Source: Roseburia hominis
GTDB lineage: Bacteria; Bacillota; Clostridia; Lachnospirales; Lachnospiraceae
Length of the DNA stretch: 64,000 nucleotides
Assembly (NCBI GenBank): GCA_021771815.1
Contig: JAETOE010000014.1
Coordinates: 1 to 64,000 of the forward strand
Direction: 5' to 3'
The translations under genes were made by a program, and so were the position numbers. Position 1 is the stretch's first letter; each line of letters begins with the position of its first letter. The notes beneath the pieces were generated by a model. That model was not told where the DNA came from and did no database searches. It worked only from the letters and a program-made list of their open reading frames with translations. This document shows, in pieces, positions 1-64,000 of this stretch.

Positions 1-139
1 TTGGAAGTTTGGTCACGGACATTATATCAAAAATGGGAGGTCAATGCTTTTTTATTTGCAAACTCCCGAAAATAAAGGTTTTAGAAAGAAAAAAGGGTAG
101 TAAATTTGACACTACCATTATAAATATGGAGGAAATGAT
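1..139 (+). other. Window edge and araA leader
   Basis: Short stretch before araA. All three forward frames stay open from the window edge for 25 codons or more, ending at about 75, 95 and 160, so the tail of an upstream gene may lie here, but none of the three peptides was recognised. A TTGACA hexamer at 106-111 has no well-spaced -10 box, so I do not call a promoter. The araA ribosome site GGAGG lies at about 128-132. Confidence 0.3.
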
Positions 140-1636
140 ATGTTAGCAACAAAAAATTACAGGTTCTGGTTCTGTACCGGATCACAGGACCTCTATGGAG
201 ACGAGTGTCTGGCACATGTGGCGGAGCACGCAAAAATTATCGTCGGAAAGTTAAATGAGTCCGGACTTCTTCCGTATGAGGTAGTCTGGAAGCCGACGCT
301 GATTACCAACGAACTGATCCGTAAGACCTTTAACGAGGCAAATGTAGACGAAGAGTGCGCGGGCGTGATTGTGTGGTGTCATACATTTTCTCCTGCAAAA
401 TCATGGATTCTCGGATTAAAGGAGCTGCGCAAGCCGCTTCTGCATTTTCACACGCAGTTCAATGAGGAGATTCCGTACGATACGATCGATATGGATTTTA
501 TGAACGAGAATCAGGCGGCGCACGGCGACAGGGAGTGGGGACACATCGTGACTCGCATGGGAATGGAGCGAAAGATCGTAGTCGGACACTGGTCTGATGC
601 GAACGTACAGAGCCGTATCGCATCGTGGATGCGCACCGCAGTCGGTGTGATTGAGAGCAGCCGTATCCGCGTGATGCGTGTTGCCGACAATATGAGAAAC
701 GTAGCGGTGACCGAGGGGGATAAGGTAGAGGCACAGTTGAAGTTCGGTTGGGAAGTAGATACCTATCCGGTCAACGAGATCGCGGAGGCGGTCGCAGCCG
801 TGTCTTGGTCCGATACGAACGCACTCGTAGACGAGTACTATCAGAAATACGATATTCTCTTAGAGGGACGAGACCCGGAGGAGTTCAAGCGCCATGTTGC
901 AGTGCAGGCGCAGATCGAGATCGGCTTCGAGCGTTTCCTGAAGGAGAAGAATTATCACGCGATCGTTACGCATTTCGGCGATCTGGGCGCATTAAAGCAG
1001 CTTCCGGGGCTTGCGATCCAGAGACTTGAGGAGAAGGGCTATGGCTTTGGCGCGGAGGGAGACTGGAAGGTCGCGGCAATGGTGCGCCTGATGAAAATCA
1101 TGACTGCGGGCGTAAAGGACGCAAAGGGTACTTCCATGCTGGAGGATTACACGTATAATCTCGTAAAGGGCAAGGAAGGAATTTTGCAGGCGCATATGCT
1201 TGAGGTCTGTCCGTCGATTGCGGACGGTCCGATCAGTATCAAGTGCCAGCCGCTGTCCATGGGTGACAGAGAGGACCCGGCGAGACTGGTATTCACCTCC
1301 AAAGAGGGCAAGGGTATCGCGGTGTCCTTAATCGATCTTGGCAATCGTTTCCGTCTGATTATCAACGATGTGGATTGTAAGAAGGTAGAAAAACCGATGC
1401 CGAAGCTTCCGGTCGCAACGAATTTCTGGACGCCGCAGCCGGATCTTTACACAGGCGCAGAGGCATGGATTCTTGCGGGCGGCGCACACCACACGGCATT
1501 TACCTACGATCTTGTTGCAGAGCAGATGGGCGACTGGGCAAATGCAATGGGAATTGAAGCGGTTTACATTGACAAGGATACGAACATTCGCGATTTCAAG
1601 AAGGATCTGATGCTCGGAAATTTGTTCTATCGATAG
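140..1636 (+). CDS. araA: L-arabinose isomerase
   Basis: Converts L-arabinose to L-ribulose in the cytoplasm, the first step of arabinose catabolism. The 498 residues match the family length (about 500). The N-terminal FCTGSQDLYG motif (about residues 11-20) and the catalytic set are visible: Glu306 in GAEGDWK, Glu near 334 in MLEDYTY, His near 351 in LQAHMLE and His near 452 in GGAHHTAF. The start is supported by GGAGG 8 bases upstream. It is followed by transaldolase, transketolase, araD and an aldose epimerase, which together form a complete arabinose-to-pentose-phosphate route except for a kinase. Ribulokinase (araB) is not in the window and may lie upstream. Confidence 0.97.
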   Translation: MLATKNYRFWFCTGSQDLYGDECLAHVAEHAKIIVGKLNESGLLPYEVVWKPTLITNELIRKTFNEANVDEECAGVIVWCHTFSPAKSWILGLKELRKPLLHFHTQFNEEIPYDTIDMDFMNENQAAHGDREWGHIVTRMGMERKIVVGHWSDANVQSRIASWMRTAVGVIESSRIRVMRVADNMRNVAVTEGDKVEAQLKFGWEVDTYPVNEIAEAVAAVSWSDTNALVDEYYQKYDILLEGRDPEEFKRHVAVQAQIEIGFERFLKEKNYHAIVTHFGDLGALKQLPGLAIQRLEEKGYGFGAEGDWKVAAMVRLMKIMTAGVKDAKGTSMLEDYTYNLVKGKEGILQAHMLEVCPSIADGPISIKCQPLSMGDREDPARLVFTSKEGKGIAVSLIDLGNRFRLIINDVDCKKVEKPMPKLPVATNFWTPQPDLYTGAEAWILAGGAHHTAFTYDLVAEQMGDWANAMGIEAVYIDKDTNIRDFKKDLMLGNLFYR

Positions 1637-1674
1637 GAAAAATATGCATATGCAGCACTTCTTAAAGAAATTGC

Positions 1675-1777
1675 GTGCACATGCACATTATAAAAACTGC
1701 GAAACAAGAAAAGATGTATTGATTTATTGATTTAAAAGAGATATTATATAGAAAAAAGGAAATGTGCACGAGCACAT
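1675..1777 (+). promoter_or_regulatory. Paired palindromic operators flanking the transaldolase promoter
   Basis: Two near-identical palindromes, GTGCACATGCACAT (1675-1688) and GTGCACGAGCACAT (1764-1777), lie about 89 bp apart. Between them is a promoter: TTGATT at 1719-1724, a 17-bp spacer, and TATTAT at 1742-1747. One site is upstream of the promoter and the other just past the expected transcription start. This is the arrangement of a looping repressor. The TGTGC..GCACA form and the genes controlled suggest an AraR-type (GntR/LacI) regulator. The regulator identity is inferred; the repeats and promoter are seen directly. Confidence 0.6.
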
Positions 1778-1792
1778 ATGAAAGGAGAAGGT

Positions 1793-2446
1793 ATGAAATT
1801 TTTTATCGACACAGCAAACGTAGAGGATATCCGCAAGGCAAACGATATGGGAGTAATCTGCGGCGTTACCACAAACCCGTCCCTGATCGCAAAAGAGGGG
1901 AGGGATTTCAACGAGGTCATCAAAGAGATTACCACAATTGTAGATGGTCCGATCAGCGGTGAAGTAAAGGCGACCACCGTAGACGCGGAGGGGATGATCA
2001 AAGAAGGGCGCGAGATTGCCGCAATTCATCCGAACATGGTCGTTAAGATTCCAATGACTGTAGAAGGTTTAAAGGCAGTAAAGGTATTGTCCGCAGAGGG
2101 GATTAAGACCAACGTGACCCTGATTTTTTCCGCAAACCAGGCATTGCTTGCCGCACGCGCGGGAGCGACCTACGTGTCTCCGTTCCTCGGCAGACTCGAC
2201 GACATCAGCATGGCAGGCATCGATCTGATTCAGGATATCGTACAGATTTTCGATAACTACGGTCTTGAGACGGAGATTATAGCGGCGTCCGTCCGCAACC
2301 CGATCCATGTGACCGACTGCGCACTTGCGGGCGCACATATCGCGACCGTTCCGTACAAGGTAATTGAGCAGATGACAAAGCATCCGCTGACCGATGCCGG
2401 GATAGAGAAGTTCCAGGCGGACTACAGAGCGGTGTTCGGAGAATAG
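1793..2446 (+). CDS. tal: Transaldolase, small FSA/TalC-like type
   Basis: Transfers a dihydroxyacetone unit between sugar phosphates in the non-oxidative pentose phosphate pathway. The 217 residues match the small transaldolase/fructose-6-phosphate aldolase family. The Schiff-base lysine is Lys85 in VVKIPMT. Two residues separate the activities in this family: the position that is Gln in FSA is Glu57 here (ISGEV), and the Tyr of FSA is Phe131 (YVSPFLGR). Both point to transaldolase rather than aldolase. The start at 1793 has AAAGGAG 5 bases upstream; an earlier in-frame ATG at 1778 lacks a ribosome site. Confidence 0.93.
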
Positions 2447-2509
2447 AGAGAGAATGAAATATTTGGACACCGCTCTGCGGTGTTCGGCGATTATTTTCAG
2501 GAGGAAGTC

Positions 2510-3346
2510 ATGGATAAATTGGCATTAGAGAAGATGGCAGTCGAGGTCCGCAAAGGTATCGTCTCTTCCGTGCACAGTGCGAAGGCAGGGCATCCGGGCG
2601 GATCGCTCTCAGCGGCGGACATCTTTACTTATCTGTATTTTGAAGAAATGAATATCGACCCGAAGAATCCGAAGAAGGAGGACAGGGACCGCTTCGTGCT
2701 TTCGAAGGGGCATACGGCGCCGGGGCTTTATGCGGCGCTCGCCAACCGCGGATATTTCCCGGTGGAGGATCTTCTGACTTTGCGCCACACCGGATCGTAT
2801 TTGCAGGGACATCCCGATATGAAGCATATCCCGGGCGTGGATATGTCTTCGGGTTCTTTAGGGCAGGGGCTTTCCGCGGCGTGCGGAATGGCGCTTGCAG
2901 GCAAGATGAAGGACGCGTCCTACCGCGTGTACGCGCTCTGCGGCGACGGTGAGATTGAGGAGGGGCAGATCTGGGAGGCGGCGATGTTCGCAGGCTTCCG
3001 CAAGCTTGACAATCTGTGCGTCATCATAGACAACAACAATCTGCAGATCGACGGGGCAATCGACGAGGTATGCTCCCCGTACCCGATCGACAAGAAGTTC
3101 GAGAGCTTCAATTTTCATGTTATCAATATTGACGGAAACGATTTTGATGAGATCAAAAAGGCGTTTGATGAGGCAAAGGCGACGAAGGGCATGCCGACGG
3201 CAATCATTGCGCATACCGTAAAGGGCAAAGGCGTTTCCTATATGGAGAACAGTGTCGGCTGGCACGGCAAAGCGCCGAACGACGAGGAATACGAGACTGC
3301 GATGGAGGATCTCAGAAAGGCAGGTGAAGCGCTGTGTCAGAAGTAA
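2510..3346 (+). CDS. Transketolase, N-terminal (TPP-binding) subunit
   Basis: First half of a two-gene transketolase, 278 residues. It carries the thiamine diphosphate motif from GDGE (145-148) to the NNN of DNNNLQIDG (about 175-177), and the N-terminal HPGGSLS segment (28-34). The partner subunit follows with a 13-base overlap, so the two are surely co-translated. The start at 2510 is set by AGGAGG just upstream; the longer frame from 2480 adds an unconserved leader. With the transaldolase it recycles pentose phosphates from arabinose into glycolysis. Confidence 0.95.
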   Translation: MDKLALEKMAVEVRKGIVSSVHSAKAGHPGGSLSAADIFTYLYFEEMNIDPKNPKKEDRDRFVLSKGHTAPGLYAALANRGYFPVEDLLTLRHTGSYLQGHPDMKHIPGVDMSSGSLGQGLSAACGMALAGKMKDASYRVYALCGDGEIEEGQIWEAAMFAGFRKLDNLCVIIDNNNLQIDGAIDEVCSPYPIDKKFESFNFHVINIDGNDFDEIKKAFDEAKATKGMPTAIIAHTVKGKGVSYMENSVGWHGKAPNDEEYETAMEDLRKAGEALCQK

Positions 3347-4275
3347 AGAGTATAGCGACCAGAGAGAGCTATGGCAACGCCCTGGTGGAACTTGGCAAAG
3401 AATTTGAAAATCTTGTGGTGCTTGACGCGGATCTTGCGGCGGCGACCAAGACGGGCGTGTTTAAGAAGGCGTTCCCCGAGCGTCATATCGACTGCGGTAT
3501 CGCGGAGGCGAACATGACGGGCGTGGCAGCCGGAATGTCCACCTGTGGTTTTGTGCCGTTCGTGAGTACCTTTGCCATGTTCGCGGCGGGGCGTTCCTAC
3601 GAGCAGGTGAGAAATTCTATCGGTTACCCGCATCTGAATGTAAAGATCGGTGCGACTCACGCGGGAATCTCCGTCGGTGAGGACGGCGCGAGCCATCAGT
3701 GCAACGAGGATATCGCGCTGATGCGTGCGATCCCGGGCATGGTCGTCATCAATCCCTCGGACGATGTGGAGGCAAGAGCGGCAGTGCGCGCAGCCTATGA
3801 GTATGACGGTCCGGTCTACCTGCGTTTCGGAAGGCTTGCGGTTCCGGTTATCAATGACCGCCCGGACTATAAGTTTGAAATCGGAAAGGGTGTGACGCTT
3901 CGCGAGGGCGGCGACTGTACGATCGTCGCGACGGGTTTATGCGTTTTTGCAGCGCTCACGGCGGCGGAGACACTTTCTGAGAAGGGAATTGATGCACAGG
4001 TCATCAATATCCATACGATCAAGCCGCTCGACGAGGAGCTTGTAATCGCGGCAGCGAAGAAGACGGGAAGAGTCTTTACCGTCGAGGAGCATTCCATTAT
4101 CGGAGGACTCGGCGCGGCGGTCGCAGAGACGCTCGGTGAGAAATGCCCGACGAAGCTCACCAGAATCGGCGTCAACGACGTGTTCGGCGAGTCCGGCCCC
4201 GCAAAAGAGCTGCTGCATAAATATGGACTGGATGCGGAAGGAATCGCGAATCGTATACTTTCGGAGATGAGATAG
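3334..4275 (+). CDS. Transketolase, C-terminal subunit
   Basis: Second half of the split transketolase, 313 residues, with the pyrimidine-binding domain (Glu of CGIAEANM, and FAMFAAGRSYEQ) and the C-terminal transketolase domain (VFTVEEHSIIGGLG). It starts at GTG 3334 inside the last codons of the N-terminal subunit. After its stop, the terminal segment ANRILSEMR is echoed twice in decayed form (see the repeat at 4245-4370). Confidence 0.95.
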   Translation: MSEVKSIATRESYGNALVELGKEFENLVVLDADLAAATKTGVFKKAFPERHIDCGIAEANMTGVAAGMSTCGFVPFVSTFAMFAAGRSYEQVRNSIGYPHLNVKIGATHAGISVGEDGASHQCNEDIALMRAIPGMVVINPSDDVEARAAVRAAYEYDGPVYLRFGRLAVPVINDRPDYKFEIGKGVTLREGGDCTIVATGLCVFAALTAAETLSEKGIDAQVINIHTIKPLDEELVIAAAKKTGRVFTVEEHSIIGGLGAAVAETLGEKCPTKLTRIGVNDVFGESGPAKELLHKYGLDAEGIANRILSEMR

Positions 4276-4370
4276 AGACATAAAATGATTCGCGACGCGA
4301 ACCGGATTATTTCGGAGATGAAGTAAAAGCCGGAAGCGATTCATGGCGTGAATCGTATTTCGGATGAGTT
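4245..4370 (+). repeat. Three decayed tandem copies of the transketolase 3' end
   Basis: The coding end of the C-terminal subunit (…IANRILSEMR-stop) is followed at 4285-4326 by a frame reading MIRDANRIISEMK-stop, and at about 4337-4370 by a third, weaker copy reading [12 protein letters not shown]. The DNA also matches (CGCGAA…CGGAGATGA). This looks like tandem duplication of the gene tail followed by decay. It fills most of the gap before araD. Confidence 0.6.
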
Positions 4371-4394
4371 ACATGGAAGCTGGAGGGGATACGA

Positions 4395-5090
4395 ATGCTA
4401 GAGGAATTAAAGAAGCAGGTTTATGAGGCAAATATGGAACTTCCGCGCAGAGGGCTTATCACCTATACATGGGGAAATGTCAGCGGAATAGACCGTGCGA
4501 GCGGATATTTTGTCATCAAGCCAAGCGGTGTGGACTATGACGCGTTAAGACCGGAGGATATGGTCGTGATGGACTTAAACGGCAACAGGATCGAGGGCAG
4601 ATACAAGCCGTCCTCCGATACGGCGACACATCTGGAACTTTACAAGAAGTATGAGGAAATCGGGGGCATCGTGCACACGCATTCCCCGGAGGCGGTCGCA
4701 TGGGCGCAGGCGGGGAGGGATATTCCGCTTTACGGAACGACCCACGCAGATTACTTTTTCGGACCGATTCCGTGTGCGAGAAATCTGACGCCGGAGGAGA
4801 TCACGGAGGCGTACGAGAAGAACACGGGGCTAGTGATTATTGAGACGTTTGAGGAGCGCGGCATCAGACCGATGTACACCCCGGCGGTGCTCTGTGCGAA
4901 CCACGGGCCGTTCACCTGGGGGAAGGACGCGGCGGAGGCGGTGCACAACGCGGTCGTGCTTGAGGAAGTGGCAAAGATGGCGAAAAATACCGAACTGATC
5001 AATCCGCAGGTACTCCCCGCACCGGATTCCATCAAGGAGAAGCATTTTTACCGCAAGCATGGGGCGAATGCATATTACGGGCAGAATTAG
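4395..5090 (+). CDS. araD: L-ribulose-5-phosphate 4-epimerase
   Basis: Epimerises L-ribulose 5-phosphate to D-xylulose 5-phosphate, feeding the pentose phosphate pathway. A class II aldolase-fold protein of 231 residues, the usual family length. Zinc ligands are visible as His94 and His96 in [15 protein letters not shown] and the His of [10 protein letters not shown] (about 170), with the phosphate-binding SSDT at about 73-76. GGAGG lies about 8 bases before the ATG. It is close to the aldose epimerase gene and likely in one transcript. Confidence 0.96.
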
Positions 5091-5106
5091 AGAAGGGAGC
5101 AGAGGG

Positions 5107-6153
5107 ATGGAGAAGAAAGGTTTTGGCGTAACAAAGGAAGGGGTAGAGGTTACGGAATACATCATGCAGAATGCGAACGGCATGAGCCTTTCCGTGATCG
5201 ACCTAGGGGCAACCATCACATCCATTAAGAAAACGGGCAGCGACGGCAAGCTTTATGATGTTGTGCTCGGCTACGACAATCCGGTCGATTATCAGAACAA
5301 CACCTTTTATTTCGGCGCGGTCATCGGCAGAAATGCGAACCGCATCGACCATGCGCGGATCACCCTGGACGGAAAGACCTATGCGCTTGAGGTGAACGAT
5401 AACGAAAACAATCTGCACAGCGGTGCAAAGGGTTTCCATGCATTGATCTGGGAGGTGGAGAAGGAAGAGGCGCAGAGCATTGCTTTCCGCTGTTTAAGCC
5501 GCGACAGGGAGCAGGATTTCCCGGGAAACATGACGGCGAAGGTGACTTATACGCTGACGGATGCGGACGAGGTCGTCATTGCGTACGAGGCGGTGTCCGA
5601 TCAGACGACGGTCGCAAACTTTACGAACCACAGTTACTTCAATCTGGACGGTCATACTTCCGGGAATGTGGAGGAGCATGAACTTGTGATTATGGCGTCC
5701 CGTTACACGCCTGTCATTGACAGCAAGGCGATTCCTACCGGAGAGATCGTGTCGGTGGCGGGTACGCCGATGGATTTTCGTGAGATGAAGAAGATCGGTA
5801 CGGAAATCGGCGCGGACTATGCACAGCTTAAGTATGCGGGCGGTTACGACCACAACTACGTTCTCGATGGGGCGGACGGAACCATGCAGCTTGCGGCGCG
5901 CGCACGTGCGGCACATTCCGGCATCTGTATGGAGGTGTATACGGACTGCGTCGGCATCCAGTTCTATGCGGGCAATTTTGTGAAAGAGCATATGGGCAAG
6001 GAGGGGGCTTCCTACGGTTTCCGCCACGGTTTCTGTCTGGAGACGCAGTATTTCCCGAATGCCATCAACGAGAAGAACTTCAAGACGCCGGTATTAAGAC
6101 CGGGCGAGACATATCAGACGACGACAAAGTATTGCTTTAAGTGTGTGGAATAA
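5107..6153 (+). CDS. Aldose 1-epimerase (mutarotase)
   Basis: Interconverts alpha and beta anomers of aldoses, here probably arabinose or galactose entering catabolism. The 348-residue length and the motifs GAVIGRNANRI, TNHSYFNLDG, YDHNYVLDG and the C-terminal CLETQYFPNAIN, with the catalytic Glu, are typical of the galactose mutarotase family. ATG 5107 is preferred over the upstream in-frame start (5059, inside araD) because of a GAAGGGAG ribosome site. A strong terminator follows. Confidence 0.93.
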   Translation: MEKKGFGVTKEGVEVTEYIMQNANGMSLSVIDLGATITSIKKTGSDGKLYDVVLGYDNPVDYQNNTFYFGAVIGRNANRIDHARITLDGKTYALEVNDNENNLHSGAKGFHALIWEVEKEEAQSIAFRCLSRDREQDFPGNMTAKVTYTLTDADEVVIAYEAVSDQTTVANFTNHSYFNLDGHTSGNVEEHELVIMASRYTPVIDSKAIPTGEIVSVAGTPMDFREMKKIGTEIGADYAQLKYAGGYDHNYVLDGADGTMQLAARARAAHSGICMEVYTDCVGIQFYAGNFVKEHMGKEGASYGFRHGFCLETQYFPNAINEKNFKTPVLRPGETYQTTTKYCFKCVE

Positions 6154-6159
6154 GAGATA

Positions 6160-6199
6160 GCCATACGGCAGTAGGGAAATACTGCTGTATGGCATTTTT
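6160..6199 (+). terminator. Rho-independent terminator after the arabinose genes
   Basis: A perfect 14-bp stem (6160-6173 with 6180-6193, GGGAAA loop) is followed by ATTTTT. It closes the arabinose cluster. Confidence 0.9.
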
Positions 6200-6239
6200 G
6201 GATTTATGGAAAGAGAAAATTTTTTTGGGGGGGGAAGCA

Positions 6240-6480
6240 GTGATGAGTAGAATGTCGCGAGGGGCAAATATCCTGCTCATTGGGGCGTTTCAATATTGAT
6301 GCCCCGCTGCCTGTGGCGGGGTCTTTGACTGTAGAGGACGAGGTTGTGATTCGGGAAGCGATTCATCGGATGATTCCGTGGGATGGGTATGGATTTACGT
6401 TCTGTGGAGAAGCATCGGATGGAGAGATAGCACTGCCGTCCATCCGAAGTAAGAAACCGGATTTACGGTGATGGTCGCTC
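6240..6480 (+). pseudogene. Remnant of a YesN-type response regulator receiver domain
   Basis: The frame 6280-6471 includes VEDEVVIREAIHRMIPWDGY and GEASDGEIALPSIRSKKPDL, which match the first 45 or so residues of a CheY-like receiver as found in AraC-type (YesN-like) regulators. It stops at the point where the phospho-acceptor Asp should follow. The N-terminus is garbled, and a GC stem (6302-6307 with 6316-6321) lies inside. No further regulator sequence follows before the IS element, so this is a broken gene, perhaps cut by island insertion. The stretch to 6570 shows nothing else that I recognise. Confidence 0.6.
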
Positions 6481-6640
6481 TTGAGGACAGAGGCACTTTA
6501 ATAAGCCACGTCTGGGGCTTTGATCCACCGGAACCGGACTTTGGGAGACGTATTCTTTTGTTTATTTAATGAAAGGTTTAATCCCCCAGCTATGCTGGGG
6601 AGAATAGAGTAAGTGGAAACGACGAGGATATAAGGAAAAA

Positions 6641-6695
6641 GCCTCCTATGCTAAAATGAGAAAGGTGTCGCAAGCCAATCTTAAGAATAGGAGGC
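6641..6695 (+). promoter_or_regulatory. Stem that buries the tnpA ribosome-binding site
   Basis: GCCTCCTAT (6641-6649) is perfectly complementary to ATAGGAGGC (6687-6695), which contains the AGGAGG Shine-Dalgarno of tnpA. IS200 transposases are known to be silenced by a 5' leader stem that hides the ribosome site, and this fits. The loop includes GGTGTCGCAA (6664-6673), complementary to TTGCGACACC (7150-7159) past the gene, so a long-range pairing is also possible. Confidence 0.7.
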
Positions 6696-6702
6696 GGTCC
6701 AA

Positions 6703-7131
6703 ATGGACAATAAAAGTTTATCACATACGAAATGGAAATGCCAATACCATATAGTGTTTATTCCGAAATATAGGAAAAAGCAGTTATATGGCAAAATAAA
6801 AGAGGATGTGCGGGAGATAATCACAACGTTGTGTAAGTATAAAAATGTAGAGATTATAGCCGGGGCAGTATGCGAGGATCACGTACATCTAAGTGTAGCA
6901 ACTCCACCCCAAATTAGTATATCAAATTTTATGGGATATCTAAAGGGGAAAAGTACGTTGATGATATACGACAGACATCCCGAGATACAGAGTAAGTGGA
7001 ACAAGTCGTTCTGGGCAAGGGGATATTACGTGGAAACACTTGGTAATATAACGGAAGAGGCTGTCAAGAAGTATATTAGCGAACAAGCAGAAGATTCAAG
7101 AAAAGAAGATATGGGAAGTTCCGCTTTATAA
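6703..7131 (+). CDS. tnpA: IS200-type Y1 transposase TnpA
   Basis: Single-strand transposase of 142 residues, the usual length. It has the HUH metal-binding motif in EDHVHLSV (about 65-72) and a C-terminal helix with candidate catalytic tyrosines (GYYVETLGNITEEAVKKYI). The N-terminal KWKCQYHIVFIPKYRKK is characteristic. The gene appears intact, so the element may still be mobile. Confidence 0.93.
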   Translation: MDNKSLSHTKWKCQYHIVFIPKYRKKQLYGKIKEDVREIITTLCKYKNVEIIAGAVCEDHVHLSVATPPQISISNFMGYLKGKSTLMIYDRHPEIQSKWNKSFWARGYYVETLGNITEEAVKKYISEQAEDSRKEDMGSSAL

Positions 7132-7307
7132 GCGGACCAGTAATAGTGTTTGCGACACCGCCCTTTGAGGCGACCAGTAACATAGCCCTTTGGAGGGCTA
7201 TTAGCAAACCACCAGTTGAACTTGTGGTTGCTGACTTAGTTAGTTTAAGGCGCAGTTGACGGTATGCAGAACGTTTTGATAGATGTTCGAGGATGCAAAT
7301 AACATAT

Positions 7308-7335
7308 TTGAAGATTTACGGAAATATGATATACT
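7308..7335 (+). promoter_or_regulatory. Promoter of the HTH / restriction-methylation genes
   Basis: TTGAAG (7308-7313), a 16-bp spacer and TATACT (7330-7335), about 54 bp before the HTH gene. A small self-regulating HTH protein right behind it would fit, but no clear operator palindrome was found. Confidence 0.45.
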
Positions 7336-7388
7336 AATATTGGCAATTAAAATGATTAAAACGATAGGTGTAACCACGGAGGAGTAAA

Positions 7389-7592
7389 ATGGCTGTATCC
7401 TATGATAAATTATGGAAATTATTAATTGACAAAAAAATGAATAAAACACAGATGAGACTAGCAACAGGAATAAGTTCTAGTACGCTTGCAAAGTTATCAA
7501 AAGAGGAACCTGTTACGTTAGAAGTTTTAGAAAAAATATGTAACGAGTTACAGTGTAATATTGGCGATATCGTTGATTTTATTAAGCAATGA
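7389..7592 (+). CDS. Small XRE/Cro-type HTH regulator
   Basis: A 67-residue protein that is almost entirely one Cro/CI-like helix-turn-helix: KLWKLLIDKKMNKTQMRLATGISSSTLAKLSKEEPVTLEVLEKICNEL is written here only as positions 8-54, with NKTQMRLATGISSSTLAKL as the HTH core. GGAGGA precedes the ATG. It sits 42 bp before a restriction-methylation gene, the position of a controller (C) protein that times expression of the nuclease. It also resembles general YozG-like regulators, so the controller role is inferred from context. Confidence 0.85.
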   Translation: MAVSYDKLWKLLIDKKMNKTQMRLATGISSSTLAKLSKEEPVTLEVLEKICNELQCNIGDIVDFIKQ

Positions 7593-7634
7593 TATATTGC
7601 AATCAGAATAATGCCATGGAAGGGATAAAAATAT

Positions 7635-10600
7635 ATGGAACATAAAAGAATGTTGAGTGAGTATTCTGCTATTATAAAATCAGAAGAATACATGACAGAA
7701 CTGGCTGCTATGGCTAAAAGAATAAAAAAAGAAGCAATTTCAACGCCAAATGAAGCAACAATAGAGGGTCGATTTGATAATGAATTATTTGCTTTTTTTA
7801 AAGGGTACTTTGAACCTTTAGGATTTGAATATAAGCCGGTTAAGGATAAAGCAATAGCAAAACATGTAGCTAGAAGACCAGATACTGCAATTTCATCTTT
7901 GATAATTGAGTTCAAGCAACCATCTACTTTATCGGATGATTCATATAAAGACAAAGCAATAGAACAGATTTCTGATTACTTAATGAAAATTAGTAAGGAA
8001 ACAGATAGTGGGATGCTGGAGGGTTTTGTAACAGATGGAGTACATGGATGTTTTGTTACATATATTGATGGAAATGTAGTAAGAGAGAGTTTCTTGCCAT
8101 TAGATGCAAATTCACTAGATCGAATCATTCAAAATATTCTTTCCTTAAACTTACGAGCTTTCAATGCAGAAAATTTAGTTGAAAGTTTTTGCAATCCTCC
8201 TCAAAATGATGGTGTGGCATTTGAGTTGGTGGAAGAACTTTATAACATTATAACGTCAAATATTCATCCAAAGACGAAAATGTTGTTTATTGAATGGAAA
8301 GAGCTTTTTAATTTAGCACATGATGATATTTCAAAGCAGCAAGTAATTATAGATAGGAAAAAGTCATTGGAGGCATTGCTTAAAAGGAGTTTGGAAGATA
8401 AGGATGACGAATATTTAGCGCTCTTTGCATTGCAAACTGCTTATGCAATAGTAATTAAAATTATAGCATATAAGCTCATCAGTCAAATTCGTTTTGATAG
8501 GTCATTAATTAGCTTTGAAAAATCCTTATATATGGATTCGGATACGCTTAGGAAGCAATTTGTACGATTAGAAAATGGTGCAATCTTTAGAGAATATCAC
8601 ATGACTAATTTGCTCGAGGGTGATTTTTTCTCATGGTATTGTAATGAAGAACAGTGGACAAATTCTTTGAGTAAAATTGTTAAAAGTATTTTTGAAATTT
8701 TATGTCGGTATTCGGAAAAAGCGGTATTAAATAATAGTAGAAAATCTCAAGACTTTTTTAAGCTATTATACGAAGCTATGGTACCTGCCGCAGTAAGACA
8801 TTCTTTGGGAGAGTATTATACTAGAAAATGGCTTGCTCAAAATGTTGTGGATGAAGCAATAAAATTATCACATGTAGAAAATTGGAAAGGGTTAGATCCT
8901 TGTTGTGGAAGTGGAACCTTTCTAAATGTGATGATCGATAGAATACTGTACGAAGAACGAGAAAAGAGTGATGATGAGAAACTTGCGGATGTTTTGCAAA
9001 GGGTAAAAGGTATAGACTTAAACCCAATAGCAGTACTTACTGCCAGAGTCAATTATTTTATTAATATATCGCATTTATTCAAAGATAATAGAGCAATTGA
9101 TATTCCAGTATATTTAGGTGACTCATCTTATGTACCGAAGACTATAGATTATGATAATGTCAAGTGCCTTGATTATGTTATTTCAACTACGAAGGATCCG
9201 ATAGAGATAACACTTCCCAAAAGTATAGTGAACGATACATCAAAATTTGCACAGGAAATGATAGCAGTTGAGACACAGGTTAAAAATCAGAATGAAGATG
9301 CAGTTATAAATATATTCAAGGAGCTGGTATCGGCAGACGATTTAACTCCTAAGGTATATATGAAAATTGTTCAGCTTGCAAGAAATTTGATTGGATTAGA
9401 AAAAAAGAATTGGAATGGCATTTGGGCTAGAATTTTATCAAATTATCTAGCAACGGCTAATTTAGGTAAATTCGATATTGTTGTGGGAAATCCGCCCTGG
9501 GTAGATTGGAAGAGCCTTCCATCAGGCTATAGGGATAGAATTAAGTCATTATGTATTTCAAAACATCTGTTTTCAGGAGATTGTTTAACGGGTGGAATAA
9601 ATTTAAATATATGTGCATTAATCGCAAACGTAGCCGCTGACAATTGGCTTTCTTCAAATGGTATTCTGGGCTTTTTAATGCCTGAACCATTGGTGTTTCA
9701 GCAGTCTTATGAAGGATTTAGAAATTTCTACTTAGAAGATGGAAGTAGAATGTATTTTTGTAAGTTTACGAATTGGACAAAAAGCGGAAATCCTTTTAAG
9801 CCAGTAACTCAAAAGTTTCTATCATTTTTCTTATCAAAGGAAGTTGTGGATTATTCAAAGGGAGTGGAAGAAGATTGGTATATAAAAAAGAAAGGAAAAG
9901 CAATTGATGGATTAGAAGAACTTAATATAGATGAATATTTTGAACATGAAACGAAAATACTTGCTTGTTGTCATGAAAATAAAAATTTTTTCTCTACAGT
10001 TGATAATAAGGAGATGTTACATGAGTTTAGTTTAGTTGGGGGAGTATCTGACTATATTGGCAGAGAGGGGATTGAATTCTATCCACAAGAGCTTATGGTA
10101 TTTAAGTTGTCTGATTTACAAGGAACAGACACATGTACATGTTTAAGAAATATGCAAAATAAAAAATCAAAGTATAGAGTGCCAGAGTTTGATGTTTTGT
10201 TAGAAACAGATTTTTTACATCCAATGATTAAAGGAAAAAATGTCACTCCTTTTCATGTTGAGTGGGATGAATTTATTGTGCCATTTCCATATGAAAAAGA
10301 AAATCCAAGGATTCCGATGACAATTAAAAAATTGTCAGAGAAAGCCCCTAAGTTGGCAAATTATTATATTGAGAATAAAAAATTGATTTTGGATCAAACT
10401 GGATACAATGAAAGAATAATTGGAAGAGAAAATGCAGAATTTTATGCTTTAGCTAGAGTTGGAGAATATAGTTACGCTGAGAATTATGTTGTGTTCAGAG
10501 ATAATACAAAATGGGCGGCTGCAGTCATTTCAAATGTTGATACTACTTGGGGTGGAATGAAAAGACCTCTTTTTCAAAACCATGCTGTATCGATTTGTGA

Positions 10601-10880
10601 GGATATATATGGGAATTATATAACTTTAGATGAAGCATATTACATATGTGGAATTATGAATTCGAGTATTGCCTATAAGTATATGATGCAATCATCAGAT
10701 TCAAGATCATTTCCAATTAGACCACGAATTGTTATTCCTAAATATGAGGCAGACAATAGTGTTCATAGTAAAATTGTTGAATTGTCTAAGGAGGCACATC
10801 AGGTGTATGCAGACCAAATTAGAGTTGAAGATATTATTGATCAGATTGATCTGCTTTATAAGATTTTGCTTGAGAAGTAG
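7635..10880 (+). CDS. Type IIG-like restriction-methylation protein (Eco57I-type)
   Basis: A 1081-residue single-chain enzyme predicted to methylate adenine and cut unmethylated DNA. The N-terminus has a PD-(D/E)XK nuclease signature: Pro82-Asp83 (RRPDTAI) followed by Glu92 and Lys94 (IIEFKQP). The central N6-adenine methyltransferase has motif I DPCCGSGTF (about 420-428), DLNPIAVLTAR (motif II area) and motif IV NPPW (about 619-622). The C-terminal 350 residues are likely the target-recognition domain. No separate S or R subunit lies nearby. Base use is far richer in A+T than in the flanking housekeeping genes, a sign of transfer. A methyltransferase-only or BREX/DISARM-like role is possible, but their companion genes are absent. 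Confidence 0.85.
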   Translation: MEHKRMLSEYSAIIKSEEYMTELAAMAKRIKKEAISTPNEATIEGRFDNELFAFFKGYFEPLGFEYKPVKDKAIAKHVARRPDTAISSLIIEFKQPSTLSDDSYKDKAIEQISDYLMKISKETDSGMLEGFVTDGVHGCFVTYIDGNVVRESFLPLDANSLDRIIQNILSLNLRAFNAENLVESFCNPPQNDGVAFELVEELYNIITSNIHPKTKMLFIEWKELFNLAHDDISKQQVIIDRKKSLEALLKRSLEDKDDEYLALFALQTAYAIVIKIIAYKLISQIRFDRSLISFEKSLYMDSDTLRKQFVRLENGAIFREYHMTNLLEGDFFSWYCNEEQWTNSLSKIVKSIFEILCRYSEKAVLNNSRKSQDFFKLLYEAMVPAAVRHSLGEYYTRKWLAQNVVDEAIKLSHVENWKGLDPCCGSGTFLNVMIDRILYEEREKSDDEKLADVLQRVKGIDLNPIAVLTARVNYFINISHLFKDNRAIDIPVYLGDSSYVPKTIDYDNVKCLDYVISTTKDPIEITLPKSIVNDTSKFAQEMIAVETQVKNQNEDAVINIFKELVSADDLTPKVYMKIVQLARNLIGLEKKNWNGIWARILSNYLATANLGKFDIVVGNPPWVDWKSLPSGYRDRIKSLCISKHLFSGDCLTGGINLNICALIANVAADNWLSSNGILGFLMPEPLVFQQSYEGFRNFYLEDGSRMYFCKFTNWTKSGNPFKPVTQKFLSFFLSKEVVDYSKGVEEDWYIKKKGKAIDGLEELNIDEYFEHETKILACCHENKNFFSTVDNKEMLHEFSLVGGVSDYIGREGIEFYPQELMVFKLSDLQGTDTCTCLRNMQNKKSKYRVPEFDVLLETDFLHPMIKGKNVTPFHVEWDEFIVPFPYEKENPRIPMTIKKLSEKAPKLANYYIENKKLILDQTGYNERIIGRENAEFYALARVGEYSYAENYVVFRDNTKWAAAVISNVDTTWGGMKRPLFQNHAVSICEDIYGNYITLDEAYYICGIMNSSIAYKYMMQSSDSRSFPIRPRIVIPKYEADNSVHSKIVELSKEAHQVYADQIRVEDIIDQIDLLYKILLEK

Positions 10881-10964
10881 AAAATATGATGTTACAGAAT
10901 GATAAAAGACAAGAATAATCTTGACTAAAGAAATATCAAGTTAAAGAAAAGGAAGTGATTCATA

Positions 10965-11417
10965 ATGATTGATATATACACGGAAAAGAAGGATTCAAAA
11001 GATTGGATTATCAAAAATGACTTATTCTTCAACTTAAATACAAGTAATGAAGAAATGACAGATAAAGAAATTGCATTGATTAAGCAAGTTGATAATGCAA
11101 AATTAACTCCAGACAAGCATATAGAAACAAAGTATGGATTGGGAACAATTCGTAATCTATCATCTGGATGTAAGACATTACTTAATATTGTAAAGCATCC
11201 AGAGAAGGTGGTATGTGTAGAAGAATGTGGTCCAAACGTACTAAAGACCATATTTGCTATGGATGATATAAAGATTTATATGTCACGCCCAACTTTGACG
11301 GAGATTCCAGATAATACTCAAATTAGATTTAACGGTTTGGAAGTTGTAACAGGAAGTGTTGGCTATAATGCGTGGTGGAGCAAAGAATATGAAAGGAGAG
11401 AGGAGAATGATTTATAA
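10965..11417 (+). CDS. DUF4869-like protein of unknown function
   Basis: A 150-residue cytoplasmic protein with no signal peptide. The layout IDIYTEKKD … LSSGCKTLLNIVKHPEKVVCVEECGPNVL is what I recall of the DUF4869 family, common in Clostridia and without known function; the match is by memory. GAAGTG precedes the ATG 10965. Its end overlaps the start of the next gene by 11 bases, so the two are translationally coupled. It is first of a tight three-gene set downstream of the restriction gene. Confidence 0.75.
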   Translation: MIDIYTEKKDSKDWIIKNDLFFNLNTSNEEMTDKEIALIKQVDNAKLTPDKHIETKYGLGTIRNLSSGCKTLLNIVKHPEKVVCVEECGPNVLKTIFAMDDIKIYMSRPTLTEIPDNTQIRFNGLEVVTGSVGYNAWWSKEYERREENDL

Positions 11418-11808
11418 TAGAATAACATTCCAAGCAGTTCCGTTTTCATATGACTTGGTATTTGAAGATCGCATTACGCTTGTAGGAGGAGACAGCGGTA
11501 CTGGAAAGACCGTACTTTATGATATGTTAGAAGATTTGAGGCAAACAGAAGAATTTAATGCTATCAAGCTTTTTAACTATAAATCAGAAGATGTAATAGA
11601 ACAATTGAAACGTTGTAGAAATAATTTTGTTGTGATTGATAACGCAGATATTCTTATGGATGATGAGGTAAGAAAATTCATTAATTTTGAATTTTCTAAT
11701 CAGTATATGTTATTCCTCAGAAACTGTGATGGATTGAATGTATCAGATAAGAGTTTTAAGGTAATGAAGTTTGAAGATAACAAGATTACATTAGATGAGG
11801 ATCTGTAA
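11407..11808 (+). CDS. Mini P-loop NTPase of unknown function
   Basis: A 133-residue protein with Walker A GGDSGTGKT (27-35) and a Walker B-like strand FVVIDNAD (74-81). It is too short for a complete AAA or ABC ATPase: there is no signature motif, sensor or arginine finger that I can see. The start at 11407 is set by AGGAGAG just upstream; a longer frame from 11356 lies within the previous gene. One base separates its stop from the next ATG. It probably works together with its two neighbours. Confidence 0.75.
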   Translation: MIYNRITFQAVPFSYDLVFEDRITLVGGDSGTGKTVLYDMLEDLRQTEEFNAIKLFNYKSEDVIEQLKRCRNNFVVIDNADILMDDEVRKFINFEFSNQYMLFLRNCDGLNVSDKSFKVMKFEDNKITLDEDL

Positions 11809-11809
11809 T

Positions 11810-12487
11810 ATGAAGTATTTATGGACAGAAGATACAGGTGCCGGGCTCCACTTCTGGAAGTTAGTCAATCAGCTTTACTTTGATGATGCACTTGTAGTTG
11901 AAACAAAAGAAAGCAACCAAGGTATTTTAGATGCTCTGGCTGCATTCGATGCTAAGGAAAAAGATGAATATTATATAGCATTTGATTATGTGCCTGATAA
12001 TCAAGATATACGAAATAAGTACCGTGTTTTGAAATCAATAGCGGAGAAGTCAGAGGGAAAGATTATAATTCTTGATATGATTTGTTTTGAACATCTGATT
12101 CTGACATTTGACAAGTTGGTTGAATGGACAGGCACTGGTAAGGTAGATAAAATTAAGATTCGTGAAGAGGTTTTATCAGCAATTGAGAATCATAGAATCA
12201 ATCTGTCAAAGATTGATGATGAGAAAACATTACAGTACATATCAGGTTTTAAGAGATACTCTACAGAACGGGTGATAAAATCATTAGTAGGTGAACTTAC
12301 AGAAAATGAAAAGTGGTCTGTTAAGGGTTTGCTTATGGGTGAGTGCTGGTATAAAGACTGTTGCGTATCTGAACATCCGGATAGTCGTAGGTGTAGAAAG
12401 CCTTGGGTTGAAGATGGTAATGAGAAGATGCGGATGTTGATACAGTCGGAGGAAGTACAAAGGGTGGTTGGAGAAATTATTATTTAA
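11810..12487 (+). CDS. Uncharacterised Cys-rich protein, third gene of the set
   Basis: A 225-residue protein that I do not recognise. The N-terminal half alternates beta strands and acidic residues (LVVETKESNQG at 28-38, YYIAFDYVPDN at 54-64, IIILDMICFE at 85-94), loosely like a TOPRIM-type acidic fold. The C-terminal part has C179-x4-CC-x3-H-x5-C, a likely metal site. It begins one base after the stop of the P-loop gene, so the three genes form one translational unit. Function unknown. Confidence 0.7.
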   Translation: MKYLWTEDTGAGLHFWKLVNQLYFDDALVVETKESNQGILDALAAFDAKEKDEYYIAFDYVPDNQDIRNKYRVLKSIAEKSEGKIIILDMICFEHLILTFDKLVEWTGTGKVDKIKIREEVLSAIENHRINLSKIDDEKTLQYISGFKRYSTERVIKSLVGELTENEKWSVKGLLMGECWYKDCCVSEHPDSRRCRKPWVEDGNEKMRMLIQSEEVQRVVGEIII

Positions 12488-12539
12488 AAATATATACACT
12501 TAACAATTGATAGCTGTATTGTGAAAAGGAAGTGAAGAT

Positions 12540-12731
12540 TTGAAGCTTACACATGTTAAAATATGCAATTATAGAAATTTAAGGAATATAGATATAGGCT
12601 TAGCAGAAACCTTTGCAATTATAGGGGAAAACAATAGTGGTAAGAGTATTTTTTTAAAAGCAATCACACTCTCTTTTCTAACTGATGATAATAATGCATA
12701 TATCAGTAAGAAAGTTTTGTTAATACTTTAA
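12540..12731 (+). pseudogene. N-terminal fragment of an OLD/RecF-like ATPase
   Basis: It reads KLTHVKICNYRNLRNIDIGL then IGENNSGKS (Walker A), the classic start of OLD/AAA_15/RecF-type ATPases, and stops after 63 residues where such proteins need 400-700. It has a TTG start with AGGAAG upstream. No continuation is found in any frame downstream, so the gene was cut off, probably at the island's right end. OLD-type ATPases are common phage-defence parts. Confidence 0.65.
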
Positions 12732-12801
12732 GCTAAATGATATATACAAAATTATTATGATAAAGGTTCAAGGAGCGAGAACATAATAGTAAAGATAGAA
12801 A

Positions 12802-12836
12802 AACCCCGGGCGACGAATCGTAAGTCAACCGGGGTT
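12802..12836 (-). terminator. Terminator, minus strand
   Basis: AACCCCGG (12802-12809) pairs with CCGGGGTT (12829-12836). On the minus strand the stem is followed by a run of T (TTTTTCTAT), while on the plus strand there is no good T run. It therefore probably ends the minus-strand small gene that stops at 12876. Confidence 0.65.
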
Positions 12837-12875
12837 CTTCTCATGTGTTTTTCTGGTAATTCTCATACAACCTCT

Positions 12876-13073
12876 TTAGGCAAGTGCGTCGAACGCGTGC
12901 GCGTCGTCCGGATTTTCTGCTGCCATCGCAGTATCTAAAATGGCTGCAAAGGAATATGGACTGTGCTTCTGGCGTTGCTGCTTTTTGCCTTCTGGTGCAG
13001 ACCGGTCGATCCGGTCTACGGGGTGAACGGGTAACACGATTAGAAATTCATTTGTGTAGATTGCGACAATCAT
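12876..13073 (-). CDS. Small conserved-looking protein next to addB
   Basis: A 65-residue frame with AAGGAGG directly against the ATG (no spacer, so start choice is uncertain; a GTG at codon 13 is the alternative) and a terminator on the same strand 40 bases beyond the stop. The pattern VLPVHPVDRIDR … KKQQRQ … SYSFAAIL-type (proline repeats, basic linker, short C-terminal helix) resembles tiny Firmicute proteins of unknown role. It is divergent from addB. Function unknown. Confidence 0.4.
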   Translation of the reverse strand: MIVAIYTNEFLIVLPVHPVDRIDRSAPEGKKQQRQKHSPYSFAAILDTAMAAENPDDAHAFDALA

Positions 13074-13252
13074 CCTCCTTGATAAAAAATCACAAAATAT
13101 AGGGTTAACAGAGTTCCTTCTCTACAATATGTATATCGGCTTGGAATTGTGAAACTTTATATCGGATTTGGATAAATTTACAGAATTTATAAAGATTTAC
13201 AGCGTGGTATAATCAAACAAAAGGCAGTGAGAGTTGATAGGGTGAATAAATC

Positions 13253-16200
13253 ATGTCATTACAGTTTATTTTTGGAAATTCAGGGAGCGGGAAATCCGAT
13301 TATCTATATGAACACGTACTTCGCGAAGCGTCCATACATCCCGACCAGAACTTCTTGATTCTGGTGCCGGAACAGTTCACAATGCAGACGCAGCGCGAAC
13401 TTGTGCTGCGCGATGAGACACATGCAATTATGAATGTAGAAGTACTTAGCTTTGCGAGACTGGCGTACCGCGTGTTCGACGAATTGGGAAAGCAGGAACT
13501 TGTCATCCTAGAGGAAACGGGAAAGAATCTGGTGCTGCGCAGGGTGGCGGAGGAGAAGAGGGGCGAGCTTTGTGTGCTTGGCGGCAACATGAACCGCATG
13601 GGCTATGTCGGAGAGGTCAAGTCGTTTCTCTCCGAGCTGACCCAGTACAACATTGCGCCGGAGGATCTGGAGCGCTTTTTGCAGGACGAGAGCGTGGGCG
13701 AAGCGCTGCGCTTAAAATTATCGGATATTCTCGTGATGTACCGCGGCTTCCGCGATTACATGGAAGGGAAATATATCACGGCGGAGGAGGTGCTTTCCCT
13801 GCTGTGCGAGGTCGCGGGGGAATCGGCGATTCTGCGGAACAGCGTGATCGTGTTCGATGAATTTACGGGCTTTACGCCGATTCAGAACCGTTTGTTTGAA
13901 GAACTGCTTGTGATTGCGGATCGTGTGATGGTGTCCGTTTCCATGGATACGCGGGAGGACTTCTATCACAGCAGAGGCGTACATGAGCTGTTCGCCATGA
14001 GCAAAAAGACCGTCGCCGTCCTCTTAAAGATTGCACAGAATCGCGGCGTTTCGGTCGAGGAGGAGGTCTTGCTTGCGCCGGGGGAGAAGAAGCGTTATCG
14101 CAATGCGCCGGAACTGTTTTTTATGGAACAGAATCTGTTCCGCCCGACGTACCGCAGATGGCAGGAGAAGCCAGCGCATATCAGCATCACGGAGCAGAAC
14201 AGTCCCAGAGAGGAGCTTGCGTTCGTGGCGCGGGAAATCACAAGGCTTGTGCGAAAGGAAGGCTACCGCTATCTTGATTTTGCGGTCGTCACGGGGGATG
14301 TGCAGCAGTATGCGAACTACGTGCCGGAAATTTTTGAGCAGTATGCGATTCCCTGCTTTATCGATCAGACGAGAAATATTTTATTCCATCCGTTCCTGGA
14401 ATTTATCCGGGCAGCGCTTGAGGTCGTGGAGAGCGATTTTTCCTATCGGAGTATTTTTCGGTTCCTGCGGAGCGGGCTTAGCGGAATTAGTGATGCGGAT
14501 ATTGATTGTCTGGAAAATTATGTGCTCTCGCGCGGTATACGCGGCAGGAAACGCTGGAGCGAGCCGTGGACATTTGTTCTCTCGCAGGGCGGTGGGATGA
14601 CGGATGCGGCGGACGGGGAAATGCTGCGTTTAAATGAGATCCGGGAGAAAATTTCGGAAATGTTTGCGCCGCTCTTTGCAGTATTTTGCGAAGGGCACAC
14701 GGTGTCGGAACAGACGTATGCGCTGTATCAGTTCATAGCTTCGCTTGAGATCGAAGCGAAGCTTAAGGCGAAGGAGAGCGCGTTCGAGGCGTATGCAAAG
14801 AAGAACAGAGGCGACCGGACAAGCGCGGCGCGGGCGCAGGAGTATGCGCAGATTTATAAGATCGTCATGGATCTTCTCGATAAGGTGGCGTCGCTGCTCG
14901 GAGAAGAGAAGCTTTCTGTCCGGGAGTACGGTGAGATTCTTGATGCGGGCTTTGACGCGGCAAAGGTCGGGATCATCCCGCCGGGCAACGACCGCGTGAC
15001 CATCGGCGATATCGAGCGCACCAGATTAAACCATGTCAAGGTGCTGTTTTTTGTCGGCGTCAACGATGGGATCGTGCCGAAGGCGGGAAGTACCGGAAGC
15101 ATTATCTCACAGTTCGAACGTGAAAAAATGGCGGAGCATCATCTGGAGCTTGCGCCGGGCGCAAGGGAGAAGGTATTCATCCAGAAATTCTATCTGTACT
15201 TAAATATGACAAAGCCGTCGGATGCGTTATATTTGACATTTGCGCGTGTGGATGCGAACGGGAAGGCATTGCGCAGGTCGTACCTGATCGGGACCATGCT
15301 TCACATGTTCCCCGCGCTCTCGGTGGAGGTGCAGGAGGAAAAGACGGCAGAGGAGGACATCTTAACGCCGCAGAATGCCATGCAGTTTTTCTTGGAGGGG
15401 CTGAACGATAAGCGCGCGGGAAACGGAGAGGGCTTTGATAAGAAGGACGAGGCGCTATGGAATGCGCTTTTGAACTGGTATCTTTCGAGCGCTGATTTTG
15501 CGGGGGAGGCGAAGCGTCTTTTGGATGCGGCGTACCGGATTCACACCTCTGAGCCGATCGGACGCGCGGTGACGCGGGCGCTCTATGGAACGACACTTGA
15601 AAACAGTGTGACAAGGCTTGAACGTTTTGCGGCGTGTGCGTTCGCGCATTATCTCCAATATGGTCTTGAACTTTCCGAGCGCAGGCTGCAGGAGTTCGCG
15701 AGTGTGGATATGGGAAATATTTATCACGATGCGCTGGAACATTTCGCGGAGCGTGTGCGTGCGTCGGAGGAATATACATGGTTTGATCTGCCCGAGGACG
15801 TGCGTTCGCGGTGGATCGAGGAGAGCATGGAGGATGCGGTCGCGGGGGCGAAGAACGCGGGCTTATTCGAGGACGCGAGGAACCGTTATCTGCTCCTGCG
15901 GATGAAGGAGACACTGCGAAAAACGGTATGGGCGCTGACCGTACAGGTACAGAAAGGAAAGTTCGTGCCGGAGGATTTCGAGGTATCGTTCTCGCGGGCG
16001 GACGATCTGGCAGCGATTCAGTTTACGTTAAGCGACGAGGAAAAGATGCGCCTTAAGGGGCGGATCGACCGGATCGATACCTATGAGACGGACGATAAGG
16101 TGTACGTTAAGGTCATTGATTATAAGTCGGGAAATACGAAATTTTCGCTGCTGAACCTCTATCACGGACTGCAGCTCCAGCTTGTGGTCTACCTGAACGC

Positions 16201-16723
16201 CGCGCTTGAACTGATGGAGAAGCGGCATCCGGGGAAGACGGCGGAGACGGCGGGCATATTTTACTATCATATTGAGAATCCGATGGTGGATGGAACCGGA
16301 ACGGAATCGGAGGAAGAAATCAGACAGGCAGTGCTCACACAGTTGAAGTTAAATGGTCTGGTGAATGAGGAGCAGGAAATTTACCGTGCAATGGACACCG
16401 AATTTGCGGGAAGCTCGTCGGTGATTCCGGTCGCGGAAAAGACGGACGGTTCGTTAAAGGCGACTTCAAAGACGGCAAGCGGAGAGGATTTTAAAGTGAT
16501 GTCGGAGTATGTAAGACAGACGATCGGGGATGCGGGCAGGCGGATCATGGACGGCGACGTCGCGGTGCGTCCGTACGAGCTTTCCGACCGCACGGGGTGT
16601 GATTACTGCCCGTATCATATGGTGTGCGGGTTCGATCCGCGCTTATCGGGCTTTGCGTATCGGAAACTGGAGAAATTTGACAGCGAGGACGCGATTCTTG
16701 CACGGATGAGAGAGGAGAAATGA
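13253..16723 (+). CDS. addB: ATP-dependent helicase/nuclease subunit B
   Basis: Partner of AddA in the double-strand break resection complex that prepares ends for RecA. 1156 residues, the family norm. Walker A-like GNSGSGKS lies at about residues 8-15. The C-terminal nuclease domain has GRIDRID and VIDYKSG. Four cysteines, one in ERFAACAFAHY (about 796) and three in CDYCPYHMVC (about 1116, 1119, 1125), form the iron-sulphur clasp of the AddB nuclease. The stop overlaps the addA start (ATGA). Confidence 0.97.
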   Translation: MSLQFIFGNSGSGKSDYLYEHVLREASIHPDQNFLILVPEQFTMQTQRELVLRDETHAIMNVEVLSFARLAYRVFDELGKQELVILEETGKNLVLRRVAEEKRGELCVLGGNMNRMGYVGEVKSFLSELTQYNIAPEDLERFLQDESVGEALRLKLSDILVMYRGFRDYMEGKYITAEEVLSLLCEVAGESAILRNSVIVFDEFTGFTPIQNRLFEELLVIADRVMVSVSMDTREDFYHSRGVHELFAMSKKTVAVLLKIAQNRGVSVEEEVLLAPGEKKRYRNAPELFFMEQNLFRPTYRRWQEKPAHISITEQNSPREELAFVAREITRLVRKEGYRYLDFAVVTGDVQQYANYVPEIFEQYAIPCFIDQTRNILFHPFLEFIRAALEVVESDFSYRSIFRFLRSGLSGISDADIDCLENYVLSRGIRGRKRWSEPWTFVLSQGGGMTDAADGEMLRLNEIREKISEMFAPLFAVFCEGHTVSEQTYALYQFIASLEIEAKLKAKESAFEAYAKKNRGDRTSAARAQEYAQIYKIVMDLLDKVASLLGEEKLSVREYGEILDAGFDAAKVGIIPPGNDRVTIGDIERTRLNHVKVLFFVGVNDGIVPKAGSTGSIISQFEREKMAEHHLELAPGAREKVFIQKFYLYLNMTKPSDALYLTFARVDANGKALRRSYLIGTMLHMFPALSVEVQEEKTAEEDILTPQNAMQFFLEGLNDKRAGNGEGFDKKDEALWNALLNWYLSSADFAGEAKRLLDAAYRIHTSEPIGRAVTRALYGTTLENSVTRLERFAACAFAHYLQYGLELSERRLQEFASVDMGNIYHDALEHFAERVRASEEYTWFDLPEDVRSRWIEESMEDAVAGAKNAGLFEDARNRYLLLRMKETLRKTVWALTVQVQKGKFVPEDFEVSFSRADDLAAIQFTLSDEEKMRLKGRIDRIDTYETDDKVYVKVIDYKSGNTKFSLLNLYHGLQLQLVVYLNAALELMEKRHPGKTAETAGIFYYHIENPMVDGTGTESEEEIRQAVLTQLKLNGLVNEEQEIYRAMDTEFAGSSSVIPVAEKTDGSLKATSKTASGEDFKVMSEYVRQTIGDAGRRIMDGDVAVRPYELSDRTGCDYCPYHMVCGFDPRLSGFAYRKLEKFDSEDAILARMREEK

Positions 16724-19700
16724 TGGGCGTTACGTGGACCAGGGAACAGCAGCAGGTCATTGATTTGAGAGAACGGAATATTCTGGTATCGGCGGCGGCA
16801 GGCTCCGGCAAGACGGCGGTCTTGGTCGAGCGCATTATCAAAAGGATCACCGAGGGGGAACATCCCGTGGATATCGACCGTCTTTTGATCGTGACGTTTA
16901 CGAACGCGGCGGCGGCGGAGATGCGCGAGCGAATCAGTGCGGCGATCGAGAAGGCGCTCTTAGAACAGCCGGAAAATGAGCATTTGCAGAGGCAGATTAC
17001 GCTTATTCACAACGCGCAGATCACCACGATCGACAGCTTCTGTCTGTACGTCATAAGGAATCATTTTCATGAAATCGATTTGGAGCCAAATTTCAGAATC
17101 GGGGATGAGGGAGAGTTAAAGCTCATGCGCGAGGATGTGTTAAAAGAAGTTCTGCTCTCTAATTATGAGGAACGCCGCCCGGAGTTTACCGCATTTATGG
17201 AAGGGTATGCCGCAGGGCGGAGCGATGCAAAGGCGGGAGAGATGATCCTTGCGCTCTATGAATTTTCCAGAAGCTATCCGTGGCCGAAGGAATGGCTCGA
17301 CGGCTGCGTGCGCGGGTACGAGCCCGCCGATGCAAAGGAGCTTTTGGACGCAGCGTGGATGGAGCCGTTAGTCGCGAATGTGCGGGCGGTCTTTACCGAT
17401 CTTGTGCGCCAGACAAAGCAGGCGCTTATCCTGGCGGCGGCGGATGACGGACCTTATATGTATGAGGCGGCGCTTTCTTCGGACAGGGAAAAATACGAGG
17501 CGCTTGCGGCGTGCGAAGATTATCTGTCCCTTTATGAGAAAATAAAAGCGCTCACCTACGACAGGCTTCCGTCCAGCCGCGGGTTTGACGGGGACGCGGA
17601 TAAGCTTTCGCGCGTGAAGGAGCTTCGGGACGGCGCGAAGAAGATCGTAAAAAAGCTCAGTGAGCAGTATTTTTACTGCGCGCCCATGCTGATGGCGGAG
17701 ACGCTTCGAAAGACTGCGCCCTTTGCGAGGGAGCTTGTCCGATTGACGGAGCTGTTTGCCGATGCGTTCGCGGCGGAGAAGCGGCGGAGAAATCTCGTGG
17801 ATTTCCACGATCTGGAGCATTTTGCGCTCGACATTCTGGTGGACGGGGAGACGAAGCAGCCGCGTAAGGCGGCGGAGGAGTTCCGCGATACCTATGCGGA
17901 GATCATGATCGATGAGTATCAGGACAGCAATCATGTGCAGGAGACGATTCTTCGGACGATCTCGACGGAGGAGCGCGGCAGGAATAATATTTTCATGGTC
18001 GGGGACGTCAAGCAGAGCATCTATCGGTTCCGTCTGGCAAGACCGGAGCTTTTTATGGAAAAGTATGACACCTACTCGCTGGCGGAGAGCGAAAAACAGC
18101 GTATCGATCTGCATAAGAATTTCCGAAGCCGCAGTGAAGTGCTTTCCTGCACGAACGATATTTTCTACCGGATCATGGCGAGAGATCTCGGAAACGTGGC
18201 GTATGACAGCGAGGCAGCGCTTTATCCGGGGGCGGTCTACCCGGATGCGCCGGAGGGGATGTTTACGCCGGAAATCCTGCTTTTCGACAGCAAGGATGAA
18301 CTGCTTGCGGAGGAGGAAAATGCAGGCGGTGTGGACATGAGCGATCCGAAGCTTCTGGAAGCGAAGATGGTCGCGGAGCGCATAAGACGGATGATGAGGG
18401 AGCAGCAGGTGACGGACAAGGAGACGGGGGAGCTGCGGCATGTCCGCTATTCGGATATTGTGATTCTGCTGCGCAGCCTAAACGGCTGGGCGGACGCGTT
18501 CGCAGGTGTTTTGAATGATGCGGGCATTCCGGCGCACACGCTTCTTGCGACCGGGTATTTCTCGGCGGTGGAGGTACAGACGGTGTTGGCAATGCTTCGA
18601 ATCCTCGATAATCCGAGACAGGATATTCCGCTTGCGGCGGTGCTGCGCTCCCCGATCGTGGGAATGACGGACGAGGAACTTGCGCTGCTGCGTCTTTACG
18701 ATCGTGAGGAAAGCTTCTGCGGGTGCGTGCAGAAAAAGTGTGAGGAATTGGAAGAGACTGTCGATTTTGCCGGGTTGTGCAGTTATGAGAAGAAATTGTA
18801 TGATTTCTATATAATGTATCAAAAACTGCGAAAGCTTGTCCCGGATACGCCGATTCATGAGCTGATCGAAATTCTGCTGAAGGAGACGGGCTATGGCAGA
18901 TACGCGGCGGCAATGCCGGCAGGGAACAGGAGGCGGGCGAATCTGCAGATGCTGGTGGAGAAGGCGATCGCGTTCGAGAAAACAAGTTACAAGGGATTGT
19001 TCCATTTCGTGCGCTATATCGACGAACTGCAGAAGTATGACGTTGATTTCGGCGAGGCGGATATGACGAGCGAGAATGAGGACGTCGTGCGCATTATGAG
19101 TATTCACAAGAGCAAGGGACTCGAATTTCCGGTGGTGTTCGTCTGCGGGCTGGGGAAGCGTTTTAACAGGCAGGATGTGAGGAGCCGTATGGTGCTCCAC
19201 CCGGAGCTTGGCATGGGCATAGACTGCATGGACGGCGTGAAGCGGCTCGGTGTGCCGACGATCGCAAAGCGCGCGATCGCAAAACAGATCGATCTGGAAA
19301 ACCTTGGCGAGGAGCTGCGCGTACTCTACGTGGCGCTGACCCGCGCGAAGGAGAAGCTGATTCTTACAGGAACGAGAGGAGACGCTGCGCAGGAATTGGA
19401 GCGGCTGTGCGGCGGAACATACGGGGAAGGAGAGAGAGGAGAACCGCAGGTTTCACCGCTTCCTTATACGGTGCGGGAAGGCGCGGCGGGGTATCTCGAC
19501 TGGCTGCTTCCCGCGGTCGTATCTTATGGAGAGCGCTATCCGGTGCAGATCATTACCGCGGCGGGGCTTGTAAGCGGGGAAATCAAGGCGCAGACGGCGG
19601 ATGTCATGGACGAGGCGGTCTGCATGGATGACGCCGTGCATGCTGACCCGAAAACGGTCGCCGAACTGGATGCGCGGTTCTCGTTCCGCTATCCGTATGA

Positions 19701-20433
19701 AAGCGGACTGGAACAGAAGAATAAGTATTCCGTTTCCGAACTCAAACACCGCGCAATGCGGGAGTACATGGAGCGGGAGGAAGAGGAAACTACGTCTGCC
19801 TTTTTACAGGAAGAAATCGTTCCCTATGTTCCGGCATTCGTCCGCGGGATGGAGAGGGAAGAAGAGCAGGCCAATCAGGGAGCGCTTCGCGGCACGGCGG
19901 TGCATCGCGTGATGGAATGCTACGATTTTGCGTCGGAGCAGGACGCGGCGGAACAGACGGCGCAGATGGTAGCAAGCGGAAAACTCACCGAAGAAATGCG
20001 AAAGCTGGTGAAGCTGTCTCTGGTGGAACGCTTCCTGCAGTCGGATATCGGTGCGCGGATGCGCGAGGCTAAGAAGAACGGTCGTCTGTACCGGGAGAAG
20101 GCGTTTGTCATGGGGTTCACGCCGGAAGAGCTCGCAGCGTTCGGGTTCGGGGAGATGCAGACGGATGAGAGCATTGGAGCCGACAGCGGTGATCTGACTT
20201 TGATACAGGGAATCATTGACGTATTTTGGGTGGAGGAAGACGGGATTGTCGTGCTTGATTATAAGACCGACCGCGTCGATACGCAAGAGCAGCTTAAGAT
20301 GCGCTATGCGGCGCAGTTGAAGCTTTACGGGGAAGCTTTGGAGCGCATTTTTAACAAGGGAACCGAAAAGAAGCTCCGTGTCAAGGAACGCCTGCTTTAT
20401 TCCTTCCGGTTAGGGGAAGTGATAGCGGTGTAG
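16720..20433 (+). CDS. addA: ATP-dependent helicase/nuclease subunit A
   Basis: UvrD-type helicase with a C-terminal RecB-like nuclease, 1237 residues. Walker A AAAGSGKT (about 22-29), helicase motif II MIDEYQDSN, motif III GDVKQSIYRFR, motif V SIHKSKGLEFPVVF and motif VI ELRVLYVALTRAKEKL are intact, and the nuclease motif is IIDVFW … VVLDYKTDR near the end. Its ATG overlaps the addB stop; AGAGGAG is the ribosome site. With AddB it processes DNA breaks and recognises Chi-like sites. Confidence 0.98.
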   Translation: MMGVTWTREQQQVIDLRERNILVSAAAGSGKTAVLVERIIKRITEGEHPVDIDRLLIVTFTNAAAAEMRERISAAIEKALLEQPENEHLQRQITLIHNAQITTIDSFCLYVIRNHFHEIDLEPNFRIGDEGELKLMREDVLKEVLLSNYEERRPEFTAFMEGYAAGRSDAKAGEMILALYEFSRSYPWPKEWLDGCVRGYEPADAKELLDAAWMEPLVANVRAVFTDLVRQTKQALILAAADDGPYMYEAALSSDREKYEALAACEDYLSLYEKIKALTYDRLPSSRGFDGDADKLSRVKELRDGAKKIVKKLSEQYFYCAPMLMAETLRKTAPFARELVRLTELFADAFAAEKRRRNLVDFHDLEHFALDILVDGETKQPRKAAEEFRDTYAEIMIDEYQDSNHVQETILRTISTEERGRNNIFMVGDVKQSIYRFRLARPELFMEKYDTYSLAESEKQRIDLHKNFRSRSEVLSCTNDIFYRIMARDLGNVAYDSEAALYPGAVYPDAPEGMFTPEILLFDSKDELLAEEENAGGVDMSDPKLLEAKMVAERIRRMMREQQVTDKETGELRHVRYSDIVILLRSLNGWADAFAGVLNDAGIPAHTLLATGYFSAVEVQTVLAMLRILDNPRQDIPLAAVLRSPIVGMTDEELALLRLYDREESFCGCVQKKCEELEETVDFAGLCSYEKKLYDFYIMYQKLRKLVPDTPIHELIEILLKETGYGRYAAAMPAGNRRRANLQMLVEKAIAFEKTSYKGLFHFVRYIDELQKYDVDFGEADMTSENEDVVRIMSIHKSKGLEFPVVFVCGLGKRFNRQDVRSRMVLHPELGMGIDCMDGVKRLGVPTIAKRAIAKQIDLENLGEELRVLYVALTRAKEKLILTGTRGDAAQELERLCGGTYGEGERGEPQVSPLPYTVREGAAGYLDWLLPAVVSYGERYPVQIITAAGLVSGEIKAQTADVMDEAVCMDDAVHADPKTVAELDARFSFRYPYESGLEQKNKYSVSELKHRAMREYMEREEEETTSAFLQEEIVPYVPAFVRGMEREEEQANQGALRGTAVHRVMECYDFASEQDAAEQTAQMVASGKLTEEMRKLVKLSLVERFLQSDIGARMREAKKNGRLYREKAFVMGFTPEELAAFGFGEMQTDESIGADSGDLTLIQGIIDVFWVEEDGIVVLDYKTDRVDTQEQLKMRYAAQLKLYGEALERIFNKGTEKKLRVKERLLYSFRLGEVIAV

Positions 20434-20555
20434 AAAACAGCCTGCACCGCATTTTGTCTCCACTGAAATTCGTGACAAAAAACGGTTTTTTTGCGACATT
20501 TTGATGGGGAAAAGCCGAATTTGCTTCGATATAACAGGCAAAGGTGGTGTTTTCT

Positions 20556-21272
20556 ATGAATATAAAGGTACAGCAAAATAACAGCCTGCCCGTGATGAAC
20601 CTGTTTGCGGGAAGAGGGTTAAAAAGTACGGAAGAAAAGCTGGAACGACAGGCGAAATGCAATAATCAGGTCGCTTTTTTCGAAAAGCAGAAGGAGAATC
20701 TGAAAAATGTGAAATGCGATACGGTAGAAGAGATCGCAAGAAAGCTCGAGATGTTTCACACCTACGAGGATGAAATCGCGGCTGCAAAGGCGGCGTATAA
20801 CAGCGAGCAGATGTTCCATATCACGGACGAAGCCGAGGAGATGGGCGAGAAGATTGCCGAAAACGCCAAAAAGACGGAGCCGAAGACGCCGGAGGAGAGA
20901 AAAAAAGAGGCGGTCAAAGAAGCAGGCAAAGAGACGGAAGAAACCGGAGACGGAATCCTGGAGGAAATGCCAGGGAGCGTCGAAGTGTTGGAAGAGGCGC
21001 AGCAGGAGACAGAGGACTTGTCAGAGCAGACGGCGGAGGAATTGTCAGAGCGGACGACGGAAGACTTGTCAGAGCAGACGACGGAGGAATTGTCTGGGCA
21101 AAGGACAGAGAAATTGTCCGAACAGGTAGGCAAAGAGCTGCCGGAGCGGGAAGCGGAGAGGATGTCGGAGCAGACGGCGGAGGATTTGTCCAGACAAAGG
21201 ACAGAGGAAGCGCAGCGGGAGCAGGAAGAGGCCTGGAAGAGACATTACAGACCGATCGATTTTTTTGCTTAG
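20556..21272 (+). CDS. Hypothetical protein with tandem octapeptide repeats
   Basis: A 238-residue hydrophilic protein without signal peptide or membrane segment. The N-terminal 120 residues are helical (ARKLEMFHTYEDEIAAAKAAY). Residues from about 155 form eight consecutive octads of the type LSEQTxEE. A short tail RHYRPIDFFA ends the protein. ATG 20556 fits the AAGGTGG ribosome site better than the upstream GTG 20544. It is probably co-transcribed with the next gene, and the pair resembles hypothetical gene pairs of Lachnospiraceae. Function unknown. Confidence 0.7.
   Translation: MNIKVQQNNSLPVMNLFAGRGLKSTEEKLERQAKCNNQVAFFEKQKENLKNVKCDTVEEIARKLEMFHTYEDEIAAAKAAYNSEQMFHITDEAEEMGEKIAENAKKTEPKTPEERKKEAVKEAGKETEETGDGILEEMPGSVEVLEEAQQETEDLSEQTAEELSERTTEDLSEQTTEELSGQRTEKLSEQVGKELPEREAERMSEQTAEDLSRQRTEEAQREQEEAWKRHYRPIDFFA
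21018..21209 (+). repeat. Eight 24-bp coding tandem repeats
   Basis: Eight in-frame units of 24 bp, the best-preserved reading LSEQTAEE, LSERTTED and LSEQTTEE. The first three are closest to each other and later units drift (LPEREAER, MSEQTAED), so recent expansion probably happened at the 5' side. Confidence 0.85.
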
Positions 21273-21320
21273 AAAACGGTGTGCGAAGGCCCAAAAGCAG
21301 AATACGGGGAGGGAAAAGGC

Positions 21321-22115
21321 ATGGTAATACAGAGTGTGGACCCATACAATCTCATGGAACAGCAGGAATATGTCAGAAGCGGGGATGCCAAAAAGATCAG
21401 TGACGTGATACCGGAGTTAAAAGACAGGGAGATTCGCACGGACAGCGTCACATTTTCTAAAGAGGGCATGGAGGCTTTGCGCAAACAGGTGCAGAGTATG
21501 CCGGGGCATATTGACGCCGAAGAAGTCATGCGGATGCGGGAAATACTTCCGAAGCTTAAAATGAACCCGACGGATGATTTCCTGTGGGCGATGCGGGATG
21601 ATATGCAGGAATCCTTAAATACAGTCAAGCAGGAAAAGGGAAGCTACACGATCGACGATCTGATTTCTGTCCGTATGAAGGCGTATGCCAGACAGTACGA
21701 TGCGCTGCAGCAGTCCTATGCAGACGGTTTCCGCGACGTATACGTTTCTGACGGAGTCGATGAAAACGGGAAACTGCTGTATCACAAAGTGACGCGGGAA
21801 GAGGATATGGAATTCTTAAATCAGGCTTTCGATAATATTGCCGACAGTCTGAAGTTTTCGGCACGGGCGCAGGAAGGCAAGTGGAAAATTGACGAGGTAT
21901 TCGGCGGGAGAGCGGGGCTGCCGGTCACTCTGCCCGAAGGGTACGGTGAGCGGTTGGAGGACATTTTAAAACGTGCGTCTGCCGAGTATGCGGATAAGAG
22001 GGAGCAGGGGCAGCATGCGGATGCAGCCGCCCTGGGGCTGAAATACCTGAATGAAGATACAGAGTTTGCAAATGCTATGCGTGTGCTGTATTCCAATGTA
22101 ACGCCGATGCCGTAA
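21321..22115 (+). CDS. Hypothetical protein paired with the octapeptide-repeat protein
   Basis: A 264-residue soluble protein that I do not recognise. Notable stretches are VTFSKEGMEALRKQV (near 40-54), LPKLKMNPTDDFLWAMRDDM and KAYARQYDALQQSYADGFRDVYV. Start 21321 is backed by GGGAGG; a frame extending upstream to 21279 lacks a site. It lies 48 bases after the repeat protein and ends at a strong terminator, so the two make a unit. The FSKEG motif occurs in several small Lachnospiraceae proteins, but I cannot assign a role. Confidence 0.65.
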   Translation: MVIQSVDPYNLMEQQEYVRSGDAKKISDVIPELKDREIRTDSVTFSKEGMEALRKQVQSMPGHIDAEEVMRMREILPKLKMNPTDDFLWAMRDDMQESLNTVKQEKGSYTIDDLISVRMKAYARQYDALQQSYADGFRDVYVSDGVDENGKLLYHKVTREEDMEFLNQAFDNIADSLKFSARAQEGKWKIDEVFGGRAGLPVTLPEGYGERLEDILKRASAEYADKREQGQHADAAALGLKYLNEDTEFANAMRVLYSNVTPMP

Positions 22116-22135
22116 AGAGGCGTTGGCGGATAGAT

Positions 22136-22165
22136 AAGCGGGATAGGAAATATCCCGCTTTTTTT
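22136..22165 (+). terminator. Terminator after the hypothetical pair
   Basis: A perfect 10-bp stem AAGCGGGATA / TATCCCGCTT (22136-22145 and 22151-22160) with loop GGAAA, followed by TTTTT. Confidence 0.92.
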
Positions 22166-22306
22166 GTTCGTCCGGCATGGGCAGACTCTAACGGGTGAAA
22201 GTACCGGGGCGCGCAGGCAGCGACAGACTGGAAGAGGGCATATCATATTTAGATTCTCTTTTTTTTTAAAGTTTGTATCTTTTTTTTAAAAGAAAGAGAA
22301 ATAAAA

Positions 22307-22331
22307 TTTTGATAAACTCAAGCTATCAAAA
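22307..22331 (+). promoter_or_regulatory. Inverted repeat in the leader of the sugar ABC operon
   Basis: TTTTGATA (22307-22314) and TATCAAAA (22324-22331) are perfect inverted repeats 9 bp apart, just before the GAGGAGG ribosome site of the binding-protein gene. They could be an operator or a weak leader stem. The preceding 70 bases are poly-T/poly-A rich and no clear -10/-35 pair was found. Confidence 0.4.
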
Positions 22332-22351
22332 AAAACGAGGAGGGTTTTTCA

Positions 22352-23887
22352 ATGAAAAACAAAAGAGTTTTAGCAGCCTTATTGGCAGCCGCAATGACGC
22401 TTGGGCTTTCTGCGTGCGGCGGAGACGATTCCGGCTCTGTGAGCGGCACGGAAAGCAAAACAAAAGCCGAGGACGGAAATTATGATCAGGTAACTTACGC
22501 ATATTGTACGTTTAATAATATTCCGACGGAAGAAGACCTGGACGTTGTGGAAGAGGAAATCAATAAGATCACACGAGAAAAAATCGGAGCGGAGATCACC
22601 TTAATGCCGATCGCGATTTCGGAGTATTCCAGTAAAGTAAGCTTGTCATTACAGGGTGGAGAAAAAATTGACATTTACGAGTCGCTGGGTGATTTCAACA
22701 ATTACGTAGCGACTGATATGGCGTATGATCTTACAGAACTGCTGAATCAAAGCGGAGAGGGAATTGTGGAAACAGTTGGAGACGAATGGCTTGCAGCATG
22801 TACAAAGGACGGCAGCATTTACGGCGTTCCTACAATGAAGCCGGTAGCATTGACGCCGATGGTCGTTTACAGACAGGATATTGCAGATGAACTTGCAATT
22901 GATATGACCGGGGTTTCTGATATGAAAGATATGACGGAGGTTTTGCAGAAGGTAAAGGAAGCTTATCCTGACATGATACCGTTAGCTCCGGTACAGACAG
23001 GCGAAATCGGGGTATCTGTAAATTACGGTGACGTGGATTTCCTGACAGACGACATGTACAGCCCGGTAGGCGTGCTGATCGGAGACAGTCTTACAGTAAC
23101 GGATTTATATTCTACGGATATGTTTAGAGAAAAATGTGAACTTGTAAGAAGCTGGTATAATGAGGGACTGGTTATGCAGGATGCGGCGACAACTACAAGC
23201 GCGGCAGCAGAGACCATGAGTTCCGGCAATTATTTCTGTTATCTTGCAGCATACAGTTATCCGGAAGCAGATACAGCGGCATCCCTTCAGGCACAGTGTG
23301 GAAATTATCCGATTGGAGCAAAGATTATTGGCGACGCATATCTTTCCACCGGCGATCTGAATTCCGTCAGCTGGATGATCGCATCTACAACAGATGTGCC
23401 GGAAGCAGCAATGAAGTTTTTAAATCTTACTTATACAGATGCAGATATCATTAATTTGTTGATTTACGGCGTAGAAGGAAGAGACTATGTATTAAATGAG
23501 GATGGAACGGTTTCTTATCCGGAAGGGGAAGATTCTACCACCGTACCATACACAGCGCAGTTGAGCTGCGGTACTTTAGGAAACTTCTTCTTAATGTATC
23601 CGACGGCAGGAACAAATCCGGAATCTCTTGATTGGGAATTGGAGCAGAATAAAACGGCAAAGACGTCTCCGGCTATGGGATTCACCTTTGACTCAAGCGG
23701 CGTAAAGACCCAGTATACTGCGGTTAAAAATGTAATTTCACAGTATCTGCCAGGACTGATCTGCGGCAGCTTAGATCCGGATACAGAAATTGAAAAATTT
23801 GTAAATGCATTGAATGATGCAGGATATCAGGACGTATTGAATGCAAAACAGGAGCAGCTGGATGCCTGGGTAGCAGAACAGAAGTAA
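22352..23887 (+). CDS. Sugar ABC transporter, substrate-binding lipoprotein
   Basis: Extracellular family 1 solute-binding protein of 511 residues, anchored by a lipobox (LGLSAC-GG, Cys21-22 area) after a signal peptide. It captures an oligosaccharide or glycoside for the two permeases that follow. GAGGAGG precedes the ATG. The importer lacks its own ATPase gene here, as is usual for this class, which shares an MsmK-type ATPase encoded elsewhere. It belongs to the LplA/YtcQ-like group that is typically controlled by YesM/YesN systems, one of which lies at the end of this locus. Confidence 0.92.
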   Translation: MKNKRVLAALLAAAMTLGLSACGGDDSGSVSGTESKTKAEDGNYDQVTYAYCTFNNIPTEEDLDVVEEEINKITREKIGAEITLMPIAISEYSSKVSLSLQGGEKIDIYESLGDFNNYVATDMAYDLTELLNQSGEGIVETVGDEWLAACTKDGSIYGVPTMKPVALTPMVVYRQDIADELAIDMTGVSDMKDMTEVLQKVKEAYPDMIPLAPVQTGEIGVSVNYGDVDFLTDDMYSPVGVLIGDSLTVTDLYSTDMFREKCELVRSWYNEGLVMQDAATTTSAAAETMSSGNYFCYLAAYSYPEADTAASLQAQCGNYPIGAKIIGDAYLSTGDLNSVSWMIASTTDVPEAAMKFLNLTYTDADIINLLIYGVEGRDYVLNEDGTVSYPEGEDSTTVPYTAQLSCGTLGNFFLMYPTAGTNPESLDWELEQNKTAKTSPAMGFTFDSSGVKTQYTAVKNVISQYLPGLICGSLDPDTEIEKFVNALNDAGYQDVLNAKQEQLDAWVAEQK

Positions 23888-23918
23888 GGATAGCTAAGAG
23901 ATAAGAAAGGATAACAGG

Positions 23919-24848
23919 ATGGAAAAGGCAATTGTAAAAAGCTCAAAAAGAAAGTTTAAAAATCTGCCACTATTTATGATTGCATTGCCGGGAATCATAT
24001 ATTTACTAATCAATAACTATGTGCCGATGTTTGGTATTTTCCTGGCATTCAAAAATTACAGCTTGAAAAAAGGCGTATTTGGAAGCGACTGGTGCGGTTT
24101 TCAGAACTTTGAATTTCTGTTTAAGACCAAAGACGCCTGGGTTATGACGAGAAATACCATTTTGTATAATGTGGCGTTTATTATCATTGGAACAATCGTG
24201 GCAATTGCGGTTGCGGTCATGATGTGTGAGCTTGGGAAAAAAACGAGAGTGAAATTTTTTCAGGCGGCATTGCTTTTGCCGAACCTGTTATCCTGGGTTG
24301 TAATCGGATTCATTGCGTATGCATTTTTGAATGCGGATACCGGCTTTATTAACAACACGATCCTTGCAGGGCTTGGGATGAACCCGATTTCATGGTATTC
24401 CTATACCGGAGCGTGGCCGGCGATTATCATTATTGTATTTCTGTGGAAAAACATGGGATATCAGTCAATTGTATATATGGCGAGTATATCAGGAATTGAC
24501 AAGTCAATTTATGAAGCAGCAGCGATTGACGGAGCGACAAAGATACAGCAGATTTTTAAGATCACATTGCCAATGTTAAAGCCAACGGTCATTACATTGA
24601 CATTAATGTCAATCGGAAGAATTTTCTATTCTGATTTTGGACTGTTCTATCAGGTACCACAGAATTCCGGTGCATTGTTTAATGTAACACAGACAATTGA
24701 TACTTATGTATATCGTGGTCTGATGGAACTAAATGACGTCGGTATGTCTGCAGCGGCAGGCTTCTATCAATCGGTGGTAGGATTTGTTCTTGTATTACTT
24801 GCAAATGCGATCGTGCGTAAAGTAGATTCTGATAATGCATTATTCTAG
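23919..24848 (+). CDS. Sugar ABC transporter permease, LplB type
   Basis: A 309-residue membrane protein with six predicted segments, the first near 20-40 (LFMIALPGIIYLLINNY). The EAA loop EAAAIDGATKIQQIFKITLP (about 205-224) contacts the shared ATPase. It follows the binding protein by 31 bases and precedes the second permease by 11 bases. Confidence 0.93.
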   Translation: MEKAIVKSSKRKFKNLPLFMIALPGIIYLLINNYVPMFGIFLAFKNYSLKKGVFGSDWCGFQNFEFLFKTKDAWVMTRNTILYNVAFIIIGTIVAIAVAVMMCELGKKTRVKFFQAALLLPNLLSWVVIGFIAYAFLNADTGFINNTILAGLGMNPISWYSYTGAWPAIIIIVFLWKNMGYQSIVYMASISGIDKSIYEAAAIDGATKIQQIFKITLPMLKPTVITLTLMSIGRIFYSDFGLFYQVPQNSGALFNVTQTIDTYVYRGLMELNDVGMSAAAGFYQSVVGFVLVLLANAIVRKVDSDNALF

Positions 24849-24859
24849 GAGGGAAAGAA

Positions 24860-25744
24860 ATGACGGAAAGTAAAAGTTTTAACCGGGCAGCAACGGTCAT
24901 TCTTACATTGCTGGTAATAATTGCAATGCTGCCGATCCTTTTGATTATAATTGCATCATTTTCATCAGAGACATCTTTAATACGAAACGGTTATTCCTAT
25001 TGGCCGGAAGGCTGGAGTCTGGATGCATACTATTACATGGTAAAACAGGGGGCTATGATCGTAAGGGCATACGGTGTTTCCTTTTTTGTAACATTTGTCG
25101 GAACGGCGCTCAGTGTAATGCTTACAACAATGCTTGCCTATCCTATATCACGAAAATCGTTTAAGTACAGGAATATATTAGCATTTTTCGTATTTTTTAC
25201 GATGCTGTTTAATGGAGGAATTGTACCGTCCTACATTATGTGGACAAGGTTCTTTCATATTAAGGACACGATATTGGCGCTCATGATACCAAATTATCTG
25301 ATAACGGCATTTAATGTTATTCTGGTAAAAAACTATTTTCAGAACAGCGTTCCGGATTCATTGATTGAAGCTGCCCAGTTGGATGGGGCGTCTGAGATGA
25401 AGATTTTTTTCAAAGTGATGCTTCCTTTAGCAGTTCCAACGGTTGCAACGATCAGTTTATTTACAGGCATCTGCTACTGGAATGACTGGACGAATGGATT
25501 GTACTATATTAACGATGAAAAATTATATAGTATTCAGCAGTTATTGATGAAAATTATGAATAATATCCAGGCATTGCGGTCTAATTCCAATGCGGCATTA
25601 CTTGGAACCGGTTCCGTTGATCTGCCGGGAACCTCTATTCGAATGGCGATGGCGGTCATTGGTATTTTGCCAATTATGTTAATTTATCCGTTTGTACAGA
25701 AATATCTGGTAAAAGGTGTTGTTGTCGGAGCGGTAAAGGGTTAG
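24860..25744 (+). CDS. Sugar ABC transporter permease, YtcP type
   Basis: A 294-residue MalG-class permease. It has an N-terminal segment (VILTLLVIIAMLPILLIII), a further five membrane helices and the EAA loop EAAQLDGASEMKIFFKVMLP (about 172-191). GGAGGG ribosome site. It pairs with the preceding permease to form the membrane channel. Confidence 0.93.
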   Translation: MTESKSFNRAATVILTLLVIIAMLPILLIIIASFSSETSLIRNGYSYWPEGWSLDAYYYMVKQGAMIVRAYGVSFFVTFVGTALSVMLTTMLAYPISRKSFKYRNILAFFVFFTMLFNGGIVPSYIMWTRFFHIKDTILALMIPNYLITAFNVILVKNYFQNSVPDSLIEAAQLDGASEMKIFFKVMLPLAVPTVATISLFTGICYWNDWTNGLYYINDEKLYSIQQLLMKIMNNIQALRSNSNAALLGTGSVDLPGTSIRMAMAVIGILPIMLIYPFVQKYLVKGVVVGAVKG

Positions 25745-25755
25745 AGAGGGAACAT

Positions 25756-26583
25756 ATGAAAGTAAAAGAATTTGTAGATGAAATAATAAAGAAAACGGGA
25801 GTGGAGCGGCTCCCGGACGAAAGGACCTGCGATCACCTGATGACCGGAGATTGGGACATGGAGATTACGGGTGTTGTCACAACGTTTATGGCAACGGTAG
25901 ATGTGATAAAGAAAGCCATTGATTCAGGGGCAAATTTTATTATTACACATGAGCCAACGTGGTTTTCCGGTGCGGATAATACGGACTGGCTGGAAAATGA
26001 TCCTGTGTATTTACAAAAGAAACGTCTGATTGAAGAACATGGGATTGCAATATGGCGTTTCCATGACCATATGCATATGGAGGCGGAGGACGGAATCTAC
26101 CGCGGTTTTGATAAAGAATTGGGCTGGGGAAAGTATCGTGTAAAAGCAGAAGGTGAATTAAGCTGGTTTGGAGCAATCTATGATCTGCCGGCGACATCGT
26201 TGGAAGAATTGGCACGTTTTTTTCAAAAAAAAATGGACATGCAGGTTGTTCAGCTGGTGGGAAATCCGGCAATGCCGGTAAAACGTGTGAGCGTATTAGT
26301 TGGCGGAGGGAGCCTTGGGCTTGGAGAAGAAAATCTTCCAATGAGACAGATGCGTGACGGGAATGTAGATGTAGCAATTTGCGGGGATATCACAGAGTGG
26401 ACGCTGTCCGCATATGTAAGAGACGCCTCGCAGCTTGGAATGAACAAAGGAATGCTGGTACTCGGACATGAACGAAGTGAAGAATGGGGAATGAAACATC
26501 TGCCGGAATGGCTTAAGAGTATTGCGGGGGAGATACCGGTTTTATTTGTAGATGCAGAAGAGCCGTTTATTTACATTTCGTAA
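25756..26583 (+). CDS. Nif3-like dinuclear metal-centre protein
   Basis: A 275-residue member of the Nif3/YbgI family, which binds two metal ions; its biochemical role is unsettled in most organisms. The family signature IITHEPTWF (about 57-65) and a second metal-site region FVDAEE near the C-terminus are present. It is unusual to find this protein inside a sugar transport operon. It sits 11 bases after the permease, so it is probably a locus-specific paralogue acting on an imported compound or its product. Confidence 0.8.
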   Translation: MKVKEFVDEIIKKTGVERLPDERTCDHLMTGDWDMEITGVVTTFMATVDVIKKAIDSGANFIITHEPTWFSGADNTDWLENDPVYLQKKRLIEEHGIAIWRFHDHMHMEAEDGIYRGFDKELGWGKYRVKAEGELSWFGAIYDLPATSLEELARFFQKKMDMQVVQLVGNPAMPVKRVSVLVGGGSLGLGEENLPMRQMRDGNVDVAICGDITEWTLSAYVRDASQLGMNKGMLVLGHERSEEWGMKHLPEWLKSIAGEIPVLFVDAEEPFIYIS

Positions 26584-26614
26584 GCGGAGACAATAAAAAA
26601 TATTGAGGGAAAGT

Positions 26615-27013
26615 ATGCAGGAAATATTAACGATCCAAGTGAATATTACAGAAACATTTGCGGTAAAAGGGAAAACAGCAGAAGTGGCAGTGGTTACATT
26701 TGATGGGTATTGTGACTGCGAAAATTTTAAAGGGAAGATACTTCCCGGAGGCGTGGACTGTCAGAAGGAATGTTATCCACAGGCAAGGAGATTATCGGCA
26801 AGATACATATTGGAAGGAACAGACAAGGAAGAAAAAGCATGCAGGATCTTTATTGAAAATAAAGGGGAAGTAAATGAGAATGGAATGGTTGAAACAACGA
26901 TTCCTGAAATTATTACAGACAGTACATGTTTAAGCTGGATGGAACGGGCGCGGTTATTCGGGACGATAACCCCAAGGGAAACCGGAATCACAATCCATAT
27001 TTTTTCAGATTAG
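26615..27013 (+). CDS. DUF3237-like protein
   Basis: A 132-residue cytoplasmic protein. The pattern KGKILPGGVDCQ … LSARYILEGTD … CRIFIENKGEV resembles DUF3237 (small beta-barrel, unknown function), often found beside esterases and hydrolases. Recognition is from memory of the family. ATG 26615 is supported by GAGGGA; the upstream TTG 26603 is less likely. It is followed 20 bases later by an esterase gene. Confidence 0.7.
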   Translation: MQEILTIQVNITETFAVKGKTAEVAVVTFDGYCDCENFKGKILPGGVDCQKECYPQARRLSARYILEGTDKEEKACRIFIENKGEVNENGMVETTIPEIITDSTCLSWMERARLFGTITPRETGITIHIFSD

Positions 27014-27033
27014 CGTTTAGAAGGGAGAAGAAC

Positions 27034-27834
27034 ATGTCAACATTACAGGTAAATACATATTCATTAGCACTGAGCAGAATCATTTCATTTCACGTCATTC
27101 TGCCGAATGACGTGCCACCGGAAATGATTGCCGGAAATACAAATTATGACAGACCGGTAAAAACACTTTATTTGCTTCACGGATTTTCGGGAAGCACAAC
27201 GGATTGGCTTGCGGGAAGTCTGATTCAGGAACTGGCTGTCAAATATAATCTGGCTGTTGTGATGCCTTCCGGGGAGAACAGTTTCTACCTGAATGGGAAG
27301 GGAACCGGTCGTGCATATGAGACATTTACCGCTGAAGAATTAATGGATTATTGTAAAAAAACATTTGGTCTATCCGATAAGAGGGAGGATAACTTTATCG
27401 GAGGACTGTCTATGGGCGGTTTCGGGGCAATCCATACGGCATTAAAATATCCGAAACGCTTTGGAAAGATGTTCGGTCTATCTTCTGCATTGATTGTAAA
27501 TGGAATAAAGGGAATGAAACCCGGAACAAATAACGGTATTGCGGACTATGATTATTATACGCAGATATTTGGAGATCTGGATCAGTTGGATACCAGTGAA
27601 AATAATCCGGAATATCTGATCACAGAGAGGAAGAAAAAGGGCGATACAATTCAACCGATTTTTATGGCCTGTGGAGCGGAGGATTTTCTTATAAATGAAA
27701 ATCGTGAATTCAGAGATTTCCTGTTAAAGGAAGGCGTGGATGTCACCTATAAGGAAAGCACCGGAATTCATGACTGGACGTTTTGGAACCAGTATCTGGA
27801 ACCGGCAATTAAGTGGATGCTTGCGATTGAGTAA
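27034..27834 (+). CDS. Cytoplasmic serine esterase 1 (esterase D / CE1-like)
   Basis: Alpha/beta hydrolase of 266 residues. The oxyanion region LYLLHGFSGS (45-54), the nucleophile in GLSMGG (Ser126) and the catalytic His in STGIHDWTFW near the C-terminus are seen. No signal peptide, so it acts inside the cell. The family includes tributyrin, acetyl-xylan and feruloyl-type esterases; the acyl group cannot be read from sequence. AAGGGAG precedes ATG 27034; the longer frame overlaps the upstream gene. Confidence 0.88.
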   Translation: MSTLQVNTYSLALSRIISFHVILPNDVPPEMIAGNTNYDRPVKTLYLLHGFSGSTTDWLAGSLIQELAVKYNLAVVMPSGENSFYLNGKGTGRAYETFTAEELMDYCKKTFGLSDKREDNFIGGLSMGGFGAIHTALKYPKRFGKMFGLSSALIVNGIKGMKPGTNNGIADYDYYTQIFGDLDQLDTSENNPEYLITERKKKGDTIQPIFMACGAEDFLINENREFRDFLLKEGVDVTYKESTGIHDWTFWNQYLEPAIKWMLAIE

Positions 27835-27900
27835 AAATAGGGTTCTACTTGTAAAATCGAAAGTGTGAATAAGAAGAAAAGCAGAGGAGATGTGAAACGA

Positions 27901-28851
27901 ATGAAAACAATTGCGGAGATTATAAAGGGCGCAGCAGATTGGGAGCCGCCGGTAATTCCGGAAGATATCACACATGGCGATATGCCGGGGGATAAAGTAG
28001 AAATAAATCAGAATCACATACAGAAGGCAAACGTTATCTTTAGGGAATTGCTCCCAATGCTGACAGAAACGTCGGAAAAGGCAGAAAACGGAAAGGTAGT
28101 GCTCACTGTTTGCGGCGGTTCCGGTGTTGGAAAGTCGGAAATAGCGTCTTTGTTATCTTTTTATTTAACACAGGCAGGCATTGGAAGCTATACATTGTCG
28201 GGTGACAATTATCCGCATAGGATCCCTGTATATAATGATGCGGAGAGGCTTCAGGTATTCCGGGAAAGTGCGATAAGAGGAATGGTGAAAGAGAATACGC
28301 TTAATGCAGAACATTTTCAGATTATCCATCAATTTCAAGAGCAGGGGGATGATGCGAATGCCTGTCATGTAAAAGAATATCCATGGTATGAATCCTATTT
28401 AAGAAACGGAAGAGAAGGACTAAAAGGCTATCTGGGATCGTGCCGGGAAATCGGATTTGAAGAAATAGAAGAAATTGTAAGGCAGTTTAAGAACGGCGCC
28501 GATAAGATATGGTTAAGACGGATGGGGCGCACAGAGACGGAACTGTGGTATGAAGACGTAGACTTTTCGCAGACACAGGTTCTGATCATTGAGTGGACAC
28601 ATGGAAACAGCGATTATTATAAAGGCGTGGATATTCCGATTTTACTAAACAGTACACCGCAGGAAACTTTGGCACATCGAAGGGCAAGAAACAGAGACGG
28701 TGCAACGGACAGTCCGTTTACAATGATGGTTTTGGAATTGGAACAGGCAATGTTGGAGAAGCAGGCGAAAAAAGCAAAAATAATTATTTCCAAAAGCGGA
28801 GAATTGTTAAGTTACGAAGATTACTGCAGACAGATGGATGCGGGGCGGTAG
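27901..28851 (+). CDS. APS-kinase-like P-loop protein in a sugar operon
   Basis: About 316 residues. Walker A GGSGVGKS (72-79) followed by LSGDNYPHR (99-106) resembles adenylylsulphate kinase (LDGDN…) and phosphoribulokinase/uridine kinase folds. No sulphate-assimilation gene is nearby; the next gene is a glycoside phosphorylase, so I infer a carbohydrate or carbohydrate-derived substrate. AGGAGA lies about 12 bases before ATG 27901; an upstream GTG 27865 is possible. Automatic annotation as an APS kinase would probably be wrong. Confidence 0.7.
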   Translation: MKTIAEIIKGAADWEPPVIPEDITHGDMPGDKVEINQNHIQKANVIFRELLPMLTETSEKAENGKVVLTVCGGSGVGKSEIASLLSFYLTQAGIGSYTLSGDNYPHRIPVYNDAERLQVFRESAIRGMVKENTLNAEHFQIIHQFQEQGDDANACHVKEYPWYESYLRNGREGLKGYLGSCREIGFEEIEEIVRQFKNGADKIWLRRMGRTETELWYEDVDFSQTQVLIIEWTHGNSDYYKGVDIPILLNSTPQETLAHRRARNRDGATDSPFTMMVLELEQAMLEKQAKKAKIIISKSGELLSYEDYCRQMDAGR

Positions 28852-28874
28852 AATACAGGGGGGAGAACAGGAAA

Positions 28875-30578
28875 ATGAACATTGGATCAATGCTTAATGC
28901 GTACCCGGACAGTATGGGTGGAACATTAGATGATATCGCTGATTTTTTACGGAAACCGGAATTAGAGGGAACATTCACTTCCTGTTATATCCTGCCCAGT
29001 CTGTTTCATACAGATCTGGACCGGGGGTTTTCCGTAATCGATTATTCTTTAAATAAGATGCTGGCGTCAAAAGCGGCATTGGATAAGTTAGAATCACTTG
29101 GTATTGATTTAAAGCTGGATTTTATTCTTAATCATGCATCTGTTTTATCCGGACAGTTTCAGGATATCATTGAGAACGGAGACAAGTCCAAGTACCGTGA
29201 TTTTTTTATTGACTGGAATAAATTTTGGGACGGCTGCGGCGAAATGACAGAAGAAGGCTATATACAGCCGGAAGAGAAGTATCTTAAGGACATGTTTTTT
29301 CGTAAACCGGGGCTTCCTATTTTGATGGTAAGGTTTCCGGACGGAAAAGATGTTCCGTATTGGAATACATTTTACCAGGAGGTAAATTACCGCACGGTAA
29401 CGGCACAGGATCTGATGAAGGCGGCGGGTCTGCAGTATACGGAGGCACTTTCTCTGGCGGAGGCGATGGATGAAGGTACTTCGGAGGGGAAGAAACCGCA
29501 GGAGATTATGCGGGATAAAGAGACGGCATATGTTACAAAATTCCTCTCAGAGGAACAGATTCAGAAAATCTGTGATTATATGGAAAACGGCCGAAGGTAT
29601 TTGGGACAGATGGATCTGAATATCAAATCTCCGCTGGTATGGGAATATTATGACGACGTATTAAAAACGCTTGCCGGTTACGGGGCAAAGATTGTGCGTC
29701 TGGATGCATTTGCGTATGCACCCAAGGAGCCGGGAGAAAAGAACTTCTTAAATGAGCCGGGAACATGGGAACTGTTAGAAAAAGTAAGAAAGCTGGCGGA
29801 TAAATATAATCTCACATTGCTTCCGGAGATTCATGCAAGCTATAGTGAGAAAAACTATGCGCAGATTGCAGAAAAAGGCTATATGACATATGACTTTTTC
29901 CTGCCGGGACTGATTATCGACGCATTGGAATTCCAAAATGGAGACCGTCTTGCGTGCTGGGCGGAAGAATTGGTTGAAAAAAATATCCGCACTGTAAATA
30001 TGCTGGGATGCCATGACGGGATTCCGCTCCTTGATTTAAAAGGTCTGCTGCCGGAAGAGCGGATACAGAATTTAATAGATATTGTCGTGGCGAGAGGCGG
30101 TTATGTAAAAGATCTGCATGGGCAGAAGAATATGTATTATCAGGTAAATGCCACGTATTATAGTGCATTGGGAGAGGATGAGAGGAAAATGCTTCTTGCA
30201 AGGGCACTGCAGCTTTTTATGCCTGGAAAGCCTCAGATATGGTATTTAGATCTGTTCGTGGGCGCAAATGATCATGAGGCAGTGAAACGCGCGGGTGCGG
30301 GGGGACATAAGGAGATTAACCGTACCAACCTGACCGTAGAACAGATGGAAGCAGGATTACAGCGGCCGGTTGTAAAGCGTCAGCTTGATTTACTGCGTTT
30401 CCGTAACAGCTGTCTGGCATTTTCTTACGAGAGCAGCATTTCTGTAAGGTCGGAGGGCAATAACATAGAATTTATATGGCGGAACGCAGGATACAAAGCA
30501 AGCCTGGATGCAAATCTGAAAGACTATTCTTTCCGAATTACAGAAACAAATCCCAAAGGAGAGGTAAAGGAGTTATGA
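28875..30578 (+). CDS. GH13_18-type glycoside phosphorylase (sucrose phosphorylase-like)
   Basis: A 567-residue TIM-barrel enzyme without signal peptide. Family marks are AYPDSMGGTL near the N-terminus, FRKPGLPILMVRFPDG (about 143-158), the nucleophile Asp in VRLDAFAYAPKE (about 277), the acid/base Glu in LLPEIHASY (about 319) and the third acid in LGCHDGIPLLDLKGLL. Members split sucrose, sucrose 6'-phosphate or glucosylglycerate with phosphate, releasing glucose 1-phosphate. Specificity is unknown; the kinase just upstream raises the option of a phosphorylated substrate. Its stop overlaps the next ATG. Confidence 0.85.
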   Translation: MNIGSMLNAYPDSMGGTLDDIADFLRKPELEGTFTSCYILPSLFHTDLDRGFSVIDYSLNKMLASKAALDKLESLGIDLKLDFILNHASVLSGQFQDIIENGDKSKYRDFFIDWNKFWDGCGEMTEEGYIQPEEKYLKDMFFRKPGLPILMVRFPDGKDVPYWNTFYQEVNYRTVTAQDLMKAAGLQYTEALSLAEAMDEGTSEGKKPQEIMRDKETAYVTKFLSEEQIQKICDYMENGRRYLGQMDLNIKSPLVWEYYDDVLKTLAGYGAKIVRLDAFAYAPKEPGEKNFLNEPGTWELLEKVRKLADKYNLTLLPEIHASYSEKNYAQIAEKGYMTYDFFLPGLIIDALEFQNGDRLACWAEELVEKNIRTVNMLGCHDGIPLLDLKGLLPEERIQNLIDIVVARGGYVKDLHGQKNMYYQVNATYYSALGEDERKMLLARALQLFMPGKPQIWYLDLFVGANDHEAVKRAGAGGHKEINRTNLTVEQMEAGLQRPVVKRQLDLLRFRNSCLAFSYESSISVRSEGNNIEFIWRNAGYKASLDANLKDYSFRITETNPKGEVKEL

Positions 30579-31693
30579 ATTACAATATAAATGAGCAGCC
30601 GCTTGGATTTGACAGCGTCTTATTATGGGAAAATCAGGTTCCGGTTCTGAAAAAGGAAGGAGAGCGCTATTTCCTTCAGATTAAGGCGCCGGATGCAAAA
30701 AAAGTGGCTTTTATAATAGAGGAAACGGAGCATCCGTGTACCATGGATGAAGACGGCGTCTGGAGAACGGAATATACGGTAAGATTGGGGATTCATTATG
30801 TGCAGCTTTTGATCGACGATGCGGCGGTGCTTACGCCGTTGCTGCCCATTACCTATGGTTATAGCCGCCCTTATAATTATGTTGCGCTTGAAATGGAAGG
30901 GGAAGACTTCTATCAGATAAAAGACGTGCCCCATGGAAGCGTCAGGAGAGAGTATTTCTTTTCGCAGGTTACCGGGGAATGGGAGAGCTGCATGGTATAT
31001 ACTCCATATTGTTATGAGGAGGAAGACAGGGATTTTCCGGTACTTTATCTGCAGCATGGACACGGTGAAAATGAAATCGGATGGACAGCGTCAGGAAAAG
31101 TAAATTTTATTTTAGATAATCTTATTGCAGAAAAAAAGGCGGTGCCTATGATCGTTGTTATGGGCAATGGAATGGTTCAGACAAGCAACGGGCAGGGAGA
31201 ACGCGTGGTTGACTTCAGATTATTTGAAGAACAGTTGCTGACGGATATTATTCCGTATATTGAGAAAAAGTTCCGCGTCGGAAAAACAAAAAATATGAGA
31301 GCGATGGCGGGTCTTTCGATGGGTTCCTTGCAGACAAGTATCACGGGTTTCATGCATCCGGAATATTTTAGCGGACTTGGTGTGTTCAGCGGATTTGTTA
31401 CGAACATCATCGAAGGCAGTCTCCTGGATCAGGTCGAGCGTGGACCGGGAAATAACGAACATATGAAAATTTTAAATGATGCGGAGGCTTTTGCAAAAGA
31501 ATTCCCGGTATTTTTCCGTGCGATGGGGGACAAGGATCCTTTTTGGGAGAATTTTGAACATGATGATGGGGTTCTTGGAGAGAAGGGAATCGCACATATT
31601 CGGAAGATATATACGGGGACACATGACTGGAACGTATGGCGCATGTGTATTCGGGACTTTGCACAATTGATTTTTAAACAGCCGAAAATATAG
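30575..31693 (+). CDS. Serine esterase 2 with N-terminal beta domain
   Basis: A 372-residue CE1-like esterase. Residues 1 to about 115 form a beta-rich, CBM48-like domain (GERYFLQIKAPDAKKVAFII … GVWRTEYTV), followed by the hydrolase with LYLQHGHGENE and the nucleophile in GLSMGS (near 250); the catalytic His is in TGTHDWNVW. It resembles Fae1A/XynZ-type or IroE-like esterases, but lacks a signal peptide. It starts inside the stop codon of the phosphorylase gene (ATGA). Confidence 0.85.
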   Translation: MNYNINEQPLGFDSVLLWENQVPVLKKEGERYFLQIKAPDAKKVAFIIEETEHPCTMDEDGVWRTEYTVRLGIHYVQLLIDDAAVLTPLLPITYGYSRPYNYVALEMEGEDFYQIKDVPHGSVRREYFFSQVTGEWESCMVYTPYCYEEEDRDFPVLYLQHGHGENEIGWTASGKVNFILDNLIAEKKAVPMIVVMGNGMVQTSNGQGERVVDFRLFEEQLLTDIIPYIEKKFRVGKTKNMRAMAGLSMGSLQTSITGFMHPEYFSGLGVFSGFVTNIIEGSLLDQVERGPGNNEHMKILNDAEAFAKEFPVFFRAMGDKDPFWENFEHDDGVLGEKGIAHIRKIYTGTHDWNVWRMCIRDFAQLIFKQPKI

Positions 31694-31714
31694 TTTTAAA
31701 AGGGGAAAACAAAT

Positions 31715-32521
31715 ATGGCATTTTTACAATTGGAGTACAAATCGCAGGCATTAATGCGTGGTGTATCAGTAAAAGTAATTTTGCCTTCCGACGGAATAGG
31801 CGGACAATGGGAGCCGCCATACCGGACATTGTATCTGCTGCCCGGCTATAGCGCAACTGCGACAGAACTGATCACATATCTGAGCTTGCGCAGCCAGTCC
31901 GAGTTAAAGGGAATAGCGATTGTCCTGCCGGATGGTGAAAATTTATTTTATCAGGATATGCCGGATCGAATGACGTTTTACAGTACCTATGTTGGAAAGG
32001 AACTGGTGGAGGTCACAAGAAATATGCTTCCGTTATCAGGGAGAAGAGAGGACACTTTTATCGGAGGCGTTTCCATGGGAGGATATGGCGCTCTGTATAA
32101 CGGAATGAAATATAGGGATACATTTTCCAAGGTGGCGGCATTTTCTCCGGCGGCGGATGCGTATATGCTTTTGGCAGAGACGGAGGCTCCCGGATTTTCA
32201 GCAGAACAGTTTCAGGGGATTTTTAAAAGCAGGGAGAACTATTACAGCGGCGACACAAATCTTGCGGTGGAATGGACAAAAGAAGGAGTTAAAAACAGAC
32301 CGGAATTGTTTTTGTGCTGTGGGAAAGAGGACAGGGCGGTGTACCGGGCAGTCGAGCAGTTGGAAACAACATTGAGGGAGCATCACGTTTTGCACCAATA
32401 CCGGGAAGGCCATGGAGACCATGAATTCGATTACTGGGAGAGGATGATGGACCCGGCATTTTCTTTTTTGGCGGGCATAAAAGAAGGCACAAAGGATAAG
32501 ATGCTGATTCCGGAAGGATAG
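31715..32521 (+). CDS. Serine esterase 3 (esterase D / CE1-like)
   Basis: A 268-residue paralogue of esterase 1, with LYLLPGYSATATE in place of the HG motif (Pro replaces His), nucleophile motif GVSMGG (near 120) and HGDHEFDYW as the catalytic His region. No signal peptide. The three esterases in one operon are clearly diverged, which argues for different ester positions or acyl groups rather than simple dosage. Confidence 0.85.
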   Translation: MAFLQLEYKSQALMRGVSVKVILPSDGIGGQWEPPYRTLYLLPGYSATATELITYLSLRSQSELKGIAIVLPDGENLFYQDMPDRMTFYSTYVGKELVEVTRNMLPLSGRREDTFIGGVSMGGYGALYNGMKYRDTFSKVAAFSPAADAYMLLAETEAPGFSAEQFQGIFKSRENYYSGDTNLAVEWTKEGVKNRPELFLCCGKEDRAVYRAVEQLETTLREHHVLHQYREGHGDHEFDYWERMMDPAFSFLAGIKEGTKDKMLIPEG

Positions 32522-32536
32522 GGAGGAAAAGCCAAT

Positions 32537-33280
32537 ATGAAACATCAGGAAAAGAAATTGGATGAGCATACATGGATAATCGAAGAGTACGATGACAATG
32601 TGAGTGTTTATATGTATCTTCTTGAAGGAGAAAAAGAAGCGCTGCTGATAGACACAGGTTTGGGCGCAATACCGCTTTATACGATCTGCAAAGAGTTGAC
32701 AGACCGTCCGATCAGAGTGGCGCTTACACATGGTCATGTAGATCATATTGGTGGAACGGGTGCGTTTAACGAAGTGTGGCTTGCAAAAGAAGATGAAGTA
32801 TTATATCATGTGCATAGCGAATTAAATATGAGAAATATTTTTACAAAAGAAGAGCTCTTTCCTGTAAAGGGAGAGCTTTTATATTTTACAAAACATATGG
32901 TATTTGAGCTTGGAAAGAGGACGGTAGAGGTAATTCCGACACCGGGACATTCCGTAGGTTCCGTTTGTTTTTTAGACAAAGAAAGACGATGGCTGTTTAC
33001 AGGGGATACCTGCTGTAAGGCACACGTGCTTTTGCAGATGGAATATGCGTCATCAATCTCCACATATCGGGAATCGATACAGTGTCTTTGGGACAGGCGG
33101 CAGGAATATGACATAACATGGCCGGGGCATCATGACAAACCGGTGAAAAAGCAGATCATAAAAGATTTTTTGGAAGCTGCAGATGGAATTTTAAACGGAA
33201 CAATGGAAGGAAAATATACGGAACTTCCAATGGGAAAGGCAAGATTGTTGGAATATAGGGAAATTGGAATCGAATATTAG
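32537..33280 (+). CDS. Metallo-beta-lactamase-fold hydrolase
   Basis: A 247-residue MBL-fold protein with the metal motif LTHGHVDHIGG (about 67-77), PTPGHSVGSVCF and FTGDTCCKAH, a glyoxalase II-like arrangement. Likely substrates are thioesters or other esters, which matches the esterase-rich neighbourhood. GGGAGG precedes the ATG. It is the last gene before the two-component regulators. Confidence 0.82.
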   Translation: MKHQEKKLDEHTWIIEEYDDNVSVYMYLLEGEKEALLIDTGLGAIPLYTICKELTDRPIRVALTHGHVDHIGGTGAFNEVWLAKEDEVLYHVHSELNMRNIFTKEELFPVKGELLYFTKHMVFELGKRTVEVIPTPGHSVGSVCFLDKERRWLFTGDTCCKAHVLLQMEYASSISTYRESIQCLWDRRQEYDITWPGHHDKPVKKQIIKDFLEAADGILNGTMEGKYTELPMGKARLLEYREIGIEY

Positions 33281-33332
33281 ATGAAAACAGTTTTGGGCGG
33301 ATACTTTATTTGGAAGAGTCGGGGGTTATATT

Positions 33333-35051
33333 ATGAAAAAAAGGTCATTGATCAGCCGCACTGTTTTTATGCTGAGAATACAATGTGTTTTATTGGTAAG
33401 TATATTTTTTCTTACATTTTTTGTCTCTTATTATACCACTTTGGATAATCTTCAGACAAGCAGCGACAATCTGATGCTGCTTTATGGGCGGGAACTTCAA
33501 AATAAACTGGATAATGCTGATATGCTGTTAGAACAGCTTATTTATAAAAATAAAGATTATGATATGCTGCAGAGTGAAAGGGAGACAGACAGATATTATG
33601 CATCCGTGAAAATAAAGGAATTAATACAGCAGCAGGCTACTTATAATCGCTATGTGGATGCTGTCGTGATTGCGGAGAGTACTTATGCAACCTGCCTGGA
33701 TTATGCGAACGCAAAGATTTTTTATGATGAAAGAGAAGCATTGCGCCGCTTTACAATTGAAAGGGCGGGGGAAGAACGGGCAAAGGCAGAGTGGAGCATT
33801 ACACAAATCGGAGCGAAAAGCTACGTATATAAAATGTATGTATGGCAGGGGAGAGCGGCAGGGATTTTTATTTCGGTGAGTCATTTTATGGAAAATGCCA
33901 CAGAAAATGATCTGAAAAATATTTCTATTCTTTTAAAAGACGAAAAGGAGCAGGTGTGGGGAGAATTCGGGGAGAAATTACTTTCCTATGAGACCGGGAA
34001 TGTTTTAGATGAATCGCAGGTAGACCGCTGGATATATGAAACCAGGTATCCGTTGGCGGACGGAGAACTACAGATGTCGGCATATACCAGTATGTCAGCG
34101 TTTTTCGGACAGATTCGTTGGAATATGGTACTGGTATTGATTGCTTTTCTGGTTTTTGTCGGGTTTTCGGGTAGTCTGATTAATTTTTTGAGAAAAGAAA
34201 TGATAACACCGATGAGTCATATGCAAAAAAGCATGGAAGAACTCCAAAAAGGAGATTATGAGCTTAGAATAAAGGAGGATTACAAAAGCAAAGAGTTTGC
34301 GTTATTAAAAGATACCTTTAATCGATTAATGGATGAGATTTTGGGACTGAAAATTCAAAGTTATGAGAAACAGATTGATTTGCAGGAAACAGAATTGAAA
34401 TGTGTAAAACTTCAGATAAGACCTCATTTTTTCTTAAATGCGATGACGACAATTTCCAGTTTAAATCAGCAGGGGAAAAATTCGGAAATTGAGAAATATA
34501 TTAGCGCGTTGTCCAAAAATATCAGATATATGTTTCGCTCCGGACTTCATACGGTTTCTCTGGAGGAGGAAGTCCAGCATGTAAGAAATTATTTTGAAAT
34601 GCAGGAGTTGAAATACCCGGGTTGTGTATTTTATTATATAGACATTGCGCCGGGGCTGGGGCAATGGAAAATTCCGCAGATGATAATTCATACGATTATT
34701 GAAAATGAGTATAAATATGCTGTAAATGTGGAGCAGATGCTTACAATTTTAATTAAAGCGAGCGAGACAGAGTTACACGGAGAGAAAATGCTGCTTCTTG
34801 AAATTGAGGACGATGGAAAAGGATATCCGAATGAGGTGATGGATGCCTTTTCGTGTCAGGGAACGATGATTTCAAAAAATGGGGAACGTGTAGGCTTGCA
34901 GAGCGTAAAGCGGATGATAGAGCTTATGTATGAGAGGGAAGGACTGTTTGCTATCAGTAATATCAAACCCCATGGATGTAAGAATACATTTTGGATTCCG
35001 GAGCATGCAGTTCAGGAAATGAAAGAACAAAAACAGATAAAATTAGACTGA
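33333..35051 (+). CDS. Sensor histidine kinase, YesM type
   Basis: A 572-residue membrane kinase. One membrane helix near 13-33, an extracellular sensor of about 230 residues, a second helix near 267-288 (MVLVLIAFLVFVGFSGSLI), a HAMP segment, the His in LQIRPHFFLNAM (phospho-acceptor region), and an ATPase domain with IIENEYKYA (N box) and DDGKGYP (G1). It senses an extracellular sugar signal and drives the regulator that follows, which very likely controls the transporter operon. Confidence 0.92.
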   Translation: MKKRSLISRTVFMLRIQCVLLVSIFFLTFFVSYYTTLDNLQTSSDNLMLLYGRELQNKLDNADMLLEQLIYKNKDYDMLQSERETDRYYASVKIKELIQQQATYNRYVDAVVIAESTYATCLDYANAKIFYDEREALRRFTIERAGEERAKAEWSITQIGAKSYVYKMYVWQGRAAGIFISVSHFMENATENDLKNISILLKDEKEQVWGEFGEKLLSYETGNVLDESQVDRWIYETRYPLADGELQMSAYTSMSAFFGQIRWNMVLVLIAFLVFVGFSGSLINFLRKEMITPMSHMQKSMEELQKGDYELRIKEDYKSKEFALLKDTFNRLMDEILGLKIQSYEKQIDLQETELKCVKLQIRPHFFLNAMTTISSLNQQGKNSEIEKYISALSKNIRYMFRSGLHTVSLEEEVQHVRNYFEMQELKYPGCVFYYIDIAPGLGQWKIPQMIIHTIIENEYKYAVNVEQMLTILIKASETELHGEKMLLLEIEDDGKGYPNEVMDAFSCQGTMISKNGERVGLQSVKRMIELMYEREGLFAISNIKPHGCKNTFWIPEHAVQEMKEQKQIKLD

Positions 35052-35092
35052 ATGTAGTTGTTGATTCTAATAAGAGGAAGAGGAAAACGAGA

Positions 35093-36670
35093 ATGCAGGT
35101 TTTGATTGTAGATGATGATATTGCGACGGTAGATGTGATTCAGAAATCCATAGATTGGGAAAAGCTGGGGATCGCAGGGACATTTACTGCTTATAATATC
35201 AGTCTTGCAAAAACAATTTTATTAGAACAGAGTATCGATATCGTAATCAGCGATATTGAGATGCCGCAGGGGTCCGGAATTGATCTTCTGGAATGGTTCA
35301 GGGAACAAAAGCTGTCAGGGGAATTTCTGCTTCTTACCTGTCATGAAAGTTTTGACTATGCAACGGACGCAATTAAGTATCAGGCTTCCGAATATCTGCT
35401 GAAGCCGTTTAACGTCAATGTGATGGAGGTAGCGCTGAAAAAAATTATTCTGAAACGTAAAGAAGAGCAGCAGCTTCAGAAAAACAGCGAATATGGGAAA
35501 TGGGTAAAAGAGAATCAGAGACAGCTTCAGATTTCTTTCTGGAGCCAGTTATTATCCGGTCACATTGCAGGAAAAGAGGAAGTGATCGCATCCGAAATTG
35601 AAAAACGAAAGCTGGAGATAGAGAGAGAAGTATCCTATTGCCTGATCGTGTCAAAAATTACCGGAATAAAAGAGGACCGGGAAAAAATGAGCCCGGATTT
35701 AATGCTTTTTGTAGTTGAGAATATACATTCCGAAATTTTTTGCGGCAATCCGGATAATCATTCTGTTGTTTCTATGGACTATGACGATTACTATCTTGTA
35801 GCTACGGTATCTTCTGTAAAAAACAGAGAGGAACTGAGCCGGTGCTGCGAGGAACTGCGTAAGGATTTTAAGAAGATGTTTTCCTCTGAAATAACGATCT
35901 GCATCGGCAGACCATGTAAAATATATGAGATATATCAGACATTTCATGAGGAACAGAACCTGATTGAAAGAAACGTAGCGTATTATGGTTCTTATTTTCA
36001 TGAAGAAGACAGCACAGGGACAGAAGAGGGAGTAAGGTCTGTTTTCGCGTTTGACAAATTAGAGCAGTATTTTACAGAAAAAAAGAAAATGGAAATCTTA
36101 AGTTATCTGAAAGAGATGCTGAATGACAGGGCTTTTGATAAGACGTTGAATAATGAAGTCTTAAAACGTGGGAAAGAGGAAATTCTGCAGGTGGTTTATA
36201 CCTATCTTGGAAAAAAAGGAATACAGGCAACGGGGCTTCTCGCGGATGAAAACCTGATTCAGTTGGGAGAAAAGGCCTTTCAGTCGGTTATTGATATGAT
36301 ACGATGGACGAATTACCTGATTGACTGTACCTATAATTATGAGGAAAGCGTGCAGAAAAGCTATAGTCTGAGTGAGAAAATAGATCAGTACATAAAAGAA
36401 CATTACAAAGAAAACATTGGACGTACAGAAATTGCGGAGCAATTTTATCTGGCGCCGGAGTATTTATCCAAAGCCTATAAAAAACAGACAGGAAAAAATA
36501 TCAAGGATACGATCGCGGAATGCAGGATAGAGGAAGCAAAAAGGATGCTGGAAAGAGGAGAGCGGGTCAGCGATGTGGCGGAGGCAGTCGGGTTTGATAA
36601 TTTCACATATTTTTCCACAATGTTTAAAAAATATACCGGGTTGTCTCCGAATCAATATCGTAAAAAATAG
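35093..36670 (+). CDS. AraC-type response regulator, YesN type
   Basis: A 525-residue partner of the YesM-like kinase. The N-terminal receiver has VDDD and the phospho-acceptor Asp in IVISDIEMPQGSG (about 55); a long middle helical region follows; the C-terminal AraC HTH pair spans about 425-525 (IAEQFYLAPEYLSKAYKKQTG, VAEAVGFDNFTYFSTMFKKYTG). ATG 35093 with AGAGGAA upstream starts the receiver exactly; a longer frame overlaps the kinase gene. Confidence 0.93.
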   Translation: MQVLIVDDDIATVDVIQKSIDWEKLGIAGTFTAYNISLAKTILLEQSIDIVISDIEMPQGSGIDLLEWFREQKLSGEFLLLTCHESFDYATDAIKYQASEYLLKPFNVNVMEVALKKIILKRKEEQQLQKNSEYGKWVKENQRQLQISFWSQLLSGHIAGKEEVIASEIEKRKLEIEREVSYCLIVSKITGIKEDREKMSPDLMLFVVENIHSEIFCGNPDNHSVVSMDYDDYYLVATVSSVKNREELSRCCEELRKDFKKMFSSEITICIGRPCKIYEIYQTFHEEQNLIERNVAYYGSYFHEEDSTGTEEGVRSVFAFDKLEQYFTEKKKMEILSYLKEMLNDRAFDKTLNNEVLKRGKEEILQVVYTYLGKKGIQATGLLADENLIQLGEKAFQSVIDMIRWTNYLIDCTYNYEESVQKSYSLSEKIDQYIKEHYKENIGRTEIAEQFYLAPEYLSKAYKKQTGKNIKDTIAECRIEEAKRMLERGERVSDVAEAVGFDNFTYFSTMFKKYTGLSPNQYRKK

Positions 36671-36741
36671 AGAATAAAAAAGAACAGAATATTTTCGGAT
36701 AATGCGCAAAATAGGACTGTGGAAACGCAACAAATGGACTC

Positions 36742-36770
36742 TTTACGAAACGTGTGGGATATGATATTAT
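36742..36770 (+). promoter_or_regulatory. Promoter of the maf gene cluster
   Basis: TTTACG (36742-36747), a 17-bp spacer and TATTAT (36765-36770), 52 bp before the maf start. It marks the return to housekeeping genes after the sugar locus. Confidence 0.55.
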
Positions 36771-36821
36771 AATATGTGGAAAAATAGAACAGATGTTCTG
36801 AAAATAAAGTCTGGAGGAACC

Positions 36822-37448
36822 ATGGGACAGATCATATTAGCTTCCGCGTCTCCGCGGAGAAGAGAACTCTTAGAACAGATCGGACTGGAATTTGAGGTCT
36901 GCCCGGCAAAGGGAGAAGAGATCATCACAAAAACGATACCGGACGAGGTCGTGGAGGAACTCGCCAGCCAGAAAGCGCGGGAAGTCGCCGGGATGGTAAA
37001 GGCGTATGGAGCAGAGCATAAGGAGCTTGTGACGCCGCAGGATATCATGGTGATCGGCGCGGACACGGTCGTGGCGTACGGCGGGGAGATCCTGGGGAAG
37101 CCGAAGGATGAGGAGGACGCGTTTCGGATGCTTTCCATGCTCTCGGGAAATACGCATATGGTGTATACGGGCGTTTCGATCATTCTGCTTGCGGCATCCG
37201 GGAAGACGGGCGAGCTTACCTTCCATGAGAGAACGGACGTTGTGATGCGCAGGCTAAGCGAGCAGGAGATCCGGCGCTATATCGCGACTGGCGAGCCGAT
37301 GGACAAGGCGGGAGCATACGGAATTCAAGGAAAATGTGCGATTTATATTGACAAAATCGACGGTGACTATAATAATGTTGTAGGGCTTCCGGTGGCGGCG
37401 GCCTACCGGGAGTTGAAGAAGCTTGGAATAGACCTTTATTTATGGTGA
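36822..37448 (+). CDS. maf: Maf-like nucleotide pyrophosphatase
   Basis: A 208-residue member of the Maf/HAM1-like family that hydrolyses non-canonical or TTP/UTP nucleotides. N-terminal LASASPRRRELLEQIG (5-20), VIGADTVVAYGGEILGKP with the catalytic Asp, and KAGAYGIQGKCAIYIDKIDGDYNNVVGLP are all present. GGAGGAAC precedes ATG 36822. Confidence 0.95.
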   Translation: MGQIILASASPRRRELLEQIGLEFEVCPAKGEEIITKTIPDEVVEELASQKAREVAGMVKAYGAEHKELVTPQDIMVIGADTVVAYGGEILGKPKDEEDAFRMLSMLSGNTHMVYTGVSIILLAASGKTGELTFHERTDVVMRRLSEQEIRRYIATGEPMDKAGAYGIQGKCAIYIDKIDGDYNNVVGLPVAAAYRELKKLGIDLYLW

Positions 37449-37461
37449 GGGGGGAAGGAAT

Positions 37462-37719
37462 ATGTACGATGAAGTCTGTCTTGACGCATTTTTAGAGCAG
37501 CAGGGGAAGCTGTTTAAGGAGACGGTCGCAGAGAACCGCGAGGAGGCGGAAGCATTTCTGGAAGACTGTATGGCGGTCGTAGTTAAGAATCTGAAGGAAG
37601 TACGGGAATATTTTAAAGAAGAGGGAGCGGACATTGCAGGCATGAGCAGGGAAGAACTTGCGGATGCTGCGGAGGTGTTCGCCCTGCCGGACGGCAGATA
37701 TCTGATCGTGGAGGCGTAG
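37462..37719 (+). CDS. Small conserved hypothetical protein
   Basis: An 85-residue acidic, helical protein (DEVCLDAFLEQQGKLFKE … FALPDGRYLIVEA). GAAGGAA precedes the ATG, and it follows maf by 13 bases. It resembles short Lachnospiraceae hypotheticals found near housekeeping genes. Function unknown. Confidence 0.75.
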   Translation: MYDEVCLDAFLEQQGKLFKETVAENREEAEAFLEDCMAVVVKNLKEVREYFKEEGADIAGMSREELADAAEVFALPDGRYLIVEA

Positions 37720-37788
37720 TCCGCCAATTTTCGGAAAAGGCGGAATGAGGAAAAGACAAGTATGTTTTATTCTGACAGGAGGATTTAA

Positions 37789-39186
37789 ATGAAGAATTAT
37801 GATGTGATTATAATCGGGGCCGGACCTTCCGGCATTTTCTGCGCGTATGAGCTGATTCACGCGAAGAAGGATATGAAGGTTCTTATGATCGAGAAGGGAA
37901 GAAGGATCGAGAAGCGTGAATGTCCGAAGCGAAAGACCAAAGTCTGTGTGGGCTGCAAGCCTTGTTCTATCACGACCGGATTTGCGGGAGCGGGAGCGTT
38001 TTCCGACGGAAAGCTTTCTCTTTCTCCGGATGTCGGCGGCAATCTGCCGGAGATTTTGGGCTACGACGAGACGGTCGCGCTCTTAAAGGAGTCGGATGAT
38101 ATTTACCTGAAATTCGGCGCGGACACGAAGGTGTACGGCGTTGACAAGGAGAAGGAGATCCGCGAGATCCGCAGAAAGGCAATCAATGCGAACTTAAAGC
38201 TTATCGAGTGTCCGATCCGTCACCTTGGAACGGAAGAGGGCTACAAGATCTATGCAAGGCTTCAGGAACACCTTTTGGAAGAAGGGGTGGAGATGGAGTT
38301 TGGCACGATGGTACAGGATATTTTGATTGAGGACGGTGCGGTGAAGGGAATCATCACCGACAAGGGCGAGACGTATACGGCACCAGAGGTCATCTCCGCG
38401 GTCGGGAGAGAGGGCGCGGACTGGTTCTCCCATATCTGTAAGCAGCATGATATCGAGACGCAGGTCGGTACGGTCGATGTGGGCGTGCGTGTTGAGGTCC
38501 GCGATGAGATTATGGAATTTTTGAATGAAAATCTCTACGAGGCGAAGCTGGTATATCACACGCCGACATTTGACGATAAGGTGCGTACTTTCTGTACGAA
38601 TCCGTCCGGCGAGGTTGCGACAGAGTATTACGACAACGGGCTTGCCGTGGTCAACGGACATGCGTACAAGTCGAAGGAGCTGAAGACGAACAATACGAAT
38701 TTTGCGATCTTAGTGTCCAAGAATTTCACGAAGCCTTTTAAGACGCCGATTGAGTACGGCAAGCAGATCGCACAGCTTTCCAATATGCTCTGCGACGGCA
38801 AGATCTTAGTGCAGACCTTCGGCGATTTCAAGCGGGGCAGAAGAACGACGGAGGAGCGCCTTTGCCGGAACAATCTGATCCCGACGTTAAAGGACGCCGT
38901 GCCGGGCGATCTGTCGCTTGTGTTCCCACACCGTATTATGGTGGATATCGAGGAGATGATCATGGCGCTCGATAAGGTGACGCCGGGGCTTGCGAGTGAC
39001 GAAACGCTGCTTTACGGCGTTGAGGTCAAGTTCTATTCCAATAAGGTAGTTGTCAACAGGGATTTTGAGACGAGCGTGAAGGGCTTGCGCGCAATCGGAG
39101 ACGGAGCTTCCGTGACGAGAGGGCTGCAGCAGGCGTCCGCGAACGGTATTTCGGTGGCAAGAAGTATCTTAAAGGCGATGGCATAG
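37789..39186 (+). CDS. FAD-dependent dehydrogenase (COG2509-like)
   Basis: A 465-residue flavoprotein with the dinucleotide motif GAGPSGIFCAYEL (8-20) and the C-terminal GDGASVTRGLQQASANGISVA, the family's second FAD-binding stretch. The N-terminal GFAGAGAFSDGKLSL and a Cys-rich CPKRKTKVCVGCKPC segment are typical of this uncharacterised group. AGGAGG ribosome site. Confidence 0.88.
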   Translation: MKNYDVIIIGAGPSGIFCAYELIHAKKDMKVLMIEKGRRIEKRECPKRKTKVCVGCKPCSITTGFAGAGAFSDGKLSLSPDVGGNLPEILGYDETVALLKESDDIYLKFGADTKVYGVDKEKEIREIRRKAINANLKLIECPIRHLGTEEGYKIYARLQEHLLEEGVEMEFGTMVQDILIEDGAVKGIITDKGETYTAPEVISAVGREGADWFSHICKQHDIETQVGTVDVGVRVEVRDEIMEFLNENLYEAKLVYHTPTFDDKVRTFCTNPSGEVATEYYDNGLAVVNGHAYKSKELKTNNTNFAILVSKNFTKPFKTPIEYGKQIAQLSNMLCDGKILVQTFGDFKRGRRTTEERLCRNNLIPTLKDAVPGDLSLVFPHRIMVDIEEMIMALDKVTPGLASDETLLYGVEVKFYSNKVVVNRDFETSVKGLRAIGDGASVTRGLQQASANGISVARSILKAMA

Positions 39187-39202
39187 ACAAGGGTGTGTTA
39201 CG

Positions 39203-40195
39203 ATGAAGAGAAAATGGGTTGCGGGAGTGGCTGCCTGCGTATGTGCGGCGGCAGTCATGCTCTCGGGATGTCAGATCGGGAACAAAGAGATTGTCGTCAC
39301 AGGCAGCTTAAGCGGCAAGCAGGTGTTTTCGCTGGATAAGACGATGTGCGGGCTCAAGGAGGCAAAAGTCTATCTGACAAATTACCAGAATATTTACGGA
39401 ACGGCATATACGATCAATCTGTGGCAGCATGATTTCGGGGACGATTCCCTGACGCAGTATGTGAAGGATATTGCGCTCGAGGAGCTTACCCGCGTCTATT
39501 GTATGGATCTTCTGGCGCAGTCACAGGAGATGGCGCTGTCCGAGGAGGAGCTGCTTAAGGTATCCGAGGCGGCAAAAGAGTACTATGGTTCGTTGTCCGA
39601 GGAGGAGCTTACATATCTGGGAGTCTCACAAATGGATATTGAGGAGTACTACACGCATTATGCGCTTGCCCAGAAGCTTTATAATTCGCTGACTGACGGG
39701 GTAAATGACGAGGTGAGCGACGATGAGGCGAGAGTCATGGAGATCATGCAGATTTACGTGACGGAGAAGACGGATGCGTGGGAAGTAAGACAGAAGCTGC
39801 AGCAGGGAGACGATTTTGCCGCGCTTGCAAATAATTATAACGAGTTGTCGGCGATTCAGGTCACGGTCGCGCGGGACGATCTGCCGGATGAGGTGGAGGA
39901 AGCCGCGTTTCGGCTGGATAATGATGAGATTTCAGGAATGATTGAGACAGAGAATGGATATTATTTTATTAAATGCCTGAATAAATATGACGAGGAGCTG
40001 ACAGAGGCCAATAAGTCTAACATTGTGGAAAAAAGGGAAAAAGAAGCGTTTGACGATGTGTACAATGAGTTCATATCGTCTTTAAGTTCGAATCTCAATG
40101 TGGAACTTTGGGAAGAGCTTGAATTGCAGACGGATGGGACGCTGACAACGAACAGCTTTTTTACGGTGTTTGAAAAATACTGCAGCGAGATATAG
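39203..40195 (+). CDS. PrsA-like foldase lipoprotein
   Basis: A 330-residue secreted lipoprotein: signal peptide, lipobox LSGC (Cys about 23), helical N-terminal chaperone part, a parvulin-like peptidyl-prolyl isomerase domain (EIMQIYVTEKTDAWEVRQKL … ENGYYFIKCLNKYDEE, about 175-265) and a C-terminal helix. It helps fold exported proteins outside the membrane. The parvulin domain looks shortened and may be inactive as an isomerase. Confidence 0.82.
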   Translation: MKRKWVAGVAACVCAAAVMLSGCQIGNKEIVVTGSLSGKQVFSLDKTMCGLKEAKVYLTNYQNIYGTAYTINLWQHDFGDDSLTQYVKDIALEELTRVYCMDLLAQSQEMALSEEELLKVSEAAKEYYGSLSEEELTYLGVSQMDIEEYYTHYALAQKLYNSLTDGVNDEVSDDEARVMEIMQIYVTEKTDAWEVRQKLQQGDDFAALANNYNELSAIQVTVARDDLPDEVEEAAFRLDNDEISGMIETENGYYFIKCLNKYDEELTEANKSNIVEKREKEAFDDVYNEFISSLSSNLNVELWEELELQTDGTLTTNSFFTVFEKYCSEI

Positions 40196-40216
40196 CATAA
40201 GAGAGAGGTGTTTTCT

Positions 40217-41560
40217 GTGACAAAAGATATGACGAACGGTTCCCCGATGAAGTTGATTTTGGGATTTTCCGTGCCGCTTTTGTTCGGTTTTTTATTTCAG
40301 CAGTTTTATAATCTGGTAGATACGTTGATCGTAGGAAGGTTTCTGGGGGTGGATGCGCTTGCGGCCGTGGGCGCGACCGGATCGCTCAACTTTTTGATTA
40401 TCGGCTTTTGCATGGGCGTGTGCAACGGTTTTGCGATTCCGCTGGCACACCGCTTCGGCGCGGGAGATTACAAGGCGATGCGGGCGTTTATGATGAACGC
40501 CGTGTACCTTGCGGTCGTATTTGCCGCGGTGATGACGGTGCTTACCGTGGTGTACTGCAAGCCGATTCTAAGACTGATGCGGACGCCGGAAAATATTATT
40601 GATGACGCTTATATTTATATTGTCATCATTTTTGCGGGGATTCCTGCAACGTACCTTTATAATCTGATCTCGGGAATTATCCGTTCCATGGGAGACAGCA
40701 GGACGCCGGTCGTATTTCTGACGATTGCTTCCGTGTTAAATATCGCACTTGATCTTGTGCTTATTATCACGTTCGACATGGGCGTGGCGGGAGCGGCGCT
40801 CGCGACCGTGATTTCGCAGGCGGTTTCGGGGCTTGGATGCCTTATCTACAGCCTGGGTAAATTCGAAATTCTGCACGCGGACGAGGAAGAACGCAAGATC
40901 AATACGTTCTATATGAAGACGCTCTGCAATATGGGCGTTCCGATGGGACTGCAGTATTCGATCACGGCAATCGGAAGCGTAATTCTGCAGAGTGCGGTCA
41001 ATACGCTTGGCTCGGATGCGGTTGCGGCGATGACGGCAGGCAGCAGGATCAGTATGTTCTTCTGTTGTCCGTACGACGCGCTCGGTTCGACGATGGCGAC
41101 TTACGGCGGGCAGAATGTGGGGGCAAAGAAGCTTGACCGTATTCGGGAAGGTTTGAAATCCTGTTCCATTCTTGGCATCGTGTACTCGATTATTGCGTTT
41201 GTAGTACTGTTCTTCGCCGGAGAGTGGCTTGCAGGCTTCTTCGTGGAAAGCGCCAGGGCGAGCATCATCGGGGATGTGCAGCTGTTTTTGATGTTGAACA
41301 GCGCGTTTTATATTCCGCTGGCGTTTGTCAATATTGTAAGATTTCTGATTCAGGGCATGGGGTACAGCAAGTTCGCAGTTCTCGCCGGAGTTTTTGAGAT
41401 GGTCGCAAGGGCGTTGGTGGGCTTTGTGTTCGTTCCCGTCTTCGGTTTCCCGGCGGCGTGTATCGCAAGCCCGGTGGCATGGATTTTCGCGGATGCGTTT
41501 TTGTTCCCGGCGTATTTCCATGTGTACAAAAAGACGAAGTTGATGCTGAATCTGGTGTAG
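40217..41560 (+). CDS. MATE-family efflux transporter
   Basis: A 447-residue, 12-helix membrane protein with the MATE core (PLLFGFLFQQFYNLVDTLIVGRFLG; DSRTPVVFLTIASVLNIALDLVLI). It exports cationic drugs or metabolites using an ion gradient. GTG 40217 is preferred over GTG 40208 because GAGAGG lies at the right distance. Confidence 0.92.
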   Translation: MTKDMTNGSPMKLILGFSVPLLFGFLFQQFYNLVDTLIVGRFLGVDALAAVGATGSLNFLIIGFCMGVCNGFAIPLAHRFGAGDYKAMRAFMMNAVYLAVVFAAVMTVLTVVYCKPILRLMRTPENIIDDAYIYIVIIFAGIPATYLYNLISGIIRSMGDSRTPVVFLTIASVLNIALDLVLIITFDMGVAGAALATVISQAVSGLGCLIYSLGKFEILHADEEERKINTFYMKTLCNMGVPMGLQYSITAIGSVILQSAVNTLGSDAVAAMTAGSRISMFFCCPYDALGSTMATYGGQNVGAKKLDRIREGLKSCSILGIVYSIIAFVVLFFAGEWLAGFFVESARASIIGDVQLFLMLNSAFYIPLAFVNIVRFLIQGMGYSKFAVLAGVFEMVARALVGFVFVPVFGFPAACIASPVAWIFADAFLFPAYFHVYKKTKLMLNLV

Positions 41561-41590
41561 TGCTAATATGTTTGGAAAATTGGAGTGTAT

Positions 41591-42499
41591 ATGATAGAAA
41601 TTTTAAAAGCAATTTTGTTTGGTATCGTGGAGGGAATCACCGAGTGGCTGCCGATCAGCAGTACCGGACACATGATTCTTCTCGATGAATTTGTGACGCT
41701 TGATGTGAGCAAGGAGTTCTGGAATATGTTTCTGGTGGTGATCCAGCTTGGCGCGATCCTTGCGGTCGTGGTACTGTTCTGGAATCTGATCTGGCCGTTC
41801 GTGCGTACGTCATCGGAGGAAGTGGTCAGTTCCGGCGCGGCGGGAATCGCGGGAAAAAAGGACGGCTTCTGGCAGAAGGAGTATTGGGTGATCGGTCCGG
41901 TCGCGGTGCGGATGCCCGTTATCCTAAACTGGTTTAAGATCGTAGTATCTTGTCTGCCCGCGATTGTTTTCGTTGTGCTTGGACTGGATAATGTCTGCGA
42001 TGCGCTTTTTTACAATCCGGTGTGCGTGTCGATTGCGCTGATCGTGTTCGGCATTGCGTTCATACTGGTGGAGAATTATAATGCGGGAAGAAATGCCGTC
42101 GTGAAGGAAATGGGAGATATTACGTTCCGGATGGCGATACTGATCGGCATTTTCCAGCTTCTTGCCGCGGCGTTTCCGGGAACTTCGCGCTCCGGTGCGA
42201 CGATTATCGGCGCGTTACTGATCGGGATTTCCAGAAAAGCGGCGAGTGAGTTCACATTTATCCTCGCAATCCCGGTCATGCTTGGCGCAAGTCTGCTCGA
42301 GCTTTTGGATTTCGGTTTCGCGCTGACGGGAATGGAGTGGATCATTCTGCTTTCCGGCATGTTGAGTGCGTTTCTGGTGTCCATCGTTGTAATCAAGTTC
42401 CTGCTTGGCTACATAAGAAAGCATGATTTTAAGGTGTTCGGCTGGTATCGTATCGTGTTGGGCGTACTTGTGCTGGCATATTTTTTCCTGCTGAAGTAA
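41591..42499 (+). CDS. uppP: Undecaprenyl-diphosphatase
   Basis: A 302-residue membrane enzyme that recycles the lipid carrier of cell-wall synthesis. The BacA/UppP motifs GIVEGITEWLPISSTGHM (about 11-28) and FPGTSRSGATI (about 196-206) carry the catalytic Glu, Ser and Arg. ATG 41591 has GGAG upstream; the GTG at 41585 is too close to it. Confidence 0.96.
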   Translation: MIEILKAILFGIVEGITEWLPISSTGHMILLDEFVTLDVSKEFWNMFLVVIQLGAILAVVVLFWNLIWPFVRTSSEEVVSSGAAGIAGKKDGFWQKEYWVIGPVAVRMPVILNWFKIVVSCLPAIVFVVLGLDNVCDALFYNPVCVSIALIVFGIAFILVENYNAGRNAVVKEMGDITFRMAILIGIFQLLAAAFPGTSRSGATIIGALLIGISRKAASEFTFILAIPVMLGASLLELLDFGFALTGMEWIILLSGMLSAFLVSIVVIKFLLGYIRKHDFKVFGWYRIVLGVLVLAYFFLLK

Positions 42500-42529
42500 G
42501 TGCGGAGACGGCAGATCGAAATTAGAGTG

Positions 42530-42561
42530 AGCGGAAGAGGCGATTGCTTTTTCCGCTTTTT
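42530..42561 (+). terminator. Probable terminator after uppP
   Basis: AGCGGAA (42530-42536) pairs with TTCCGCT (42551-42557), followed by TTTT. The loop is long (14 bases), so strength is moderate. Confidence 0.6.
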
Positions 42562-42621
42562 ACGCGATAGGAAATGTCGTGTTGTTGTAAAGTACGAAGT
42601 GATAGGAGAGACAGAAAGCTT

Positions 42622-44178
42622 ATGAGTATTTTAAATGTGGAACATCTGACACACGGCTTCGGCGACCGGGCGATCTTTGACGACGTTTCTTTCCGGTTGT
42701 TAAAGGGGGAGCATATCGGGCTTGTCGGAGCGAACGGCGAGGGAAAGTCCACCTTTTTGAACATTGTGACGGGGAAGCTGATGCCGGATGAGGGCAAGGT
42801 GGAATGGGCGAAGAATGTCCGCGTCGGATATCTGGACCAGCATTCTACGCTCACGAAGGGCATGACGATCGAGAGCGTGCTCAAGTCGGCGTTCGGCTGG
42901 CTGTTCGAGATGGAAGAGAAGATGAATCAAATCTGCGACGCGCTCGGTGCGGCGGACGAGGGGCAGATGGATGTGATGATGGAAGAACTTGGCGTAATAC
43001 AGGATACGCTTACCATGCACGATTTCTATACGATCGACGCGAAGGTGGAGGAGGTCGCACGTGCGCTGGGGCTTTTGGAACTTGGACTTTCACATGACGT
43101 GACGGATTTAAGCGGCGGACAGCGCATGAAGGTGCTGCTTGCGAAGCTTCTTTTGGAGAAGCCGGACATTCTGCTTCTCGATGAGCCGACGAACTATCTC
43201 GATGCGGAGCATATTGCATGGCTCACCCGCTATCTGCAGGAGTATGAGAATGCGTTTATTCTGATTTCGCATGACATTCCGTTTTTGAACAGTGTTATCA
43301 ATATCATTTATCATATGGAAAATCAGCATCTTGACCGCTACGTGGGAAATTACGATAAGTTCGAGGAGGTCTATGCGGTGAAGAAATCGCAGCTTGAGGC
43401 TGCCTACCGCAAACAGCAGCAGGAAATCAGTGAACTGAAGGATTTTGTCGCGCGCAATAAGGCGCGTGTCGCTACAAGAAATATGGCGATGTCGAGACAG
43501 AAGAAGCTGGATAAGATGGAGGTCATCGAGCTTGCCGCAGAGCGTCCGAAGCCGGAATTTTCTTTCCCGACGGGGCGCACGCCGGGAAAATATATTTTCG
43601 AGACGAAGGGGCTTGTCATCGGATATGACGAGCCGCTCTCCAAACCGCTTGATATCGCGCTCGAGCGCGGGCACAAGGTTGCATTGATCGGGGCGAACGG
43701 AATCGGGAAGACGACGCTGTTAAAAAGCCTTTTGGGGCTGATTCATCCGGTGAAGGGAACGGTGGAGCAGGGAGAGAACCTTTTGATCGGCTACTTTGAA
43801 CAGGAGATCAAGGGCGAAAATAAGCGCACCTGCATCGAGGAAATATGGGAGGAGTTCCCGTCTTTTTCCCAGTATGAGGTGCGCGCGGCGCTTGCGCGGT
43901 GCGGACTTACGACGAAGCACATCGAGAGTCAGGTGCGCGTCTTAAGCGGCGGCGAGCAGGCAAAGGTGCGTCTCTGCAAGCTGATGAACCGCGAGACGAA
44001 CGTCCTGCTACTTGACGAGCCGACCAATCACCTTGATGTGGAGGCGAAGGAAGAACTAAAGCGCGCGTTGAAGGAATATCGCGGCAGCATGCTCCTAATC
44101 TGCCACGAGCCCGAGTTCTATCAGGATATCGTCGGCGAGGTCTGGGACTGCTCGAAGTGGACGACGAAGATTTTGTAG
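42622..44178 (+). CDS. ABC-F family ribosome-associated ATPase
   Basis: A 518-residue soluble protein with two ABC ATPase domains: Walker A GANGEGKST and GANGIGKTT, signatures LSGGQRMKVLLA and LSGGEQAKVRLC, and Walker B DILLLDEPTNYLD and VLLLDEPTNHLD. No membrane segments. The linker between domains (about 240-320) is charged. ABC-F proteins act on stalled or drug-bound ribosomes; no antibiotic-resistance subtype can be read from this sequence. AGGAGAG lies about 12 bases before ATG 42622; the longer frame upstream is not conserved in style. Confidence 0.92.
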   Translation: MSILNVEHLTHGFGDRAIFDDVSFRLLKGEHIGLVGANGEGKSTFLNIVTGKLMPDEGKVEWAKNVRVGYLDQHSTLTKGMTIESVLKSAFGWLFEMEEKMNQICDALGAADEGQMDVMMEELGVIQDTLTMHDFYTIDAKVEEVARALGLLELGLSHDVTDLSGGQRMKVLLAKLLLEKPDILLLDEPTNYLDAEHIAWLTRYLQEYENAFILISHDIPFLNSVINIIYHMENQHLDRYVGNYDKFEEVYAVKKSQLEAAYRKQQQEISELKDFVARNKARVATRNMAMSRQKKLDKMEVIELAAERPKPEFSFPTGRTPGKYIFETKGLVIGYDEPLSKPLDIALERGHKVALIGANGIGKTTLLKSLLGLIHPVKGTVEQGENLLIGYFEQEIKGENKRTCIEEIWEEFPSFSQYEVRAALARCGLTTKHIESQVRVLSGGEQAKVRLCKLMNRETNVLLLDEPTNHLDVEAKEELKRALKEYRGSMLLICHEPEFYQDIVGEVWDCSKWTTKIL

Positions 44179-44204
44179 GAAAGCATGCGTAAAAGATGGA
44201 TAAG

Positions 44205-46178
44205 CTACCCGTCCGCCAACTGCAGCTCGTAGAGCTTCCGGTAAATCCCGTCCTGTGCCAGCAGCTCCTGATGTGAGCCGGATTCGGCAATCTGCCCTTC
44301 GTGCATGACAATGATCTTGTCGGCGTGCTGGATCGTGGAGAGGCGGTGCGCTACCATGATGGTCGTGCGCCCCTCCATCAGCTTTTCCAGGGCCTCCGTA
44401 ATCATGACTTCCGTCTCGGTGTCGATGTTTGCGGTTGCTTCGTCGAGCACGAGAATCGCCGGATTGTAGGCGAGCGTCCTTGCGAAGGAGAGGAGCTGCC
44501 GCTGTCCGGCGGAGAGTGTGCTTCCGCGCTCTGTCACAGGCTCGTCATAGCCGCCCGGAAGCTTCTCGATGAAGGAGTCGGCTCCTACGATTCTTGCCGC
44601 ACGTTTTACATCCTCCAGAGAAATCATTTCGTTTCGCAGGGAGATATTGCTCTTGATATCTCCGGTGAAGATGAAGACATCCTGCTGTACCTGACCGATC
44701 GCACAGCGGAGTACATCCGTGTCGATTTCGCGGATATCAACGCCGTCAATCAGAATTTCACCTTTTTGAATGTCAAAATAGCGTCCGATCAGATTCAGGA
44801 TGGACGATTTTCCGGCGCCGGTCGCGCCCACAAATGCAATCTTTTCCCCAGGATTTATCACAAAGCTTACGTCCTTTAGGATATAATCGTCTTTCTCGTA
44901 GGCGAACCATACATGGCGGAATTCGATTCTGCCCTTAATAATTATGTCGGTAGGATTTTGCGGATTTACAATTTCCGGCTTCTCATCCAGAATCGAAAAG
45001 ACCTTCTCCGCGGACGCAAGAGAGGACTGCAGGGTTCCGAACTGCTCGGCAAGCTCCTGAATCGGCTTGAAGAAGGAACTGATATACGTGATAAAGATAA
45101 AAAGCGTGCCGATGGAGAGCGTACCGCCTAACACCGACGCGCTGCCGACGCCGAGAATGATGATCGTGGCGACTATGGACAGAAGGTCGATCGTCGGGCG
45201 GAAAATTGCGAACGTCATGACCTCGCGCCAGTTCGCGGCAAATAACTCACCGGACTTTTTCTCGAACTGTTTGTATTTTTCCTCCTCTCTTGCAAAGATC
45301 TGAATCAGGCGCATTCCCGAAATGTGTTCGGATAAAAAGGTGTTAAGCTCCGTGATCTTATTTCTTGTAATCTGGTACGCCTTTCTTGACAGAAAACGGA
45401 AGAAGAAGGTCAGCACCGCCACAAGCGGGAGCAGCAGAAAGGAGTAGCCTGCCATGCGCGCGTCGATGGAAATCATGACGACGGCGTAGCCGATGATGAG
45501 GACGATGTTCTTGAACAGCTTGACAAGGATCGTGGAAAACAGTTCGTTGACCGCCTCGGTATCGTTGGAGACACGCGTGACAAGCTTGCCGACCGGAGTC
45601 TGGTTAAAAAAGTTCAGCGATAAGCCGTGGATGTGGCAGAACACATCCTCGCGCATCTGATAAATAATCTTCTGGCCCATTTTCTGAAGCATCCAGGTGT
45701 CTGCGGCGTTTAATACGAAGCCGAGCAGGAGCATCAGCAGGTAGAGAAGGGCGGCGCGCAGAATGCCGATGAAATCATAATGGCGAAGCTCCTTTAAGTC
45801 GTCGGCAGTGAGCGAGACGGCGCCGTCAGACACATAAGCGGCGAGTGTAGTATTGTCTGCGTCACGGAGAACGGCGCATTCCTCCGCCGTGAGATCTTCC
45901 GCCATATAGTAGCGGTCCTGATAAAGAATAAGCTGATAATACGGCGCGCCGGTCACAGATCCGTCCCTCGTCAGGTAAATGTCACGGTAAGCAACCGCGC
46001 CCGGGGCATCCTTTGTCGTTACGGTATAAGGCGCGTAGTAGCCGTTGATATAGTCGTCGATCGCATCCCCGATGATGATCGGGCGGTAAAGTTCGACGGC
46101 AATAATAAAAAGAACCAGAAGGGTCGCGCATGCCATGACCCATTTATGCGGTTTTAAATAAGCGAGAAGCCGTTTCAT
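44205..46178 (-). CDS. Heterodimeric ABC exporter, catalytic half (YheH/LmrD-like)
   Basis: A 657-residue half-transporter with six helices and an ATPase domain: Walker A GATGAGKSS, signature LSAGQ, Walker B ILVLDEATANID with the catalytic Glu, and His in MVAHRLS. An extra extracytoplasmic domain of about 90 residues (about 45-133) lies between helices 1 and 2. It overlaps its partner by 4 bases. The pair exports drugs or lipids. Confidence 0.92.
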   Translation of the reverse strand: MKRLLAYLKPHKWVMACATLLVLFIIAVELYRPIIIGDAIDDYINGYYAPYTVTTKDAPGAVAYRDIYLTRDGSVTGAPYYQLILYQDRYYMAEDLTAEECAVLRDADNTTLAAYVSDGAVSLTADDLKELRHYDFIGILRAALLYLLMLLLGFVLNAADTWMLQKMGQKIIYQMREDVFCHIHGLSLNFFNQTPVGKLVTRVSNDTEAVNELFSTILVKLFKNIVLIIGYAVVMISIDARMAGYSFLLLPLVAVLTFFFRFLSRKAYQITRNKITELNTFLSEHISGMRLIQIFAREEEKYKQFEKKSGELFAANWREVMTFAIFRPTIDLLSIVATIIILGVGSASVLGGTLSIGTLFIFITYISSFFKPIQELAEQFGTLQSSLASAEKVFSILDEKPEIVNPQNPTDIIIKGRIEFRHVWFAYEKDDYILKDVSFVINPGEKIAFVGATGAGKSSILNLIGRYFDIQKGEILIDGVDIREIDTDVLRCAIGQVQQDVFIFTGDIKSNISLRNEMISLEDVKRAARIVGADSFIEKLPGGYDEPVTERGSTLSAGQRQLLSFARTLAYNPAILVLDEATANIDTETEVMITEALEKLMEGRTTIMVAHRLSTIQHADKIIVMHEGQIAESGSHQELLAQDGIYRKLYELQLADG

Positions 46179-47968
46179 GACAGCGCACCTCCTTTCTGCC
46201 GTGCATCCCGATACTGCACGTCGTCCGTTACTTTCCTTGCTTCCAACTGCTGTTTTTCAAACATATTCCGGTAAATGCCGTTTTTCAGCATCAGTTCGCT
46301 GTGCGTTCCGATTTCCTTCGCCTCTCCGTCGTCTAAGACCATGATAAGATCGGCGTTCTGAATCGTGGAAATGCGGTGCGCAATGAGAATCGTTGTTTTC
46401 CCGGCACGGTTTTTCTTTAAGTTCTTTAAAATATGTTCCTCTGTGTCGGTATCGACAGCGGAGAGCGCGTCGTCGAGAATCAGAACCGGCGCGTCTTTCA
46501 TCAACGCCCTTGCGATGGAACTGCGCTGTTTCTGTCCGCCGGAGAGGGTGACGCCGCGCTCGCCGACAATGGTATCATAGCCGTCTGGAAAAGCGGCGAT
46601 GCTCTCGTGGATGCAGGCGGCTTTCGTCGCGCGGATGACGGAATCCATATCCCAGTCGTCTGTTCCGAAGGCGATATTGGATTTTAAGGTGTCGGAGAAC
46701 AGGAAATTATCCTGCGGAACGTAGGCGATATTTTCGCGCAGCGTCTTTAGGGGGATGGTATTGATATCCCGTCCGTCCAACAGGATCATCCCGGGCTTCG
46801 TGTTGTAAAGGTGCAGCAGAAGATTAACAAGTGTAGTCTTGCCGTTCCCGGTGCGCCCGATGATTGCAAGCGTCGTGCCGGAGGGAACGTTAAGCGTGAT
46901 GTCCTTTAAGGTCGGTTCCGTGTGTCCCTGATGCAGAAAGGTGAGGTGGGAGAAGGTGATCTCTCCACGCAGACGATCGACATCTGTCACGTCCGGCGCG
47001 TCGGAAATATCCGGTCTGGCGTCGAAAACGGTCTTGATGCGCCGGAGGGACGCAGCGCCCTGCGAGAACATATTGACTGACTCGCCGCAGGCGAGCATCG
47101 GCCAGACGAGCATGCCGACGTACTGGTTGAAAGCGACGAACCGCCCAAGCGTGATCTCGCCGATGAGCGCGAGATAGCCGCCGTAGATCAGGGTCACAAG
47201 ACTGGACAATCCGATAATCACGTCAAGCAGCGGCATAACGACAGACTGCAGGCGCACGACATTTAAGTTCTGTTCCATCGTGCGGCGGTTCGCCGCAGCG
47301 AAGGCGTAGCGTTCTGCACGCTCTCTGACGAACGCCTTGATGACACGCACGCCGGAGAAGCTTTCCTGCACGAAATCGGTGAGGTCGGAAACAGCGTCCT
47401 GCCTTGCCTGGAAGCGCTTATCCATGATTTTCCCGTAGTAGAGTTCCCCGAAGCAGATGAGGAGCATCGGAATAACGGAGAGAAGCGTCAGCGGGATATT
47501 GACGTAATACATCATCTGTCCGATGACCATGAGCGTCATCACCGACGCGTCGAACACACAGATGACGGCGGGACCGATCGACATGCGCACGGCGTTTAGG
47601 TCGCTGGTGAAGCGTGTCATCAGATCGCCTGTCCCGTGCGCGTTGTAATATTCTACGTCCATTTCTTCCAGATGCGCGAACATGTCGTTGCGCAGCTCGC
47701 GCTCGATGGAGCGCGACGCACCGAAAATAAAAAATCGCCACAGAAAGCGCCCGGCGGAAATCAGAAGACCGAGCAGGAAAATGTACACGAGACACTTTGC
47801 GATATCGTTCCACTGCATCGTGTGCGCGGTCAGCCCGTCGGTGATGACGCCTGTCAGTTTTGGGATAAAAAGGTTGGAAAAATCAACGACAAAAAGTGTG
47901 ATGATGCCAGCGATATATTGAAATTTATGCTTTTTAATATACTGGAAAATAAAAGAAAAAGAATTCAT
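46175..47968 (-). CDS. Heterodimeric ABC exporter, degenerate half (YheI/LmrC-like)
   Basis: A 597-residue half-transporter. Its Walker B reads LILDDALSAVD: Asp replaces the catalytic Glu, as expected for the non-hydrolysing site in heterodimeric exporters. Walker A GRTGNGKTT, signature LSGGQ and the switch His (IAHRIS) are intact. AGGAGAC precedes the ATG. It is the first gene of the pair. Confidence 0.93.
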   Translation of the reverse strand: MNSFSFIFQYIKKHKFQYIAGIITLFVVDFSNLFIPKLTGVITDGLTAHTMQWNDIAKCLVYIFLLGLLISAGRFLWRFFIFGASRSIERELRNDMFAHLEEMDVEYYNAHGTGDLMTRFTSDLNAVRMSIGPAVICVFDASVMTLMVIGQMMYYVNIPLTLLSVIPMLLICFGELYYGKIMDKRFQARQDAVSDLTDFVQESFSGVRVIKAFVRERAERYAFAAANRRTMEQNLNVVRLQSVVMPLLDVIIGLSSLVTLIYGGYLALIGEITLGRFVAFNQYVGMLVWPMLACGESVNMFSQGAASLRRIKTVFDARPDISDAPDVTDVDRLRGEITFSHLTFLHQGHTEPTLKDITLNVPSGTTLAIIGRTGNGKTTLVNLLLHLYNTKPGMILLDGRDINTIPLKTLRENIAYVPQDNFLFSDTLKSNIAFGTDDWDMDSVIRATKAACIHESIAAFPDGYDTIVGERGVTLSGGQKQRSSIARALMKDAPVLILDDALSAVDTDTEEHILKNLKKNRAGKTTILIAHRISTIQNADLIMVLDDGEAKEIGTHSELMLKNGIYRNMFEKQQLEARKVTDDVQYRDARQKGGALS

Positions 47969-47995
47969 AAATGTCTCCTGAAAGGGTAGCGTGAA

Positions 47996-48042
47996 AAGAA
48001 CTTCTCATGCTCGCAGCAAAGGCTGTGAGCAAAGAAGTTCTT
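47996..48042 (-). terminator. Terminator of the xpaC-telA operon
   Basis: AAGAACTTCT and AGAAGTTCTT form the outer stem (47996-48005 and 48033-48042), with an inner CTCGCAGC/GCTGTGAG stem. On the minus strand a TTTT run follows. It separates telA from the exporter genes. Confidence 0.8.
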
Positions 48043-48048
48043 GAAATA

Positions 48049-49233
48049 TTACATCTGGCCGGAACTGCGGCTCACTGCCAGAAGCTTCTGGCGCATTTCA
48101 TCCTCAATCCTTCCCAGCTCCTGTTCCGCGTTTCTTCTCTTGACACGTCCATCCTCCTGAATTTTTAAGACTTCATCTAGCGTGCTGATCAATGTTTTGT
48201 TGGTAGCCGTCAGGGTTTCGATGTCGACAATGCCGCGTTCGCTCTCAAGGGCAGTCTCTATGGTCGCAGTCTTAAGTGTCTCCGCATTTTTCCGAAGCAG
48301 GGCATTGGTCATGTCGGTTACTTCTTTCTGGGCTTTTGCAGCTTCGCTGGAATGATTCAGACCTATGGCGATCACCATCTGGCTTTTCCACAGCGGTATG
48401 GTATTGACAAGCGTGGACTGAATTTTTTCTGACATAGCGGTATCGTTGCTCTGGATCAGCCGGATCTGGGGAGCCATCTGCATGGAAATCGTCTTTGTCA
48501 GTTCCAGATCATAAATTTTCTTCTCAAAACGTTCGCACATGGACGCGAAATCGTTGGCAGCCTGCGTATCTTCAGGAAGTCCGCTCTGTTCTGCCTTTTT
48601 CAGAAGGGCAGGAAGCTCTACGGTTCTTGCCTGTGTAAGCTTCTGCTTGCCTGCAAGGATATACATGGACAATTCTTTGAAATAATTCAGATTCAGCTCA
48701 TACATCTTGTCCAGCATAGCGGCGTCCTTAAGCAATGTGATCTGATGGTCTTCCATTACTTTACAGATTTTGTTGATATTTGTTTCCGCCTTGTTGTATT
48801 TCAGCTTCAGATTTTCCAGCTTATTGCTGCTTTTTTTGAAAAATCCAAGGAATCCTTTTTCCTCATCCTCTTCAAAGTCTTTGAGTTCGGCGACAACGTC
48901 GGTCAGCATCTGACCGATTTCGCCCATATCCTTGGTACGCACATTATTCAGTGCATTCTCGGAAAAATCAGCGATTTTTTTCTGGCTGCCTGCGCCGTAC
49001 TGCATGACCATCTGGGAATTGGTAATATCAATCTGGGCGGCAAAGTTGTCTACCATCTTTTGTTCTTCGGGCGTCAATACGATCTTCGGTATCTCCGGTT
49101 GTTCTTCCTTTAACGCCTGTATTTGATTTCCTGTCGTCTGGGGGCCGCCTGCCTCCGGAAAGGGAGCAAGGGTCAAAGAAGGCGCTTCTTTTAACATTTC
49201 GTCTAAATCGTTGTTCATTTGGTTATCCTCCAT
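48049..49233 (-). CDS. TelA-family toxic anion resistance protein
   Basis: A 394-residue helical, soluble protein. The central pattern GEIGQMLTDVVAELKDF … GFLGFFKK and LWKSQMVIAIGLNHSSEAAKAQKEVTDMTN is the TelA/YceH family. It is paired with an XpaC-like membrane protein, the common xpaC-telA arrangement linked to tellurite or cell-envelope stress tolerance. Confidence 0.88.
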   Translation of the reverse strand: MEDNQMNNDLDEMLKEAPSLTLAPFPEAGGPQTTGNQIQALKEEQPEIPKIVLTPEEQKMVDNFAAQIDITNSQMVMQYGAGSQKKIADFSENALNNVRTKDMGEIGQMLTDVVAELKDFEEDEEKGFLGFFKKSSNKLENLKLKYNKAETNINKICKVMEDHQITLLKDAAMLDKMYELNLNYFKELSMYILAGKQKLTQARTVELPALLKKAEQSGLPEDTQAANDFASMCERFEKKIYDLELTKTISMQMAPQIRLIQSNDTAMSEKIQSTLVNTIPLWKSQMVIAIGLNHSSEAAKAQKEVTDMTNALLRKNAETLKTATIETALESERGIVDIETLTATNKTLISTLDEVLKIQEDGRVKRRNAEQELGRIEDEMRQKLLAVSRSSGQM

Positions 49234-49241
49234 CTGATTTA

Positions 49242-50630
49242 TTATGATTTCCGCTTGTCTGTCGCAAACTCCATCTCCTGCATTAATCCTTCTCTTGCAA
49301 GCATGGTCTTTAGTACCTGCGCATCTGTAGTCACGTCAAATACCGTATCTTGAAACAGATTGTTCAAAAGCTCTGAAAAGGCCTGATTGATCGTATCAAG
49401 CGTATTTTCTATTTCTGCTTTGGCCTTTAGGATCTCTTCTCCCGGTGCGCTGATCTGGTCAAATTCCGCGTAAGCCTCCACCAGCTTTAGGGTAGTAGGC
49501 AGATAGTAGTCCATGAGCTTATGCATGCGACGCATTTGCTCGGGATGTTCGCGGATGCGGTCAAAAATTTCTTTTAAAAGGCTTTCAAGACGAAACAGCT
49601 TTGCGGAAATGACTTCTCCGGCAATCTGGTCATTCAGATCCCTGAGCTTTCGTATATATTCCATTCCTTCCGCTACCATGGTATTCAGTTCCGATTCCTG
49701 TCCGTGTAATTCCTCCGGCGTGGGTGCTGCTTTTGAAGCCTGTGCGGTTCCTTTTTGCTCCAAAGCTTCCCGGCTGGCTTCTTCCCTCTGTATCCGGTTG
49801 TTTTCTACCGCCAGATATTGCTGGTAAACAACGTCGTTTAGCATAAAGCAGGTATTCTGTTCATCCAGATGTCCTTCCGGAAAGATGCCGAGCTTTAACA
49901 TTTTCTGAAGATCCTTTATAACATAGCTTTCCTTTTTCCCCGTGTTTTTTGCCAGCTTTTTGATCTCTCCGAACATTCGGTAGTCACAGAACGTAACGTA
50001 GCGTTCCGCGCGCCTTAAGCGTTTTTTCTGACTGATTCCATGCTGGATCATGCCAAAGAAGAGCGCTAGAAAAGCAATATTAACAATCCAGCCGAATGGA
50101 GTAGTGGCATCGGCGGCAAGCGCAATCAGGCGTATAAAAGTGACGATTCCGGTAATGCCCAGACCGATTCCGCCGAAGACCTGGTACAGCACATTTGATA
50201 CGTTTCCCACCTTGTTCATCTTTACAAAAGAGGGATTGGCGTTTATGCGGGGATTGACAGAACTTGTCTGACTTTCCCTGGGCGGTTGCTGCCTGGGCGG
50301 AACATGCGCCTGCGCGTATGTCTGCGCCTGTTGCTGCCTGGGCGGAACATTTGTCTGTGTGTATGTCTGCGTCTGCGTGTATGTCTGCGTCTGCGTGTAT
50401 GTCTGCGTCTGTGCTTTTTCACCTTTGGAAAAGCTTTTGTAAGTGTATTGACCTTTTCGTTTCAGGTAATCGTCATCCTGTGGAATATGTATACCGACCT
50501 CGTCTAACGCATTGGCGACGGTCTGGGACACCAGATGATTCAGATTACTGAAATCTCCGCTCTGCAGAGCGTCTGTTACGGCGTCTTTGATCTGTTCCCC
50601 GGCTCTGCTCCAGTTCTGATAGTCATTCAT
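49242..50630 (-). CDS. XpaC-like membrane protein
   Basis: A 462-residue protein annotated in relatives as 5-bromo-4-chloroindolyl phosphate hydrolysis protein. The N-terminal 55 residues are helical. A low-complexity Gln/Thr/Tyr/Pro segment with tandem repeats (TQTYTQ, and the NVPPRQQ/HVPPRQQ pair) covers about 70-120. Two membrane helices lie near 145-195, followed by a cytoplasmic XpaC domain. It lies 8 bases upstream of telA. Confidence 0.82.
   Translation of the reverse strand: MNDYQNWSRAGEQIKDAVTDALQSGDFSNLNHLVSQTVANALDEVGIHIPQDDDYLKRKGQYTYKSFSKGEKAQTQTYTQTQTYTQTQTYTQTNVPPRQQQAQTYAQAHVPPRQQPPRESQTSSVNPRINANPSFVKMNKVGNVSNVLYQVFGGIGLGITGIVTFIRLIALAADATTPFGWIVNIAFLALFFGMIQHGISQKKRLRRAERYVTFCDYRMFGEIKKLAKNTGKKESYVIKDLQKMLKLGIFPEGHLDEQNTCFMLNDVVYQQYLAVENNRIQREEASREALEQKGTAQASKAAPTPEELHGQESELNTMVAEGMEYIRKLRDLNDQIAGEVISAKLFRLESLLKEIFDRIREHPEQMRRMHKLMDYYLPTTLKLVEAYAEFDQISAPGEEILKAKAEIENTLDTINQAFSELLNNLFQDTVFDVTTDAQVLKTMLAREGLMQEMEFATDKRKS
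50286..50412 (-). repeat. Coding tandem repeats in the XpaC-like gene
   Basis: An 18-bp unit (GTCTGCGTCTGCGTGTAT on the plus strand) is present twice exactly (50365-50382, 50383-50400) with partial flanking copies. The 20-mer TTGCTGCCTGGGCGGAACAT occurs at 50286-50305 and 50331-50350. All periods are multiples of three, so copy changes would keep the frame. Confidence 0.85.
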
Positions 50631-50680
50631 ATGATAAAACCTCTTTATGTCTTTTGCTGATAGAATTTCTTATAACTTTT

Positions 50681-50709
50681 ATTATCACACATCAATTCCT
50701 GCTCCGCAA
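50681..50709 (-). promoter_or_regulatory. Promoter of xpaC-telA
   Basis: On the minus strand TTGCGG (50709-50704), a 17-bp spacer and GATAAT (50686-50681), 51 bp before the xpaC start. Confidence 0.5.
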
Positions 50710-50762
50710 TAGTTTCTTTTGGGCTGCCAGTGAATATGAATATGTAATTTGCAGGGAACAGA

Positions 50763-50803
50763 GAAAAACAACCACAGCTTCAAATAATAGAAACTGTGGT
50801 TGT
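50763..50803 (-). terminator. Terminator of htpG
   Basis: ACAACCACAG and CTGTGGTTGT (50768-50777, 50794-50803) form a perfect 10-bp stem; on the minus strand TTTTT follows. It ends htpG, whose stop is at 50816. Confidence 0.88.
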
Positions 50804-50815
50804 AGTAATCTGTTA

Positions 50816-52936
50816 CTATTTTGTTAACAGCATCATGATCTTGTTGCTGCGTTCTACAAACTTTGTCATCGCGTCGACAGACAGCGGCTGGTTGGAGAGC
50901 ATTGCAAGATCGTAGAGCTGTTCGCAGAACATCGGAATATGCTCGGAATCCTTGTGCTCGAAGATGTATTTTACCAGATCGTTGTTGGCGTTTAAGGTCA
51001 GTGTCTGGTCTGCAGCGAACATATTCGGGTCCATACCGCCCATACCGCCCATCGCGTACATCTTCATCATATCCTGCATACGTCTTCCTTCTTCGGAGAG
51101 GGTAATGATGGAGGAGATGTTCTCGTTCTTTAACTTCTCGACCTTGATGGTGAGCTTGTCGTTGTTTAACGCCTTCTTAAATACCTCTGTCAGAGCGTCC
51201 GTCTCGGATTTCAGATCTTCCGCAGCAGTCTCATCCTTTAAGGATTCGGTGAGATCGGCGTCGATGCGCATGAATTTGTAATTCTCATTGCGCTGCTCAA
51301 GCTGTGAGATAAAGGAAGTATCGATGTTGTGGTCTAAGATGACCGCATCCATATTCTGCTCCTTGAACAGATTGATGTACTGTCCCTGCTGTATCCTGTC
51401 GGTGACATAGTAGACAATTTTGCGCTCGTCCTTTTCTTCCTCTGCATTCTCCGCCGTATCGGAAGCGGCGTCTGCGCTCTCGTCAGTAACAGGATTTCCG
51501 TCGGCATCGACTACTTCGGCAGCAGCGGTGTCTTTGCCTTCCGCGTCTTCTTTCTTTTCTTCTTCCTTCACCAGAAGCTCCGGCAGTGTCAGGTATTTGT
51601 CATCCAGATTCTTAAAGAGGATGTAGTCGTTCATCTTGTCGCAGAACTTGGTGTCCTTTAAGCAGCCGAATTTGATGAACGGGCTGATATCGTCCCAATA
51701 TTTCTCATAGCTTTCCTTATCGGTCTTGCACATGCCGATCAGCTTGTCAGCGACCTTCTTGGTGATGTACTCCTCGATCTTCTTTACGAAGCCGTCGTTC
51801 TGCAGCGCGGAACGGGAGACGTTGAGCGGAAGATCCGGGCAGTCTATGACGCCCTTTAAGAGCATCAGAAATTCCGGGATGACTTCCTTGATATTATCTG
51901 CGATAAATACCTGATTGTTGTACAGTTTGATGGTTCCCTCAATCGAATCGTACTCGGTATTGATCTTCGGGAAGTAGAGGATTCCTTTTAAATTGAACGG
52001 ATAGTCCATATTTAAGTGAATCCAGAACAGCGGCTCCTTGTAATCAAGGAATACCTTGCGGTAGAACGCTTTGTACTCTTCGTCGGTGCAGTCGTTCGGA
52101 TTCTTGAGCCACAGCGGGTTCGTATCGTTCAACGGAACCGGACGCTTCACGATCTTAAGCTTATCCTTGGCGGGAGAAACCTCGACCATTTCCTTCTCAC
52201 CGTTCTCCTTTTCCTCCATTTTAGCGTCTTCGTGAATTTCCTCAACGACCGTGTCGGTGTCGAGCTTATCGTCAGCGTCGATTGTTTCATACTGTGTATC
52301 GGCATTTGCTTTTGTCAGATAAATTTCGGTCGGCATGAAGGAGCAGTACTTCTCGATGACTTCTCTTGCGCGGTATTCGTTGGCGAATTCCAGGCAGTCT
52401 TCATTCAGATGAAGCGTGATCTCTGTTCCGACCATGTCTTTGCTGCCGTCGGTCAGTTCGTAGTCCGTGCCGCCGTCGCAGGTCCAGTGAACGGCTGTTG
52501 CACCGTCCCTGTAGGAGAGGGTATCAATCTCGACCTCGTCAGCAACCATAAATGCGGAGTAGAAGCCGAGTCCGAAATGACCGATGATCTGGTCGTCCGT
52601 GGATTTGTCCTTGTATTTTTCGATAAAGTCGGTCGCACCGGAAAATGCGATCTGGCAGATGTATTCCTCGACCTCATCCGCAGTCATACCAAGACCGTTG
52701 TCGATGAATTTTAAGGTCTTTTCCTCCGGGTTTACGATGATCTCGATCTTTGCTTTGAAATCGGAAGGAAGGGTGTATTCGCCCATCATATCCAGCTTCT
52801 TTAACTTGGTGATAGCGTCGCAGCCGTTGCTGATCAGCTCACGGTAGAAAATGTCGTGGTCGGAATATAACCATTTCTTGATAATGGGGAAAAGGTTATC
52901 GCTGTCGATTGAAAGACTTCCATGTTTGTTTGCCAT
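50816..52936 (-). CDS. htpG: Hsp90-family chaperone HtpG
   Basis: ATP-dependent chaperone of 706 residues, longer than usual bacterial HtpG (about 620-650). The N-terminal GHKL ATPase motifs are clear: ELISNGCDA with the catalytic Glu (about 33), DNGLGM (79-84) and GHFGLGFYS (119-127). Two charged insertions explain the length: about 209-268 between the N-terminal and middle domains, and an acidic stretch at about 457-506. AAAGGAGTG precedes the ATG. A CIRCE element lies upstream, so HrcA control is likely. Confidence 0.96.
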   Translation of the reverse strand: MANKHGSLSIDSDNLFPIIKKWLYSDHDIFYRELISNGCDAITKLKKLDMMGEYTLPSDFKAKIEIIVNPEEKTLKFIDNGLGMTADEVEEYICQIAFSGATDFIEKYKDKSTDDQIIGHFGLGFYSAFMVADEVEIDTLSYRDGATAVHWTCDGGTDYELTDGSKDMVGTEITLHLNEDCLEFANEYRAREVIEKYCSFMPTEIYLTKANADTQYETIDADDKLDTDTVVEEIHEDAKMEEKENGEKEMVEVSPAKDKLKIVKRPVPLNDTNPLWLKNPNDCTDEEYKAFYRKVFLDYKEPLFWIHLNMDYPFNLKGILYFPKINTEYDSIEGTIKLYNNQVFIADNIKEVIPEFLMLLKGVIDCPDLPLNVSRSALQNDGFVKKIEEYITKKVADKLIGMCKTDKESYEKYWDDISPFIKFGCLKDTKFCDKMNDYILFKNLDDKYLTLPELLVKEEEKKEDAEGKDTAAAEVVDADGNPVTDESADAASDTAENAEEEKDERKIVYYVTDRIQQGQYINLFKEQNMDAVILDHNIDTSFISQLEQRNENYKFMRIDADLTESLKDETAAEDLKSETDALTEVFKKALNNDKLTIKVEKLKNENISSIITLSEEGRRMQDMMKMYAMGGMGGMDPNMFAADQTLTLNANNDLVKYIFEHKDSEHIPMFCEQLYDLAMLSNQPLSVDAMTKFVERSNKIMMLLTK

Positions 52937-53025
52937 AATGAAAACACTCCTTTATCTGAAAATAATTGTGTACAAGATACCGGAAACAAAAGATTCATAC
53001 AAGATTCGCTTCCCATAGATAGAAT

Positions 53026-53052
53026 ATTATAACCGCCAAAATAAAAAGTCAA
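53026..53052 (-). promoter_or_regulatory. htpG promoter
   Basis: On the minus strand TTGACT (53052-53047) and TATAAT (53031-53026) with a 15-bp spacer, or ATTGAC with 16. The spacing is slightly short, but both boxes are strong. It lies 7 bp downstream of the CIRCE element. Confidence 0.7.
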
Positions 53053-53059
53053 TAGAAAA

Positions 53060-53086
53060 TTAGCACTCTTTTTGAATGAGTGCTAA
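53060..53086. promoter_or_regulatory. CIRCE element (HrcA operator)
   Basis: TTAGCACTC-N9-GAGTGCTAA, an exact match to the canonical CIRCE inverted repeat. It is next to the htpG promoter and could also influence the divergent gene at 53314. HrcA represses CIRCE-linked genes until heat shock. Confidence 0.95.
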
Positions 53087-53190
53087 CAATTTTTCGGAAA
53101 AGCTTGGAAATAAAGGGTTTTTGGAAATTATGAAATATTTATAAAGTAGATATTTATGGTCCTGGCAGGCGTAAATACCGTCCTTAAAAT

Positions 53191-53219
53191 TTGAAATTCT
53201 ACGGAAAAAAGATTATAAT
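53191..53219 (+). promoter_or_regulatory. Promoter of the zinc-ribbon protein gene
   Basis: TTGAAA (53191-53196), an exact 17-bp spacer and TATAAT (53214-53219). Because this promoter sits at the start of the longest open frame, translation must begin further downstream, most likely at ATG 53314. Confidence 0.75.
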
Positions 53220-53313
53220 GTACGCGAAGGCAATGGGAAACGGCAGGTCTTTAAGCGGGATGCTGCGGACGAATGATAATCGAAAGACAATTGGAAAATA
53301 TGGGGAAATTGCT

Positions 53314-56157
53314 ATGATACAATTACGTGCGAATCAGGAATTGAGACAGACTTTTACAACGCTGATCGAGACGATGAAGGTTCCGGTAAAGTGGAACGGG
53401 ATCTTCGTGGTGATCGATAACTATATTATTTTGCAGGGAGAAGTGCGCTCCCTGTTTTTTCATTTTGACACGAGAAAAGTGGCGACGAACATTATCGACA
53501 TTCCGCTCAAAGAGGACGCGGTCGCGGACACGGCAGGAAATGTGCGGGTGCAGAATGCGATCAATATGATCCTCTACGCGTTTGGAAAATGGGGAACGAT
53601 CAAAGGGCTTAAGGTGGAGAAGAGCCATAAGCAGTTGAACGATCTGTTTGTCGGCGTTATGCGGGAACTCGGCGTGGAACCGGAATATACACAGATGTAC
53701 TTTCGATTTTACCGCCACGGAATGCGCATCACTTACGAGGATGTGATTCAGATGGCGTTAGAATCCGGCGAGGAGAATGAGGAGGAGACGGAAGGGAGTA
53801 CGAGAGGGCTTTGGCGCAAGATCGTATGGAAGAAGGCGCGTGTGAATTTCGCGCATGTTGACACAACGGTCAGGGAGCGAAGGGGCAGCCGTATCGGAAA
53901 CAATTTTTATCTGGTGGGATATCTGTGCCCGTCGTGCGGGGAGAAGCTTCACATGGTCGTCTATCCGATGGGAAAGGAATTCCTCGTTGAGACGGAGGAG
54001 GGAGGCGTTCTTCTGGCGAGAGCGGCGGCGTGCAGCAGATGCCTTCACTTCTATACGCCGCGCCCGCGCAGGCTGTTTGCCGACGGGGATATGTATATGC
54101 TCGATTTTGATGGGGACGAGGCAGCATACGAGGATTATCTGGAACTGCTCGGACGTGACGGCGACCGGGTGTCGAATTACCATACGAATGAGTTTGCGGA
54201 CGGAAGAGCGCCGGAGGATGAGGAGTTGGGGGAAGATCTGGATGAACTTTGCTCCAATCTGCCGGAACTGACCGACCTGGAATTGCGGAAGCTTGAGGCG
54301 CGCATGGAGGAGGGGTTTTACCCGGAGGAGAGTATCGCGAAGTACGAGCCGAGGGTACAGGCGTACAGGAAAGAGCGGACGGCGGACAGAGACGGTGCGC
54401 GTGACGGCGCAGGAAGAGAGAGTGCGCGTGGCGGTGCAGGAAGAGCGGACGGAGAGAGAGAGCAGGCGGCGGATCATGGCGCACAAAAGAAAACGGGGGA
54501 GAGTGGTGCTGCCGGCGAGAGACATGACGGCGGACAGAGGAAAGACAGAGAGAACGATGTTTTTGGCGAGCGGCATGATGGCGGACAGAGGGAAGACGGA
54601 GCGTATCAGTCGCCCGGGAATCGGCAGAAAATCGGGCAGAGTGCCGCAGGAGAGCGGGAGAGAGCCGGGCAGGAAGGTGCGTGGAATCGCCAGAGGGCGG
54701 GTGGAAGCCGCAGCACTGACGATGTTTCACGGAGAACCGGACAGCATGGAGATCACACGGAAGAGACGCTTGTCGTCGAACCGGCGGAAAAGCAGGAGGC
54801 AAGGGAAAAGTACGAGGCGCGCATAAGGCAGCTTGACCGCTATTCCGAGCGTCAGCTAAAGGAATTGAAGCGTCAGCTCGAGGGGGAGAAGAAGCTGACA
54901 TACGAGGAGAAGAAGTCCTATTTAGATCAGATAAAGGAAAAGCTGTCCCGCGATCTGGCGACGCGCCTTAAGGCGAAGGTGGACGCCTGCGAGGGGAAGA
55001 ATTATGCGGTGATGAAGCGCGTGTCTGATGAAGTGAAAGCAGAGGAACTTCCGGCGGAATTAAAGCGCCCGCTCCTCGCACGGCTGCAGGAATGGATGGA
55101 TGCGCAGGCAAAACGCGAGGTGGAGCAGCTTGTCGCAAAGATGCCGCCGAATCTCGACCGCAGACAATACCAGGAGTATCTTGCGAGGTTAAAGGAATAT
55201 GAGGGCGTGGATCTTGGACCCTACGCGGAGAAGCTTGCAGGGGGACGGGAAGCGGCGGAGAAGCAGGAAATTGCGAATTTGATGAAACGGGCGAGAAAAG
55301 TCAGCCGGGAGGATTATAAGGAGCTTGCGAAAAGGCTACAGGAAGGAGATTTTCTGCCGCAGCTTACAGCGCCTTATCTGGAGCGCATCGAAGATAAAAT
55401 TCGTCAGATGGATGCGGATGCGATTGCCGAAATCTGCCCCGCACCTTTGCAGATGTCGTTTGAGGAGGGGATGGAGGCATACCGGAAGCTACAGGAAGGA
55501 GATTTCCTCCCGGAACTTAAGGAGGACGCCGTAAAGGCGCTCACGAAACGGCTTTCGCGGATCAAGGCGGACGAGTGCGAACTTCTGGTTAAAAAGCTCA
55601 AAGGAGAGCTTGCGGAGGCGGGAATCGCGGAGAATCCGCGGCATCATTTTTATCCGGCGAGAAAGGTGCTTATGAATCAGGCGGCGCCGGAGGAGACGGA
55701 GCTGATCGACTTTGCGATGGCGTCGTATGCGGCGGACAGAGGTCTGTTCGAATATCCCATTCTGGTCGTGGATGCGACGAAAAACGGCACCGGAAAAGAG
55801 GGAATGATCCTGACGCCGGATCACCTGTATTACAGTACGGCGTTTTCTGCTTACGGAACGGAGATTGCGTCGATCCGCGGCATTACAGCGTCGACCGGGC
55901 TGTTGAACCGCGGCATCTATGTGCACCCGAAAAACGCTGCGAAGTACAAGGTGCCTTATGCGGTAGAGACGAAGGAACTGACGGCGTATGCGGACGTGCT
56001 GGATGCATTCGTGAAATATCTGATCGAGAAGCCGGATTCCAGGAAGGTGACTTATCTTGCAAGGGAAAAGCACGACACGATCTGCTGTTTTAGGTGCGGG
56101 TATGCCTATAAAGGAGGAACTGTCTGCCCGAAATGCGGATATCAGAACAACGAATAG
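53314..56157 (+). CDS. Large zinc-ribbon protein of unknown function
   Basis: About 947 residues, no signal peptide or membrane helix. An N-terminal domain (IQLRANQELRQTFTTLIETM), a first zinc ribbon (LCPSCGEKL … CSRC, about 207-250), a middle low-complexity linker of about 130 residues rich in Arg, Gly, Glu, Asp and Gln (about 360-490), long helical repeats including two copies of LQEGDFLP, and a C-terminal zinc ribbon CFRCGYAYKGGTVCPKCGY. A beta-rich domain near 820-930 (LILTPDHLYYSTAF-like) may bind a partner. The open frame reaches back to 53191, but that holds the promoter; GGGGA precedes ATG 53314. Not recognised beyond the zinc ribbons. Confidence 0.8.
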   Translation: MIQLRANQELRQTFTTLIETMKVPVKWNGIFVVIDNYIILQGEVRSLFFHFDTRKVATNIIDIPLKEDAVADTAGNVRVQNAINMILYAFGKWGTIKGLKVEKSHKQLNDLFVGVMRELGVEPEYTQMYFRFYRHGMRITYEDVIQMALESGEENEEETEGSTRGLWRKIVWKKARVNFAHVDTTVRERRGSRIGNNFYLVGYLCPSCGEKLHMVVYPMGKEFLVETEEGGVLLARAAACSRCLHFYTPRPRRLFADGDMYMLDFDGDEAAYEDYLELLGRDGDRVSNYHTNEFADGRAPEDEELGEDLDELCSNLPELTDLELRKLEARMEEGFYPEESIAKYEPRVQAYRKERTADRDGARDGAGRESARGGAGRADGEREQAADHGAQKKTGESGAAGERHDGGQRKDRENDVFGERHDGGQREDGAYQSPGNRQKIGQSAAGERERAGQEGAWNRQRAGGSRSTDDVSRRTGQHGDHTEETLVVEPAEKQEAREKYEARIRQLDRYSERQLKELKRQLEGEKKLTYEEKKSYLDQIKEKLSRDLATRLKAKVDACEGKNYAVMKRVSDEVKAEELPAELKRPLLARLQEWMDAQAKREVEQLVAKMPPNLDRRQYQEYLARLKEYEGVDLGPYAEKLAGGREAAEKQEIANLMKRARKVSREDYKELAKRLQEGDFLPQLTAPYLERIEDKIRQMDADAIAEICPAPLQMSFEEGMEAYRKLQEGDFLPELKEDAVKALTKRLSRIKADECELLVKKLKGELAEAGIAENPRHHFYPARKVLMNQAAPEETELIDFAMASYAADRGLFEYPILVVDATKNGTGKEGMILTPDHLYYSTAFSAYGTEIASIRGITASTGLLNRGIYVHPKNAAKYKVPYAVETKELTAYADVLDAFVKYLIEKPDSRKVTYLAREKHDTICCFRCGYAYKGGTVCPKCGYQNNE

Positions 56158-56218
56158 GAATGAGACAGGGCGGTACTTTAATATATTTAGGTAATAAAAC
56201 AGAAAACCGGATGACAGT

Positions 56219-57040
56219 ATGCAGAATCATTGCAAAAAAGGGTTATGTATCGCATTTTTATTTTCATTGATGTTCCTGTCGGGATGGCAGGTGGCGAAAA
56301 TGCGGGAGAAACGGACGATCGATACTGCTTCGATTGCAGCGCAGGCGGAGAACTGGGGGCTTGGATTCGGCGCGGAGGGAACCCAGCCGACCGGAAACGC
56401 GACAGCGGAGGAATTAAAGCAGTACGATACATATTTCGTGGGAGATGCGTCGAAGAAAGTGATTTATCTGACGTTTGACTGTGGATATGAGAACGGAAAT
56501 ACCGAGGCAATTTTAGACGCGTTAAAGAAGCACAATGCCCCGGCGACGTTTTTTGTGGTGGGACATTTTCTTGAGAGCGCGCCGGACATTGCAAAAAGGA
56601 TGGTGGCGGAGGGACATACGGTCGGCAATCATACCTATCATCACCCGGATATGTCGTCCATCTCGGATCTGGCTTCGTTTCAGAAGGAGATGGACGATAA
56701 CGCCGCGCTCTTTAAAGAGGCGACGGGGCAGGAGATGACAAAGTACTACAGACCGCCGCAGGGCAAATACAGCACGGAAAACCTTAAGATGGCAAAGGAA
56801 CTCGGCTATCACACCTTTTTCTGGAGCCTCGCTTATGTGGACTGGAACGTGGATGCACAGCCGACGAAGGAGGAAGCGTTCGATAAGCTGCTCGGGCGCA
56901 TCCACCCGGGGGCGATCGTATTGCTGCACAGCACATCGAAGACAAACGGAGAAATCTTAGATGAACTGCTGACAAAGTGGGAGGAGATGGGGTACACGTT
57001 TGCGCCGCTGTCGGATTTCTGTGAAAAACAGGAGGCGTAA
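56219..57040 (+). CDS. pdaA: Polysaccharide deacetylase, PdaA type
   Basis: A 273-residue NodB-fold deacetylase with an N-terminal membrane anchor or signal (about 9-25). Catalytic residues are in LTFDCGYENGN (Asp) and GNHTYHHPDMS (metal His pair), with YYRPPQGKYS following. The pattern matches PdaA, which makes muramic delta-lactam in the spore cortex, implying a sporulating host. Ribosome site is weak. It may depend on a sporulation sigma factor; I did not identify the promoter. Confidence 0.88.
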   Translation: MQNHCKKGLCIAFLFSLMFLSGWQVAKMREKRTIDTASIAAQAENWGLGFGAEGTQPTGNATAEELKQYDTYFVGDASKKVIYLTFDCGYENGNTEAILDALKKHNAPATFFVVGHFLESAPDIAKRMVAEGHTVGNHTYHHPDMSSISDLASFQKEMDDNAALFKEATGQEMTKYYRPPQGKYSTENLKMAKELGYHTFFWSLAYVDWNVDAQPTKEEAFDKLLGRIHPGAIVLLHSTSKTNGEILDELLTKWEEMGYTFAPLSDFCEKQEA

Positions 57041-57048
57041 GGTCAGTG

Positions 57049-58452
57049 TCAGTGCCCTAAGATTTTCTGCGTATTTTCTTTGATTTTTTCGGAAAGTCTC
57101 GCGTACTGGACCAAATCTTCCTCGGAAAAACCGTCAAAGCGCGCCGCGTCGAAATCGTTCTGGGCGGTGGCAAGATCCGGCAGGATGGCGTCGGCGGCGG
57201 GCAGCAGTTCGACTTTTAAATATTTCTTTGTCAACCTGCGGGAAGGTTTTTCGAAAGCCCTTCCGCTGTCGTTTCTGGAAGCTTTGGCGGTCTGCTTTTC
57301 GGCGGAGGTTCGGGCTACCTTTTCGCGGACATCTGTTACCTTGACAAGATCCTTCGCGGAAAGCCGCTGCAGTGTCCTTGAGAGCGTATTCTTAGACATA
57401 CCAGCGAAATCCGCAAGCTCTTTTAAACTGGCAAAGGTGTGCGCCTGGCTTAAGCAGAGCAGCAGGGAGATGTCATGGAGCGATAAGCCGTTGCGGAGTG
57501 CGACGACTTCAAGATAGTGCTCCAAAAGCTTTCTGCTGCGGTAAGTCTCCGATACGATGCCTTCGCCGGAAATCGCTTCGGAATAGACGTTTGTGCGTTC
57601 ATTGCCGAGCTTTGAAACGCCGGGCAGCAGCGCCGGGGGGACGCTTCCGTCCCCTGCGGCGTCGATGAGAAAGCGGTAGACCATAAGGCGCTTCTTTTCA
57701 TAATCTTTTTCGTCGTAGACATTCTTGTAAAATTCATTGTAATACTCAAAGACCATGAGCTTCATCCGTACCGTGTTGCTGATACTGACGCCCTGACTTG
57801 CGAGCGAACCTTTTGTCTTGACATAGTAGTAGATGGGAGCCTGCAGTGCATAGAACACCTGCGCGTGTATGATGTATTCCAGATTGAAAAGGAAATCCTC
57901 GCACCAGTTGATGGAACTGTCCATGCGCAGCTTGTACTTTTCGACGATATCCCTGCGGTAAAGCTTGTTCCAGAGAACGCCGTAATAGAAATCGGCGGGA
58001 TTTTCCATCATGTGTTCCGAAAATTCCTCGCGCGTCAGCACGCCGTCCTCCTCGATATCTCCCTTGTGGGAGACGCGCTCTCCGACGACACGGTAAAAGT
58101 CGGCGATGACCATATCGCAGTTGTGTTCCGTGGCAGCGCGGACTAATAGCCTGGTAGCGTCCGGCGTGATCCAGTCGTCGCTGTCAAGAAACTGCAGATA
58201 CGTTCCCTGCGCCTGGTCGAGCGCGAGATTGCGCGTGTCGGACACGCCGGTATTTTCCTTATGGATGACATGTATGCGGGAATCCGAGGCGGCGTATTCG
58301 TCACAGATTGCGCCGGAAGAATCGGTGCTCCCGTCGTTTACAAGAAAGAGTTCGAAATCTTTATATTCCTGACGCACGATACTGTCCACACAGCGTCGGA
58401 GATATTTTTCCGCGTTATAGACCGGAACGATAATGCTTACCATTGGTTTCAT
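57049..58452 (-). CDS. Glycosyltransferase family 2 fused to a MarR-type DNA-binding domain
   Basis: A 467-residue fusion. Residues 1 to about 225 are a GT2 domain: VSIIVPVYNAEKYLRRCVDSI, FLVNDGSTDSSG, and DSDDWI (nucleotide-sugar and metal site). A helical linker follows. From about 308 to the end is a MarR-like winged helix: GLSLHDISLLLCLSQ, ASLKELADFAGMSKNTLSRTL (recognition HTH), a wing extended by a basic insert, then LTKKYLKVELLPAADAI and GFSEEDLVQYARLSEKIKEN, as in MarR C-terminal helices. The start at 58452 has GGAGG 7 bases upstream; the longer frame places that site inside codons. No membrane segment. It is divergent from the GNAT-kinase gene, with a tandem repeat between the two promoters. 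Confidence 0.85.
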   Translation of the reverse strand: MKPMVSIIVPVYNAEKYLRRCVDSIVRQEYKDFELFLVNDGSTDSSGAICDEYAASDSRIHVIHKENTGVSDTRNLALDQAQGTYLQFLDSDDWITPDATRLLVRAATEHNCDMVIADFYRVVGERVSHKGDIEEDGVLTREEFSEHMMENPADFYYGVLWNKLYRRDIVEKYKLRMDSSINWCEDFLFNLEYIIHAQVFYALQAPIYYYVKTKGSLASQGVSISNTVRMKLMVFEYYNEFYKNVYDEKDYEKKRLMVYRFLIDAAGDGSVPPALLPGVSKLGNERTNVYSEAISGEGIVSETYRSRKLLEHYLEVVALRNGLSLHDISLLLCLSQAHTFASLKELADFAGMSKNTLSRTLQRLSAKDLVKVTDVREKVARTSAEKQTAKASRNDSGRAFEKPSRRLTKKYLKVELLPAADAILPDLATAQNDFDAARFDGFSEEDLVQYARLSEKIKENTQKILGH

Positions 58453-58485
58453 AAAAAGAACCTCCATAAAATGAATCTTCTTTTT

Positions 58486-58514
58486 ATCATAGCGTGGCTT
58501 TGAAAATTTTGCAA
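58486..58514 (-). promoter_or_regulatory. Promoter of the GT2-MarR gene
   Basis: On the minus strand TTGCAA (58514-58509), a 17-bp spacer and TATGAT (58491-58486). Confidence 0.6.
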
Positions 58515-58520
58515 TGAAAA

Positions 58521-58558
58521 GATTGCCCTTGTACGGGAAGATTGTCCTTGTACGGGAA
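58521..58558. repeat. Tandem 19-bp repeat between divergent promoters
   Basis: GATTGYCCTTGTACGGGAA occurs twice in direct succession (58521-58539 and 58540-58558) with one mismatch. Each copy includes the near-palindrome CCCTTGTACGGG. The second copy contains the -35 box of the rightward promoter and the first lies 6 bp from the -35 of the leftward promoter. It is a likely operator that controls both genes. Confidence 0.8.
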
Positions 58559-58576
58559 GGGTGGAAATGCTATTAT
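58548..58576 (+). promoter_or_regulatory. Promoter of the GNAT-kinase gene
   Basis: TTGTAC (58548-58553), a 17-bp spacer and TATTAT (58571-58576). It lies 91 bp before the start codon and overlaps the tandem repeat. Confidence 0.65.
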
Positions 58577-58667
58577 AGGAAAAAGTATCAGAGAGCAGAC
58601 AGAAGCTAAGAACAAAACGGGCAGATATTTAATATGCAGTCAAAAAGATACGGATGGAGGAGAGGTT

Positions 58668-59744
58668 ATGAGACAGATTGAGACGGAGAGATTGATTTTA
58701 AGACCGTGGAAATGGGAGGATGCGGAGGATATGTATGCATACGCATCCTCGCCAAATGTAGGACCGAGAGCGGGATGGAAACCGCACGAGAGCATTGAGG
58801 AAACCAGACAGATCATGAAGGAAATGTTTGTGGGAGCGGATGACGTGTGGGCGCTTGAATTAAAGGAAAATCACAAAGTGATAGGCTCTTTGGGGCTGCA
58901 TGAGACCAGCAGGGGAGGTCTTGTTTACGACAGGGAAATGGGCTACGTGCTTTCGGAGGAATACTGGGGACGGGGGCTTATGCCGGAAGCGGCTGCGCGC
59001 GCGGTACAGTTCGCATTTGAGGAACTCGGCGTTGAAATACTGATGGTAGCGCATTTTGATTTCAACATGCGCTCCAGGCGCGTGATAGAAAAGCTTGGGT
59101 TTTCGTGGCTGACGCATTTGGAAAAGAGCTGGAGGCGCTATGACGGTGCGGAATTAAACGATGAGGTCTACGGTATGACCAGGGCGCAGTACCGGAAGGA
59201 AAGTCCTGACATTTTGACGGTGCAGGATGTGGATTACCGTATCGTCAGGCTGCTTGGAAAGGGAAAAGGGGGATATTCCTACCTTGCATGGGATGGCAGG
59301 AAGCGGTATGTGGTAAAGCAGATTCACCATGAGCCATGCGACTATTATACGTTTGGGGATAAGATGGAAGCGGAGCAGCGGGACTATAAAAAACTGCTGG
59401 AAACCGGTATTGCGCTGCCAAGGCTGCTCGCAGTAGATACGGATAAGGAATGTATTCTAAAGGAGTATATCAAGGGAGATACGATTTACGATCTGGTTTA
59501 TCGGGATGAGATGAAAGCGGAATATATAGAGCAGGTGAAGCGGATGTGCGCGCTGTGTTACAGGGCAAATATCAATATCGACTATTTCCCCACAAATTTT
59601 GTGGTACAGGATGGAGTTCTTTACTATATTGACTACGAATGCAATGAATATATGGAAGAGTGGAACTTTGAAAACTGGGGTGTGAAGTATTGGTCAAAGA
59701 CGCCGGAATTTCTGGCGTATGTAGAGGAACACGGAGGAAACTAG
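58668..59744 (+). CDS. GNAT acetyltransferase fused to a kinase-like domain
   Basis: A 358-residue fusion. Residues 1 to about 180 are a RimJ/RimL-type acetyltransferase (TERLILRPWKWEDAEDMYAY, GYVLSEEYWGRGLMPEAA for acetyl-CoA, RSRRVIEKLGF). From about 185 follows a small protein-kinase-like fold: LLGKGKGGYSYLAW (glycine loop), RYVVKQIH (Lys), ECILKEYIKGDTIYDLV (hinge), NIDYFPTNFVV (catalytic loop, with Asp-Tyr-Phe in place of HGDLHPxN) and YYIDYECNEY (DFG region as DYE). GGAGGAG precedes ATG 58668. It may modify a small molecule, such as an aminoglycoside-like compound, or a protein; not determined. Confidence 0.82.
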   Translation: MRQIETERLILRPWKWEDAEDMYAYASSPNVGPRAGWKPHESIEETRQIMKEMFVGADDVWALELKENHKVIGSLGLHETSRGGLVYDREMGYVLSEEYWGRGLMPEAAARAVQFAFEELGVEILMVAHFDFNMRSRRVIEKLGFSWLTHLEKSWRRYDGAELNDEVYGMTRAQYRKESPDILTVQDVDYRIVRLLGKGKGGYSYLAWDGRKRYVVKQIHHEPCDYYTFGDKMEAEQRDYKKLLETGIALPRLLAVDTDKECILKEYIKGDTIYDLVYRDEMKAEYIEQVKRMCALCYRANINIDYFPTNFVVQDGVLYYIDYECNEYMEEWNFENWGVKYWSKTPEFLAYVEEHGGN

Positions 59745-59778
59745 TGTGAAAAATCCATATATGGAAGATTTTTCACAC
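59744..59778 (+). promoter_or_regulatory. Perfect 12-bp inverted repeat between GNAT-kinase and ATPase genes
   Basis: GTGTGAAAAATC (59744-59755) and GATTTTTCACAC (59767-59778) form a stem over an 11-base spacer that includes CATATATGG. It overlaps the final base of the upstream stop codon. It could be an operator or an attenuating stem, and it sits where a GTG-initiated longer ATPase frame would start, which argues for the later start. Confidence 0.6.
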
Positions 59779-59823
59779 GCAAATTTGTGCCTGCGGCCCA
59801 AAGTTTGCAGGTATCGGAAAGGC

Positions 59824-60690
59824 ATGGTTATTAAAGTGATTTATCTGTCTCATTTTTCCTTCCCGGATGCGGAGCGGGAGTATGATTTTATCTTAGGGCA
59901 GAAGCGCACCTGTTACGATACGGTCTATCCTTTTCAGATTTTATCGAAGCACAGACTTTCGGTGCTGGACTTTGAGCCGGTGACGATTCTCTACGGCGGG
60001 AACGGCTGCGGCAAGACGACCGCGCTCAATGTGATTGCGGAAAAGCTTGGACTTAAGCGGGACACCTTATATAACCGCTCAAATTTCTTCGAGACTTATA
60101 CGGGGATGTGCGATTTTCGGACGGAGCATCCGATTCCGTCCGTCAGCAGGATCATTACGAGCGACGATGTGTTTGACTTTATGTTAAACCTCCGCAGCAT
60201 CAACGAGGGAATCGACCGGAAGAGGGAAGCACTCTTTGAGGAATATCTCGATGCAAAGTACGGGCAGTTTCAGTTGAGATCCATGGCGGACTACGACAAG
60301 TTTCGGAAGGTCAATATGGCGCGCAGCAAGTCCCAGTCCAAGTATGTGCGGAAGAATCTCATGGACAACGTGCGGGAGCATTCCAACGGGGAGAGCGCAT
60401 TTCTTTATTTTTCGGAGAAAATCGAGGAGAACGGCTTGTATCTTCTGGACGAGCCGGAGAACAGCCTCTCCCCGGACAGACAGCAGGAGCTGTTAAAGTT
60501 TCTGGAGGATTCGGCGCGCTTTTTCGGCTGTCAGTTTCTTATTTCCACACACTCGCCGTTCTTACTTTCCATGCGCAATGCGAAGATCTATGATATGGAC
60601 GAGGAGGTCGTCGATGTGAAGCGGTGGACAGAATTGGAAAATGTGCGGGTGTATTATGAGTTTTTTAAGAAGCATGAAGGGGAATTTTGA
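59824..60690 (+). CDS. Stand-alone AAA/ABC-type ATPase
   Basis: A 288-residue soluble ATPase. Walker A GGNGCGKTT (about 58-66), signature-like HSNGESAFLYF, Walker B GLYLLDEPENSLSP and the switch His in STHSPFLLS. This is the AAA_21/SMC-like group of predicted ATPases. ATG 59824 with GGAAAGG is preferred over GTG 59746, whose extra 26 residues span a hairpin and look non-coding. It probably shares the transcript of the GNAT-kinase gene. Confidence 0.85.
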   Translation: MVIKVIYLSHFSFPDAEREYDFILGQKRTCYDTVYPFQILSKHRLSVLDFEPVTILYGGNGCGKTTALNVIAEKLGLKRDTLYNRSNFFETYTGMCDFRTEHPIPSVSRIITSDDVFDFMLNLRSINEGIDRKREALFEEYLDAKYGQFQLRSMADYDKFRKVNMARSKSQSKYVRKNLMDNVREHSNGESAFLYFSEKIEENGLYLLDEPENSLSPDRQQELLKFLEDSARFFGCQFLISTHSPFLLSMRNAKIYDMDEEVVDVKRWTELENVRVYYEFFKKHEGEF

Positions 60691-60793
60691 AATTATCGGT
60701 GAGTATGATTTACGCATAAATTGAAAAAACGGGCAGATTTCCCCTGTGACAGGTTTGAAGGTTTTTGGGGTTGTCAAAGTTCGTTAACCGTTG

Positions 60794-60904
60794 TTATTCC
60801 AACTGTGGCTGCAGGTTATGGATGTTTTCCGGCGTCTCATAGAATTTTTTCTTGTAAGGACAGCTGCTGCACGGTTTGAAATATTTATACCGTGCTGATA
60901 GTAC
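60794..60904 (-). pseudogene. Possible gene remnant with a CxxC motif
   Basis: A 36-codon open stretch, without start codon, reads …YKYFKPCSSCPYKKKFYETPENIHNL to a stop. The composition looks coding and the CxxC could bind metal, but no upstream part exists. It lies between the AAA ATPase and the AraC gene. Very uncertain. Confidence 0.2.
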
Positions 60905-60934
60905 TTACAAACAAGCTGCAATTCCAGCAACCAT

Positions 60935-62848
60935 TCAGAGTATCTGAATTTCTGCCAGACCGCATCCCAGCGGGGGAAGTTCGAAGGCAAGTGTCTGATT
61001 GGGAAGCTCTTCATATTTTATGTAAGAAGGGCGTACCGTGTTGTGAAAATATGTAATATCGTCGTTATTCAATTTTTTGGTAGCGCCGCAGCGGTACCAA
61101 CTGTCTGCGATACAACCGTGACCAGAGGTGATGACGGTAAGCTTACAGCTGTATCTTCCATTTTGAGGTAAATGAAAGATAAGGAACTCAGCGGGAGTTC
61201 CCTTTAAAAAGGAAAAATAAGAAGATATTGTAAAATCTTTTTTCTTCCTATATGCAAGAAAATCGGATAGACTGCTGCTGCAAAAAAGCAGGAACAGCCG
61301 GTTGTCGTTTTGGAGGAGCAGGTATTCCGGTGACTGCCGGATGATCTGCCCGGACAGTCTGTAAAGCAGGGAAAATGTAAAATATGCAGGGGATGGGATG
61401 CCCTGTAGAGTGCACAATAGGGAACCTACATCCAGCGGCGTATCACATTGCGCCATTTGGGTCAGCGAAAGCGGTATCGCCTTAGGAATATCCTGCTTCG
61501 TTAGAAATTCCCTGACAATATGGCAGGATTGCAACGCGGAATAATTGAGTAGCTGCCATTCTGGAACCAGGAGCATTTCACAGGGCGGAGCCGGAGTGAT
61601 CTCACGGATGCCGGAAGATTCGATTTTCTGCTTTGCCGCGGTCAGAAAAGCAGAGTCTACAAAATCCTGCGAGACCGCATAGCCCCCAAAAGGTATGGTT
61701 TGAAAAAGTGCGATCAGACTGTCTGTCGGGAAAAAGGTCAATGCATCGGCATCAATGTTCAGAATCGGCAATGGCGCATGGAATTCAGTCCCGGAAGAAC
61801 AAAAATCTTTTATTTCAAATTCTTTTCTCTGTTTATTTGTAATCACATTTTTGAAATCCTGATCTGAAAACGTCGGATATAAGCTCAGGAATCGCTTAAT
61901 ATCACCCGAATCAGAGAGAAATGCCTGACCAAGCTGTTCGTCGGAAACGATTTCAGGAGAAATTCCGCTTCCGGAATCCGGAGAGTGCTCAATATAAGCG
62001 GCGCGGTATTTGGAGGGCAGCATTCCGTATTTTGTTTTAAAGGCATTTGTGTAAGCTTTTGTGTTCGGAAATCCGGTTTCCAGTGCAATAGAAGTAATGG
62101 TCTTGTCCCGGTCGGCAAGGAGAGAAAGAGATTTATCCAGCCGGAGCCGGTTGATATACTCTTGAAAAGTAACACCCGCTGTATTTTTGAAAAAATGAGA
62201 AAGATAGTAATAATTCATGTGAAGCTGTTCTGCCATATCCTGGAGAGAAATTTTTTCGCTGTAGTGCTCATCCAAATATTGTAAGATACCGTTCAGACGC
62301 TCCAGGCTGTTGTCGATTGCGCCTTCGGCATCTGTTTTTGGAACCAGATAACGGAAGCGTATCATAATTCCAAAGAGGGCGTTGATAAGACTTAAAATCA
62401 GGTTCTTATAGCCGGGCAGTTTCTTTTCATATTCATAATAAATGTAAAAAAGTATTTGCTGCAAAGAGGACAGAGGGACTTGGTTGTTTTTCAGGTCGTT
62501 CAGATATTTGCCGTCATCAAAACGGAAACGGTTGAGTTTATAAAACGGGCCTTTTTCCGAGGTGGATATTTTCAGGCTCATTACGCGGTTGTTCACTCCG
62601 GCCTGATTTATACTGTGGATGACTCCACTGTTCAGAAAGCAGATATCTCCTTTGTCCAGATAAAAACTAAGACTGTCTGTCGTGATTACAATGGAACCTT
62701 CCAGAGTAAAAAAGATCTCAATATAACTATGCCAGTGCAGTTCAAAATGATTTAGGGAAGTATTCTGAATCTGTACCGGAAAACGGTTGTCAAAAGGAAT
62801 CTGTTCAAAATGTTCTTTCATAAAATCTTTAACCCTTTCTTTGTTCAT
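60935..62848 (-). CDS. AraC-type regulator with a large C-terminal domain
   Basis: A 637-residue regulator. The N-terminus is a cupin-like sugar-sensing domain (FELHWHSYIEIFFTLEGS … GDICFLNSGVIHSIN, about 33-80). The AraC HTH pair spans about 195-290 (LQDMAEQLHMNYYYLSHFFKNTAG and ITSIALETGFPNTKAYTNAFKTKYG). The last 340 residues are not a usual AraC part; their end (SPEYLLLQNDNRLFLLF … LAFELPPLGCGLAEIQIL) resembles the beta-sandwich of GH39-type xylosidases seen in AraC-GH39 fusions, with most of the barrel missing. It is divergent from a GH3 gene and likely controls it. The start codon is ambiguous (62848 or codon 10), as neither has a strong ribosome site. Confidence 0.82.
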   Translation of the reverse strand: MNKERVKDFMKEHFEQIPFDNRFPVQIQNTSLNHFELHWHSYIEIFFTLEGSIVITTDSLSFYLDKGDICFLNSGVIHSINQAGVNNRVMSLKISTSEKGPFYKLNRFRFDDGKYLNDLKNNQVPLSSLQQILFYIYYEYEKKLPGYKNLILSLINALFGIMIRFRYLVPKTDAEGAIDNSLERLNGILQYLDEHYSEKISLQDMAEQLHMNYYYLSHFFKNTAGVTFQEYINRLRLDKSLSLLADRDKTITSIALETGFPNTKAYTNAFKTKYGMLPSKYRAAYIEHSPDSGSGISPEIVSDEQLGQAFLSDSGDIKRFLSLYPTFSDQDFKNVITNKQRKEFEIKDFCSSGTEFHAPLPILNIDADALTFFPTDSLIALFQTIPFGGYAVSQDFVDSAFLTAAKQKIESSGIREITPAPPCEMLLVPEWQLLNYSALQSCHIVREFLTKQDIPKAIPLSLTQMAQCDTPLDVGSLLCTLQGIPSPAYFTFSLLYRLSGQIIRQSPEYLLLQNDNRLFLLFCSSSLSDFLAYRKKKDFTISSYFSFLKGTPAEFLIFHLPQNGRYSCKLTVITSGHGCIADSWYRCGATKKLNNDDITYFHNTVRPSYIKYEELPNQTLAFELPPLGCGLAEIQIL

Positions 62849-63139
62849 CCTGGTGAAATCTACAAATGTTTCCTGTTTTTGTTGAAATAGGTCAAAATTT
62901 GCTATTCTTATGTGTTCTATTTTGTTTTATTTTAACATGCAAATATCGGTCAGACAAGTGAAAATAAATTAAAAATTAAGTTTATTAATGGAAAAACAGC
63001 GAAAAATAAAGGAATTTGGAAAATCAGAACGAGAGAGCAAAAAACGACATGATAACTAGCCAAAAGAGGGATATAAGGGTGAGAAGTTGCTATGCTATAA
63101 TCAAGCCATAATAAATGAAAGACAAAAGAGGGTGACGAG
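62849..63139. promoter_or_regulatory. Divergent control region between the AraC and GH3 genes
   Basis: 291 bp, AT-rich. For the rightward gene, TATAAT lies at 63096-63101 without a good -35 box, which is common for activator-dependent promoters and fits control by the adjacent AraC-type protein. No clear operator repeat was seen. Confidence 0.4.
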
Positions 63140-64000
63140 ATGGATTTAAGTAAAAAGCCTTTTTATCTGGATGAAGAAGCAATCAGATGGGTGGAAGAAA
63201 CCCTGGAACGGATGACTCTGGAAGAAAAGGCAGGACAGCTTTTTTGCGTAAACTTCAAAAACGGTGAAGACGAAGAGATCGATTATGTTTACAATACGCT
63301 TCGTCCCGGCGGATGCATGTACCGGACGATTCCGACAGAAAAGGCGATCCGTTTTACGGAGAAGGTACGGAAAAAAGCCGATATTCCTTTACTTGTAGCG
63401 GCAAATCTGGAAAAAGGGGGAAACGGAATCGTACAGGAAGGAACTCTGCTTGGCTCTCCGTTGGAAGTGGCGGCAACAGATGAAACGGAGATGGCGGAGA
63501 AACTCGCCGCAGTTTGCGCAAGGGAAGCAAAGGCAGTCGGTGCGAACTGGGCGTTTGCTCCCATTATAGATATTGACGCAAATTTCCGTAATCCCATTAC
63601 CAACACAAGGACTTTTGGTTCGGATCCAGAGCGGGTAAGAAGAATGGGGACGGCTTATGTCAATACAGTACAGAGACTGGGAATTGCGGCATCGATCAAA
63701 CATTTTCCGGGGGACGGACAGGATGAACGGGATCAGCATCTGGTAACAAGCATTAATGATCTGACATGTGAGGAATGGGATTCTACCTATGGAAAAATCT
63801 ATGCGTCCTGTATTGAAGCCGGAGCGCTTACCTGTATGGTCGGGCATATCCTTCAGCCTGCGTATACAAAATATTTTAACCCGGATATCAGGGATGAAGA
63901 GATTCTCCCCGGAAGTCTTTCGAAGGAGCTAATGACAGATTTACTTCGCGGAAAGCTTGGATTCGAGGGACTGATCATAACAGACGCCACCACCATGGCA
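63140..64000 (+). CDS. Glycoside hydrolase family 3, partial at window end
   Basis: The first 287 codons of a GH3 enzyme; the gene runs beyond the window. It begins LDEEAIRWVEETLERMTLEEKAGQLF, then has FAPIIDID, the KHFPGDG substrate-binding motif and DATTMA, where the nucleophile Asp of GLIITDA should be. The arrangement is that of the beta-N-acetylglucosaminidase/beta-glucosidase (NagZ-like) branch. No signal peptide, so cytoplasmic. GAGGGTG precedes ATG 63140. Substrate unknown. Confidence 0.88.
   Translation, partial: MDLSKKPFYLDEEAIRWVEETLERMTLEEKAGQLFCVNFKNGEDEEIDYVYNTLRPGGCMYRTIPTEKAIRFTEKVRKKADIPLLVAANLEKGGNGIVQEGTLLGSPLEVAATDETEMAEKLAAVCAREAKAVGANWAFAPIIDIDANFRNPITNTRTFGSDPERVRRMGTAYVNTVQRLGIAASIKHFPGDGQDERDQHLVTSINDLTCEEWDSTYGKIYASCIEAGALTCMVGHILQPAYTKYFNPDIRDEEILPGSLSKELMTDLLRGKLGFEGLIITDATTMA

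Follow-up and report, generated by a model that had tools for sequence, protein, structure and literature searches.

The gene and its two halves

The window, i.e., the whole 64,000-nucleotide stretch of Roseburia hominis DNA analysed here, carries a single uninterrupted gene at positions 57049-58452 of the minus strand. The minus-strand frame is open throughout, and the plus-strand reading of the same interval contains many stops. Two starts were considered, as the longest ORF begins at 58467 (472 aa) and the ATG at 58452 gives a protein of 467 aa; the latter appeared to be likelier, because a GGAGG sits 8 nt before it. Residue numbers below are those of the 472-aa ORF, from which 5 should be subtracted for the 467-aa protein. 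The features of the gene and of the region upstream of it are listed below.

57049..58452, minus strand: gene of the GT2-MarR fusion; 467 aa from ATG 58452, the likelier start; 472 aa from the longest ORF, to 58467
57640..58449, minus strand: GT2 catalytic domain, residues 7-276
58321..58335, minus strand: DGSTD motif, residues 45-49; G46, S47 and D49 invariant, D45 in at least 90% (45 fusions)
58174..58185, minus strand: DSDD motif, residues 95-98; D95, D97 and D98 invariant (45 fusions)
57895..57900, minus strand: ED in WCEDFLFN, residues 190-191; W188, C189, E190 and D191 invariant (45 fusions)
57595..57612, minus strand: conserved K/R-L-G-x-E-R segment in the linker, residues 286-291
57052..57558, minus strand: MarR domain, residues 304-472, with a1 304-325, a2 330-339, a3 348-355, a4 359-371, b2 375-383, the wing, b3 413-421, a5 429-443 and a6 449-471
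57349..57396, minus strand: recognition helix, N-cap included, residues 358-373
57217..57330, minus strand: wing, residues 380-417, including an insert rich in lysine and arginine; net charge +8 here
58461..58465, minus strand: GGAGG ribosome-binding site, 8 nt 5' of ATG 58452, found by eye
58486..58514, minus strand: promoter-like TTGCAA-17-TATGAT, weak, preceding the GT2-MarR gene
58521..58558, plus strand: two tandem 19-bp copies of GATTGYCCTTGTACGGGAA, intergenic, upstream of the gene; candidate operator

The GT2-MarR protein is the only one of its kind in its own genome, where the next match is 33% identical and covers the GT2 part only. Its neighbours lie on the plus strand. The gene at 56219-57040, convergent with the GT2-MarR gene, encodes a polysaccharide deacetylase near the sporulation protein PdaA (TIGR02884, score 292.6 bits, cut-off 298), and the divergent gene at 58542-59744 joins in one frame a GNAT acetyltransferase and a Bud32/ABC1-like kinase domain (residues 254-373; TIGR03724, E 1.5e-8, far below cut-off). 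Further away, 53191-56157 encodes a protein of 988 aa with a charged, repetitive middle and, by eye, CxxC pairs near its C-terminus; relatives of this protein were found near two close orthologues of the GT2-MarR gene (L124 and L125).

The N-terminal half matched PF00535 (E 3.5e-40, residues 11-178) and has the GT-A fold with the DxD and nucleotide-sugar motifs of the GT2 family. Its catalytic residues are invariant in all 45 aligned fusions; we take DGSTD to be the nucleotide-sugar site, DSDD the metal-binding DxD and ED (190-191) the putative catalytic base. Among solved structures, 5hea and 3bcv were closest by sequence, and TarS, TarP and RmlT were also near by fold, while the 50 matches listed by Foldseek for the full-length model were all glycosyltransferases. 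The GT2 half has thus kept the active-site residues of a glycosyltransferase and is presumably active.

The identity of the C-terminal half is less apparent from the single sequence, as Pfam gave 25.5 bits for MarR_2 (cut-off 27) and 23.5 bits for MarR (cut-off 24.6), and MarR_2 was matched by only 31 of 45 fusions when each was searched singly; a genome-wide scan, on the other hand, scored the MarR domain above cut-off (29.1). With a profile built from 12 relatives, E values of 0.01 or better were obtained for 80 distinct PDB sequences, and the majority of the 60 listed are regulators of the MarR type. The highest-ranking match was the solved MarR protein 3bpv (E 2.6e-11), covering positions 32-140 of 143 and therefore reaching through the C-terminal dimer helices. 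The MarR-domain profile also matched the riboflavin kinase chain 3cta (E 7.9e-5), presumably TA1064, the homologue by which the archaeal protein RbkR is listed as a regulator and enzyme. AlphaFold2 models of the full protein (mean pLDDT 79.4) and of the last 177 residues (mean pLDDT 80.5) both place helices and strands in the MarR order, that is, an a1-a2-b1-a3-a4-b2-wing-b3-a5-a6 fold with dimer helices. When the C-terminal model was searched with Foldseek, the best 50 of 1269 matches were all transcriptional regulators, headed by SlyA 3qpt at 1.4e-5; the titles of these 50 name mostly MarR, SlyA, RovA and HcaR, and those of 2fbh, 2fbi, 2nnn and BpsR name no family. The preliminary description of this DNA had proposed a GT2 domain followed in one frame by a complete MarR domain, and had suggested comparing a predicted structure of the C-terminal part with MarR structures; the PF00535 match, the profile match to 3bpv and the winged helix of MarR topology found with AlphaFold2 and Foldseek bear this architecture out.

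The linker between the two halves (residues 272-303) was predicted to be disordered by AlphaFold2, though it contains a conserved segment, in which K/R286 and E290 are present in 55/55 fusions, L287 in 54, G288 in 53 and K/R291 in 49. We considered K-L-x-x-E as a motif common to all forms of this GT2 and rejected it, since it occurs in 54/55 MarR fusions but in 6/9, 2/2 and 5/18 of the other types, where some occurrences are chance matches.

From the sequence, the joining of a complete GT2 and a likely DNA-binding domain in one chain can be regarded as a sound conclusion. The preliminary description had interpreted this chain as a trigger enzyme, one that signals the state of its nucleotide sugar or acceptor to a promoter. 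We retain a trigger enzyme as the likeliest reading, with a probability of about 0.47, and weigh it below against four others.

Recurrence and ancestry of the fusion

Full-length relatives were detected in 8 of the 62 genomes of the genus, the window's own included. A family-wide sample of 397 genomes yielded 57 matches at E <=1e-55, and 41 of these carry a MarR tail, a count that rests on tail alignment. Across the order, 15 of 392 sampled genomes matched at 1e-60, among them one of another family with a MarR tail (G484) and one of a third family with the GT2 alone (G733). Short peptide patterns searched against 84,980 species genomes gave 33 loci. All of these searches except the order-wide one contributed to an alignment of 55 distinct fusion proteins, with start codons of the relatives set by rule; same-record duplicates (L016, L060, L096 and others), L017 (a near copy of L018), L072 (cut by a contig end), L059, L070 and L094 were left out, as were L152-L155, which were found later.

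The fusion also occurs in the one-contig genomes G003, G246 and G436 and in AP018536.1, which is titled a complete genome. A sequencing or assembly artefact that joined two genes would have refuted the fusion, as the preliminary description pointed out, and a join error or frameshift can be rejected because the same arrangement recurs in 55 distinct proteins, these one-contig genomes included; we regard the probability of an artefact as negligible. The domain-architecture search proposed in that description thus yielded 55 distinct fusions plus one more in another family of the order, and the fusion is real and widespread in its family, the Lachnospiraceae.

A tree of the GT2 part was inferred from 86 family rows and 5 outgroup rows by a quick method with SH-aLRT as the only support measure. 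The 28 rows lacking MarR formed one group with an SH-aLRT of 100, and the 55 fusions together with three degenerate members fell on the other side; the outgroup branches of this tree are long, and 25 of its 88 inner branches lack resolution. The MarR-less group comprises 17 rows labelled as GT2 alone, 9 with a deoxyinosine glycosylase and 2 with another tail; L122 is labelled 'GT only' in the tree, though its tail looks like a helix-turn-helix by eye. The MarR label needs 5 changes on this tree, of which at least two are forced by starred branches, and a single origin of the fusion is not proven because the MarR side of the tree is poorly resolved. A gain of MarR on the fusion side and a loss on the opposite side are both compatible with the tree.

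Three kinds of degeneration were noticed on the MarR side. In the close relative L059/L128, the GT2 is 80% identical and the protein ends soon after residue 276 without a MarR domain; a search of the 1.8 kb that follow the L128 stop codon gave no MarR remnant at E 0.01. The core of the helix-turn-helix is missing from L094, and in L070 the frame is broken downstream of the wing. The tree and these degenerate members indicate that the fusion is old and is inherited together with the gene, and that the GT2 has sometimes outlasted it. The clean loss of MarR in L059/L128 and the loss of the core in L094 are what one would expect under the main rival to the trigger-enzyme reading, in which the MarR domain has given up transcriptional control and either serves the GT2 for dimerisation or as a scaffold, or persists as a passenger of an old fusion. 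We consider this rival unlikely, albeit the most serious of the alternatives, and return to it with the DNA-binding elements.

The same GT2 carries unrelated tails elsewhere. In L082, L085, L086, L083, L078, L084 and L088 and, by eye, in L109 and L110, a member of the same GT2 subfamily has a DNA-deoxyinosine glycosylase attached. TIGR04274 was found in 7/7 of the scanned GT2-glycosylase fusions (best E 1.3e-40), and 4/7 of them contain a YbaK Cys-tRNA(Pro) deacylase as well, making a three-enzyme chain; in the window's own genome, the deoxyinosine glycosylase is a separate gene. A different short C-terminal tail with a weak helix-turn-helix look was found on the same GT2 in L116, L117 and L122 (HTH_23 at 0.0078 in L116, GerE at 0.011 in L117, no family match for the tail of L122). 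The GT2 C-terminus thus accepts unrelated tails, the glycosylase and YbaK among them, which agrees with a passenger role for MarR and makes any inference from fusion to function weaker.

The two commonest tails seen, MarR and DNA-deoxyinosine glycosylase, are both DNA-acting types, which gave rise to the idea that the GT2 works at DNA. A third reading accordingly holds that the substrate of the GT2 is DNA, a nucleotide or a nucleoid protein, to which the fused tails bring the enzyme. Against it, the nearest solved relatives serve the glycosylation of wall teichoic acid, polysaccharide or protein; YbaK and tails of poor definition occur too, and when the neighbours of the GT2-alone forms were clustered, no cluster was widely recurrent. 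We therefore hold this reading to be very improbable. As a speculation hardly any stronger, one GT2 lineage might have gained domains of DNA-acting type on two or more occasions because DNA is its place of work, where it could serve as a nucleoid-bound sugar sensor or glycosylate DNA, a nucleotide or a DNA-bound protein.

Putative DNA-binding elements and the upstream region

The recognition helix is net positive in 52 of the 55 fusions, with a mean charge of +3.1. In 20 stand-alone MarR proteins of the same genus, which were found with the same profile and hand-picked from the upper part of the list, one per genome, it is positive in 19 (mean +2.0). Helices a2, a3, a5 and a6 of the fusions are negative on average, and a1 averages +1.1. 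Acidic residues are few in the recognition helix (mean 0.62 per 16 residues), and K/R occupies positions 368 and 372 in 85% and 84% of the fusions, respectively. The fusions thus share the basic recognition helix of the MarR family, which argues that the putative DNA-reading helix is still shaped for DNA, and DNA binding by the MarR half is likely. A scaffold or passenger domain would give no reason for a net basic, acid-poor helix in 52/55 fusions, nor for the lysine or arginine at 368 and 372.

The wing departs from the family. Its length ranges from 1 to 46 residues among the 55 fusions against 8 residues in 20/20 stand-alone MarRs, and a D(x)R anywhere in the wing region was found in 16/55 fusions against 16/20 stand-alone MarRs, so that the canonical short wing with D(x)R is not a property of the fusions. 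The basic insert of about 30 residues highlighted in the preliminary description is indeed present in this protein. As a functional hallmark it was discarded, because wing length varies this widely and the insert, one of several lineage-specific expansions, does not define the fusions. A largely lost wing signature and a free wing length are both compatible with the scaffold or passenger reading.

The same reading draws on the pace of change, as the MarR half evolves faster than the GT2 half (mean pairwise identity of 31% versus about 62% in the 55 fusions). For the MarR half, dN/dS could be computed for 13 of 30 listed pairs and ranged over 0.05-0.34, a rough estimate because dS (0.9-3.0, mostly >1) is near saturation. 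Both halves are apparently under purifying selection.

A further alternative reverses the direction of coupling: the MarR half would bind a small ligand or DNA and thereby set the activity of the GT2, so that the output is glycosylation and not transcription. MarR proteins are often ligand-binding switches, and the complete MarR fold predicted here would suit such a role. Helices a1, a2 and a5 are variable over much of their length in the 55 fusions, which speaks against it, and we judge reverse coupling to be improbable. A separately translated MarR domain finds no conserved start, as SD-like sites before in-frame internal starts were seen in 9 of the 55 fusions.

MarR family regulators bind palindromic operators, often at their own promoters. 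The tandem 19-bp repeat at 58521-58558 lies just upstream of the weak promoter-like site, in the region common with the divergent GNAT gene, and is real, with two matches where 0.04 are expected. The promoter-like sites themselves are weak evidence, as the interval 57000-58700 contains 2 and shuffled sequence on average 1.2. Within its own genome, the 14-base core of the repeat occurs at this locus only, and the repeat was not seen by eye upstream of 14 relatives; the repeat, which the preliminary description had put forward for a DNA-binding test, hence finds no support as an operator.

Upstream of 54 fusions (the sequence of one of the 55 being too short), dyads with exact arms in total exceeded those in shuffled sequences (60 at arm 6 versus a mean of 39 and a maximum of 50). 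No single exact-arm dyad recurred above the shuffles in these 54 sequences, and therefore no operator was called. The failure of the operator search to find one counts in favour of the scaffold or passenger reading. In 17 of the 55 cases, a long open frame of the same direction overlaps the gene or ends <50 bp before it, which makes control of an own promoter unlikely as a general rule.

Likewise, no widely conserved neighbour was found and conservation stops at near relatives, the largest clusters comprising 6/34 loci and 8/54 loci, where many of the 54 are represented by 1.5-kb flanks only. The cluster of 8/54 consists, by eye, of ABC-ATPases, a large common family. A pdaA-like deacetylase occurs near 4/54 loci, the window included, and represents local synteny.

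A possible trigger enzyme and its known counterparts

The trigger-enzyme proposal can now be divided into its parts. A complete GT2 with invariant catalytic residues, a complete MarR domain and a recognition helix that is basic in 52/55 fusions stand. That the enzyme reports sugar or acceptor state to a promoter is conjectural: no exact-arm dyad upstream is common to the fusions, the repeat core is confined to this locus in its own genome, no neighbour is widely conserved and the wing insert does not define the fusions. In arriving at our estimate, we counted for the trigger enzyme the MarR topology in both models, the Foldseek matches of the C-terminal model, the profile matches to 3bpv and 3cta, the invariant GT2 motifs, the split with an SH-aLRT of 100, the basic helix and the low, if rough, dN/dS of the MarR half. 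Counted against it were the lack of a recurring exact-arm dyad and of a widely conserved neighbour, the 17 genes close behind or overlapping a co-directional frame, the D(x)R in 16/55 fusions, the fast-changing MarR half, the absence of MarR in L059/L128, the states of L094 and L070, and the single-sequence MarR_2 matches in only 31/45 fusions. The structure of the protein and the recurrence of the fusion are firm, and the regulatory output is inferred.

A trigger enzyme of this kind would most likely operate as follows. Helices a1, a5 and a6 of the MarR half would form a dimer that carries two GT2 arms. With arms free of donor sugar or acceptor, the dimer would sit on DNA and repress the genes of its own pathway. 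Once substrates load the arms, or a membrane-bound acceptor draws the enzyme away, the dimer would leave the DNA. PutA leaves DNA in a similar way. The dimerisation and the coupling between the halves, like sugar transfer and DNA binding, are postulated here.

If the coupling is genuine, a single protein would tie the synthesis of glycans or glycoconjugates to gene expression in Lachnospiraceae, the Roseburia-like ones and others. The fused relatives and the GT2-alone L128 constitute a natural experiment that bears on the contribution of the regulator half. The fusion also illustrates a possible route by which an enzyme turns into a one-component regulator through gene fusion.

The preliminary description knew of no described GT2-MarR regulator, and our search of the open-access literature, in which none was found, agrees. 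Several known systems invite comparison. GmaR of Listeria is described as a glycosyltransferase and an antirepressor of MogR that controls transcription (PMC9638930). Like the fusion, it joins in one chain an N-terminal glycosyltransferase and a C-terminal part that controls transcription, and this C-terminal part binds the repressor without the glycosyltransferase domain (PMC9638930). The GmaR chain 22ao also matches the GT2 part of the protein studied here (E 3.4e-6). The means of control differ, as TPR, linker and antirepressor domains of GmaR bind MogR (PMC9638930), whereas the C-terminus here is a MarR domain, and the fusion does not belong to the GmaR-type antirepressors. EpsE of Bacillus subtilis is likewise a bifunctional glycosyltransferase, but its separable second function is that of a flagellar clutch and not DNA binding (PMC3000366).

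On the regulator side, the fusion resembles the MarR family (SlyA, MTH313 3bpv and RovA) in its complete fold with dimerisation helices, and differs from it in the attached enzyme, the free wing length and the D(x)R that is mostly absent. PutA and BirA use other enzymes and other DNA-binding folds than the fusion, and their own operators and signals are known. In each of the two, one protein acts as an enzyme and a transcriptional repressor (PMC6978683). RbkR, an archaeal riboflavin kinase with a helix-turn-helix, is listed as a gene regulator and enzyme, and an enzyme-only homologue without the helix-turn-helix exists (PMC8305020). It shares with the fusion the combination of a metabolic enzyme and a helix-turn-helix in one chain (PMC8305020), and is unlike it in having a different enzyme, an N-terminal helix-turn-helix and an archaeal origin. 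By analogy with these systems, the GT2-MarR protein is best read as a probable trigger enzyme that follows the plan of RbkR or PutA with a GT2 as its enzyme part.
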